Shown here piece after piece: positions 1 through 42,916 of a stretch of DNA of 42,916 nucleotides (the stretch's first letter is position 1; each line of letters opens with the position of its first letter). Under the pieces are notes generated by a model, which was given only the letters and a program-made list of their open reading frames with translations, made no database searches and was not told the DNA's origin. Origin of the DNA: Tissierellia bacterium (GTDB lineage Bacteria; Bacillota; Clostridia; Tissierellales; Peptoniphilaceae); assembly GCA_030528125.1 (NCBI GenBank), contig JAUMZM010000009.1:1-42916 (forward strand), in the 5' to 3' direction. The translations under genes and the position numbers were made by a program.

Positions 1-13
1 TTAGATAGTAGAA

Positions 14-77
14 ACAAACCCAGCAAAAAGCTGGGTTTGTCTACGTTCTGACTCTTAGAATTTTCTAAGAGTTTTTA
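14..77 (+). terminator. Tandem hairpins, intergenic terminator-like repeat
   Basis: Two consecutive hairpins. The first has 11-bp arms (14-24 and 30-40, loop AAAAA). The second has 10-bp arms (51-60 and 63-72) followed by a T run to 76, so it would terminate transcription arriving from the left on the plus strand. The linker read on the minus strand is CAGAACGTAG, running into ACAAA of the first hairpin. A nearly identical linker joins two hairpins at the right end of the window (42850-42914) in the opposite orientation. Confidence 0.6.
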
Positions 78-157
78 TTAATGTCAAATATTTAATTAAA
101 TGTAACTGTTTTATATTTCTCATTCTATTTAATGTAATATGAATAAATTTAGACAAT

Positions 158-183
158 AAAAATCGGCTTTTAAGCCGATTTTT
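158..183 (-). terminator. Rho-independent terminator of the ecf-truA-DUF4097 operon
   Basis: AAAAATCGGCTT faces AAGCCGATTTTT, giving a symmetric GC-containing stem with T runs on both sides. It overlaps the stop codon of the minus-strand gene that ends at 182, so it is the natural end of the ecfA1-to-DUF4097 transcript. It could also work in the other direction. Confidence 0.8.
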
Positions 184-1153
184 ATTCATCTTCTAGAGGA
201 TTTCCTCTTTTTTCTGTACTACTTGTAATATCCTCATTTACTTTGTCATTTGCTTTTTGTTCTATCTTTTCTTTTGTATTAAACTCAATATCTCCTATTT
301 TTGTAGTTGCGAATATGGATTTCTTAGCTTTAGATTCTTTGCTATTAAAGCCATTTTCTATATTTCTGTATGCAATATTTCCGTATTTTAGGTTTCCAAC
401 TTGAAGTATTGCTTCAAAATTATAATTTCTTAAGCTATCTTCTGTATTTATAATTATATCCCCTGTATTTGAATTGAGGTTGTTTTCACCATCAAAATTT
501 ATATTATTAGTTTTTATATTTCCTGTGTTATTTTCTATTGTTGAATCTTTAATAGTAGAATTTTCTAGAGAAATATTTCCTTCTACTAAACCTAGACTTC
601 CCTTTAAATTAGAATTTTTAACCTTAATATTTCCACTTTTTACATTAAGATCGATATTACCTGTACTTAAATCATTAATCTTTAGATCGCCCTTTTCTAC
701 AGTTCCTTCAAATGAATCTATATCTCCTTTTTCTGGAATAAAGATTTTTAGAACCTGTATTTTATTTTTCATATTGAGCTTATCGCCTGATACCTTAGTT
801 TTTATATCTAGATTCCCATCTTCTACATTTGCGACTATTTCATAAGCATTATCTGATTCATCTTTATACAAATTTGTATATTCTATATAAGGATTTGTAT
901 TCGATTTTTCGATTTTTATATCACAAGTTTCAAGATTAACTTTTATTGATTTTATATCTGTCAAATCTACTCTCATGATTTTGGATTTATTATAACTATT
1001 ATCTTCAATTTCTTCTCTTGTCATTGTTTTTGTATTTGATGATATTATCTTTTTATATGCAAAGAAAATTCCTACAACAAATACAACTATCAATAGAGCT
1101 ATAAAAATTCTCTTTTTATTTATTCTTTTCTTTTGTTTTTTATTATTTTCCAT
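182..1153 (-). CDS. Membrane-anchored DUF4097-like beta-helix protein
   Basis: The 323-residue protein starts with a lysine/arginine-rich stretch and one hydrophobic segment (about residues 16-34), so it is probably an N-in, C-out single-pass membrane protein. The outer part is made of short repeating beta strands (patterns such as GNIDLNVKSGNIKVKNSN), typical of the DUF4097/DUF4098 putative-adhesin beta-helix family. Members often sit beside envelope-stress systems, but no specific reaction is known. The ATG follows GGGTGAGCTA. It lies 14 bp after truA, so it is probably the last gene of the ecf-truA operon, before the hairpin at 158-183. The family call rests on repeat pattern only, and the function is unknown. 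Confidence 0.6.
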   Translation of the reverse strand: MENNKKQKKRINKKRIFIALLIVVFVVGIFFAYKKIISSNTKTMTREEIEDNSYNKSKIMRVDLTDIKSIKVNLETCDIKIEKSNTNPYIEYTNLYKDESDNAYEIVANVEDGNLDIKTKVSGDKLNMKNKIQVLKIFIPEKGDIDSFEGTVEKGDLKINDLSTGNIDLNVKSGNIKVKNSNLKGSLGLVEGNISLENSTIKDSTIENNTGNIKTNNINFDGENNLNSNTGDIIINTEDSLRNYNFEAILQVGNLKYGNIAYRNIENGFNSKESKAKKSIFATTKIGDIEFNTKEKIEQKANDKVNEDITSSTEKRGNPLEDE

Positions 1154-1167
1154 TAGCTCACCCTAGA

Positions 1168-1911
1168 TTAATATTCTATATTTTTCAAATAGAGTCCTGC
1201 TGCTTTTAATGTAGGACATGCCATCTTTTCATTTTCTTTATCGAAATATGCTAATAACTTATCTTTTGTAAGCTTTCCCCTAGCGTATTCAACAAGGACA
1301 CCCGACATAATTCTAACTTGATTATGCAAAAAACTTTCTGCTCTAAAAACAAAAACCAATATATCCTTTTTCTTAAAAAAATAGCAATCTTCTATTTTCC
1401 TTATAGTATTAATTGTATCATCTTTATCCCTTAGCATAAAGGCCTTAAAATCATGTTCTCCTTTTAAAATTTCAAAACCTTCTTTTAATTTCTCATAGTT
1501 AAGCTTATAAGTTATATTTTCCATATAATTTCTATATATAGGATGCATATTTTCACTTGTATTAATTAGATAATGGTAAGTCTTATTCTTTGCACAAAAC
1601 CTAGAATGAAAATACATATCTTCTTGGTTTGAATCTACTACCTTTATATCTTCTGGAAGATATTTTAAAAGATGGTAATGAAATTTATTTGGATTTATTT
1701 TTGTCGTTGTAAGAAAATTTACAATCTGACCATAAGCATGTACTCCACTATCTGTTCTTCCTGCGCTTATTAGTCTTATATCTTCTCCAGTAACTTCAAT
1801 TATAGCCTTGGTAAGTTCTTGTTGAACGGTTCTTTCTCCTTCTTGAATTTGAAATCCGGAAAAATTTGTTCCATCGTATTCTACAACAAGCTTAATATTT
1901 TTAAAACTCAT
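1168..1911 (-). CDS. truA: tRNA pseudouridine(38-40) synthase TruA
   Basis: TruA isomerises uridines 38-40 of the tRNA anticodon arm to pseudouridine. The protein has the family N-terminus VVEYDGTNFSGFQIQ and the catalytic motif AGRTDSGVHAYGQ, with the nucleophilic Asp at about residue 54. The C-terminal FLHNQVRIMSGVLVEYARGK motif is also present. The length of 247 residues is normal. I chose the ATG at 1911, which overlaps the ecfT stop as ATGA. An upstream in-frame TTG at 1926 is possible but has no ribosome binding site. Translational coupling to ecfT is likely, and the ecfA1-ecfA2-ecfT-truA order is conserved in Firmicutes. Confidence 0.95.
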   Translation of the reverse strand: MSFKNIKLVVEYDGTNFSGFQIQEGERTVQQELTKAIIEVTGEDIRLISAGRTDSGVHAYGQIVNFLTTTKINPNKFHYHLLKYLPEDIKVVDSNQEDMYFHSRFCAKNKTYHYLINTSENMHPIYRNYMENITYKLNYEKLKEGFEILKGEHDFKAFMLRDKDDTINTIRKIEDCYFFKKKDILVFVFRAESFLHNQVRIMSGVLVEYARGKLTKDKLLAYFDKENEKMACPTLKAAGLYLKNIEY

Positions 1912-2702
1912 ATATATTTTATCCAAATTATTATGCTAAAAAATACTGCTACTACTACAAAAACTACAACATCAGATTTTGTCATTTTAAGTTCATTAAG
2001 TCTTGTTCTATATCGTCCACCTCTATAAAGTCTAGCTTCCATTGCAGTTGACAATTCATCTGCTCTTTTAAAGGAATTTATAAATAATGGAACAAGAAGT
2101 GGTATCATATTTTTCGCTCTTGTCATTAAATTTCCAGATTCAAAATTAGCTCCTCTTGCCATTTGAGCCATTCTTATTTTTTCACTTTCCTTAAAAAGTG
2201 TTGGAATAAATCTAAGTGCAATACTTATCATCATAGCAAGTTCTGCTGCTGGAAATCCTACCTTAGATAATGGAGAAAATAACTTTTCTAATCCGTCTGT
2301 AAGTCTCATGGGGCTTGTTGTATATGTCAAAACAGATGTTGATATAACTATAAATACAAGCCTTAATATCATAAAAACAGATTTATATAATCCTTCTTTT
2401 GTAACAGATATCTTCCATATATGAAACAACTCTTCTCCAGGTGTTGTAATAACATTTATTATAGCAGTTATTATAAGAAGAATCATAAGTGGCTTTAGAC
2501 CTCTTATTAAACTTTTTACAGGAATCTTCGCGATATATATTGTAAATGCAACAAATAAAAAGACTGGAATATATACAAGAAAATTTTTCACAAAAAATAT
2601 CATAACCATAAAAAATATCGTAAGAATTATTTTTACTCTAGGATCTAATCTGTGAACTGGAGTATCAAATGGTATGTATTGTCCTATTGATATATTACTC
2701 AT
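1908..2702 (-). CDS. ecfT: ECF transporter transmembrane component EcfT
   Basis: EcfT is the integral-membrane scaffold that couples the EcfA1/EcfA2 ATPases to interchangeable substrate-binding S components for vitamins or metal ions. The sequence shows several hydrophobic segments. It also has the two EcfT coupling motifs, seen here as MAQMARGANFESG and AMEARLYRGGRYRT (Ala-Arg-Gly type signatures), which contact the ATPases. It begins LDPRVKI, as is usual for the family. The ATG at 2702 is preceded by GGAGG with 5-nt spacing, and a TTG 12 nt upstream is less likely. It overlaps the end of ecfA2 by 8 bp. No S component is next to it, as expected for a shared (group II) module. Confidence 0.93.
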   Translation of the reverse strand: MSNISIGQYIPFDTPVHRLDPRVKIILTIFFMVMIFFVKNFLVYIPVFLFVAFTIYIAKIPVKSLIRGLKPLMILLIITAIINVITTPGEELFHIWKISVTKEGLYKSVFMILRLVFIVISTSVLTYTTSPMRLTDGLEKLFSPLSKVGFPAAELAMMISIALRFIPTLFKESEKIRMAQMARGANFESGNLMTRAKNMIPLLVPLFINSFKRADELSTAMEARLYRGGRYRTRLNELKMTKSDVVVFVVVAVFFSIIIWIKYI

Positions 2703-3552
2703 TTTTGCCTCCAAAGTATTTTAATAGTTCTTCTTTTGCATCTTTAACTGTATATATATCATCTCTTACATCATGTCCTGCTTTTTTGTATTTTTTCATA
2801 AATTTTGTAATTTGTGGGATATCAAGTCCTATTGACTCAAGATCTTTTTTTGAAAATGTATCATAAGTACCCATATCACTAAAAACTCTTGAATTATCCA
2901 TTACAATTACTCTTTTTACATATTTTGCAACATCTTCCATAGAATGACTTACAAGTACTATGCTAAGTTCTGGATCATTATTGTAAAGATTTATAATATG
3001 GTTAAATATTTCCTCTCTTCCTCTAGGATCAAGTCCTGCTGTCAATTCATCAAGAACTAGAACTTTGGGTCTCATTGATATAATTCCCGCAACAGCAACT
3101 CTTCTTTGCTGGCCTCCTGATAATTCAAATGGCGACTTATCTTTGTATTTTTCATAATTAAGACCAACCATTTCCATGCTCTCTTTTACTCTTTTTTCAA
3201 TTTCATCTTCAGAAAGTCCCATATTTTTTGGACCAAAGGCTACATCTTTTGCTATTGTTTCTTCAAAAAGCTGGTTTTCTGGATATTGAAATACAAGACC
3301 TACCTTAAATCTTAGATCTCTTCTTTTTTCTTTTATTTTTGAATTAACTCCATCAATTATTACATCACCTTCAGTTGGTATCAAAAGTCCATTTAATAAT
3401 TGTACAAGAGTTGATTTACCACTTCCTGTATGTCCTATAAGTCCTATAAATTCATGTGTTTGTATTTCTAATGAGACATTTTCTAATGCTTTAACTTCCG
3501 TTGGAAGTCCTTTATTATATAAATAGCTTACGTTTTTTAATTCTATTTTCAT
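2695..3552 (-). CDS. ecfA2: ECF transporter ATPase EcfA2
   Basis: One of the two ABC ATPases that energise ECF-type uptake of micronutrients. It has Walker A GHTGSGKST, the Q-loop FQYPENQLFEETI characteristic of EcfA proteins, the signature ELSGGQQRRVA, Walker B KVLVLDELTAGLD and the switch His in LVSHSMEDV. The length of 285 residues is typical. The start ATG overlaps the ecfA1 stop as ATGA (3549-3552), indicating coupled translation. It is called A2 because it follows A1 in the conserved order. The A1/A2 assignment by position is safe but was not confirmed by alignment. Confidence 0.94.
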   Translation of the reverse strand: MKIELKNVSYLYNKGLPTEVKALENVSLEIQTHEFIGLIGHTGSGKSTLVQLLNGLLIPTEGDVIIDGVNSKIKEKRRDLRFKVGLVFQYPENQLFEETIAKDVAFGPKNMGLSEDEIEKRVKESMEMVGLNYEKYKDKSPFELSGGQQRRVAVAGIISMRPKVLVLDELTAGLDPRGREEIFNHIINLYNNDPELSIVLVSHSMEDVAKYVKRVIVMDNSRVFSDMGTYDTFSKKDLESIGLDIPQITKFMKKYKKAGHDVRDDIYTVKDAKEELLKYFGGKNE

Positions 3553-4388
3553 ATTGCATCCATCATTTCATCTATTGTCAAAGGTACTTTGTCAATTTGT
3601 ATACCTTCTTTTGAAAGCTCATAATAAAGATCTGTGACTTGTGGAACATCAAGTCCTAGCTTTTTCATCTTTTCTACATTTCCAAAAATTTCTCTAGGAG
3701 TGCCTGTCATAGCAATTTCTCCTTTGTTCATTACTATGATTCTATCAGCATTTACGGCTTCTTCCATATAATGAGTTATATAGACTATTGTCTTTTTGTA
3801 TTGTTTATTTAAAGTATTTACAATTCCTACAACATCTTTTCTCCCAGTAGGATCAAGCATTGCAGTAGGTTCATCTAGAACAATACACTTACTCATCATA
3901 GCAATAACTCCTGCTATTGATACTCTTTGTTTTTGCCCACCTGATAACTCATAAGGAGCTTTTTTCTTAAATTCACTCATAGATACAAGTTCTAATGCTC
4001 TATCAACCCTTTCTCTTAATTCTGGGTTTTCTACTTGAAGATTTTCTGGTCCAAAAGCAACATCTTCTTCGACAGTTGTTGCTACCATTTGGTTATCTGG
4101 GTTTTGGAAAACCATGGAAGATAATTCTCTTATCTGCCATATATTATCTTCATCTTTTGTATTCATATCTTCGTAATAAATATCACCTTTGGTTGGAAGA
4201 ATTTGGGCATTTAATAATTTTGCAAGTGTCGATTTGCCTGAACCATTATGTCCTAAGATTGCTACAAATTCGCCCTCATTTATTTCCATATTGATATTAT
4301 TTAAAGCATTTGTATAAGTAACATTCCCATCATCGGATATATTCTCATAACTATAGCTTAAATTTTCAATTTTTATCAAATTCTTCAT
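3549..4388 (-). CDS. ecfA1: ECF transporter ATPase EcfA1
   Basis: First gene of the ecfA1-ecfA2-ecfT-truA operon. It has Walker A GHNGSGKST, the Q-loop VFQNPDNQMVATTVEEDVAFG that is nearly diagnostic of EcfA1, the signature ELSGGQKQR, Walker B CIVLDEPTAMLD and the H-loop ITHYMEE. I chose the ATG at 4388, preceded by AGAGGT. An upstream GTG at 4403 would place the ribosome binding site inside the coding region. With EcfA2 it forms the asymmetric ATPase dimer bound to EcfT at the inner face of the membrane. Confidence 0.94.
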   Translation of the reverse strand: MKNLIKIENLSYSYENISDDGNVTYTNALNNINMEINEGEFVAILGHNGSGKSTLAKLLNAQILPTKGDIYYEDMNTKDEDNIWQIRELSSMVFQNPDNQMVATTVEEDVAFGPENLQVENPELRERVDRALELVSMSEFKKKAPYELSGGQKQRVSIAGVIAMMSKCIVLDEPTAMLDPTGRKDVVGIVNTLNKQYKKTIVYITHYMEEAVNADRIIVMNKGEIAMTGTPREIFGNVEKMKKLGLDVPQVTDLYYELSKEGIQIDKVPLTIDEMMDAI

Positions 4389-4543
4389 TTTACCTCTTTT
4401 CACAGATTGAAATTAAAAAATACTATTATTATAACTAAAAATTAAATTTGTCTGTAATTAAACTATATAAAGCTCATTGTTTTTTAACTTTGAACTTTCT
4501 AGCTTAATCCTAACTTTGAAATTATCTTTTTTAAATGGAATAA

Positions 4544-5968
4544 TTAATATGCCATTTGAGGAGAATAGTCTGTACTACTTTCATATACTACAACTGGTGC
4601 ACCATAAGGTATGTTGTTAAATATAACCTCAGCATTTGCCGGTGGAGTATTTATACATCCATGACTTCCGTTTGATAGATATATTCCTCCTCCATAAGCA
4701 CTTCTCCAACGAGAATCGTGAATTCCTTCTCCGTCCCAGCCTATTGGCATCCAATAAGATACTGGAGTATTATATTCACTTCCGTCATAGTCTTCACCAT
4801 TTAAGACTTTATTTGTTTCTTTTGAAATTATCTTTCCTACACCTTTATTGGTTGCAGAATCCATTCCTGCATTTCCAGTTACGATTGGTGTTTCGTTTAT
4901 AAGTTCTCCATCAATGTATGTCCACATTGTCTGTCTTGAAAGGTCAATTTCTACATAGGTATTTCCTATGTCACTTCCATTTTCATCTCTTGTATATCCT
5001 TCTTGAAGGTATACTGGTTCTTGTTCTCCGCTTTGTTTATTATCAACTACATTATAAAATTCATCTGCTGTACCTTCAACATCCATTTGATAACCATATA
5101 TTCCAGGATTTACTTGTATTTCTCCAATTCCTGTTGCATTGAATGTTCTTGTTGTTCCGTAGGTATCAGTATCTATTGCCATTTGTCTAAAATATTCATA
5201 GACTCTATCATAATTTAACTTAAACTGACCATTATCCATGTCGAATAAGTCGACTAGATCTTTTCCTTTTAACTCATAAGTTTTTTGTGGGAAATTATAT
5301 GTTATATCTAAGTCTTCTACTTCTTTGGCATTTTTTAGATTTTGATTTAGAGTTTTATCATCAGATTTTATCTCAGGATTTATATATTCATCCTTAAGTT
5401 CTATCTCATTTTTTCTAAGCTCTAAAGAATTTATAATGGTATTTGCTAATTTTTCAGTATCAAGCTTATTTCCCATTACTTCTTTTTCAATTTCAAATCC
5501 ACTGTCTTTATATACTATATATGCATTTTCTGGCTCTACTACATTTTTTAAAAGTTCAGAGTCATTAATTGCACTTTCTAATTTTTCCTTACTATATGTT
5601 ATATCATAATCTATGGCATAATCGCTATCTCTAAAAAATGACATTGGCCAAACAAATGGATTTTGATCAATTGATGCTCCGTTAGGAACATTTTCTTTAT
5701 ATTCAATTTGATCAGCACTTACTTTCATATTTCTATTGTCTCTTCCTTTTAGAACGACTTCAAAGTTATCTCTTTGTCCTCCAAGTGCTTCACTTTTTTT
5801 GATTAAAGATCTATCAACTTTATTAATATAGGTATTTGGCATTGTCAAAAATGAGAATACTAAAACTCCTACTAAATAAATTGTTACTATTATTCCCAAA
5901 ATCCAAATCCATTTTTTGGATTTTTTTGTTTCATTTTGATTTTTTACTTCGTTTTCTATAATAAACAC
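4544..5968 (-). CDS. L,D-transpeptidase (YkuD) with peptidoglycan-binding domain
   Basis: Envelope enzyme that forms 3-3 (meso-DAP to meso-DAP type) cross-links or attaches proteins to peptidoglycan. The N-terminus is Lys-rich with one membrane helix (about residues 20-42). The middle (roughly 60-320) resembles the PG_binding_4 domain found with YkuD enzymes. The C-terminus carries YkuD motifs: GIHDSRW, then SHGCINTPP with the catalytic Cys at about residue 438. The start is odd: the only GTG (5968) sits directly against its Shine-Dalgarno AAAGGGG, an in-frame TGA lies just upstream, and the first ATG is after the membrane helix. An ATT two codons on would have normal spacing. It has its own promoter at 5990-6018. 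Confidence 0.88.
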   Translation of the reverse strand: MFIIENEVKNQNETKKSKKWIWILGIIVTIYLVGVLVFSFLTMPNTYINKVDRSLIKKSEALGGQRDNFEVVLKGRDNRNMKVSADQIEYKENVPNGASIDQNPFVWPMSFFRDSDYAIDYDITYSKEKLESAINDSELLKNVVEPENAYIVYKDSGFEIEKEVMGNKLDTEKLANTIINSLELRKNEIELKDEYINPEIKSDDKTLNQNLKNAKEVEDLDITYNFPQKTYELKGKDLVDLFDMDNGQFKLNYDRVYEYFRQMAIDTDTYGTTRTFNATGIGEIQVNPGIYGYQMDVEGTADEFYNVVDNKQSGEQEPVYLQEGYTRDENGSDIGNTYVEIDLSRQTMWTYIDGELINETPIVTGNAGMDSATNKGVGKIISKETNKVLNGEDYDGSEYNTPVSYWMPIGWDGEGIHDSRWRSAYGGGIYLSNGSHGCINTPPANAEVIFNNIPYGAPVVVYESSTDYSPQMAY

Positions 5969-5989
5969 CCCTTTCGGTCATCATTAATT

Positions 5990-6018
5990 ATGATACAACT
6001 AAATGTTGATTTTGTCAT
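5990..6018 (-). promoter_or_regulatory. Predicted sigma-A promoter of the L,D-transpeptidase gene
   Basis: On the minus strand, ATGACA (6013-6018) and TATCAT (5990-5995) are separated by exactly 17 bp, each one mismatch from consensus. Transcription would start near 5984, leaving a leader of only about 15 nt before the GTG start. Confidence 0.5.
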
Positions 6019-6049
6019 GTTATTATCGAAAAATAGAATATAAAACATA

Positions 6050-7171
6050 TTATAATGGTTTTTTACCATAGTACTGGTAGTAAGTTGTCTCTATATTACC
6101 ATTATAAAGCTTTCTTTTCCTTGATAGTTTATGATCAAAATATTTATCAAATTTCTTATCACTAGTTATTACATAGAAACTCCAAGTTTCAATTTTTTTG
6201 AATTTGTTATTAAAATCTCTATATATTTTGTTCAAGTCTACATTAGAAAGTCTGTTTCCATAAGGAGGATTAGTTATTAGAACTCCATAATCATCTTTTA
6301 CAGCGATATTTTTAACATCTCTTGTTATAAATGATATATCCTCTCCTACTCCTGCATTTATTGCATTATTCTTTGCAAGTTCTATTGCTCTTCCACTTAT
6401 ATCAGAACCTAGAATATTTAATTTTATATCGTAATTAATTTTTGAAAGGGCTTCTCTTTTAACTTTATCATATATTTTTTTGTCATAGAATATAAATTTA
6501 GTAAAATCGAAATCTCTATCAATTCCAGGAGCAATATTTCTTTCTCTTCTTGCAGCTTCTATAAGAATTGTCCCTGATCCACAGAAAGGATCTAATAGGA
6601 ATCTATCTTTATTATAAAAGGATAAATCCACAAGGGCACTTGCAAGATTTTCTCTTATAGGAGCCTTAACACTTCCTTTTCTATATCCTCTTTTGTGTAG
6701 AGAATCCCCTGATGTATCCAAGTTTATAGATACCATATCTTTTACAATAGATATTTCTATATTGTATCTTTCTTCTGTCTTTTTAAACACATTCATATTA
6801 TACTTTCTCTTTAAACTTTCTATGATAGCTTTTTCAGAAATAGACTGTATATTTCTTAGAGAAAATAGTTTTGATTTGTAGCTTTTCGCATTTACTATGA
6901 AATTTCCATCTTTTGAAATATATTCAAACCAATCCATTTTGTTTATATTTTCAAAAAGTTCTTCAAAGCTTCTAGCTTTAAATTCATTTAACGAGATATA
7001 TACTCTATCTGCACAATGAAGATTTATATTTAAGTTAGCAATATCATAGCTATTACCATATAAAACTATTTGTCCGTCTGAAACTTCAAGATCTTCATAG
7101 CCCATATAATTCAATTGTCTTTTTATCAAGGCTTCTACTCCAAAGCTTGATCTAATAATTATTTTATACAT
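6050..7171 (-). CDS. THUMP-domain class I SAM-dependent RNA methyltransferase (RlmL/YpsC-like)
   Basis: The 373-residue protein combines an N-terminal ferredoxin-like/THUMP RNA-binding region (starting IIIRSSFGVEALIKRQL, about 1-160) with a UPF0020-type methyltransferase domain. The latter has the SAM-binding LLDPFCGSGTILIEAA motif (about 190-205) and the catalytic NPPYGNRL motif (about 300), which is typical of N2-guanine rRNA/tRNA methyltransferases. Homologues in Firmicutes are the YpsC/RlmL group, which lack the second RlmK domain of the E. coli protein, as here. The ATG is preceded by AGAGAGGTGTT. The exact target nucleotide cannot be read from the sequence. Confidence 0.87.
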   Translation of the reverse strand: MYKIIIRSSFGVEALIKRQLNYMGYEDLEVSDGQIVLYGNSYDIANLNINLHCADRVYISLNEFKARSFEELFENINKMDWFEYISKDGNFIVNAKSYKSKLFSLRNIQSISEKAIIESLKRKYNMNVFKKTEERYNIEISIVKDMVSINLDTSGDSLHKRGYRKGSVKAPIRENLASALVDLSFYNKDRFLLDPFCGSGTILIEAARRERNIAPGIDRDFDFTKFIFYDKKIYDKVKREALSKINYDIKLNILGSDISGRAIELAKNNAINAGVGEDISFITRDVKNIAVKDDYGVLITNPPYGNRLSNVDLNKIYRDFNNKFKKIETWSFYVITSDKKFDKYFDHKLSRKRKLYNGNIETTYYQYYGKKPL

Positions 7172-7293
7172 AACACCTCTCTTATTGTATACTATTTTAC
7201 TATAAATTGATAATTTTTTAATTTTAATGTTTAGATTTTACATTTGCGGGTAATATTATAATGTAATAGGATTAAAAAATCTAGGAGGTTACA

Positions 7294-7653
7294 ATGAAAT
7301 TAACAGAAACTGTTCAATCAGGAGATTGGAAAAATGAAAAACACGTACCAGAACTTGAGGTTAAAAAACTTGAAGACAACAAATATGAAATAACAGCTGT
7401 TGTAGGAAAAGAAATCACTCATCCTAATACATTAGAACATCATATTGCTTGGATCAAAGTTTTCTTCATTCCAGAAGGAGCAAAACTTCCAATAGAAATT
7501 GCAAACTATAATTTCAGTGCTCATGGAGAAACTGATGTATTCACAGAACCTGTTGCAAAGGGAGTTTTAAAGACAGAAACAAAAGGTATGCTTTATGCTT
7601 TAAGCTATTGCAATATCCATGGACTTTGGGAAGGTAGCCTAGAATTAGCTTAA
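7294..7653 (+). CDS. Superoxide reductase (neelaredoxin / class II SORL domain)
   Basis: This enzyme reduces superoxide to hydrogen peroxide without releasing oxygen, a typical defence in strict anaerobes. The 119-residue protein consists of the SOR domain alone and lacks the N-terminal desulforedoxin domain. All ligands of the catalytic Fe(His)4(Cys) centre are in place: Glu15/His17 (NEKHVPEL), His43 and His49 (HPNTLEHHIAW), and Cys106/His109 (CNIHGLW). Its ribosome binding site is AGGAGG, and a TATAAT at 7257-7262 is a likely -10 element. It is monocistronic, with a terminator directly after it, and faces the RNA methyltransferase gene head to head. Electrons would come from rubredoxin, which is not encoded here. 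Confidence 0.93.
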   Translation: MKLTETVQSGDWKNEKHVPELEVKKLEDNKYEITAVVGKEITHPNTLEHHIAWIKVFFIPEGAKLPIEIANYNFSAHGETDVFTEPVAKGVLKTETKGMLYALSYCNIHGLWEGSLELA

Positions 7654-7663
7654 TTTAAACTAT

Positions 7664-7690
7664 AACGCAGATTTTTATCTGCGTTTTTAT
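7664..7690 (+). terminator. Terminator of the superoxide reductase gene
   Basis: AACGCAGAT faces ATCTGCGTT (7664-7672 / 7677-7685), followed by TTTTATTTTTT. It lies 10 bp after the superoxide reductase stop codon. Confidence 0.85.
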
Positions 7691-7700
7691 TTTTTAAAAT

Positions 7701-7747
7701 AAACTGACCTTAACTTAAAGCAATTATGCTAAAAGTAAGGTCAGTTT
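7701..7747 (-). terminator. Terminator of the hydEGF operon (possibly bidirectional)
   Basis: AAACTGACCTTA (7701-7712) faces TAAGGTCAGTTT (7736-7747), a 12-bp stem with a 23-nt AT-rich loop. It abuts the hydF stop codon at 7749. T-rich tracts on both sides allow termination in both directions. Confidence 0.7.
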
Positions 7748-7748
7748 T

Positions 7749-8894
7749 TCATATTGTAATCTTATCAAGTATTCCCTTAAGATATGCAATAGTTATTCCA
7801 TAATTTGTCATAGGTATATTTTTTTCCTTTGCCTTTTTGACTCTATTTAGCATATATGTTCTATTAAACATACAAGCTCCACATGATATTATAAGATCAT
7901 AATCTTCAATATTAGAAAAGTCTTCCCCTCTTTGAAAGAAAAATTCTGCTTCAGGATGGAATTTTCTTATAAGTCTTGGAATTTTAACTCTTCCTATATC
8001 TTCATCAATTGGAGGGTGACTACAAGCTTCTGATATAAGTATTTTATCTATCTTTGTGTCAAGTCTTTTTACAGACTCTAAGAAATAATCTATGTCTCCC
8101 TTAAATTTTGAAAAAAGAACAGAAAAACTTGTCATCTTTATACATTCTGGCTTTATATCATATACTTCTTTAAAGACGGAACTATCAGTTATTATAAGAT
8201 CGATATGATCTTTTAACATATCTATAGTATCTTTAAGCTCACTAGGATTTACACAGATTGCTCTTGCTCTCTTATCGAGAATTTCTCTTATAGTTTGAAC
8301 TTGTGGAGTTATCAATCTTCCCTTAGGCGCTTCTTTATCTTGAGGCATTACAAGTATAACAGTGCTATTTTCTTTAACTAAATCTCCTGTTATAGTAATT
8401 TCGTTAGAATTAGAGAAAGTTTTTTCAATTATCTTTATTATCTTATCTTTATCGTCTTTTTTGTTTGAAGAATAGCTTACATAATCTATTTCTTTAAATT
8501 CTTCTTCTAATTTAGAATAATATTTTGTATCTGATTTTGATAAGACTTTTATAATAGGTTTTTTCGTATCTTCTAATTTTTTTAGAAATTTCAAATCATC
8601 TCCATTAGATAGAAGATAGATAAAACCATCGCATTTATCAATTACACTATTGCTTTTTTTGTTTCTAATTTCTCCAAGCTCTCCATAATCATCAATTCCT
8701 GCCGTATCTATAAAAACAACAGGTCCTACATTATGAATTTCCATTGGCTTATATACTGGATCTGTCGTTGTTCCTTTAGTACTTGAAACTATGGATACAT
8801 CTTGATCTGTAATAGAATTTAGAAAAGAAGATTTACCACTATTTATTTTTCCAAAGATTCCTATGTGATATCTAAGAGATCTTTGTGTCATCAT
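7749..8894 (-). CDS. hydF: [FeFe] hydrogenase H-cluster maturation GTPase HydF
   Basis: HydF is the scaffold on which the 2Fe subcluster is assembled before transfer to apo-hydrogenase. The GTPase domain shows GKINSGKS (15-22), DTAGIDD (G3) and KSD (G4). The C-terminal cluster-binding domain has the ACSHPPIDEDIGRVKIPR segment and CGACMFNR (CxxC), the expected Cys/His ligands. The ATG at 8894 overlaps the hydG TGA (ATGA), and a second ATG follows at once. An upstream in-frame start at 8936 would overlap hydG by 46 bp and is less likely. It is the last gene of hydE-hydG-hydF. No hydA structural gene lies in this window. Confidence 0.94.
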   Translation of the reverse strand: MMTQRSLRYHIGIFGKINSGKSSFLNSITDQDVSIVSSTKGTTTDPVYKPMEIHNVGPVVFIDTAGIDDYGELGEIRNKKSNSVIDKCDGFIYLLSNGDDLKFLKKLEDTKKPIIKVLSKSDTKYYSKLEEEFKEIDYVSYSSNKKDDKDKIIKIIEKTFSNSNEITITGDLVKENSTVILVMPQDKEAPKGRLITPQVQTIREILDKRARAICVNPSELKDTIDMLKDHIDLIITDSSVFKEVYDIKPECIKMTSFSVLFSKFKGDIDYFLESVKRLDTKIDKILISEACSHPPIDEDIGRVKIPRLIRKFHPEAEFFFQRGEDFSNIEDYDLIISCGACMFNRTYMLNRVKKAKEKNIPMTNYGITIAYLKGILDKITI

Positions 8895-10312
8895 ATTCTT
8901 ATATCTCTCTTTCCTTGTTTGATATCTTCTAACCAACCTCTTGTCTTTTCTCTTATTGTTTCGTTTTTAATTGTTGGAATCATCTTTTGAATTAATTTTT
9001 CTCCATCTTCTCTTGTCTTATCTGACGCATAGTCGCATAAGTATTCTTGTAATGTCATCATTGCATTCGGTGAGCATATATTTCCTATCTCACCTTTTTT
9101 TACAAGAGACATAAATCTATCTCCGGTTCTTCCTTTTCTATAGCAAGCTGTACAAAATGATGGTATATGGCCCATAGAAATCAACCAATCTACTATTTCA
9201 TCTAAAGTTCTTGTATCAGCTAGATCGAATTGTTCTCCTCCATTGTCTTCTTCTAGATCTTCATCATATCCGCCAACTGATGTCTTACTTCCACCAGATA
9301 TTTGACTTATTCCTAATTCTAGAACTCTTTGTCTTGTCTTCTTACTTTCTCTTGTTGAAATTATCATTCCTGTATAAGGAACTGCTATTCTTATACATGC
9401 GACGATTTTTGCAAATATATCATCATTTATTGAATTGTCAAAATCATTAGGATCTATATCATCTGCAGGTCTAATTCTTGGAACAGATATTGTGTGTGGT
9501 CCTACTCCAAATCTTGCTTCGAGATGTTCTGCATGCATCAATAATCCTATGAAATCATATTTGTAATTTTCAAGTCCAAATAATACTCCACATCCAACAT
9601 CATCAATCCCACCAAGTTGAGCGCGATCCATAGCTTCTGTATGATATCTATAATCATGTTTTGGTCCTGTTGGATGTAATCTCTCATAGTCTTTTTTATT
9701 ATATGTTTCTTGGAATAAAATATATGTCCCTATACCTACTTCTTTTAATTTTCTGTAATTTTCTATTGTTGTAGCTGCTATATTTACATTTACTCTTCTT
9801 ATATCTCCATTTTTGTGATGAATTGAATATATTGTCTTTATGGATTCAAGTACATATTCTATAGGATTATTTATAGGATCCTCTCCTGTTTCTAGTGCAA
9901 GCCTTTTATGTCCCATATCTTGAAGAGCAATTACTTCTTTTTTGATTTCTTCTTGTGTCAATTTTTTTCTTGGAATTTGTTTGTTTTTTGCATGATATGG
10001 ACAGTATACACATCCATTTACACAATAATTTGATAGATAAAGTGGTGCAAATAATACTATTCTATTTCCATAGAATCTAAGTTTTAATTCTTTTGCAAGA
10101 TTAAACATTTTTTCATTTAGATCTTCTTCTTCACATGATAAAAGAACAAAAGCTTCTTTGTGTGTTAAACCTTTTGCATCTTTTGCTTTTTCTAAGATTT
10201 CTTCTATCATATCTCTATTATGTGCATTTTCTTTTCCGAATTCTATCGTTCTAAGAATTTCTTCATGATTAATAAATTCTTCGGCGTTTTCTGATTTTAC
10301 ATCATATTTCAT
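8891..10312 (-). CDS. hydG: [FeFe] hydrogenase maturase HydG (tyrosine lyase)
   Basis: HydG is a radical SAM enzyme that cleaves tyrosine to supply the CO and CN ligands of the H-cluster. The N-terminal radical SAM cluster motif is CVNGCVYC (CxxxCxxC), preceded by LYLSNY. The auxiliary Fe-S cluster module at the C-terminus is visible as SFCTACYRKGRTGDRFM followed by NICSPNAM. The length of 473 residues matches HydG and is longer than ThiH (about 370 residues), and the C-terminal CTACYRxGRTG motif separates it from ThiH. It lies 4 bp after hydE and overlaps hydF by 4 bp, so all three are coexpressed. Confidence 0.95.
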   Translation of the reverse strand: MKYDVKSENAEEFINHEEILRTIEFGKENAHNRDMIEEILEKAKDAKGLTHKEAFVLLSCEEEDLNEKMFNLAKELKLRFYGNRIVLFAPLYLSNYCVNGCVYCPYHAKNKQIPRKKLTQEEIKKEVIALQDMGHKRLALETGEDPINNPIEYVLESIKTIYSIHHKNGDIRRVNVNIAATTIENYRKLKEVGIGTYILFQETYNKKDYERLHPTGPKHDYRYHTEAMDRAQLGGIDDVGCGVLFGLENYKYDFIGLLMHAEHLEARFGVGPHTISVPRIRPADDIDPNDFDNSINDDIFAKIVACIRIAVPYTGMIISTRESKKTRQRVLELGISQISGGSKTSVGGYDEDLEEDNGGEQFDLADTRTLDEIVDWLISMGHIPSFCTACYRKGRTGDRFMSLVKKGEIGNICSPNAMMTLQEYLCDYASDKTREDGEKLIQKMIPTIKNETIREKTRGWLEDIKQGKRDIRI

Positions 10313-10316
10313 TATC

Positions 10317-11336
10317 TTATTCTCCTTTGTAATCTCCAGGATCTATGGCTATTTCATAGCCGTATTCCTTTAAAAGATCATCTAATTTTTTTAGTCCAAA
10401 GGCGCTTTCAAGTCCTGTTACTTTCTTATTATCATAAAGTGTGTAATTGTCTTTTGCAAAAGAAGGGCTCAAATTTGGCATTATGACATTAGCGCCTGAC
10501 AAAATACCTTTTATTCTCCCATTTTCATCAATGGTATTAAGTGCTGTTGTAGATGGAATTAGAGCATTTGGATTTTCTATTCTTAATATCGAAATAAGTC
10601 TTGTAGTAAGATTTGAAGTTCCATTTTTGAAATTTCTAAATTTTGTATCCTTATGAGAAATAAAAGGACCTATTCCTATCATTTGAGGTCTAATATCTCT
10701 TATAAGTTTTATATCTTCTATATGAGTTTTAGTACAAGTATATGGAGCTTCAACCATAAAGCCTGTACCTATTTGATAGCCTAAGCTTTTCATATATTTT
10801 AAAGCTTCTATTCTAGAGGATAAATTTTGATCTTTAGGATGAATTTTATTAAATACTTCTTCATTAGCTGATTCATGTCTTAGAAGAAATCTATCAGCTC
10901 CAGCTTTTCTTAATCTATCGTATGATTCATGCTCTCTTACACCTATTGAAAGTGTTATTCTCATATCTTTGTATTTGTCTTTTATCTTTGATATTATTTC
11001 CGCAAAAAAATCATCTCCAAGAAGAGGATCTTCTCCTCCTTGCAAAACAACAGTCCTAAATCCTACACTATATCCAAAATCTGCTTGTCTTAGAATTTGA
11101 TCTTTTGTAAGTCTAAACCTTTTTATTGATCTATTATCTCTATTTATTCCACAATAAAAACAACCTTGCTTGCAATAATTTGATATTTCAATTAATCCTC
11201 TTATGTAAATTTTATTTGAATAGACTTTCTTAGTTAGATCTCTTGCTCTTTTATAAAGATTATCTATTTCTTTTTTGTCATTTGTTGTCAAAAGATATAA
11301 TAATTCGCTATCTGAAAATTTATAATTTTGTGGCAT
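10317..11336 (-). CDS. hydE: [FeFe] hydrogenase maturase HydE (radical SAM)
   Basis: HydE is a radical SAM enzyme of the BioB/PylB group that acts in building the dithiomethylamine bridge of the H-cluster. The motif EISNYCKQGCFYCGINRDN carries CxxxCxxC near residue 50. GGEDPLLGD is the GGE-type SAM-binding motif. The length of 339 residues is normal. The linkage to hydG and hydF decides the call over the close relatives BioB and PylB. It is the first gene of the operon, and its upstream region (11337-11484) holds candidate promoter elements and a direct repeat. Confidence 0.93.
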   Translation of the reverse strand: MPQNYKFSDSELLYLLTTNDKKEIDNLYKRARDLTKKVYSNKIYIRGLIEISNYCKQGCFYCGINRDNRSIKRFRLTKDQILRQADFGYSVGFRTVVLQGGEDPLLGDDFFAEIISKIKDKYKDMRITLSIGVREHESYDRLRKAGADRFLLRHESANEEVFNKIHPKDQNLSSRIEALKYMKSLGYQIGTGFMVEAPYTCTKTHIEDIKLIRDIRPQMIGIGPFISHKDTKFRNFKNGTSNLTTRLISILRIENPNALIPSTTALNTIDENGRIKGILSGANVIMPNLSPSFAKDNYTLYDNKKVTGLESAFGLKKLDDLLKEYGYEIAIDPGDYKGE

Positions 11337-11484
11337 AAGTTTCCTTTTTGATAAAATTTTTGATTTATTAATAATTCTTATAACAAATCACGATAATTAC
11401 TAAAATAATTACAACAATTCACCTACTGTAGTCAAGTGTTTTTGTCACCTTTGATATAATTATAACATAGTTATTGTTTGAAAG
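11337..11484 (-). promoter_or_regulatory. Upstream regulatory region of hydEGF
   Basis: This 148-bp AT-rich stretch separates hydE from the next gene's terminator. On the minus strand it contains TATAAT (11459-11464) and, further down, TTGACT (11430-11435) with a weak TAATTA 18 bp on. The octamer ATAATTAC occurs twice on the plus strand at 11393-11400 and 11405-11412, with a 12-bp period. That may be an operator, because it lies just downstream of the TTGACT element. No regulator is identified. Confidence 0.35.
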
Positions 11485-11520
11485 AAAAAATAAGCCCTGT
11501 GATTTTCATCAAGGCTTATT
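11485..11520 (-). terminator. Terminator of the FAD oxidoreductase gene
   Basis: On the minus strand AATAAGCC (11513-11520) pairs with GGCTTATT (11489-11496) and is followed by TTTTTTC. It sits 9 bp after the stop codon of the flavoprotein gene and insulates it from hydE. Confidence 0.75.
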
Positions 11521-11528
11521 AAATATTT

Positions 11529-12902
11529 TTATTTATCTGATAAGATTCTTGCAATTTCTACACCTGATGCAGATGCTTGTGATAATGAATGTGTTACTCC
11601 ACTTCCATCTCCTATTGCATATAGACCTTTTTGTTTTGTTTCAAAACTAGAATCAACTTTTACATCTGAATTGTAGAATTTGACTTCTACTCCATATAAT
11701 AGAGTATCTTCATTTGCCATTCCTGGTGCAATCTTATCTAATGCATAGATCATCTCTATGATATCATCCATCTGTCTTTTTGGCATAACAAGTGATAAAT
11801 CACCAGGTGTTGCATTAAGAGTTGGAACTGTAAAGCACTTTTTCATTCTTCTTTCAGAAGATCTTCTTCCTTTTATAAGATCTCCAAATCTTTGAAGCAA
11901 TACTCCTCCTCCTAGCATATTTGAAAGTCTTGCTATTGATTCTCCATATTCATTTGAATCCTTAAAAGGCTCTGTGAATCTATTTGATACTAAAAGAGCA
12001 AAGTTTGTGTTTTGGGTTTGTAAGCTAGGATCAGCATAAGAGTGACCATTTACTGTTATTATTCCATTTGTATTTTCTGTTACAACCTCACCATAAGGAT
12101 TCATACAGAAAGTTCTTACAAGATCTGAATATTGGCTTGTCTGATATACAATTTTTGATTCATAAACTTGATCTGTTATATGCTTAAAAACTTCTGCAGG
12201 TACTTCTACTCTTACTCCAATATCAACTCTGTTTTTCCTTTGTTCTACTCCAAAATTATCGCAGATTTCAGAAATCCATTTTGAACCACTTCTTCCAGAT
12301 GCAAGAACCAAATCTTTGCAAGTAAAAGATTCTCCTTTATTGGTAGTTATTGTATATAAATCATCTTTATAATCAACTTTTTCAACTACTGTATTAAATT
12401 TAAAATCAATTGTATCTTTTACATAATCATATATTTTCTGTAAAATTCTTCTATTTCTTTCAGTACCAAAATGTCTTACCTTAGCACTTAAAAGATGAAG
12501 ATTGTTTTTTAAGCATATTGTCTTAAGATCTGTATTATCTGTTGAATATAACTTACTATTTCCTCCATCAAATTCATTTAAAACAGAATCAACATATTCC
12601 ATCAAATCCATGGCCTTATCAATTCCTACAATCTGATGAAGATCTCCTCCAAAATTAGTTGTAATATTATATTTTCCATCTGATAGAGTTCCTGCTCCAC
12701 CAAATCCATACATTATATTGCAAGGTTTGCAATTTATACAATGATCTACTTTTCCTTCAGTTATAGGGCATACTCTATTTTCAACTTTTCTTCCAGCATC
12801 TATTATCAAAACTTTTTTATCTGTATGTAACTTTGTAAATTCATAAGCTGCAAATGAGCCTCCAGCTCCTGCTCCTACTATAATAACATCATAATCTTTC
12901 AT
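11529..12902 (-). CDS. NAD(P)/FAD-dependent oxidoreductase
   Basis: Flavoprotein of about 457 residues with an N-terminal Rossmann FAD-binding motif DVIIVGAGAGGSFAAYEF. A cysteine cluster follows at about residues 45-62 (CPITEGKVDHCINCKPCN), then GFGGAGTLSDGK and a second FAD contact AIGDGSGVTHSLSQASASG at the C-terminus. This matches a conserved clostridial family annotated only as FAD-dependent oxidoreductase. The four-cysteine region may hold an Fe-S cluster or a redox disulfide (inference). The ATG at 12902 has AGGAGC 8 nt upstream, and the ATG two codons earlier is too close to it. It is probably monocistronic. The substrate is unknown. Confidence 0.75.
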   Translation of the reverse strand: MKDYDVIIVGAGAGGSFAAYEFTKLHTDKKVLIIDAGRKVENRVCPITEGKVDHCINCKPCNIMYGFGGAGTLSDGKYNITTNFGGDLHQIVGIDKAMDLMEYVDSVLNEFDGGNSKLYSTDNTDLKTICLKNNLHLLSAKVRHFGTERNRRILQKIYDYVKDTIDFKFNTVVEKVDYKDDLYTITTNKGESFTCKDLVLASGRSGSKWISEICDNFGVEQRKNRVDIGVRVEVPAEVFKHITDQVYESKIVYQTSQYSDLVRTFCMNPYGEVVTENTNGIITVNGHSYADPSLQTQNTNFALLVSNRFTEPFKDSNEYGESIARLSNMLGGGVLLQRFGDLIKGRRSSERRMKKCFTVPTLNATPGDLSLVMPKRQMDDIIEMIYALDKIAPGMANEDTLLYGVEVKFYNSDVKVDSSFETKQKGLYAIGDGSGVTHSLSQASASGVEIARILSDK

Positions 12903-12966
12903 ATACATTGCTCCTTTATTTAATCGTACTAACCTATTATATCAAATATTTATTATTTTGCACGTA

Positions 12967-13016
12967 AAAACTGATCTCATCAGTAGATTTTAACCCAACT
13001 TTTAGAAATCAGTTTT
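12967..13016 (-). terminator. Candidate terminator after serS
   Basis: AAAACTGAT (12967-12975) and ATCAGTTTT (13008-13016) can form a 9-bp stem with a long loop just beyond the serS stop codon. It is weaker than the other terminators because of the 32-nt loop. Confidence 0.45.
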
Positions 13017-13028
13017 AATTAATTAAAA

Positions 13029-14318
13029 TTATTTATTTTTAGGATATATTCTGCTAGCCCCGCCCATATACATTTGAAGTGGCTTAGGTATTTTAACTGA
13101 TCCATCTTCTTGTAGTAAATTTTCTAAAAATGCTATTAACATTCTTGGAGGTGCTACTACTGTATTATTTAAAGTATGAGCTAAATAAGTTCCTTTATCT
13201 CCTCTTAATCTTATCTTAAGTCTTCTTGCTTGAGCATCGCCAAGGTTAGAACATGAACCTACCTCAAAGTATTTTTTCTGTCTTGGTGACCATGCTTCGA
13301 CATCTACTGATTTTACTTTTAAGTCTGCAAGATCTCCTGAGCAACATTCCAATGTTCTTACAGGAATTTCAAGTGATCTAAAGAATTCTACTGTATTTTT
13401 CCATAACTCGTCATAGAATTTCATAGAATCTTCTGGTTTACAAATTATAACCATCTCTTGTTTTTCGAATTGATGTATTCTATAAACTCCTCTTTCCTCA
13501 ATACCATGAGCTCCAACTTCTTTTCTAAAACATGGTGAATATGAAGTCATTTTTAATGGTATTTGATCTTCATCTGTAATTGTATCTATAAACTTACCAA
13601 TCATTGAATGTTCACTTGTTCCTATAAGATATAAATCTTCACCTTCTATCTTATACATCATATTTCCCATTTCAGAAAAACTCATTACACCATTAACTAC
13701 ATCAGATCTTATCATAAATGGTGGAATATAATATTCATATCCTTTGTTTATCATAAAATCTCTCGCATAAGATAGAATTGATGAATGAAGTCTAGCTATA
13801 TCTCCTTTAAGATAATAAAATCCTGTTCCCGATGTATTTCTAGAACTATCCAAATCAATTCCATTAAAGGATTCCATAATATCTACATGATAAGGGATTT
13901 CATAATCTGGAACTTTGTTTTCTCCAAATTTTTCAACTTCAACATTCTCACTATCATCTTTTCCTATTGGAACTGAAGGATCAATCATTTGAGGAATTAT
14001 TTGCATTCTTTCTTTAAGCTCATCTTCTAACTTTCTTGTCTCTTCCTCTAGATCTACAATTCTATTATTTATATTTCCTACTTCTTTCTTAGCATCTTCT
14101 GCTTCATCTTTCTTGCCTTGACCGATTAGAGCTCCTATTTGCTTACTTGCTTTATTTCTTTTTGCTCTTAAATTATCTCCTTCAGTTTTTGCATTTCTTA
14201 ATTTTTCATCGATTTCTATTACTTCATCTACTAAAGGCAATTTTTCATCTTGAAATTTCTTTTTGATATTCTCTTTAACCGCTTCAGGGTTTTCTCTTAC
14301 AAATTTTATATCTAACAT
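13029..14318 (-). CDS. serS: Seryl-tRNA synthetase
   Basis: Charges tRNA-Ser with serine in the cytoplasm. The 429-residue protein has the N-terminal coiled-coil tRNA-binding arm (about 30-105, rich in Lys/Glu heptads). The class II catalytic core follows, with motif 2 FRKEVGAHGIEERGVYRIHQFEKQE and motif 3 near the C-terminus (NTVVAPPRMLIAFLEN). The ATG at 14318 follows TTTTAGGAGGAATT. A longer reading from 14354 would begin inside the T-box terminator and can be dismissed. Expression is controlled by the T-box leader directly upstream. Confidence 0.97.
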   Translation of the reverse strand: MLDIKFVRENPEAVKENIKKKFQDEKLPLVDEVIEIDEKLRNAKTEGDNLRAKRNKASKQIGALIGQGKKDEAEDAKKEVGNINNRIVDLEEETRKLEDELKERMQIIPQMIDPSVPIGKDDSENVEVEKFGENKVPDYEIPYHVDIMESFNGIDLDSSRNTSGTGFYYLKGDIARLHSSILSYARDFMINKGYEYYIPPFMIRSDVVNGVMSFSEMGNMMYKIEGEDLYLIGTSEHSMIGKFIDTITDEDQIPLKMTSYSPCFRKEVGAHGIEERGVYRIHQFEKQEMVIICKPEDSMKFYDELWKNTVEFFRSLEIPVRTLECCSGDLADLKVKSVDVEAWSPRQKKYFEVGSCSNLGDAQARRLKIRLRGDKGTYLAHTLNNTVVAPPRMLIAFLENLLQEDGSVKIPKPLQMYMGGASRIYPKNK

Positions 14319-14334
14319 AATTCCTCCTAAAATT

Positions 14335-14504
14335 AAAAAATCTCCCATCCACAAAGGGACGAGAGTCTCGCGGTGCCACCCAATTTAGCATTGCTCACTT
14401 TTTAAAGAAAAGCTCAAAGACGGATTCATTACTTCCAATTAGAGATTTTCACCAGCCATCTCCTCTCTGTAAATCTTTCATAACTACTACTTCTTATCAT
14501 AGCT
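14335..14504 (-). promoter_or_regulatory. T-box riboswitch, serine type, upstream of serS
   Basis: On the minus strand the leader shows the conserved T-box sequence AATTGGGTGGCACCGCG (antiterminator bulge), complementary to the tRNA acceptor end. It is followed by a terminator stem (TCTCGTCC pairing with the GGATGGGAGA side) and TTTTTT. The stem I apical region GGCTGGTGAAAATCTC is also typical. In the specifier region AATGAATCCGTCTTTGAGC the triplet TCC (14422-14424) is a serine codon, matching the downstream gene. Uncharged tRNA-Ser would pair with it and stabilise the antiterminator, so serS is induced by serine starvation. Confidence 0.92.
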
Positions 14505-14521
14505 TATATCCAATTAATTAA

Positions 14522-14549
14522 ATTTTACCATAAATTAAAATAAATTCAA
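14522..14549 (-). promoter_or_regulatory. Predicted promoter of the T-box/serS transcript
   Basis: TTGAAT (14544-14549) and TAAAAT (14522-14527) on the minus strand with a 16-bp spacer, about 20 bp upstream of the T-box stem I. It abuts the nnrE stop codon. Confidence 0.45.
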
Positions 14550-15206
14550 CTACACAAACTTCTCTATTGCTTTATCTGGAATACTTATATCTTCAACTAC
14601 AACCTTACCTTGAAATAAGTTGTTTTTGGTAAGTCCCACCTTTAATAATTGCATACATACAACAAGATCACTATCTACCATATATCCTAATTTCTTTCCA
14701 GTAGTTGCATCCATTCCAGATGGAATATCTATAGACACTTTATAGATTCTTTTTTCATTTATAAGATCAATTACGTAGGAGTAGACTCCCTTAACTTCTC
14801 TATTTAATCCAGTTCCAAACATTCCATCTATTATGGTATTTACTCTATCGATATTTTTATCCATAAATTCCATATCTGAAATTGATTTTATATTATAAAT
14901 TTGATCTGTTAATTTGGATACTATGTTGTATTCTATCTTAAATTCTTCGCTTGCCTTATCTATATCAGATAGAATATAGATATCTACATCTTTTCCTTTG
15001 GATAAAAGATTTCTTGCAATAGCAAGTCCATCTGCTCCGTTATTTCCAACTCCTACAATTATAGCAAATGTCTGTCTTTGTTTTAAATTCAAGTTTTTTA
15101 TAACAGCCATAGCCGCATGTTCTACAAGTACTATTGATGGAATTTCTAAAACTTTTATAGCGTAATTATCAATTTGTTGCATTGTATCTTTGTCTACACT
15201 TATCAT
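14550..15206 (-). CDS. nnrE: NAD(P)H-hydrate epimerase (YjeF N-terminal domain)
   Basis: Interconverts the R and S forms of damaged NAD(P)H hydrate so that the dehydratase can repair it. The protein of about 218 residues shows the YjeF_N signatures VGVGNNGADGLAIARNL, DGMFGTGLNREVKG and DIPSGMDATTGKKLG. Only the epimerase domain is present, whereas many bacteria fuse it to the NnrD dehydratase (YjeF C-terminal domain), which must be elsewhere or absent. The ATG at 15206 overlaps the dnaI TGA (ATGA). An in-frame start at 15239 would overlap dnaI further. It ends with TAG. Confidence 0.88.
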   Translation of the reverse strand: MISVDKDTMQQIDNYAIKVLEIPSIVLVEHAAMAVIKNLNLKQRQTFAIIVGVGNNGADGLAIARNLLSKGKDVDIYILSDIDKASEEFKIEYNIVSKLTDQIYNIKSISDMEFMDKNIDRVNTIIDGMFGTGLNREVKGVYSYVIDLINEKRIYKVSIDIPSGMDATTGKKLGYMVDSDLVVCMQLLKVGLTKNNLFQGKVVVEDISIPDKAIEKFV

Positions 15207-16165
15207 TTTAATCTCAAATCCTCTCCATATATTTCCCAAAGCTTAAATGTACCAAGAAGCCTTGATAAAATTCTATCTCCATATATTTCACGAAACTCAT
15301 CTAAGTTGTGATTTGAAGAAAATATCATAGCTTTGCCATTTATCATTCTATCATTTATTATCTCAAAGAAATTAGAAATATCCAAATCTCCTCTTATATT
15401 CTCTGCTCCAAGATCATCTACTATCAATAAATCTGTTTTAAATAAAGAATCATATTTTTCTTTTAGCTTTTCTTTGCCTTCTGCAAAAGAATAATAATAA
15501 TCTTGCATAAAAGAAAATAGCTTTGGAGCAGTCCAATAAATCACAGAGTAATTAGAATCCATAAGTTCTTTTGCAATTGAATTAATTAAAAATGTCTTTC
15601 CTCTTCCAACATCTCCAAAAATATAAATATTTCCATTAGAAACTTTAGAAAAATGAGATATATATTCTTTTGCTTCAATTAGAATGTCACTTATATTATC
15701 ATAAGGTGATTCATCATAGTTTTTATATCTGTTTTTAGAATAGAGATTTTTGTTAAAAGTATTGAAATTTTCTCTTCTAAGAACATTTTTCAAATTACTC
15801 ATGTTATATCTTTCTTCTATTATAAGTTGATTTAAACAAGAGCAAATTTTCCCATTTACATAACCTGTGTCTTTACAAAGATTATGATAATATCTTTTCT
15901 TAAGATAATCCTTAGGATATCCATTTGTTACTAGATATTCTTCTTTTCTTTTTATAAGAACATTTATTTTTTCTTCATCTTTACTTGTATCGATATTATC
16001 AAAAACTTTGTTTACTGCATCAAATCCTATGTTTTTTATTTTCTGATCAATTATTCTTATTTCAGGAATCTGTCTATAAATTTTTTCTTTTCTTTGCAGA
16101 TTTTCCCTTTCGATATTTAATTTTCTATTATCAAAAGCTTCTTTTGCTTTTTCATAAACACTCAA
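15203..16165 (-). CDS. dnaI: Primosomal protein DnaI / DnaC-type helicase loader
   Basis: AAA+ ATPase that loads the replicative helicase DnaB onto DNA. The N-terminal part has a cysteine-containing zinc-binding segment (CKDTGYVNGKICSCL). The ATPase domain shows Walker A FGDVGRGKTFLINSIA and Walker B LLIVDDLGAENIRGD, followed by the sensor region MIFSSNHNLDEF and an arginine in GDRILSRLLG. The length of 320 residues suits DnaI. The gene lies directly after dnaD (4-bp overlap) and in the same operon as dnaB, supporting the helicase-loader role. Confidence 0.9.
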   Translation of the reverse strand: MSVYEKAKEAFDNRKLNIERENLQRKEKIYRQIPEIRIIDQKIKNIGFDAVNKVFDNIDTSKDEEKINVLIKRKEEYLVTNGYPKDYLKKRYYHNLCKDTGYVNGKICSCLNQLIIEERYNMSNLKNVLRRENFNTFNKNLYSKNRYKNYDESPYDNISDILIEAKEYISHFSKVSNGNIYIFGDVGRGKTFLINSIAKELMDSNYSVIYWTAPKLFSFMQDYYYSFAEGKEKLKEKYDSLFKTDLLIVDDLGAENIRGDLDISNFFEIINDRMINGKAMIFSSNHNLDEFREIYGDRILSRLLGTFKLWEIYGEDLRLK

Positions 16166-16908
16166 TTAAGATCACCTTGCTTTTTTCGTCTTTCCGCTCT
16201 TTGCTTTCTAAATCTCTCTGTTATGGAATCTCCACTTTCATCATTTGTTTTTGTTGTGGATGTTTTCTTTTTAGTATATTTTTTAGGAGACTTAGAATAA
16301 GAATTATCACTTAATTCATATTCTTTAAGTTCTTTTAGGCTATGTATTCCCTTATCTCTCCAGCTTACAGCAAAAGCTAATGCGTACTTTGGATCTACAT
16401 TGCCCTTTTTTTCTTTTGCCTGTTTAAAAGCTTCTGTTATTAGTTCTGGAGCAATGTTAATATCATCCATTGTCTCATTTATTCTAGTTATCTCTGCTGG
16501 AGTTAGACTTCTTTTTATAATATCTTCTATGTTATTGAACATAGACATTGATCTATCTATTATATCTTTATTATTAGTCTCTTCAGTTTCATTAGTCTCT
16601 CCACCAAAATACGCTTGTCTTAGGGAATTTATCTCATAAAACTCATTTCCATAATTATATTTCTTTATACTTATAAGATTATAATTTCTAAGAGTTTCAA
16701 TAGCTTCTTCTATTGATTTTTTATCAACATTGAAAAAGCCTGCCATCTGATACAAATCAATATCTTCTGTGTCATTTGCTTTTTTTACCATCAACAAAAA
16801 AACTTTTAGGCTTAATTCATCAAGAAGTCTCATAAAACTATTTATAAACATATTTTCAATTGGAGTAGAACCCATATCAAGTTTCATCTTTTCAATTTTA
16901 ACTTTCAA
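16162..16908 (-). CDS. DnaD-domain replication initiation protein
   Basis: Primosome protein of 248 residues. The N-terminal half is a winged-helix-like region (about 20-100). The C-terminal half holds the DnaB_2/DnaD domain, seen in LTPAEITRINETMDDINIAPELI, ALAFAVSWRDKGIHSLKELK, followed by a charged tail that may bind DNA. The likely start is TTG at 16908: GAGAGG lies 6 nt before it, while the first ATG (16887) has no ribosome binding site. It overlaps the GNAT gene by 11 bp and dnaI by 4 bp. Together with dnaI and dnaB it forms a replication-restart and initiation module. Confidence 0.85.
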   Translation of the reverse strand: MKVKIEKMKLDMGSTPIENMFINSFMRLLDELSLKVFLLMVKKANDTEDIDLYQMAGFFNVDKKSIEEAIETLRNYNLISIKKYNYGNEFYEINSLRQAYFGGETNETEETNNKDIIDRSMSMFNNIEDIIKRSLTPAEITRINETMDDINIAPELITEAFKQAKEKKGNVDPKYALAFAVSWRDKGIHSLKELKEYELSDNSYSKSPKKYTKKKTSTTKTNDESGDSITERFRKQRAERRKKQGDLN

Positions 16909-17485
16909 TTTTATCCTCTCTTTTCAATACCATTTTATAAATTTTTGAATAAATTACAGAATTGATTTCTTCAAAATTCGATGGATCTAATTCTATATTT
17001 TGATTTTCAAAAACTTCTATATCTTCGCCAACTATTTCAAATCCAAGTTTCTTATAAAGATTAAGTGCTCTTTGATTAAATGTATTAACATCAAGTGTCA
17101 TTTCAACAAATCCAAGCTCATTAAAATAATAGTTTAAGAAAGCTTTCATAGCTTCATATCCATATCCTTTGCCAACATATTGTGGAGAAAATACTATTCC
17201 TAATTTGCTTGTCTTTTTAAAAACTTTTATTCCTTTTATTCCTATAAATCCTATGAATTTATCTTCTTTTTTTTCATAAACTGCAAAATACTTTTTCCTA
17301 AGTGCATTTACTGAATTTATCCAAATTCTAGCATCAAAACTTGTAAAATTTCCGTAATTATAGCCTTTCAAAAGAGGAGTTTCAAAATTTCCCCATTCAC
17401 TAAATTTAAGAGCATCTGAAAACTCTATATTTTTAATATAAATTCTTTTTGTTTCTGCTATATAATTATTGTTGTTCTTCTTCAT
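16898..17485 (-). CDS. GNAT family N-acetyltransferase (RimJ/RimL type)
   Basis: The 195-residue protein has the GNAT fold: TKRIYIKNIEFSDALKFSEW at the start, the acetyl-CoA-binding segment LGIVFSPQYVGKGYGYEAMKAFL (Q/RxxGxG/A type), and VNTFNQRALNLYKKLGFEIVGE at the end. That pattern is typical of RimJ/RimL-like acetyltransferases acting on protein N-termini or small amines. The substrate is unknown. It is wedged between dnaB (20-bp overlap) and dnaD (11-bp overlap), so it is certainly cotranscribed with replication genes, but nothing else links it to replication. Confidence 0.82.
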   Translation of the reverse strand: MKKNNNNYIAETKRIYIKNIEFSDALKFSEWGNFETPLLKGYNYGNFTSFDARIWINSVNALRKKYFAVYEKKEDKFIGFIGIKGIKVFKKTSKLGIVFSPQYVGKGYGYEAMKAFLNYYFNELGFVEMTLDVNTFNQRALNLYKKLGFEIVGEDIEVFENQNIELDPSNFEEINSVIYSKIYKMVLKREDKIES

Positions 17486-18800
17486 TTGTAAGATCTCTAA
17501 ATGTTGTTATTCTCTTATCAAAAAATAACTTTATCATTCCTGTAGGGCCATTTCTGTGTTTTGCAATAATGACTTGAGCTCTATCAGGGTCTTTTTGTTC
17601 ATCATAGTAATCTTCTCTATATAATAACATTACAACATCTGCATCTTGTTCTATCGCTCCTGATTCTCTCAAATCAGATAATATCGGCTTATGATCGCTT
17701 CTTTTATCTGCTTCTCTTGAAAGCTGAGCTAAAGATAATACAGGACAATCTAACTCTTTTGATAAAGCTTTTAGTCCTCTAGATATTGTGGCTATTTCTT
17801 GCTGTCTGTTTTCTGTTCTATTTTCTACTGTCATAAGCTGAAGATAATCTATAACTATAAGATCTAATCCATGCTCAGCCTTCATTCTCTTAGCTTTGCT
17901 TCTAAGCTCAGATAGTGAGATTCCTGCAGTTTCATCTACGAATAAATCCTTGCTTCGTATCTCTTTTGCAGCATCTATTATATAGCTCCAATTACTATCT
18001 TCTATATTTCCTGTTATTACATTTTTTAAGTCAACCATAGATACCATAGCTAGTAGTCTTTGTGTAAGTTGGTATCTACTCATTTCTAAAGAAAAAAACG
18101 CAACTCTTTTTCCAATTTGTGCAGCATTCCATGCAATACTAAGACCCAATGCAGTCTTTCCCATAGCAGGTCTTGCCGCTAATAGTATAAGCTCTGATGA
18201 TTGTAATCCTGAAAGAGCTTTATCTATTGTTCCTATACCTGTTGAAACTCCAGTAATTCTCCCTTGATTATTAGCAAGTTCATTAAGCTTTGTCAATGTT
18301 TCTTGCATAACATCTGCTACTCTTACAAGTCCTTTGTTATTGGATTGCTGAGTTATTTCAAAAATCTCATTTTCTGCATTTTCAACTATCTTTGATATGT
18401 CTTCTTTTTGAAGATATGATTTTTCCATTATATCTTCACTCGCAGAAATAAGTTGTCTTAAAAGAGATTTTTCTTTTATAGTCTTTGCATATTGATCTAC
18501 ATTTGTAGTATAAAAGGAGGAAAGACTTATCTCTGTTAGATATTCCATTCCTCCTATTTCATCCAAGATATTCTTATCAGATAATTTAACTTGCAATGTA
18601 TTGATGTCAATTTTTATATCTTTTCTATACATTTCAAGACAAACATCATAAATTATCTTATTTCTTCCATCATAAAAATCTCTTGGTTTTACTATATTAA
18701 TTATCTGATCTAATACATCATTCTTCTTTAGAACTGACCCAATTACAGCCATCTCAGATTCTATCGATTGAGGTGGTTTTTTATAATCAGATTCAACCAT
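17466..18800 (-). CDS. dnaB: Replicative DNA helicase DnaB
   Basis: Hexameric helicase that unwinds DNA at the replication fork (DnaC in Bacillus nomenclature). The N-terminal DnaB domain is recognisable (PPQSIESEMAVIGSVL, about residues 8-22). The RecA-like domain contains Walker A AARPAMGKTALGLSIA, Walker B LIVIDYLQLM, SLAQLSREADKRSDHKP and the C-terminal AKHRNGPTGMIKLFFD motif. The length of 444 residues is standard. It follows rplI with a 1-bp overlap, the classical rplI-dnaB order, and no intein is present. Confidence 0.97.
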   Translation of the reverse strand: MVESDYKKPPQSIESEMAVIGSVLKKNDVLDQIINIVKPRDFYDGRNKIIYDVCLEMYRKDIKIDINTLQVKLSDKNILDEIGGMEYLTEISLSSFYTTNVDQYAKTIKEKSLLRQLISASEDIMEKSYLQKEDISKIVENAENEIFEITQQSNNKGLVRVADVMQETLTKLNELANNQGRITGVSTGIGTIDKALSGLQSSELILLAARPAMGKTALGLSIAWNAAQIGKRVAFFSLEMSRYQLTQRLLAMVSMVDLKNVITGNIEDSNWSYIIDAAKEIRSKDLFVDETAGISLSELRSKAKRMKAEHGLDLIVIDYLQLMTVENRTENRQQEIATISRGLKALSKELDCPVLSLAQLSREADKRSDHKPILSDLRESGAIEQDADVVMLLYREDYYDEQKDPDRAQVIIAKHRNGPTGMIKLFFDKRITTFRDLTNEEEQQ

Positions 18801-19246
18801 TATTTTGCCTCTACAATAACCTTAAGTCTAGCATTTATCTCAGGATAAACTTTAACTTCTACTACTTGTTCTCCAACTTCTTTAATATTATCTGAGACTA
18901 TTATTTTCTTCTTATCAACATCTATATTATGCTCATCTTTTAGTGCTTGTTGGATATTTTTATTTGTAATTGAACCAAATAATTTTCCATCTTCTCCTGA
19001 TTTAGCTTTTACTTTTAATGTTATATTTTCAAGCTTATCCTTTAATTCAATGGCACTTTTTCTATCTTCTTTTTCTTTGGCTCTTTTTTCTTTTTGGTCT
19101 TTTTCCCATATCTCTACATTCGCTTTATTAGCTTCGATTGCAAGATTATGAGGTTCTAGATAATTTCTGAAGTATCCTTGTTTTACTTCTACCATTTCAC
19201 CTTTTTTTCCGATTTTATTTACATCTTTAATTAGTATTGCTTTCAT
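18800..19246 (-). CDS. rplI: 50S ribosomal protein L9
   Basis: Binds 23S rRNA at the base of the L1 stalk. The N-terminal domain has the family motif KKGEMVEVKQGYFRNYLEP with L-P-x-x-A-like continuation HNLAIEA, then a long Lys/Glu central helix (about 50-80), and the C-terminal domain GKLFGSITNKNIQQAL. The length of 148 residues is normal. The ATG lies inside the 3' end of gdpP (20-bp overlap), with AGGAGG 9 nt upstream contributed by the gdpP coding sequence. Confidence 0.97.
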   Translation of the reverse strand: MKAILIKDVNKIGKKGEMVEVKQGYFRNYLEPHNLAIEANKANVEIWEKDQKEKRAKEKEDRKSAIELKDKLENITLKVKAKSGEDGKLFGSITNKNIQQALKDEHNIDVDKKKIIVSDNIKEVGEQVVEVKVYPEINARLKVIVEAK

Positions 19247-21233
19247 CTTTCATTTCCTCCTCATAATATTCTTTTATAGCCTTTTTCAAAATTTCTTCTG
19301 CTTCTTCCATATCCATACTAAGTTGAGTTGCGGCAGCTGTTAGATGCCCACCTCCACCAATTCTTTCTAGTATAAGTTGAACAGATACTTCTCCTAAAGA
19401 TCTTCCTGATATATGGACCTTATTTGATGAAAGTGTAAGTACAAATGATGCCTTTATTCCTTCAATATTTAAAAGATCATCTGCAGCTTGGCTTGCTATC
19501 AAACTTGATCCTTCTATATCTCTGTTAAATCTTCCTATGGCTACATCATCCATAAACATTTTTGAATTCGTTATTACTTCTGATTTGTATTTTACTACTT
19601 CAAAATCATCTTTAAATAGTCTTTTTATTGTTATTGAATTTGCTCCCCATCTTTTTAATAAAGATGCTGCTTCAAATGTTCTAACTCCTGTTTGATAATA
19701 GAAGTTTTTGGTATCTACTGTTATTCCTGCAAGAAGTCCTTCTGCTATAGTAGGTCTTGCTTCAAAATCATCTCCAAAATAATTTAGAATTTCTGTTACA
19801 AGTTCTGAAGCACTTGATGCATAAGGCTCTATATATGAGATTATAGCTTCTCTTATATAATCTTCTCCTCTTCTATGATGATCTATTATTACTACCTGTT
19901 CTGTCTTTGATAGAAGAGATGGTCCTTGTGTAGAATTTCTTCTGTGATTATCAACAACTATTACTAAAGACGTTGGCTTTATTATATTTAGACATTCTTC
20001 TTCGGTCTTTATATTATTGGATAATTCTTCTAAATTTTCAATTGATTCATTATAGATATTTTTTATAGCAGGAGTAACCTCATCTAATACTATATAAGCT
20101 CTCTTGTTCCTACTTAAAACTCCTTCATAGATTCCAAGAGATGATCCAAATGAATCCATATCTGGATTTTGGTGTCCCATTATAAATACTTCTGAAGAGC
20201 TATCTATTATTTTTCTTAGTGCATGAGATATTACTCTAGATTTTACTTTGCTTGTCTTTTCTATTGCTTTGGTCTTTCCACCAAAATACTCAAGATTTTC
20301 GTCTAGTTTAACTACAGCTTGGTCTCCCCCTCTACTTAAAGCAATATCTATCGCCATAACAGAATTGCTATATATTTCGAAAGGATTATCTCCAGTAGTT
20401 CCAACACCTATTGATAAAGTAGGCCTAATAGATTGCTTAGTATCTATATCTCTTATCTTATCTAGGATTTCAAACTTATTATCATGAATATTTTCGAAAC
20501 TTTGTCTTTCGATAATTGCTATATATTTATCGTTTTCGTATTTTCTAAGCATTCCATCTAATGATGCGATCTCATCATTTAAGACTTTATCAATTTCTGC
20601 AAGTACAATAGGTCTATCTCCTTCAGAAATAGCAGCTCTTAAATCCTGATAATTGTCTACATATATAGTCATTACAATTAATGATCTATTTCTAAAAATC
20701 TTTTTTATATTTTCATCATGAGTATTATCTATTCCATATAAAAAAGTAAGTTTTTTATTATCAGCTTGAACTACATTATTATAATAAAATTCAAAGAATT
20801 TCCCATTATACTCTATAAATTTCTTCTCCTCTTGATTTTCATCATCAAATTTTTCGTTTTTAAAGCCTGGAATGATTTTTTTGATATTCATTCCAACTAA
20901 CTTTTCATTTTCAAATATATTTTTAAATTCTGTGTTATACCATTTTATCTCTGTTTGATTTTCCAAAACAACTATTGGAAATGGCATTTCAAAAATAACA
21001 TCCTTAGTAATCGTATCAAAGTCTTCTTCTAATTCCTCAACATAATTTTGAAATCTATTTTCTAATTTCCCTTCAATTTTAGAAAGAAAATAATACAATA
21101 ATAATGATAGAACTATTGCTACAATTCCAAGATATATATTTCTATAAAAGGCGAGTACACACAAAAAAACCGGCAAAATCATTATTGCAACTATTTCGCT
21201 TTTTTTGATAAACTCTTTATTTTCATCTTGCAT
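19227..21233 (-). CDS. gdpP: Cyclic-di-AMP phosphodiesterase GdpP
   Basis: Membrane enzyme that hydrolyses c-di-AMP and so tunes potassium and osmotic balance and cell-wall stress responses. Two N-terminal membrane helices (about 12-52) are followed by a PAS-like domain (about 75-170). Next comes a degenerate GGDEF domain (SRGGDQAVVKL in place of GGDEF), then DHH (GHQNPDMDSFGSSLG, VIIDHHRRGEDYI) and DHHA1 (GGGGHLTAAATQ) domains. The length of 668 residues is typical. AAGGAG lies 6 nt before the ATG. It is the first gene of the gdpP-rplI-dnaB-GNAT-dnaD-dnaI-nnrE operon, the common Firmicutes order for its first three genes. Confidence 0.95.
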   Translation of the reverse strand: MQDENKEFIKKSEIVAIMILPVFLCVLAFYRNIYLGIVAIVLSLLLYYFLSKIEGKLENRFQNYVEELEEDFDTITKDVIFEMPFPIVVLENQTEIKWYNTEFKNIFENEKLVGMNIKKIIPGFKNEKFDDENQEEKKFIEYNGKFFEFYYNNVVQADNKKLTFLYGIDNTHDENIKKIFRNRSLIVMTIYVDNYQDLRAAISEGDRPIVLAEIDKVLNDEIASLDGMLRKYENDKYIAIIERQSFENIHDNKFEILDKIRDIDTKQSIRPTLSIGVGTTGDNPFEIYSNSVMAIDIALSRGGDQAVVKLDENLEYFGGKTKAIEKTSKVKSRVISHALRKIIDSSSEVFIMGHQNPDMDSFGSSLGIYEGVLSRNKRAYIVLDEVTPAIKNIYNESIENLEELSNNIKTEEECLNIIKPTSLVIVVDNHRRNSTQGPSLLSKTEQVVIIDHHRRGEDYIREAIISYIEPYASSASELVTEILNYFGDDFEARPTIAEGLLAGITVDTKNFYYQTGVRTFEAASLLKRWGANSITIKRLFKDDFEVVKYKSEVITNSKMFMDDVAIGRFNRDIEGSSLIASQAADDLLNIEGIKASFVLTLSSNKVHISGRSLGEVSVQLILERIGGGGHLTAAATQLSMDMEEAEEILKKAIKEYYEEEMKDESNTN

Positions 21234-21370
21234 AATATCTCCTTGTAGATTTATAAAGCAACTAGAACAAAAGATATTATCCTTTGCTTTTAATTGATAA
21301 ACTTAAATCTTATCGATAGTTTCTTACAATATCATAACATAAAATCTACAAGTTATAAACAAAAAATAAA

Positions 21371-21703
21371 TCAAAAATCTTTAAAGATTTCATGAAATTC
21401 TTTTTCAGCATATTCTTTTACTCTTCTATCAAATATTTCATAAAGCTCAATTAATCTTTTGCCATCCTCTGTTATTGTGCTTTCTCCACCATAACTTCCA
21501 CCACTTTTCCTATAAACTACACTAAATCCTATTTCTTTTTCTATAAGATTAATCATCTTCCAAGCTTTTGAATAGCTAAGTTCCATTTTTTTCGCAGCTT
21601 TTTTTACAGATCTGGTTTTTTCTATATTTTTCAAAAGTTCCAATGGTCCAGGTCCCATGAATCTTTTTTCACCTTTAAGGGCTATTTTTAAATAAGGTTT
21701 CAT
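21371..21703 (-). CDS. ModE-like winged-helix DNA-binding protein
   Basis: The 110-residue protein is a single winged-helix domain of the LysR/ModE N-terminal type: GPGPLELLKNIEKTRSVKKAAKKM, then the recognition region ELSYSKAWKMINLIEKEIG. It lacks the TOBE molybdate-binding domains of full ModE, so it cannot sense molybdate that way. It is the last gene of the Mo-cofactor operon; its ATG overlaps the mog stop (TAATG). It may regulate molybdenum or hydroxylase genes (inference from context). A short palindrome AAATCTTTAAAGATTT over its last codons (21375-21390), followed by T-rich sequence, may be a weak terminator. Confidence 0.8.
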   Translation of the reverse strand: MKPYLKIALKGEKRFMGPGPLELLKNIEKTRSVKKAAKKMELSYSKAWKMINLIEKEIGFSVVYRKSGGSYGGESTITEDGKRLIELYEIFDRRVKEYAEKEFHEIFKDF

Positions 21704-22185
21704 TAGCTATGCATCTGACCTTTTTTGGTATTAATCATCTTTACAGCATGTTCTAAGGCAGGCTTTATAACTTCTAAGTTCTCTTTAGCTGCTTTTGGAC
21801 TTCCTGGAAGATTTATAATTAAACTTTTATTTACTATTCCACATATAGCTCTTGATAACATTGCAAATGGGGTAATCTTTAAAGAGCTTGTCATCATTGC
21901 AATTTCTATTCCAAAAGCTCTTTTTTCTATAACTTCAAGTGTTGCTTCTGGAGTTACATCTCTTTTTGAAAATCCAGTCCCTCCAGTAGTTATAATTATG
22001 TCATAATTTTCATTTGAATATTTTAATAACTTTTCTTTTATTATATTTTTTTCATCTGGAATTATATCTATATCGCCAACTTCAAATTCATCTTCTAAAA
22101 AGTCTTTTGTAACTTTCCCAGATAAATCTTCTCTTTTGTTTTCAAATGAAGAATCCGATACAGTGATTACTTTTACTTTTTTCAT
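21703..22185 (-). CDS. MogA/MoaB family molybdopterin adenylyltransferase
   Basis: Activates molybdopterin by adenylylation before molybdenum insertion. It has the MoCF domain with TTGGTGFSKRDVTPEAT (the GGTG substrate-binding motif), VIEKRAFGIEIAMM and NLPGSPKAAKENLEV. I chose the ATG at 22185, which gives the family start MKKVKVITVSDSS. An ATG at 22203 inside moaA is an alternative. It follows moaA by 1 bp. MogA and MoaB are hard to separate by sequence, so no symbol is given. Confidence 0.88.
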   Translation of the reverse strand: MKKVKVITVSDSSFENKREDLSGKVTKDFLEDEFEVGDIDIIPDEKNIIKEKLLKYSNENYDIIITTGGTGFSKRDVTPEATLEVIEKRAFGIEIAMMTSSLKITPFAMLSRAICGIVNKSLIINLPGSPKAAKENLEVIKPALEHAVKMINTKKGQMHS

Positions 22186-22186
22186 A

Positions 22187-23167
22187 TTAACCGCCAATCT
22201 CATTCATTGTGTTGGTATTTTCATCAATTATATTATCTAAGTCTTTAAAACTATTTTCTTTGGGCTTAATCATTAGAGCTTTTTTTATTTTTTCTAAGAA
22301 CTCTTCTTCTGTAATATCGCCTTTTGCAAAGTCTTTTAGATTAATACCTACATCATATTGAAGGCATAACTTTAATTTACCAGTTGATGTAAGTCTTACT
22401 CTATTACAATCTTTGCAGAACTTATGATCAATAGCATCGATAAATCCGATTTTCCCTTTAAAGTTATCAAATGTTATATAATCTGCAGGGCCATTTCCAA
22501 TTTTTTTATCATATATGCTATATTTACCAAACTCTTTTTCTAATTTAGAAAGTATATAGTCTCTTTTTACAGATTCAAATTTCTTTGCATTTCCTATTGG
22601 CATAAGTTCTATAAATCTAACTGCTATATCATTATCTTTCGCAAGTTTTGCCAAATCTATTATTTCGTCTTCATTAAAATCTTTTATTATTACTGAATTT
22701 ATCTTTAGATTTTTATATCCTTTATCTATTAAATCTTGTATTGATTTTTTTACCTTATCTAAATTGCCTCCAGTAAGTTTCTTAAATTTCTCTTTATTTA
22801 AAGTATCAAGTGATATATTTATTCCATCTATCCCATTTTCTATAAATCCATCAATATATTGATCTAACAATATCCCATTTGTAGTTATGGTAACTTCATT
22901 AATTCCATCGATTTTTTTTAGTGAATTTATAAATTCATAGCTATCTTTTCTAACAAGAGGTTCTCCTCCTGTGATTTTTATTTTTGTAATTCCAATCTTT
23001 GCAAATGCCTTTATTATTTTTGTGATTTCTTCATAAGTTAATATATCATTATGAGATAATTTTTTACATACACCATCTGGCATACAATACTTGCAATTAA
23101 GATTACATCTATCAGTAATTGATACTCTTAAATAGTCTATGTTTCTTCCGTATCTATCGATTGCCAT
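22187..23167 (-). CDS. moaA: GTP 3',8-cyclase MoaA
   Basis: Radical SAM enzyme for the first step of molybdenum-cofactor synthesis (GTP to 3',8-cyclo-GTP). The N-terminal cluster motif is CNLNCKYCMP (Cys21, 25, 28). The C-terminal GTP-binding cluster is FCKDCNRVRLTSTGKLKLCL (CxxC...C). The chain ends in Gly-Gly, which is needed for activity in this family. The length of 326 residues is normal. MoaC, MoaD and MoaE are not in the window. The start overlaps the upstream MPT-binding gene by 1 bp. Confidence 0.95.
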   Translation of the reverse strand: MAIDRYGRNIDYLRVSITDRCNLNCKYCMPDGVCKKLSHNDILTYEEITKIIKAFAKIGITKIKITGGEPLVRKDSYEFINSLKKIDGINEVTITTNGILLDQYIDGFIENGIDGINISLDTLNKEKFKKLTGGNLDKVKKSIQDLIDKGYKNLKINSVIIKDFNEDEIIDLAKLAKDNDIAVRFIELMPIGNAKKFESVKRDYILSKLEKEFGKYSIYDKKIGNGPADYITFDNFKGKIGFIDAIDHKFCKDCNRVRLTSTGKLKLCLQYDVGINLKDFAKGDITEEEFLEKIKKALMIKPKENSFKDLDNIIDENTNTMNEIGG

Positions 23168-24141
23168 TATAACAAACCACCTTCTCCAAGTCTTACTATA
23201 TAGTCTTTTGTTGGTTTTTCTCCTGCTGCTATAAGTGGATATACTAAATCAAACACTGTCTTTTTGCTATACATAACACATCCTGGAAGTCCTATTATAG
23301 GTATGTCATTTTTGTAAGCTAACATAAACATAGCTCCTGGAAGAACTGGTGCACCATAAGTTATGACTTTGCTTGATGATTTTCTTATTGCAAGAGGTGT
23401 ATTATCATCTGGATCAACACTCATTCCTCCTGTGCAAAATACAACGTCTGCTCCATTTTCTATTGCTTTATCAATATTTTCTTTTATTATATCTACATTA
23501 TCTCCAGGATATATTACATCTGTAATTTCTGTGTTGAATTTTTTGACTTTTTCCTTTAGAACAGGTGAAAAATTATCTTTTATTCTTCCTTTTAATATCT
23601 CTTCTCCTGTTGCAATCATTGTAGCTTTTAATTTTCTAAATGGAATAACTTTAGCTACCTTTTTATCTTTTGCGATATCTTTACATTTTTCCATCAATTC
23701 TTTTTTTACTACAAGTGGAATAACTCTTGTTGAAAGAATTGGAGAGTATTTTTCGATAGCTATATTATTATTTTTCGTTGCCATCATTACCATATCAACT
23801 GAATTTAATTTGTATAATAAATCAGTATCTATCTTTAATAATCCATCTATTTGTGATGTAAGAGTAATCTTTCCCTCACTTACTACATTATTATAGTTAG
23901 TATTTTCACCTTTTGCTATTTCTATTAAAATCCTTGCAGCATCATTTTCATGAACCATACTATCATCATTTTCCCACACATATAAATGCTCTTTTCCCAT
24001 TGACAATAATACGTCTATATCTTCTTTTTTAACTATGTGGCCTTTTTTAAATCTAGCTCCTTTATATTCGTCTTTTATTATTTGAGTTAAATCATGGCAT
24101 AAAACCATTCCTACAGAATCTTCAGTTCTTACTTTTTTCAT
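23167..24141 (-). CDS. Molybdopterin-binding (MoCF-domain) protein of the SDMH cluster
   Basis: The 324-residue protein has an N-terminal region of unknown fold (about 1-160) and a C-terminal MoCF/MoeA-like domain. The latter is seen in KATMIATGEEILKGRI, VFCTGGMSVDPDDNTPLAI and APVLPGAMFMLAY, followed by IIGLPGCVMY. Families of this kind are found with selenium-dependent molybdenum hydroxylase genes and may insert or tailor the cofactor. It is shorter than true MoeA (about 400 residues) and lacks its full domain set. It overlaps yqeB by 20 bp, and moaA follows by a 1-bp overlap. Confidence 0.75.
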   Translation of the reverse strand: MKKVRTEDSVGMVLCHDLTQIIKDEYKGARFKKGHIVKKEDIDVLLSMGKEHLYVWENDDSMVHENDAARILIEIAKGENTNYNNVVSEGKITLTSQIDGLLKIDTDLLYKLNSVDMVMMATKNNNIAIEKYSPILSTRVIPLVVKKELMEKCKDIAKDKKVAKVIPFRKLKATMIATGEEILKGRIKDNFSPVLKEKVKKFNTEITDVIYPGDNVDIIKENIDKAIENGADVVFCTGGMSVDPDDNTPLAIRKSSSKVITYGAPVLPGAMFMLAYKNDIPIIGLPGCVMYSKKTVFDLVYPLIAAGEKPTKDYIVRLGEGGLL

Positions 24142-24928
24142 TTCTTTCTCCTATTAATATAGCTTCCAAGGTTCCTCCCCCTATGGCTCTTGCCTTATCG
24201 GAAATTGTATATAGATTTCTTCTATCTCTTCTTGGATCTACATCTCCTATTTTCATATTTAATCTAACTAAGCTATTATCTCTTATAAGCCCTCTTAGCA
24301 TTCCTTTTAGTTTGCTTTTTACAGGCTTATCATTTACATAAGCTATTATTTGTCCCTCTTCTACAAAATCTCCAAGTTTTAATACATTTCTTATTCTGCC
24401 TTTATCTGGAGAATACAATACTCTTTGAGTTGTATAACCTTCTATATTTCCAGGATTTCCTGTGTTTTTTTCAGCTTCTCCATTAAATATTAGCCTTGAA
24501 AGATTATGTCCTCTATTTGTCTCAATAACTATATCACAATCTATTCCTGCACTAAATCCAGGTCCTAGAGCAATTACTGTAGGTGCCATATCAATTGTCG
24601 TACCAATGTTTCTTTTGGCTATTATTGCATCTACAAGAGCAATAGGTTTTATTTCATCTAGTATCTTAGCTTTTTCATCAACTAATACGGCAACTTTATC
24701 ATCTTCAAATGCCTTATAGATTTCTTGTTTATTTTTCACAAGAACTGCACTTATATCTTCTACATTTGAATAACCCTCATAGACTGCCTCACATATTGAT
24801 ACAGTTCTTCTTACAGCTGTAGGATTCTTACTTTCTAGTACCAAAACATTAAATCCTGATCTTTTTACTTTTTGTATACTTCCTGTGGCCACATCTCCGC
24901 CACCTCTAAAAACTACAATATTTCTCAT
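24122..24928 (-). CDS. yqeB: YqeB / EF2563-family selenium-dependent molybdenum hydroxylase system protein
   Basis: The 268-residue protein begins with a nucleotide-binding-like motif (IVVFRGGGDVATGSIQKVKRSGF), has DAIIAKRNIGTTIDMAPTVIALGPGFSAG in the middle, and ends with GGGTLEAIL. This pattern is that of the EF2563/YqeB family, known as a marker of SDMH maturation, where selenium is added to the Mo site as a labile cofactor. The biochemical step is not established. The gene overlaps both neighbours (23 bp with the mocA-like gene, 20 bp with the MPT-binding gene). Confidence 0.85.
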   Translation of the reverse strand: MRNIVVFRGGGDVATGSIQKVKRSGFNVLVLESKNPTAVRRTVSICEAVYEGYSNVEDISAVLVKNKQEIYKAFEDDKVAVLVDEKAKILDEIKPIALVDAIIAKRNIGTTIDMAPTVIALGPGFSAGIDCDIVIETNRGHNLSRLIFNGEAEKNTGNPGNIEGYTTQRVLYSPDKGRIRNVLKLGDFVEEGQIIAYVNDKPVKSKLKGMLRGLIRDNSLVRLNMKIGDVDPRRDRRNLYTISDKARAIGGGTLEAILIGERNEKSKN

Positions 24929-25469
24929 AATTTTCCTTTGTGTCTATATCAACAAATTCTTTTTCGTTATAAAATCTTACTTTTAAAACATCTTTATAAT
25001 CAATGACACTTTTTCCCCCATTATCACCCTTAAGATTTTTTAGCTTATAGTTATAAGATTTTGTAAATATGACAGGATTTTTCGTCCTATCATTAATTAC
25101 TGGCATAACTATTTTTGTATTATTAAAATTATCAATCAATCTTATGACACTATTTCTTGTAAGAAATGGCATATCACTTACAAAAAACATGTGTGGTTTC
25201 TCAATACAACACGATGCTCCAAGAATAATAGACTCACTTTGTCCATTAAGGGCATTTGGATTTTCTATAATAGAAAATCCAAGTCTATCTGCATATTCTT
25301 TTATATAGTTGTTATTTGTAACTATGATTTTTTTATAAAAATCAATGCTATCTACAAGATCAACAGTGTATTTATAGATTTCTTTTCCATTATGTTTTAA
25401 TAATAATTTGTCTTTGCCCATTCTGCTAGAAAATCCTGAGGCCATAATAACTGCAACTATATCAATCAT
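24906..25469 (-). CDS. MobA/MocA-like nucleotidyltransferase
   Basis: The 187-residue NTP-transferase has the N-terminal nucleotide-binding motif VIMASGFSSRMGKDKLLL (family consensus LAAGxSxRMGxxK). A metal-binding Asp lies in FVSDMPFL and a conserved Asn in TKNPVIFTKS. MocA-type enzymes convert molybdopterin to the cytosine dinucleotide form, and MobA uses GTP. Given the YqeB/YqeC neighbours, a MocA-like role in preparing the hydroxylase cofactor is likely (inference). It overlaps yqeC by 8 bp. Confidence 0.8.
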   Translation of the reverse strand: MIDIVAVIMASGFSSRMGKDKLLLKHNGKEIYKYTVDLVDSIDFYKKIIVTNNNYIKEYADRLGFSIIENPNALNGQSESIILGASCCIEKPHMFFVSDMPFLTRNSVIRLIDNFNNTKIVMPVINDRTKNPVIFTKSYNYKLKNLKGDNGGKSVIDYKDVLKVRFYNEKEFVDIDTKENYEKYCSF

Positions 25470-26121
25470 TTATGTCTATATCCTTAATATCATAAACTAC
25501 TTTTAGACCTGTTAGACTACTTAGTTTTTTACAGATTTCATTTCTCTTGTAATCTTCGATAAGATCTGATTTACTCATATATAGTATTTTTCTGGTGGCA
25601 TTCTTAAACAATCCATCCTTATCATTAACTATATCGGCATATAAATTAACATCAAATTTATCCCTTTGTCCGTAATTATCTAAGAATATATCTTTATTAA
25701 ATATCAAATCCAAATCAAAATCCTTACCTATTAAGTCAATTGGCATAACTCCTATTGTAAGATAAGTATTAGAATATATAACAGGTTCAAAGCTTCTCCA
25801 TGCTTTTAGTGGAAGTTTCTTGCTACCATCTGCTTCTATTAAGATTAAATCAAAAAATCTTTGTAAATCATAGATCTCTTCTTCTTTTAAAGCAGTAAAT
25901 TTATTGTTTTTTATTTTATTTGTAATAGCATATATCCCACTTTCGCCAACATAGTGTCTTTTGAAATCATTTATACTTGTATATATTCTATCTGTAACAT
26001 CACTTGGTACTTCTATCATAGTACTTGTTGTAATAAGCACTCTTTTATAAGAATACATTTTTGCAAGTTTCTTCATTAAAGTAGTCTTTCCACCTGAGCC
26101 TGAAATTGAAATTATCTTCAT
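25462..26121 (-). CDS. yqeC: YqeC family selenium cofactor/SDMH maturation protein
   Basis: The 219-residue P-loop protein starts ISISGSGGKTTLMKKLAK (nucleotide-binding loop), followed by VLITTSTMIEVP and LILIEADGSKKLPLKAWRSFEPVI, all typical of YqeC proteins linked to selenium-dependent molybdenum hydroxylases. The reaction is unknown; it may use ATP to activate selenium or the cofactor. It is the first gene of a seven-gene minus-strand operon running to 21371. The ribosome binding site TAGGAG lies just upstream of the ATG. Confidence 0.82.
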   Translation of the reverse strand: MKIISISGSGGKTTLMKKLAKMYSYKRVLITTSTMIEVPSDVTDRIYTSINDFKRHYVGESGIYAITNKIKNNKFTALKEEEIYDLQRFFDLILIEADGSKKLPLKAWRSFEPVIYSNTYLTIGVMPIDLIGKDFDLDLIFNKDIFLDNYGQRDKFDVNLYADIVNDKDGLFKNATRKILYMSKSDLIEDYKRNEICKKLSSLTGLKVVYDIKDIDIND

Positions 26122-26486
26122 TAGTTACTCCTAACTTTATAAATATATAGAAATCTAATTATGCTTAATTTTAAAAAAATATTTTCCTTTTCGTGTCTAT
26201 TTGATAATATTTTATCATCAATGCAGTACTAATTCAAATATTTAAAACGTTTATCTTAATTATTCTAATATAATATCAAAGTTTATTAGATATTTTATGT
26301 AAGTATGATTTTTATTGTTATATTTTTATAATAATATTTATTGATATTTAGATACAAACTATAAATTTTTAATAATTTTAAGATTTTTTTATTAATTTTA
26401 AGCTAAAAAGTTAATTTTTTATTAAGAATGAGTAGAAATTTTGATAATCTTATGTTAAAATCAACTTATAAGTCATAGGAGGAAAA
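26122..26486. other. AT-rich divergent intergenic region
   Basis: 365 bp between the divergent yqeC operon and the purine permease gene. It is extremely AT-rich, with several long A/T runs that resemble UP elements. I looked for a purine riboswitch aptamer and for strong inverted repeats and saw neither. Promoters for both directions must lie here, but no -35/-10 pair stands out from the background. Confidence 0.4.
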
Positions 26487-27872
26487 ATGGAAAATAACAA
26501 AAGACAATCAACTTCTTTATTTGATATTGATGGCAAACCAAGCTTTAAGAAATCATTTCCAATAGCTTTGCAACATTTGCTTGCAATGTTAATTGGTAAT
26601 GCCCTACCATCGATATTATTAACTAATACTCTGGCAGGAACTGAGTTTGCTGTTTCTCCAGATCAAGCAATCTATGTAATTCAAGCTGGAATGTTTATAG
26701 CAGCAATTGCTACTTTCTTGCAATTATATCCTGTATTAAAAGTAGGAGCTAAGCTTCCTGTTGTAATGGGGGTCTCATTCGCATACATACCTGTCCTTCT
26801 TGCAATTGGTAAGCAATACGGATATGAAGCAGTCTATGGTGCACAACTAGTTGGAGGTATTGTAGCATTCTTATGTGGACTTTCTATTAAAAAGATAAGA
26901 AAATATTTCCCACCAATTGTAAGTGGTACTGTAGTTTTAACAATAGGACTTTCTCTATATCCTGTAGCAATAGGATATATGGCAGGAGGAAATGGAAATC
27001 CATTATATGGAACAAGTTATCAATGGATTGTAGCTTTTATAATTCTTGCAACAGTTCTAGTATGCAATATGTTTGGAAAAGGACTTGTTAAACTCGCATC
27101 TATACTTATAGGAATTATAGTTGGATACATAGTATCATTAATCATGAATGCAACTGTTGTTCCAGGATTTATCGACTTTGCAAATGTAAATTCAGCAGGT
27201 TGGTTTACACTTCCAGAAATATTACCATTTAAACCAAAATTTCCAACTGATGCCGTTATAACAACGGCAATAATGTATGTTGTAAATTCAATTCAAGCAA
27301 TTGGAGATATTTCTTCTACAACAGTTGGTGGAATGGATAGAGATGCAACTGATGAAGAGATTTCTGGAGCTATAAAATGTAATGGTATATCTTCTATAAT
27401 AGGAGCTTTAATAGGTGCTCTACCAACTGCTACTTATTCACAAAATGTAGGAATAGTATCTATGACTAAAGTTACCGCAAGAAAAGTAATATCAATAACT
27501 GCTACAATGATATTAATTGCAGGTTTTATTCCAAAATTTGGTGGACTTTTGATGAGTATCCCTCAAGCTGTAATAGGAGGAGCTACAATATCTGTATTTG
27601 CCCAAATTACAATGAATGGTATAAAGCTTATAAGTCAACAAGAACTATCTATGAGAAATTCAACAATTGTAGGATTGGGACTTGCTCTTGGAATGGGAAT
27701 AACATCAGTTCCAGAAGCAACAGCTCTTATGAATCCTAAGCTTGCTATGATATTTACATCATCACCTGTAATCATAGCAACTCTTGCAGTATTTATCTTA
27801 AATATAGTATTACCTGATAAAACACTTGAACAAGAAGCAAGAGAAAGAGAAGAAATCGACAAAGAAAAATAG
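26487..27872 (+). CDS. NCS2-family nucleobase:cation symporter (xanthine/uracil permease)
   Basis: Membrane importer of purines or uracil, with about 12-14 hydrophobic segments over 461 residues. It shows family motifs ALQHLLAMLIGNALPSILL near the N-terminus (transmembrane 1 His) and the NCS2 signature QNVGIVSMTKVTARKV. The QNxG form of the signature is usual in xanthine and urate carriers (inference). Its position divergent from the SDMH maturation operon, whose known client enzymes include xanthine dehydrogenase, supports purine import. AGGAGG lies 5 nt before the ATG. It ends in TAG and is followed by its own terminator. Confidence 0.88.
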   Translation: MENNKRQSTSLFDIDGKPSFKKSFPIALQHLLAMLIGNALPSILLTNTLAGTEFAVSPDQAIYVIQAGMFIAAIATFLQLYPVLKVGAKLPVVMGVSFAYIPVLLAIGKQYGYEAVYGAQLVGGIVAFLCGLSIKKIRKYFPPIVSGTVVLTIGLSLYPVAIGYMAGGNGNPLYGTSYQWIVAFIILATVLVCNMFGKGLVKLASILIGIIVGYIVSLIMNATVVPGFIDFANVNSAGWFTLPEILPFKPKFPTDAVITTAIMYVVNSIQAIGDISSTTVGGMDRDATDEEISGAIKCNGISSIIGALIGALPTATYSQNVGIVSMTKVTARKVISITATMILIAGFIPKFGGLLMSIPQAVIGGATISVFAQITMNGIKLISQQELSMRNSTIVGLGLALGMGITSVPEATALMNPKLAMIFTSSPVIIATLAVFILNIVLPDKTLEQEAREREEIDKEK

Positions 27873-27888
27873 AATATTTTATAAATTC

Positions 27889-27918
27889 CTGTTATCTTTT
27901 GTAGATAACAGGTTTTTT
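27889..27918 (+). terminator. Terminator of the NCS2 permease gene
   Basis: CCTGTTATC (27889-27897) faces GATAACAGG (27904-27912), followed by TTTTTT. It lies 16 bp after the permease stop codon. Confidence 0.9.
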
Positions 27919-27998
27919 GTATATTTTGCAAAAATCACAAACTTTTTATGCATATATAATTTATTTTTAGTATAATATAATTTAATAAGGAGGTTAAT

Positions 27999-29756
27999 AT
28001 GATAAAATCCTGGTCACTTTCAAATGACAAAGCTATGATAAACTTCAGTGCAAAATATTGTGTTACTGAAGGAGAAATTTTAAACTCTGATGCATTTAGA
28101 TCAGTATTAGAACATTTTTTCAAAGAAGTTTCTATAAAATATAGCAAAAATAGAATGTTAATAGAAGAATTCTATAAGACATCAAATGATAAAGATCTTG
28201 CCGATGCTGTAATTAAAATCTTCAAATTACTAGCAGTTATGAATAGCAAGGAAATTGCTGAAACTTTCCCTGATATGTCATTTATATTTGAAAATAAAAG
28301 AGAATTTAGAGCAATGGTTGAAGATATATATACTTATTGGAGAAATCTAGAAAGATATGCAATAATCTATCAAAGTAGAGGAAAAAGCGGACTTGAGCAA
28401 AATTCTTTTATAGAAATAAAGACACGTTTTGATAATCTAGTTCTAACATTATATAGAAAGATTTCAGATAATATATCTATGACTACTCCTAAGGTGCATA
28501 GACAAGTTAAAGCCGGAACAAATGCAGGAATTGTTCTAAAGGATATAATATGGCCTGTACCAGAGGAATACAAAATAATTTCTAAAATTCCTTTTATAGT
28601 TGATGTAGTTCTTGAGGTTCCATTTATAACATATCCTAAGAAAAACACTAGAAGCGGATTTTTCGAAGAAGCTAATCAAAATCCTATACTTAGAGCAGGA
28701 ATCAATCCAGATAATTTCTTCGCATATCCTATTCTTGTAGGAGATTTATTATGTTATGTTTTCTGTCATAAAGATTTTATGACACATCTTATATCACTAT
28801 CAAATCTTTTTGAGATGGCATCTGCAAATGATGTATCCGGCAAAAAGCCAGATCTTATGATAATCTTCGGATATGAAGATGAATCATCTCCTAGAGATGT
28901 ATTTTATGATGACAAAGAAAACGACATGATTGTAGGATTTATAAGTCATGATTCAAGCTTTGATTATTTTGGATATATGAAAAAAATGATACTTACAATT
29001 CATAATATAAAGCAAATGCAAAGAGGAAATCTTCCAATACATGGTTCTATGATAAAGCTTGAATTAAATGATGGAAACAAGGCAAATATCGTTATAATGG
29101 GAGATTCTGGTGCTGGAAAGAGCGAATCCATTGAAGCTTTAAGATCACTATCAGAAGAAAATCTAAAAGATATGACTATAATTTTTGATGATATGGGAGA
29201 TTTTAGAATGGATCCTCTAGGAGATAAGCCTATTGCTTATGGAACAGAAACAGGAGCTTTTGTAAGGCTTGATGACCTTGATGCAGGATATGCTTTTAAG
29301 CAACTTGACCGTTCAATATTTATGAATCCAGATAAAACAAACGCAAGATTGATAAATCCTGTAAGTGAATATAATGAAATCATGAATGGAGAAAAGGTTG
29401 ATATATTCTTATATGCAAATAACTACGATAAAGTAGAAGATAATGAGACTTCTATAGAGAAATTTAACAGCGTAGATGAAGCTAAGGATGTCTTTGTCGC
29501 AGGCAAAAGACAAGCCAAAGGAACAACAAGTGAAAAAGGACTTACAACATCTTATTTTGCAAATCCATTTGGTCCTCATCAGAAAAAGGAACTTTGTGAT
29601 AAGCTAATAGACCAATACTTTAATAATCTTTTTGAAAAGAAAGTCTATGTTGGCCAGCTTAAAACACAGCTTGGAATCAAAGGATTAGAAAAAGACGGTC
29701 CCAAAAAAGCTGCAATGGAATTATTTGAATTAATTAGACAAATAAATAAAAACTAA
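27999..29756 (+). CDS. PEP carboxykinase/HPr kinase-like P-loop protein, function unknown
   Basis: A 585-residue cytoplasmic protein. The C-terminal half carries the P-loop MGDSGAGKSES (about 368-377), closely resembling the HPr-kinase loop. It continues IIFDDMGDF (double Asp at 397-398, a metal site like PEPCK/HprK) and GTETGAFVRLDDLDAG, resembling the PEPCK nucleotide region. The N-terminal 340 residues are not recognised. No transmembrane segment or signal peptide is apparent. AGGAGG lies 5 nt before the ATG. It may be a PEPCK-type enzyme or a protein kinase; the sequence does not decide. It is flanked by terminators on both sides, so monocistronic. Confidence 0.6.
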   Translation: MIKSWSLSNDKAMINFSAKYCVTEGEILNSDAFRSVLEHFFKEVSIKYSKNRMLIEEFYKTSNDKDLADAVIKIFKLLAVMNSKEIAETFPDMSFIFENKREFRAMVEDIYTYWRNLERYAIIYQSRGKSGLEQNSFIEIKTRFDNLVLTLYRKISDNISMTTPKVHRQVKAGTNAGIVLKDIIWPVPEEYKIISKIPFIVDVVLEVPFITYPKKNTRSGFFEEANQNPILRAGINPDNFFAYPILVGDLLCYVFCHKDFMTHLISLSNLFEMASANDVSGKKPDLMIIFGYEDESSPRDVFYDDKENDMIVGFISHDSSFDYFGYMKKMILTIHNIKQMQRGNLPIHGSMIKLELNDGNKANIVIMGDSGAGKSESIEALRSLSEENLKDMTIIFDDMGDFRMDPLGDKPIAYGTETGAFVRLDDLDAGYAFKQLDRSIFMNPDKTNARLINPVSEYNEIMNGEKVDIFLYANNYDKVEDNETSIEKFNSVDEAKDVFVAGKRQAKGTTSEKGLTTSYFANPFGPHQKKELCDKLIDQYFNNLFEKKVYVGQLKTQLGIKGLEKDGPKKAAMELFELIRQINKN

Positions 29757-29785
29757 TAAAATTTAAAATTTTATTTATATTTTAT

Positions 29786-29830
29786 AAAAACCATCCCTAT
29801 CTTAAATTAATCTAAGATTTGGATGGTTTT
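29786..29830. terminator. Bidirectional terminator between the PEPCK-like gene and dhaM
   Basis: AAAACCATCC faces GGATGGTTTT (outer arms 29787-29796 / 29821-29830), with an inner ATCTTA/TAAGAT stem. T runs lie on both strands. It serves the converging PEPCK-like gene and the dhaKLM operon. Confidence 0.8.
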
Positions 29831-29875
29831 GTATTTGATATTTAAATTATAGTTAAATATTATAAGCTTATCTAT

Positions 29876-30265
29876 TTATAATTTGTTAAACTTTCTTTCA
29901 TCAAGAAAATCGCACATTTCTTTAAAACTTGTTCCTCCTTCAAGCATTACTGTTGTCTGAATTGCTTCTTCTACTATTGGGCTATCTGCAAGTTTTACTC
30001 TTTTCTTTTTGTCTTCATCAAGCATTTCTATTGCCATTTGTGCATTCATCATGGATGAGCCTAGATCAAAAAATACTATAAGATAATTACTATCTTCTGT
30101 AAGTTTATTTATCTTTTCGCTTATTTGATCAAAATTTGAGCCTATTTCGCCATCTTCTGTTCCACCTGAAAATTCTATATTAACGCTTGGAGCCATTTGC
30201 TCGCATAATTCCTTTAGTCCTTGTGCTAACTTATAACTATGACTTAGTAATAATACGCTTACCAT
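29876..30265 (-). CDS. dhaM: PTS-dependent dihydroxyacetone kinase phosphotransferase subunit DhaM
   Basis: Passes phosphate from HPr to DhaL-bound ADP. The 129-residue protein is an EIIA-Man-type domain alone, with the phosphorylated His9 in VLLLSHSYKLAQGL and the motif LIVFFDLGSSMMNAQMAIE. It lacks the HPr and EI domains fused in E. coli DhaM, as is usual in Firmicutes. It is the last gene of dhaK-dhaL-dhaM and overlaps dhaL by 1 bp. Confidence 0.93.
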   Translation of the reverse strand: MVSVLLLSHSYKLAQGLKELCEQMAPSVNIEFSGGTEDGEIGSNFDQISEKINKLTEDSNYLIVFFDLGSSMMNAQMAIEMLDEDKKKRVKLADSPIVEEAIQTTVMLEGGTSFKEMCDFLDERKFNKL

Positions 30266-30855
30266 TATTCCTCCAATGCTTTTTCTATAAGAATATATGA
30301 GCTTGCTGCTCCTGGATCAATATGTCCTATTGATCTTTCTCCAACATAGGCTGCTCTTCCTTTGTTGGCCTTTATTCCTTTTGTGTAATCTTTCTTTTCT
30401 TCTGCTAATTTAATTACATCTTTTAGATCTTTATCTTCATTTAAAGCTTCTGCTACAGGCTCTAGTACATCTACCATTGTCTTATCGCCTATATTAGCTT
30501 TTCCTCTCATCTTTACTCCATCTACACCTAGTTTAAAAGACTTATTGAGATCTTCTCTTGTAAGTTCAGTTTTTCCTGCAAGATTTCCTGCAAATCTTAG
30601 AAAGAATGTTCCATACAAAGGTCCACTTGCTCCTCCAACTTTTGAAATTAAGTCTGTAGATAATTTCATAAATAAAGCTTTTAGATCTTTATAATCTGAA
30701 TCTAAATCTTTTTTTATTGCACTAAATCCTTTTGCCATATTAAAGCCATGATCTCCATCGCCTATTTCGCTATCAAGATCTGATAAATACTCTTTATTCT
30801 CTATAATGGCATCTGCCATAATATTAATTTTGTTTTTTATATTTTCTATATCCAT
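30265..30855 (-). CDS. dhaL: Dihydroxyacetone kinase ADP-binding subunit DhaL
   Basis: Holds a tightly bound ADP that is rephosphorylated by DhaM and gives its phosphate to dihydroxyacetone on DhaK. Conserved Asp and His residues for Mg-ADP are in EIGDGDHGFNMAKGF (about residues 30-44). GGASGPLYGTFFLR and HIDPGAASS are further family motifs. The length of 196 residues fits. It sits between dhaK and dhaM with 1-bp overlaps at both ends. Confidence 0.95.
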   Translation of the reverse strand: MDIENIKNKINIMADAIIENKEYLSDLDSEIGDGDHGFNMAKGFSAIKKDLDSDYKDLKALFMKLSTDLISKVGGASGPLYGTFFLRFAGNLAGKTELTREDLNKSFKLGVDGVKMRGKANIGDKTMVDVLEPVAEALNEDKDLKDVIKLAEEKKDYTKGIKANKGRAAYVGERSIGHIDPGAASSYILIEKALEE

Positions 30856-31844
30856 TATATCTCCTTTAAAAATACTGTATCTGCTTTAGCATCAAGATAT
30901 TTCTTCTCTTGATCTTCTACCTTAAATATTGTTATTGAATATCCTGCCATATCAATACTTGTCATATAATTTCCAACATACGATTTGTATATTTTTATGT
31001 TTTTATCTTTTAGATAATCATTTAGGAAATTATTTACAATATATAATTCCATAAGTGGAGTTTGGCCCATTCCATTAACCATTACACAAACTTCATCTAA
31101 ATTATCGAATTCTTCTAATATCGTATCTGCTAGTTCTTTTGTAATCTCATTCGCAGGCTTTATCTCTTCTTTTCTAATTCCTGCTTCTCCATGAATTCCA
31201 ATTCCTATTTCCATTTCATTTTCTTCTAAATGGAAACTTTCTTTGCCTACTTGTGGTTGTACACATGGTTTAATTGCCATTCCCATTGATCTTATGCTTT
31301 TAACTAACTTTTCTGCTTCTTTCTTTATCTCTTCTAGGCTCTTTCCTTCTTCTGCCATTGCTCCTAATACTTTATGGAAAAATACAGTTCCTGCTATTCC
31401 TCTTCTTCCTGAGGTAAATTCAGAATCTTCTACTGCAACATCATCATTTACTATAATATAATCTACATCTATATCTTCAGCTTCTGCTAGCTCCTTTGCC
31501 ATATCAAAGTTCAATACATCACCAGTGTAGTTTTTAACTACCATAAATACTCCCTTTCCACTATTAGCTTCTTTGATAGCTTCAAGGATTTGATCTGGTG
31601 TTGGTGATGTAAATACTTCTCCACAAACTGCACAATCCAACATTCCATATCCTACATATCCTGCATGTGCTGGCTCGTGACCACTTCCTCCACCGCTTAT
31701 AATTCCTACTTTAGATTCTTTTTTATCATATCTTGCTATTACATTCGTATTTTCTAGTCTTTTTACTTTATTAGGGTATCCTTTTACAAGTCCATTTAGC
31801 ATTTCATCTACTACATTTTCTGGATTGTTTATTATTTTTTTCAT
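30855..31844 (-). CDS. dhaK: Dihydroxyacetone kinase substrate-binding subunit DhaK
   Basis: Binds dihydroxyacetone covalently and receives phosphate to give dihydroxyacetone phosphate for glycolysis. The covalent His is His218 in GIGIHGEAG, the same number as in E. coli DhaK. The substrate loop ISGGGSGHEPAHAGYVG and the KNYTGDVLNFDMAKE motif are also present. The length of 329 residues is normal. AAGGAGG lies 7 nt before the ATG. It is the first gene of the operon, and no DhaR/DhaS-type regulator is adjacent. Confidence 0.96.
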   Translation of the reverse strand: MKKIINNPENVVDEMLNGLVKGYPNKVKRLENTNVIARYDKKESKVGIISGGGSGHEPAHAGYVGYGMLDCAVCGEVFTSPTPDQILEAIKEANSGKGVFMVVKNYTGDVLNFDMAKELAEAEDIDVDYIIVNDDVAVEDSEFTSGRRGIAGTVFFHKVLGAMAEEGKSLEEIKKEAEKLVKSIRSMGMAIKPCVQPQVGKESFHLEENEMEIGIGIHGEAGIRKEEIKPANEITKELADTILEEFDNLDEVCVMVNGMGQTPLMELYIVNNFLNDYLKDKNIKIYKSYVGNYMTSIDMAGYSITIFKVEDQEKKYLDAKADTVFLKEI

Positions 31845-31933
31845 AAGATGCCTCCTTATTCATTATAATAAATATATACCCATCATTAGATATTTTTATT
31901 TATTCCGGTATACTATTTTTGGGAAGTGATAAT

Positions 31934-32248
31934 ATGAAATTTAATATAGATGACAAAGCTATTGAATATTTAAATTCTAAGAATATAAAAAGTATTTATA
32001 TAGATACCATAACACAAAAAGCAGGTTGCTGCGGCAATCTTCAAGTTATGTTTGATATAAGAAAAGATAAAACACCTAATAAAAATTACTTAAATGAAAA
32101 AGTATCAGGAATTGATGTAAACTACGATTCTACAATGAAATTCTATTTTAAAGATAATGAAGAACCTATTAGAATTTCACGTTCTGGTGTGGGATTTTTC
32201 TCTCGTATCTATGTAGATAATGAAGTAAATGTATTTAGTGATAAATAA
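31934..32248 (+). CDS. Small protein with vicinal cysteines, possibly IscA/HesB-like
   Basis: A 104-residue protein with the pattern MKFNIDDKAIEYLNSKN...IYIDTITQKAGCCGNLQVMFDIR. The start (helix, then beta strand) resembles the HesB/IscA fold, and the CCG pair at about residues 32-33 is the only cysteine site, so it may bind a metal or persulfide. The usual C-terminal CGC of IscA is absent, so Fe-S assembly is doubtful. The ATG at 31934 is preceded by GGGAAGTGA. A TTG 15 nt upstream would place that site inside the gene. It is divergent from dhaK, and TATACT at 31909-31914 could be its -10 element. Confidence 0.6.
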   Translation: MKFNIDDKAIEYLNSKNIKSIYIDTITQKAGCCGNLQVMFDIRKDKTPNKNYLNEKVSGIDVNYDSTMKFYFKDNEEPIRISRSGVGFFSRIYVDNEVNVFSDK

Positions 32249-32253
32249 TTTAA

Positions 32254-32290
32254 AAAGGAGTATTGCAATTGCAATGCCCCTTTATTTTTT
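32254..32290 (+). terminator. Terminator of the small cysteine-pair protein gene
   Basis: AAAGGAGTATTGC pairs with GCAATGCCCCTTT across an AATT loop (one mismatch, one G-T pair), followed by ATTTTTT. Confidence 0.8.
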
Positions 32291-32333
32291 ATAAAAATGG
32301 GTAAATATATAGAAAGACTACATGGAGGTTGTT

Positions 32334-32723
32334 ATGTTAGATATTACAAAATCTATAATAGATTATTATAAAGATAAGAACTTATCTGTAAATGAAATTT
32401 CAAAAGAACTTGATAAAGCAAAACTTGAGGTTTTGGAAAATTTCTTAGATAATGACAAATTATATGTCAAAAAAAGAAGTGGCAGAATAGATATCTTTAA
32501 CATTGATAAAGTGCTAAAAAGTGTTAAAAACGCTGCAAGAAATAAGAATATCGACCTAAATACTTCAGATATATCTATAATAAGATCCGACTTAGAAAAA
32601 AGGATAAAGCAATATTCTTATAAAGTAATTCCAACAAAAGAAATCAAAAAAGACGTAGAAGAAATTCTTTTATCTGAAGGATACAAAAGAATCCATGATT
32701 CTTATTCAAATTATATAAAATAA
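32334..32723 (+). CDS. Stand-alone ATP-cone domain protein
   Basis: A 129-residue protein. Residues from about 44 to the end match the ATP-cone pattern: YVKKRSGRIDIFNIDKVLKS, AARNKNIDLNTSDI, PTKEIKKDVEEILL, and a final SYSNYIK tyrosine motif. ATP-cones sense ATP/dATP in ribonucleotide reductases and in the regulator NrdR. Here the N-terminal 43 residues are neither a reductase nor the NrdR zinc ribbon; LSVNEISKELDKAKLEVLENFL looks like a helix-turn-helix (inference). The ATG at 32334 follows GGAGG with 5-nt spacing, and an ATG 12 nt upstream overlaps that site. It is flanked by terminators on both sides. Confidence 0.72.
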   Translation: MLDITKSIIDYYKDKNLSVNEISKELDKAKLEVLENFLDNDKLYVKKRSGRIDIFNIDKVLKSVKNAARNKNIDLNTSDISIIRSDLEKRIKQYSYKVIPTKEIKKDVEEILLSEGYKRIHDSYSNYIK

Positions 32724-32739
32724 AATTTATATCACATTT

Positions 32740-32781
32740 AAAATAACCATCTTTACTATTTTTGTAAAGATGGTTATTTTT
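32740..32781. terminator. Bidirectional terminator between the ATP-cone gene and the ABC exporter
   Basis: AAAATAACCATCTTTAC faces GTAAAGATGGTTATTTT, a stem of about 17 bp with a 6-nt loop and T runs on both strands. It ends both converging transcripts. Confidence 0.9.
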
Positions 32782-32791
32782 GTTGTATATT

Positions 32792-34519
32792 TTATTTTCC
32801 TTTTGATTCTTTCTGATACATACTGTAATATACGCCTTTTTGTTCAACTAAGCTATCATGATTTCCTCGTTCTATGATATTTCCATGATCAAGAACTATT
32901 ATTTGATCACAAAAATGTATCGTAGAAAGTCTATGAGCAATTATGATTGTTGTCCTATCTTTACTCATTTGAAATACAGCCTTTTGAATCAAGCTTTCAG
33001 TTGCAGTATCAATATTTGCAGTTGCCTCATCTAATATTAATATCTTAGGATTTGTGACATAGGCTCTTGCAAAAGAAATTATTTGCTTTTCACCTTGTGA
33101 TAAGCCTATTCCTCCATCTTTTATCAAAGTATCTATTCCATCTTTGTGATGATTTAGAATTATATCTCCTCCAACATCTTTTAGTGCGGCTATTGCCCTT
33201 TCTCTTGAGATATCTTTTCCCATAACTATATTATCAAATATAGTTCCTTTGAATAATTGAGCATCCTGAAGCACTATTGAGATATATGATCTAAGAGAGC
33301 CTCTACTTACACTTGATATATCAACTCCATCAATTGTTATCTTACCTTTTTCTAAATCATAGAATCTCATAAGTAGATTCATCATAGTGGACTTACCACT
33401 TCCGGTCTGTCCCACAAACGCAAGAGATGTCCCACTATCTACCTTGAAACTTATATCCTTTAAAACATCATTTCTATCATAGGCAAATGTAACATCTTTA
33501 AATTCTATCTCACCATTCATTTCAGAAAGCTTATCATCGCTATCTTTTTCTTCTTCTATGTCAAATAATTCTGCAAGATGCACTGCAGATCCCAAGGATC
33601 TTTGAACTGATGAAAGCACGAACATTATCTGTTGCAAATTTCTTAAAAATGAAGTCATATAGTTAACTACTATATAAATACTTCCTACAGCTATTGGAAT
33701 ACCAGAAAGATATCTTCTACCAGCATAAGCTAATATTATAAGAGTAGTTGTTTTTGTAAAGACCCCTGTCACATTGAAAGCATTGTATGCGAAAAGCTTA
33801 GTCATCTTTACTCCATACTTAAAGTTGTTTTCGTTAATCTCTTGAAAATCATCAAATGAATGCTTACTATCATTAAAAGCTTGTATTATTTCCATATTCT
33901 TTATGTCTTCATTTATGGTAGCATTCATATTAGAAATATATCCTCTTGACTTTGTAGAAAACAAGAAACTCTTTTTTATAAAATCAGAGTAAGCAAGATA
34001 CATAAATGGCATAAGTATCAATACTATAAATATAGCTTTCCAATCGATAAGAATACTTGCTATAATATAACCTACCGCTTGAAATGCAGGACTTATCATT
34101 CTTGTAAATATTGCAGAAAACATCTCTTTCATTTGCTTTGTATCAGATGTTATTCTTGCTGTAACTTTGCCTGCTGGAAGATTATCATAATATTTCATAG
34201 GAAGATTTTCGACATGTGTATAAAGATCTCTTCTTATATCTCTTGAAATTTTTCCAGTTATTGATTCAAACTTAACCATAAGAACATAATTTGAAATGGC
34301 TTGAATAAATAAAGCTATTGCAAAAAACAAAACCATATAGATAAGCTTTTTATAGATAAAATCATCCGTTACAACTTCATTTATAATTTTTCCAGAGATA
34401 TATGGCCCTATTAATGCCGAGAGAGTAGATATCAAAAGAAGAATAAATCCTATGAAAATATCTTTCTTATAATTTTTAGAATATCTGAAAAATCTTATAA
34501 AAATCTCTTTGTTTTTCAT
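32792..34519 (-). CDS. Multidrug-type ABC exporter half-transporter, canonical ATPase half (BmrD-like)
   Basis: The 575-residue half-transporter has six membrane helices (about 15-310) fused to an ATPase domain with Walker A GQTGSGKST, the signature LSQGEKQIISFARA, Walker B ILILDEATANID with the catalytic Glu, and H-loop IAHRLS. Its signature departs from LSGGQ (Ser-Gln for the first Gly). The partner upstream carries the opposite pair of defects, so together they form a heterodimer with one working ATP site (BmrC/BmrD or LmrC/LmrD type). It overlaps the partner gene by 4 bp (ATGA). The substrate is unknown; drug or lipid export is usual. Confidence 0.85.
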   Translation of the reverse strand: MKNKEIFIRFFRYSKNYKKDIFIGFILLLISTLSALIGPYISGKIINEVVTDDFIYKKLIYMVLFFAIALFIQAISNYVLMVKFESITGKISRDIRRDLYTHVENLPMKYYDNLPAGKVTARITSDTKQMKEMFSAIFTRMISPAFQAVGYIIASILIDWKAIFIVLILMPFMYLAYSDFIKKSFLFSTKSRGYISNMNATINEDIKNMEIIQAFNDSKHSFDDFQEINENNFKYGVKMTKLFAYNAFNVTGVFTKTTTLIILAYAGRRYLSGIPIAVGSIYIVVNYMTSFLRNLQQIMFVLSSVQRSLGSAVHLAELFDIEEEKDSDDKLSEMNGEIEFKDVTFAYDRNDVLKDISFKVDSGTSLAFVGQTGSGKSTMMNLLMRFYDLEKGKITIDGVDISSVSRGSLRSYISIVLQDAQLFKGTIFDNIVMGKDISRERAIAALKDVGGDIILNHHKDGIDTLIKDGGIGLSQGEKQIISFARAYVTNPKILILDEATANIDTATESLIQKAVFQMSKDRTTIIIAHRLSTIHFCDQIIVLDHGNIIERGNHDSLVEQKGVYYSMYQKESKGK

Positions 34520-36231
34520 TGTTCTAACCTCTGTCTTCTAAATTCTCTACTATACCAACCATCAAGTTCCAAAAGCTCATCATGGGTTCCCATTTCTTTA
34601 ATTCTCCCATCTTCTAGAACAATTATATTATCAGCATCCATTACTTGGCTTATTCTATGAGTTACTATTATAGTAGTCTTGTTATCTCTTATTCTTTCTA
34701 GATTAGAAAGAATCTTTCCTTCAGTCTTTCTATCTACAGCAGAAAGAGCATCATCTAATACTAATATATCAGGATCTTTTATAATAGCTCTTGAGATTGC
34801 GAGTCTTTGCTTTTGACCACCAGAAAGAGAAACTCCATTTTCTCCTGTAAGAGTATCAAAACCTTCTGGAAAATCTATTATATCATTATAGAAATCTGCG
34901 TTTTTGGTAGAATCAATAACTTCATCTTTTGATGCATTTCTATTACCTCTTTTGATGTTATCTTCTATCGACTCAGAGAAAATCATGTGATCTTGACTTA
35001 CATATCCTATAAGATCTCTTACAGAATTTATGTCATAATCGTTTAGATTCCTATTATCCAAAAGAATACTATTATCTTTTATAGGATAAAACCTTAGTAA
35101 CTGTTTAATTAAAGTAGTCTTTCCACTTGCAGTTTTGCCTAAAATTCCAATCTTTTGTCCATGTTTTATTTCAAAATTCAAATTCTTTAAAATATAATCA
35201 GACTTAGGATATCTAAAAGAAAAATCATTAAATTTTATAGAAGCTTTTGATGGTGCTTTAATCTTTCCAGAAACCATTATGTCCTTATCTTCTACAAGTT
35301 CATCTTGTCTTTTGGCAGCTGCAATTCCACTTGCACGAGTTGATATAAAATCCCCGATAGACATCATTGGATATTGTAATTCATTAAGGTAACCTGTAAC
35401 AGTAGCCAAAGCTCCAACCGTTAGATTTCCCTGTATAATCATATATCCACCATATAAAAGAGCAACTGAATACATCAAAGCTCTAGTTATAATTGAAAAG
35501 AACGAGAATAGAGCATTTGTCTTCATAAGATCCAAATCTTTTTGATATAACTCTTGAGTTTTCTGATCAAAATTATCGCTTCTTATTCCTTGATTATTAT
35601 ATGCCCTTATAACTCTTATACCTTCTACAGTTTCTAGTACATCCTCATTTAACTTATCATAAGACTCTTGAGCCTTCTTCCACTTATAATTGATCTTTTT
35701 AGTTAAAATATTGCTAGATATCAAAAGTATAACAAGACTTAAAGAAGAAAATAAAGTAAACTTAAATCCTGCAATCATAATAATAGCAATAAAATAAAAG
35801 AGAGGATACAAAGTAGAATCAAAGAAACTCATCATTCCAAAACCAGCAAGATTATTAAGACTTGTAACATCATCTGTTGCACGAGTTAGAACAGTTCCAG
35901 ATGAAAACTTTTCAAAAAAATAAGGACTAGAATTTAAAATCTTATTTACAACACGTTCTCTTGACATAAAGCAAATTACATCACTTGCCTTAAAGAAAAT
36001 ATATCCCCAAACATAACAAGCTATATAATCTAATACTATTACAAGACCGAAAGTAAAAGTAATCATTCTTAAATTTTCAAAAGTTAGATTATTATTTGTT
36101 ATAAGATCTATAACCCTACCTAGAGCATAACCAGGATATAACATAAAAATATAATCTAATATGATCGCAATAGCTCCTATAATATATTTAAACTTATACT
36201 TATCAAAAAAATACCTTAAATTCTTTATCAT
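34516..36231 (-). CDS. Multidrug-type ABC exporter half-transporter, degenerate ATPase half (BmrC-like)
   Basis: A half-transporter of about 571 residues with six membrane helices. Its ATPase domain has Walker A GKTASGKTTL, signature LSGGQKQRLAI and H-loop VTHRIS. Walker B reads DILVLDDALSAVD, with Asp in place of the catalytic Glu, as in one half of asymmetric exporters. The ATG at 36231 has GGGGAG just upstream. A longer reading from 36360 would run through the terminator at 36321-36359 and is rejected. It is translated together with the next gene through a 4-bp overlap. Confidence 0.87.
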   Translation of the reverse strand: MIKNLRYFFDKYKFKYIIGAIAIILDYIFMLYPGYALGRVIDLITNNNLTFENLRMITFTFGLVIVLDYIACYVWGYIFFKASDVICFMSRERVVNKILNSSPYFFEKFSSGTVLTRATDDVTSLNNLAGFGMMSFFDSTLYPLFYFIAIIMIAGFKFTLFSSLSLVILLISSNILTKKINYKWKKAQESYDKLNEDVLETVEGIRVIRAYNNQGIRSDNFDQKTQELYQKDLDLMKTNALFSFFSIITRALMYSVALLYGGYMIIQGNLTVGALATVTGYLNELQYPMMSIGDFISTRASGIAAAKRQDELVEDKDIMVSGKIKAPSKASIKFNDFSFRYPKSDYILKNLNFEIKHGQKIGILGKTASGKTTLIKQLLRFYPIKDNSILLDNRNLNDYDINSVRDLIGYVSQDHMIFSESIEDNIKRGNRNASKDEVIDSTKNADFYNDIIDFPEGFDTLTGENGVSLSGGQKQRLAISRAIIKDPDILVLDDALSAVDRKTEGKILSNLERIRDNKTTIIVTHRISQVMDADNIIVLEDGRIKEMGTHDELLELDGWYSREFRRQRLEQ

Positions 36232-36320
36232 AACTCTCCCCTTCACATAGAATACTTTACCATTTTTACAAAATAAATCATATAGTATTTTAATATGAAA
36301 ACAAAAAATAAAATCAAAAA

Positions 36321-36359
36321 GAAAATGGATGCCAATTGTAAAATACAAATTGACATCCA
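36321..36359 (-). terminator. Terminator of the YcaO/RiPP operon
   Basis: On the minus strand TGGATGTCAATTT pairs with AATTGGCATCCA (arms 36347-36359 and 36326-36337), followed by TTTTC. It lies about 80 bp after the last exporter gene of the peptide cluster and separates it from the next ABC operon. Confidence 0.75.
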
Positions 36360-36440
36360 AGATTAAATAAATTTGATTAATAATATTTATGATTTTTCAT
36401 ACATATTTCGAAAATATTAAAATATTATTTATATAATTAT

Positions 36441-38204
36441 TTAATTTTCATACCACTTCGATTGTAACTTCCACATAGAATAATACTTACCTCTTTTTTC
36501 AATCAATTGATCATGAGTTCCACTTTCTATAATTTTCCCTTTTTCAATTACAATAATTCTATCAGCAAATTTAACAGAACCCAAGCGATGAGTTACAATA
36601 ATTGCACTTTTATTTTTAACAATTTCTCCAAATTGTTGATACAACTTCGATTCCTCTAAAGGATCAATTGAAGCAGTAGGTTCATCTAATATTATAAATT
36701 TATTTTTTCTAAAAATACTCCTAGCAATAGCAAGTCTTTGCCGTTGCCCTAATGATAAATCAATTCCTCCAAATTCTGGAGATAAAATAGTATTAAGATT
36801 AGCATTTTCATTCTTAAATTCTGTTTTGGTTAATGAGTTTTTTATTTTTCTAATATTACCTTTATCTTTAATATCGCTTATATATACATTTTCTTTTAGT
36901 GTTAATTTATATTTTTGAAAATTTTGAAATACAGCAGAGATATTATTATAATTTATTTTATTTGAGCCATTATAAATAATGTCATCTCCAATTCTTACGC
37001 TACCATCAGTAGGTAAATAAAGTCCTGCTAAAATTTTAACCAATGTTGTTTTTCCACTACCATTTTCTCCTACAATAGCAACCGTTTCATTTGGTTTAAT
37101 TTGTAAAGATATATTTGAAATAGCATAATTATCTGTACCAGGATATTTGAAATAAACATTATCCAAAATGATCCCCTTAGAAAAATCCTTGTAATTATTA
37201 TTAACATCCACTTCTTTCATATCCATTATGTTATAAAAATTTAAAACTTGTGCAAAAACTTCACTCAAATTTCCAAAATGTGAAGATATTAATTCATTCA
37301 TTATTGAAAAAATATCTGACAATGAAGTAAATATTGCTACAAACATTCCAATACTTATTTTTCTTGAAATTAATTGTAAAAATAAAATATATATAGAAAT
37401 ACCTAGTCCAATAAAAGTTAAAATATCTAAAAGAACTTCATAAAAAGATAATTTCTTTTCTAATTTCCATCTTTTATCTGTAAGTAGAAATAATGAATCA
37501 ACAAATAGATTATAGAAATAATTATAAGCACCTAGCATTCTTGTTTCCTTATAAAAATGAATATAAACTATACTTTTTTTATAAGAATCACAGCGTCTTC
37601 TTTCAGGAGCTAATATTTCTTCAAGATTTACAAAATATTTTGCCCTAATAATTTGATTAATTAATGCAGGAATGAAACCTAAAAAAAGAACCATAATAAG
37701 AATTGGCGATACTTTATATAAATACTTACACATCAATATTAAATATACTAAATAATAAGTAATAGTTTGTAAACAAATTGATGCAAAATGACCAAGATTT
37801 TCATATTCCAGGCATTCTTTAGACTTTTCTAAGTTATCTAAAAATTTTGGATCTTCAAAATAAATTGCTGGCAACCTAGCTAATTTTTTTTGAAAATCTA
37901 CCATGAATTTTCCCATATTCGTATAAGAAACTTTATTGAAAAGATATTGTCCAATTCCATTTATTATCTGCCTTAAAATTACAATCATAGTCAAAATTAA
38001 AATACTGTAAGCAATTTGATCAAAACTGCTTGAATTGGTTACATTATCAAAAAGTTTTTTTGTAGCAATAATTTCAAACATTGCAAGAAATGCACGAAAA
38101 ACAGCAATAGATTGCTCTAATACACCCCAAAAATGAGATTTTGAAAAATACTGAATACTATTTCTTATAATAATATAAAAGTATGTTTTTTTAGATTTCA
38201 TCAT
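36441..38204 (-). CDS. ABC exporter (second exporter of the YcaO/RiPP cluster)
   Basis: A full half-transporter of about 587 residues with hydrophobic helices (about 20-320) and an ATPase domain. It has Walker A GENGSGKTTLVKIL, signature LSLGQRQRLAIARS, Walker B FIILDEPTASID and H-loop VTHRLGSV. There is no C39 peptidase domain, so it would export but not cleave a peptide. The start is probably one of two adjacent ATGs (38204 or 38201), since an ATG at 38213 overlaps the previous stop. AAAGGA lies upstream. It is intact, unlike its upstream homologue, with which it may have formed a heterodimer. It is the last gene before the terminator. Confidence 0.82.
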   Translation of the reverse strand: MMKSKKTYFYIIIRNSIQYFSKSHFWGVLEQSIAVFRAFLAMFEIIATKKLFDNVTNSSSFDQIAYSILILTMIVILRQIINGIGQYLFNKVSYTNMGKFMVDFQKKLARLPAIYFEDPKFLDNLEKSKECLEYENLGHFASICLQTITYYLVYLILMCKYLYKVSPILIMVLFLGFIPALINQIIRAKYFVNLEEILAPERRRCDSYKKSIVYIHFYKETRMLGAYNYFYNLFVDSLFLLTDKRWKLEKKLSFYEVLLDILTFIGLGISIYILFLQLISRKISIGMFVAIFTSLSDIFSIMNELISSHFGNLSEVFAQVLNFYNIMDMKEVDVNNNYKDFSKGIILDNVYFKYPGTDNYAISNISLQIKPNETVAIVGENGSGKTTLVKILAGLYLPTDGSVRIGDDIIYNGSNKINYNNISAVFQNFQKYKLTLKENVYISDIKDKGNIRKIKNSLTKTEFKNENANLNTILSPEFGGIDLSLGQRQRLAIARSIFRKNKFIILDEPTASIDPLEESKLYQQFGEIVKNKSAIIVTHRLGSVKFADRIIVIEKGKIIESGTHDQLIEKRGKYYSMWKLQSKWYEN

Positions 38205-40034
38205 ATATACCATTTCCTTTGTTCTGAAAACATTTTAGAGTATATTCCATCTAATTTCATTAATTTTTTATGATTTCCTTTTTCAACTATAACACCTTTA
38301 TCAAATACAAAAATTTCATCCGCTAATTTTGTAGATCCCAAGCGATGACTTATAAAAATAGCTGTATTTTTATATGATATGTCTTTAAATTGTTTATATA
38401 GTTTGTTTTCAGAAATTGGATCTAAAGAAGATGTAGGCTCATCTAAAATTTTTACTGGAGCATTACTTACAATAGATCGAGCAATAGCAATTTTCTGCCA
38501 TTCTCCTCCTGAAATCTCAATTCCTTGTTCATAAATTTTTCCTAAATTAGTATCATAACCAGATGGTAACTTATTTACAAAGTCATAAAGTCCAACTTTA
38601 TTAACTACCTCTTTTATTTCATCTATATTTAATTTTTTCCTAAATTACCTAAGTTAATATTATCTCTAATAGATATCTCATAGCAAGAAAAATCTTGATA
38701 AATTACAGAAAAAAGAGATTTTAGTGTAGCTTGATTGAAACTTCTTATATCTTTACCGTCAATTAAAATTTCTCCTTCATATTCACTATAAAGACCTGTT
38801 AAAAGTTTAGTAACTGTACTTTTCCCAGCACCATTTGAACCTACAAATGCATAATGTTTCCCATTCTCAATTGTAAATGAAACTCCATTCAATACATTAT
38901 TTTCACTATTTGGATATTTAAAATAAACATTTTTAAACTCTATCTTTTTAAAATTTATTGGTAATTTATTAGCAATATCAGTAGCATCATTTATGGAATC
39001 CATTAAAATAATATCCGTAAGTCCATCCATATATTCTCTTGCTTCTCCAATATTTCTAGTTGCATCTTGAAATTGCCATCCCAAAATTTTTGACATACCT
39101 ATAAGTGCTGTAACAATTCCTGTAAATACTCCTGGAGTAATATTGCCAGATATAAGAGGATTTATCAAGCTTAATGATGTAATCATTGTTATAATCATAA
39201 AAGATACACTTGTAAGTTTCGTTAAAAAACGTGTTTTTAATAGAACTTTAAGTTGTATTTTACTAGATTTATCAAACTTTTCGTAGTATCTATCATTTAT
39301 ATCGTCTGTATATTCGAAAAGTATTTTTTCATATACTGAATTTCTATTACATAATATATCATCCGAATAATAGCTATAAATCATTTCATATTTTCTAGTA
39401 TCAACTTTTGCAAGATAATTTTTTCTCCCAGCCCATAAAGAAACTATAATAAGTGGAATTGAAAAGATTAAAATCAAAAGCGAAACCCACCAAATTTTTT
39501 TTATTAAAATAATTATAATTGAGCTAATTCCAATAATACTGCGAATAATTGTTAAATAAGACTCTAAACAATCTATAAAAGTCTCTTCCATCTCATCTGA
39601 CACAATTCCAATTGTTTCTTGATAATTAGAATTTTCTATATAAGAATATTTTACTTTAGCTTCAATTTCAATAATAGAAGGCAATAAAGCATTTTCTATG
39701 ATGTATTTTATTTTTGATAGAATAAGTGTATATAAATTTTCAATTATAATTATAAAACCTATAATAGCAATCAAAATAAAAAGTGCTAAATAAATATTTG
39801 AAAAACTCTTATATCCCCTATAAATTAATATAACCGTATCAACAAAATATCCGGTAGAAATAGCCATAATAGAAGTAGGGATAAGACCATCTAATATTTC
39901 TAAAATAAATAAAAATATTAAATGAAAAGGTGCTAACTCATAAATTATCTTAACTATGTCAAAAGCTTTATATTTTTTTTCTTAAACTGAAATTTCTCTT
40001 TATCTGATTGAAAACTTACTTTTTTAGTGTGCAT
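38201..40034 (-). pseudogene. ABC exporter of the YcaO/RiPP cluster, broken by two frameshifts in A tracts
   Basis: A reading of about 611 residues can be restored across three frames. An ATG at 40034 overlaps the YcaO stop and opens MHTKKVSFQSDKEKFQF. At an A8 run (39973-39980) the frame must shift to join KAFDIVKIIYELAPFHL and the membrane domain. At an A6 run (38633-38638) the frame shifts again, just after Walker A (GSNGAGKST) and the Q-loop, to reach signature ISGGEWQKIAIARS, Walker B VKILDEPTSSLD, H-loop ISHRLGS and the stop at 38201. Both breaks need one extra A. Taken literally, the largest piece (38629-39867) lacks signature and Walker B and is inactive. Sequencing error or slippage are alternatives. 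Confidence 0.82.
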
Positions 40035-41631
40035 ACTTTCCCATAAAAAGTTCTTCATATTTCGTCTTTCTGTTGCTATATCCACAATTTATACCGAAAT
40101 TAAACATTCTATCACTAGCTGATATTAACGGTATGTTCATTTGTTGGAAATCACCAGTAATTATAGTTCTAACAATTTTTACATCCATTCCATGTTTAGT
40201 CATATCAACATATAAAACATCACCATTAACTTTTTCGCTTATTAATTTCGATAATTTTTTAATACATTGGTATGAACTAGTAACATCCTCAAACAAGTTT
40301 TTTACATCATTTATTTTATTTGTTTTCCCAAATATATCTTTATTTACTAGATAATGTTGATTATATATATTTGTTAAACTTTCATCTAATACTTTTAGAG
40401 TTATCATATCTGAATCTATTTCTCCTCCAGTATCGGACCAATCATCAACTTGAACCGCTTCAGTTATAGATCTCTCTAGTGCTAGTTCACCATATACATG
40501 GCAACCAAGTCCATTATATGCATATCTTAAATAATCGTTTTTATTTAAAATCCATGTCCTATAAGTTGGAATTCCTAAATCTGTAGTATAATCTCTAGTT
40601 ACAATATCATATCCTTTTTCCTTTATTTTATAAATTATTTCTTTAAGTTTTGTATTAGTAATCGTATCATAGTTTATAATTGGCATTATATATGGATTTG
40701 ACTGACATATTAACCAAGAATCTCTTTCAACAGCTTCCAATAAAGCATGAAGAGTTGCATCTTCTAAAGTAATTCCAATAGCTGCTCCGCTTGAAGTTAT
40801 TGGGAAAAACATCCCTTTTAATTCTACATCATACATAAATACAAGAAATGCAGGTACTAATATATTTTTATTTGTTATTAGTGACTTTGAAACAACCCAG
40901 TCTATTTCCGCATCCTCATCAAATTCATCAAATTCAGTATTTTTATTTCTTATTGAGTTTATAATTTTTGATAAATCAATTGAATAATCTCTCACATCTT
41001 TATATTTAGCAGATATTATAGGAATATTTCCAGAATACTCCAATCCAGCATGCTCTAATAATTCAAATCCTGCTGAAAAATATGATTGTTGTCTAGTAAT
41101 TCCTTTTTCTGCCCCATAATTTTTCCTAAATAAGAATCTATTATTTGAATTATATGTTTGTTCAATAAATGAATTAAAACAATGAATTATATTATTATCA
41201 CTAAAAGGATTTCCTATAGCTTCTTCAATCTTAACGTTTGTTCCAAATTTACCCAATTCTTTATCTAAAATTACTTTTGTTTCATCAGAAGATAAAGATC
41301 TAAATCCTCCAGTCTTATACTTTATTTCTCTATCTATAAATTTTTCATTATTTAAATTCAAATTATCATTTAATAAATAATCAATGCTCATATATTTTGG
41401 ATTAAAGTTTATATATTTATTATTTATTCCATGGCAAAAATTACAATAAGTTGTAGGCAGAATAGTTTCAGTTTCAACTTTTAATTTTCTTCTTTCATAA
41501 AAATATCTATGATCCAAAAACTGTGAATTATTCCCTTTGATCATATCTATTATGTCATCAATTACAATAGATATTATAAAATTTATTTTATCATTAGAAA
41601 GCTCATTATTTATTTCATAACTATAGTTCAA
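40024..41631 (-). CDS. YcaO-domain protein (cyclodehydratase-type), C-terminal part of a split protein
   Basis: YcaO enzymes use ATP to activate peptide amides, forming azolines or related modifications. The YcaO ATP-binding motifs are clear: SSGAAIGITLEDATLHALLE followed by AVERDSW, and GLGCHVYGELALERSITEAVQVDDW. The first 100 residues are not YcaO but the end of an E1-like domain, closing with PTTYCNFCHG (CxxC). The reading frame continues upstream without a break to TAG at 41701-41703 and beyond. The only start before the domain, TTG at 41631, has no ribosome binding site. The C-terminus (ELFMGKYAH) lacks the PxPxP tail of azoline-forming YcaOs, so the chemistry is open. Confidence 0.8.
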   Translation of the reverse strand: MNYSYEINNELSNDKINFIISIVIDDIIDMIKGNNSQFLDHRYFYERRKLKVETETILPTTYCNFCHGINNKYINFNPKYMSIDYLLNDNLNLNNEKFIDREIKYKTGGFRSLSSDETKVILDKELGKFGTNVKIEEAIGNPFSDNNIIHCFNSFIEQTYNSNNRFLFRKNYGAEKGITRQQSYFSAGFELLEHAGLEYSGNIPIISAKYKDVRDYSIDLSKIINSIRNKNTEFDEFDEDAEIDWVVSKSLITNKNILVPAFLVFMYDVELKGMFFPITSSGAAIGITLEDATLHALLEAVERDSWLICQSNPYIMPIINYDTITNTKLKEIIYKIKEKGYDIVTRDYTTDLGIPTYRTWILNKNDYLRYAYNGLGCHVYGELALERSITEAVQVDDWSDTGGEIDSDMITLKVLDESLTNIYNQHYLVNKDIFGKTNKINDVKNLFEDVTSSYQCIKKLSKLISEKVNGDVLYVDMTKHGMDVKIVRTIITGDFQQMNIPLISASDRMFNFGINCGYSNRKTKYEELFMGKYAH

Positions 41632-41700
41632 ATTAATAATATCTTTTAAATCTATTTTATAATTAAATTCTAATTTTGAATTTAAGAGTTTTAGTTCATG

Positions 41701-42282
41701 CTACAATATACATTCTAAACATGCTGTTTCTCCAGGAATTACAAATGGTCCAGCAATAATTTTTAATCCATCAAAATATATCGGAATAAAAGGTTTTTTC
41801 ATATTATATAACTGTTTATTTATTCTGATTAAATCGCCATAAGAAATTTTAGATGGAGAAAATATTGCAAAATCATAGTCATATACATAATTATTTTTAA
41901 CGAAATCTTTTAAAAATATATAACTTATATTTTTTTTCTTAATATTTTCAAAAATAGCATCATCACCTATAACTACTATTTTTTTATCGTTAACTGATTC
42001 CTCTTGATTTTTTTCTACTTTTATTAATATGTCTTCTTCTAGAAGAACATCTAAAAATTCTTTTATATCTTTTATATAAAATTTATCACTCAAATTATTT
42101 TCAATCTCTTTAAATGTTCGTATTCCATCTACATAGCTAAATACACATGAAAGTATGTTTGGATCACAATTTAAAATTTTTATTTCTCCATTGGAGGTAC
42201 ATATAACTCTTCCTCTTTTTTTATCTTTAACTTGTGAGTAATTTGAATTTATTATTGCAATATCATTCGGTCTATAAAGCAT
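41701..42282 (-). CDS. Leader-binding RRE/E1-like protein, N-terminal part of the split YcaO fusion
   Basis: 193 codons ending in TAG. Residues about 1-90 fit a PqqD-like winged-helix peptide-recognition element (ILSCVFSYVDGIRTFKEIE, FLDVLLEEDILIKV). The rest is an E1/ThiF-like segment (KKIVVIGDDAIFENI) ending GPFVIPGETACLECIL. In TOMM biosynthesis that GETACxxC motif is half of a zinc site and normally continues into a helix and a second CxxC. Here the continuation is found in the same frame just past the TAG, as the start of the YcaO reading frame. The full protein would be about 752 residues. The ATG has AGAGGT 9 nt upstream. As it stands the protein should not bind zinc. Confidence 0.75.
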   Translation of the reverse strand: MLYRPNDIAIINSNYSQVKDKKRGRVICTSNGEIKILNCDPNILSCVFSYVDGIRTFKEIENNLSDKFYIKDIKEFLDVLLEEDILIKVEKNQEESVNDKKIVVIGDDAIFENIKKKNISYIFLKDFVKNNYVYDYDFAIFSPSKISYGDLIRINKQLYNMKKPFIPIYFDGLKIIAGPFVIPGETACLECIL

Positions 42283-42307
42283 AACGTCTTACCTCTTTTT
42301 TTGTAGT

Positions 42308-42341
42308 AAATCAACCTAATATCTAGATATTAGGTTGATTT
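42308..42341. repeat. Perfect 34-bp palindrome between the small peptide ORF and the YcaO operon genes
   Basis: AATCAACCTAATATC and its exact reverse complement meet at a TA centre, extended by one A/T pair at the ends. Transcribed, it forms a long AU-rich hairpin without a following U tract (TTTACTAC), so it is a poor terminator. It may act as a processing or attenuation site that raises expression of the upstream peptide over the enzymes, as seen downstream of precursor genes in other RiPP operons. As DNA it could bind a dimeric regulator. Confidence 0.8.
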
Positions 42342-42361
42342 GAGTAATGTTTCATCTCTAA

Positions 42362-42451
42362 TTAAAAATCTTTTGAATTTAATCTTTCTTTCCCTTTTGC
42401 TGTTGGTTTTACTACTTTAGGTTTTTTTACTTTTATTATAGAAATTTTCAT
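42362..42451 (-). CDS. 29-residue lysine-rich peptide, candidate RiPP precursor
   Basis: A short ORF, too small for routine gene calling, reading MKISIIKVKKPKVVK and then PTAKGKERLNSKDF. It has 9 Lys, one Arg and no Cys. Only Ser4, Thr17 and Ser26 could be cyclised. An excellent ribosome binding site, GGAAGTGA, precedes the ATG, and a near-consensus promoter lies 60 bp upstream. It is the first gene of the operon, followed by the palindrome and the leader-binding/YcaO genes, the usual place of a precursor gene. A longer start (ATG at 42466) is in frame but overlaps the ribosome binding site. It could be a real precursor, a degenerate one, or a leader peptide. Confidence 0.55.
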   Translation of the reverse strand: MKISIIKVKKPKVVKPTAKGKERLNSKDF

Positions 42452-42510
42452 AGAAATCACTTCCATTGTAATTTATTAAATAAATTTATCCTTATAAACC
42501 TCTTTAATAA

Positions 42511-42539
42511 ATTATAATATATTTCTGTGTTGAAATCAA
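42511..42539 (-). promoter_or_regulatory. Predicted sigma-A promoter of the peptide/YcaO operon
   Basis: On the minus strand TTGATT (42534-42539) and a perfect TATAAT (42511-42516) are separated by exactly 17 bp. Transcription would start near 42504, about 53 nt before the peptide ATG. It is the strongest-looking promoter in the window. Confidence 0.65.
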
Positions 42540-42644
42540 ATTTTTAGTAAAGATAAAATATATTAAATTCTATACTATTGTATAAATTAATCTAGTAGAA
42601 TATTTACTTTCCTTTTTATATAGCTTAGAAGATGTTATCTAATT

Positions 42645-42776
42645 TTAATTGATATCAATAATGATTGAATCTATCAATCTAATATCTAAATCTTTATTAG
42701 GAAATATTCTAATTGCTTTTTCCCGTCTTTCAACTTCTTTGTTAAGTCTTTCTATATATTTTACTATTACAGGATG
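42645..42776 (-). pseudogene. Relic of an IS256-family (mutator) transposase, C-terminal fragment
   Basis: The open stretch reads YIERLNKEVERREKAIRIFPN and then KDLDIRLIDSIIIDIN before a stop. The segment ERLNxExxRRxKxIxIFPN is typical of the C-terminal part of IS256-type transposases. There is a stop codon directly upstream (42777-42779), no start codon and no catalytic DDE region, so only about 43 codons survive. No terminal inverted repeats could be identified. It marks past mobile-element activity at the edge of the peptide cluster. Confidence 0.72.
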
Positions 42777-42849
42777 TTATTAATAATATTATTTAGATTA
42801 AAAAGCATCTTTAATCCTTTGTATAATACGTTTCAACTATTAATTAAAA

Positions 42850-42914
42850 AGAGGTCTTAGACCTCTCAGACTGTAGACAAAGCAGGTAGAAAATACAAAA
42901 CCTACCTGCTTTTT
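42850..42914 (+). terminator. Tandem hairpins ending in a rho-independent terminator
   Basis: Hairpin one: AGAGGTC TTA GACCTCT (42850-42866). Linker CAGACTGTAG. Hairpin two: AAAGCAGGTAG (42879-42889) facing CTACCTGCTTT (42902-42912) with TTTTT at its end. The second is a good plus-strand terminator, although no plus-strand gene is visible before it in this window. The linker and layout match the tandem hairpins at 14-77 read on the minus strand. Confidence 0.7.

Positions 42915-42916: not shown

Follow-up and report, generated by a model that had tools for sequence, protein, structure and literature searches.

Cyanobactin-type CD-fusion cyclodehydratases (MusD, TruD and LynD) carry an RRE, an E1-like zinc domain and a YcaO domain on a single chain, and this is the architecture of the enzyme described here, for which, among solved structures, MusD is the best match (E 1e-34) and whose predicted RRE fold is common to TruD and LynD. 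Identity to the other fused enzymes found is only about 22-25%, the present enzyme ends without the PxPxP motif of azoline-forming YcaOs, and its operon has neither a protease nor a dehydrogenase. Moreover, cyanobactin precursors are about 100 aa long (PMC4603692), whereas those reported here have 25-30 aa and a motif at the extreme N-terminus. NCBIfam models of the SagC/SagD cytolysin family also match (SagC, E 7e-9; SagD, E 1e-36), with scores under the family cut-offs (35.8 of 187.65 and 126.4 of 219.25 bits, respectively). The set of peptide, YcaO and ABC exporter is shared with SagC/SagD and other TOMM/LAP clusters, but the core in our locus is not Cys/Ser/Thr-rich, the C and D proteins are fused, and there is no SagB. 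In mobilisins (Cox et al. 2015), too, the cyclodehydratase is a fusion and its neighbour a short peptide poor in Cys, Ser and Thr residues; by description they differ in their actinobacterial origin and in possessing a B protein (dehydrogenase) (PMC4603692). Bottromycin, amidine peptides and daptides are further cases of YcaO action on substrates without a Cys/Ser/Thr-rich core, although YcaOs of bottromycin type work with no C protein and DapY enzymes keep PxPxP (PMC4603692, PMC12338566), in contrast to the RRE-E1 fusion and the missing PxPxP of the present enzyme. Surveys of YcaO peptides choose precursors by Cys/Ser/Thr content (PMC4603692) and would miss this peptide family, and searches of the literature for YcaO metallophores and Tissierella RiPPs yielded nothing on it.

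The locus lies in a contig of 42,916 nucleotides from a Tissierellia bacterium, the whole of which is called the window. We think it fairly probable that the window holds a horizontally acquired and recently inactivated small YcaO-dependent RiPP operon, for whose intact form a pathway is proposed below. Its features are as follows.

42648..42776, (-): remnant of an IS256/Mutator-type transposase C-terminus, immediately 5' of the operon (PF00872, E 5.5e-7, covering profile positions 337-371 of 379)
42511..42539, (-): promoter-like TTGATT-17-TATAAT, plausible by position only
42458..42464, (-): moderate Shine-Dalgarno-like GGAAGTG, read directly from the sequence
42362..42451, (-): very likely precursor peptide ORF, 29 aa, MKISIIKVKKPKVVKPTAKGKERLNSKDF, from the ORF list; related peptides occupy the same place in L042, L045 and L043
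42308..42341, (-): hairpin with a perfect 15-bp stem between the precursor and enzyme genes (fold -16.5 kcal/mol, z -7.4)
40024..42282, (-): one interrupted gene of 752 codons for a fused RRE, E1-like and YcaO enzyme, aligning end to end with the intact 745-751 aa proteins of L042, L045 and L043
41998..42282, (-): N-terminal RiPP recognition element (RRE) domain (AlphaFold2 pLDDT 84.8, order bbb-aaa)
41701..41703, (-): in-frame TAG stop that separates the two CxxC motifs of the E1 zinc site (CLEC upstream, CxFC downstream)
40027..41106, (-): YcaO domain (PF02624, E 5e-47)
38201..40034, (-): ABC exporter half 1 with two frameshifts; tblastn with the L042 ABC1 protein gives frame changes and pieces 41% and 54% identical
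39973..39980, (-): A8 run at an exporter 1 frame change (tblastn frame comparison)
38633..38638, (-): A6 run at the second exporter 1 frame change (tblastn frame comparison)
36441..38213, (-): second half of the ABC exporter, uninterrupted and 590 aa long, lacking a peptidase domain (45% identity to the L042 ABC2 protein over 589 aa)
36326..36359, (-): terminator hairpin, then a T-rich tract (fold -16.2 kcal/mol, z -5.0)

The original prediction placed an RRE/E1-like protein and a YcaO protein in separate, overlapping frames. Both assignments are borne out, the first by the SagC family match together with the predicted RRE fold and the second by the Pfam domain, but the frames do not overlap and are instead one reading frame broken by the TAG codon. 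An arrangement as two genes by design is rejected because the stop falls between the halves of the zinc site and not at the C/D junction, and because three relatives are fused and intact. In principle the YcaO fragment might restart at TTG 41631, where no Shine-Dalgarno sequence is visible. An AlphaFold2 model of the full fusion, built from three sequences, was poor (pLDDT 35.8) and was set aside, whereas the N-terminal domain alone gave a good model, for which the RRE of PbtF is the best structural match (Z 11.1, 2.1 Å over 82 residues) and which matches TruD and LynD with a Foldseek probability of 1.00. The zinc cysteines C187, C190, C282 and C285 are invariant in all five loci known to us (the window and the four relatives described below), and the ATP-site stretches GvtleDai..E..E and ALERSiTEAvQ align with MusD, TruD and LynD. 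The YcaO C-termini of these loci read MGKYAH, MGDYQH, MGNYQH, LGRYPH and MGPYPH (Y[AQP]H), with PxPxP in none of them.

A gene with this RRE-E1-YcaO fusion, at 32-46% identity to the window copy, occurs in four related loci. In L042 (Tissierella simiarum) the gene order is identical and the genes are intact (E1-YcaO 46%, ABC1 41-54% and ABC2 45% identity), and L045 (a 'Ca. Tetragenococcus pullicola' MAG contig) likewise has the same order and intact genes; the gene set of the window stands well above chance. All four relatives have a peptide of 25-30 codons upstream of the enzyme gene, with the N-terminus M-x-I-x-[VI]-[VI]. Such a peptide lies just 5' of the enzyme operon in the window, L042, L045 and L043, and in L046 the motif is readable but stands behind an in-frame stop. 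Shuffled upstream regions yield any ORF with this motif in 0.5-1.5% of cases per locus, and the alignment score of the window peptide with that of L042 (MKITVVKEQKEQLVKPLGGSQNGNEQKYTN) was matched by 0 of 5000 shuffles (p < 0.0002).

The 29-codon ORF that had been predicted is therefore present, with related short ORFs in the same place at orthologous YcaO loci, and the proposal of a YcaO-type RiPP operon with this peptide as its precursor, which had been staked on such conservation, survives that comparison. That the ORF might have arisen by chance, with the true precursor elsewhere, is suggested by its Lys-rich sequence, which makes a weak candidate core, and by its merely moderate Shine-Dalgarno sequence. 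This reading, which we regard as very improbable, is largely refuted by the fact that other loci conserve its position, its length and its N-terminal motif, and the upstream stretch holds no other matching candidate. The window peptide matches no Pfam or NCBIfam model. Its core has no Cys and only T17 and S26 as Ser/Thr residues, and no Ser in it aligns with the lone Ser in the cores of the relatives. L042 and L045, both intact, share the core GGSQNGNEQK, the differences being two synonymous changes only, and thus one conserved core Ser; the full-length L045 peptide has this single Ser and neither Cys nor Thr.

Signals around the precursor gene agree in part with what had been predicted. The ribosome binding site, described as strong, is only moderate, and those of the relatives are stronger. 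The promoter sequence is present, but matches of such quality are about as frequent as chance predicts in DNA this rich in A and T (68 found, 57.2 +/- 8.3 expected). The 34-bp palindrome and the terminator, of rho-independent type, were both recovered with marked folding energies, and a strong hairpin lies 3' of the peptide in 5/5 loci, the sequences differing (fold z -4.4 to -10.8).

The IS256 remnant, the GC content (24.8% vs 29.1%) and the presence of the operon in 1 of 130 genomes of the family indicate that it is probably mobile and horizontally acquired. Only the window genome gave a match in that search, and the operon is absent from the other 129. An alignment-based scan recovered L044-L046, and the same scan of viral contigs was empty, as were a YcaO-alone query of close relatives' genome contigs and of viral contigs, a search of viral contigs for the GGSQNGNEQK core as a DNA pattern, and a search of phage records. 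Plasmids yielded no more than distant enzymes, most of them from proteobacteria, cyanobacteria and actinobacteria. No additional copy turned up in further genomes from the genus and family of L043 or from the L045 and L046 families, and our sample is therefore five loci.

Three lesions (the TAG stop and two frameshifts) fall within the 5.9 kb of the operon, whereas the other 36.3 kb of the window is 94% covered by uninterrupted genes and has no comparable damage. Because the enzyme is truncated by a nonsense codon within its zinc site and one exporter half carries two frameshifts, the pathway is, as judged from the sequence, probably silent in this genome. The suggestion that the precursor is degenerate thus applies to the operon, where enzyme and exporter genes are broken, but not to the precursor itself, which is intact along with the hairpin, the ATP-site motifs and the second exporter. 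Similarly, two ABC exporters without a C39 peptidase domain are present as predicted (Pfam finds ABC_tran and a weak ABC_membrane in half 2), but the upstream one is frameshifted twice.

Conserved residues have been lost from the window enzyme about as often (35/170) as from the intact Tissierella copy (32/167), so the lesions must be very recent or, two of them being in homopolymers, one or more may be assembly errors. This absence of erosion and the surviving precursor, hairpin and second exporter would also fit a functional operon, in which the apparent lesions would be errors of sequencing or assembly, or would be overcome by read-through of the TAG and by slippage at the A8 and A6 runs. 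We consider this unlikely, however, because the other 36.3 kb has another 128 A/T runs at least six long and no lesion, the stop is a substitution rather than a homopolymer error, the A6 run is short for slippage, and the distant homologue L046 is independently broken in both peptide and enzyme. Reassignment of TAG is unsupported, as it is a normal stop here, ending 3 of 37 neighbouring genes. The operon is probably a recently inactivated, mobile copy with intact copies elsewhere, and would represent a mobile RiPP operon in early decay whose precursor is still readable.

In the intact form of the pathway, the 25-30-residue precursor would be produced in excess over the enzymes, perhaps because the hairpin 3' of its gene terminates or stabilises most transcripts. 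The extreme N-terminus, M-x-I-x-[VI]-[VI], may dock by adding a beta strand to the N-terminal RRE, the fold of which is predicted, while the E1-like zinc domain would hold the peptide and the YcaO domain, with ATP, would activate one of the backbone amides of the short C-terminal core. Most probably the product would carry a single azoline, or two at the most, formed on the few Ser/Thr residues, presumably unoxidised because there is no dehydrogenase, and the main alternative would be an amine-derived amidine. A heterodimeric ABC exporter without a peptidase domain would then secrete it.

The chemistry may be considered against the known classes. A YcaO protein with ATP-site motifs, a conserved short precursor gene and an RRE fold place the locus among YcaO-dependent RiPPs in general. 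The TOMM pairing of a C protein (E1-like, zinc tetracysteine) with a D protein is present, TAG-interrupted in the window; TOMM cores, however, consist of 45-65% Gly/Cys/Ser/Thr (PMC4603692) and PxPxP at the YcaO C-terminus is associated with azoline formers (PMC12338566), neither of which is seen here. An FMN dehydrogenase, needed only for azoles, is absent from the window operon and from the L042 and L045 operons, and no TfuA partner, as in thioamidated RiPPs, is encoded among the operon genes. Identity as a thiazole/oxazole peptide is not established, and the suspicion that the modification is something other than classical azole formation is supported, because two intact loci of the precursor branch closest to the window are Cys-free and PxPxP is missing from the enzymes.

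One possibility, to which we give limited credence, is that the YcaO domain uses an amine nucleophile (a peptide Lys, the N-terminus or ammonia), giving an amidine or imidazoline in a Cys-free core. The L045 peptide and the PxPxP-free C-termini of all five loci favour this, with bottromycin, amidine peptides and daptides as established precedents for amine nucleophiles (PMC12338566, PMC8442711). Against it, azoline-forming clusters are the ones that usually have an E1-like C protein as partner, in many cases as a fusion (PMC4603692), and the single core Ser is kept in L042 and L045. In all five loci RRE-E1 is fused to YcaO, so that this is not a stand-alone, bottromycin-like YcaO. Known amine-using YcaOs are mostly stand-alone. 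A one-serine substrate, a proposed six-residue recognition end and a single fused enzyme would make this an unusually small and testable YcaO system, which could show which amide a PxPxP-free YcaO activates, and with which nucleophile.

We tentatively suggest that the five loci may form an undescribed minimal RiPP class, in which the RRE would read the first six residues, the PxPxP-free fusion would install a non-azoline amide modification in Cys-free cores, and the peptide of a sister branch would be a metallophore under a fusion of DNA-binding and metal-chelate-binding domains. An extension to all of the peptides as metallophores, whose modified cores chelate metal and are recaptured by FecCD/BtuF-type transporters, appears improbable, because the window, L042 and L045 have neither Cys nor His in their cores and no metal-chelate uptake genes in their operons. 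The combination of a chelating core with uptake genes is suggestive only in L043 and L046, the sister branch with His/Cys cores, through which the enzyme family is connected with the transport and sensing of metal chelates: in L043 a LytTR-Peripla_BP_2 fusion adjoins the cluster and the core ends in DHHRIC, and in L046 a FecCD permease, an ATPase and a Peripla_BP_2 protein lie directly 5' of a peptide with CCH in its core.

The original prediction of a YcaO-type operon with a 29-residue precursor holds in its core, although it misread part of the locus and the window copy is broken: both the operon and the precursor are real, and homologous loci carry a peptide at the same place. Every feature named in that prediction lies on the minus strand of the window.

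Features of the window operon, in the direction of transcription
42539-42511, minus strand: promoter-like site (motif count)
42362-42451, minus strand: precursor ORF of 29 aa, MKISIIKVKKPKVVKPTAKGKERLNSKDF (ORF list)
42308-42341, minus strand: perfect hairpin directly after the precursor ORF (fold z -7.4)
41701-42282, minus strand: upstream piece of the fused enzyme gene, closed by a TAG at 41701-41703 (ORF list)
40024-41631, minus strand: downstream piece of the fused enzyme gene (ORF list)
Directly downstream of the enzyme, minus strand: exporter 1, its ATG overlapping the enzyme stop, split over three frames (frame changes at A-runs)
36441-38213, minus strand: exporter 2, intact (uninterrupted frame)
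36326-36359, minus strand: terminator-type hairpin at the operon end (fold z -5.0)

The two hairpins bear out the predicted 34-bp palindrome and terminator. The promoter-like site is at a sensible position but is not an above-chance signal, as such sites occur at chance frequency here. Both predicted ABC exporter genes were found, although only exporter 2 is intact. The E1-like and YcaO domains are likewise present, but as parts of one reading frame cut by a TAG rather than as two separate frames. A second ABC exporter pair, with both halves intact, is located directly downstream of the operon terminator (32792-36258, minus strand).

The assembly of the window genome, 1.8 Mb in 93 contigs, contains a single YcaO gene, and the enzyme was found in no other genome among the 130 family genomes searched. 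Four further loci were obtained using family-level HMM searches together with an alignment-based scan. The Tissierella simiarum MSJ-40 enzyme (L042/L044) is 46% identical to that of the window, as is the enzyme of L045, which is 87% identical to the Tissierella protein. L045 is a 7-kb contig of a 'Ca. Tetragenococcus pullicola' MAG and could be misbinned. The two remaining enzymes are the intact, 751-aa protein of L043 (32% identity to the window), whose genome belongs to the same phylum, and that of L046, from a Clostridiales MAG (33%). The window, L042 and L045 share the gene order peptide, hairpin, enzyme, exporter 1 and exporter 2.

The corresponding peptides are MKITVVKEQKEQLVKPLGGSQNGNEQKYTN in L042, MQINVVKEQKEQVAKPFGGSQNGNEQKKK in L045 and, following a GTG start and the Shine-Dalgarno sequence GGGAGG, MTIAIISENQPSTTSINNSDHHRIC in L043; that of L046 reads M, a stop at codon 2, and then ISVVAEKLRETASVTASCCHVGEVGE. 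A start codon followed by x-I-x-[VI]-[VI] is met in 0.5-1.5% of shuffled upstream regions, figures that are optimistic because the pattern was picked after the peptides had been seen. As an independent test, the alignment of the window and L042 peptides was matched in 0 of 5000 shuffles. Two synonymous changes are the sole difference between the L042 and L045 genes over the core GGSQNGNEQK, and this points to selection on the core.

Residues 1-95 of the enzyme are predicted to fold as bbb-aaa (pLDDT 84.8), the order by which the RiPP recognition element (RRE) is defined (PMC12710340). Structurally, this N-terminus matches the PbtF RRE best, at 2.1 A over 82 residues and with a Z of 11.1; TruD and LynD match the domain with a Foldseek probability of 1.00. 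The zinc cysteines are unchanged in all five loci, and the YcaO core can be aligned with MusD, archaeal MJ1094, TruD and LynD. Matches to the NCBIfam SagC and SagD models score under their cut-offs, and neither a dehydrogenase, a protease nor TfuA is present among the window operon genes. This is a variant of YcaO RiPP machinery. Beyond the anatomy, conservation, predicted RRE fold and lesions reported here, we infer a pathway in which the N-terminal strand of the precursor would bind the RRE and YcaO would activate an amide in the core, with the hairpin after the precursor setting the peptide-to-enzyme ratio and the paired ABC halves exporting the product. A single azoline would be the likeliest product. 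The L045 peptide contains one Ser and neither Thr nor Cys, so that any Ser/Thr/Cys heterocycle there must sit at Ser20. T17 and S26 are present in the window core, where no Ser occupies the position aligned to Ser20. The PxPxP motif of azoline-forming YcaOs is absent from the enzyme C-termini at all five loci, and amine-derived products are the main rival to the azoline.

The open frame of the window enzyme gene resumes at 41700, directly past the TAG. Because intact homologues of 745-751 aa continue uninterrupted across this point, the ORFs at 41701-42282 and 40024-41631 are one gene with an interrupted reading frame. Exporter 1 changes frame at an A8 run (39973-39980) and at an A6 run (38633-38638). 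Three lesions thus fall within the 5.9 kb of the operon, and the remaining 36.3 kb are 94% covered by uninterrupted genes. The RiPP pathway is probably dead in the window strain. Conserved residues of the enzyme deviate at 35 of 170 positions, compared to 32 of 167 in the intact Tissierella copy; since residue conservation is no worse than in the latter, inactivation was probably recent. The L046 copy (3267-5736, plus strand) is damaged in both peptide and enzyme, with the codon-2 stop, a frame problem at the enzyme start and an in-frame TAA at 5062-5064, and this damage is independent of the window lesions.

The GC content of the window operon is lower than that of its surroundings, and a C-terminal remnant of an IS256/Mutator-type transposase (PF00872; 42648-42776, minus strand) is located at the contig end, directly upstream of the operon. 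Tn7-like genes encoding TnsB-like, TnsC/TniB-like and, over two ORFs, TnsD proteins directly adjoin the Tissierella operon (L042, 10930-17831, minus strand). This operon may be their cargo; its GC content is 36.3%, versus 25.8% for the Tn7-like genes.

Two radical SAM proteins flank the L043 enzyme, and beside this YcaO and radical SAM cluster a single protein (4503-5873, minus strand) combines a LytTR DNA-binding domain with Peripla_BP_2 (BtuF/siderophore-type), possibly making it a cytoplasmic metal-chelate sensor. FecCD permease, ATPase and Peripla_BP_2 genes are located directly upstream of the L046 peptide. These neighbors, together with the His/Cys cores of the L043 and L046 peptides, suggest a metallophore role for the sister branch formed by these two loci only. 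Elsewhere in the window, a T-box leader (Rfam RF00230; 14352-14509, minus strand) is located upstream of a serine-tRNA ligase gene.
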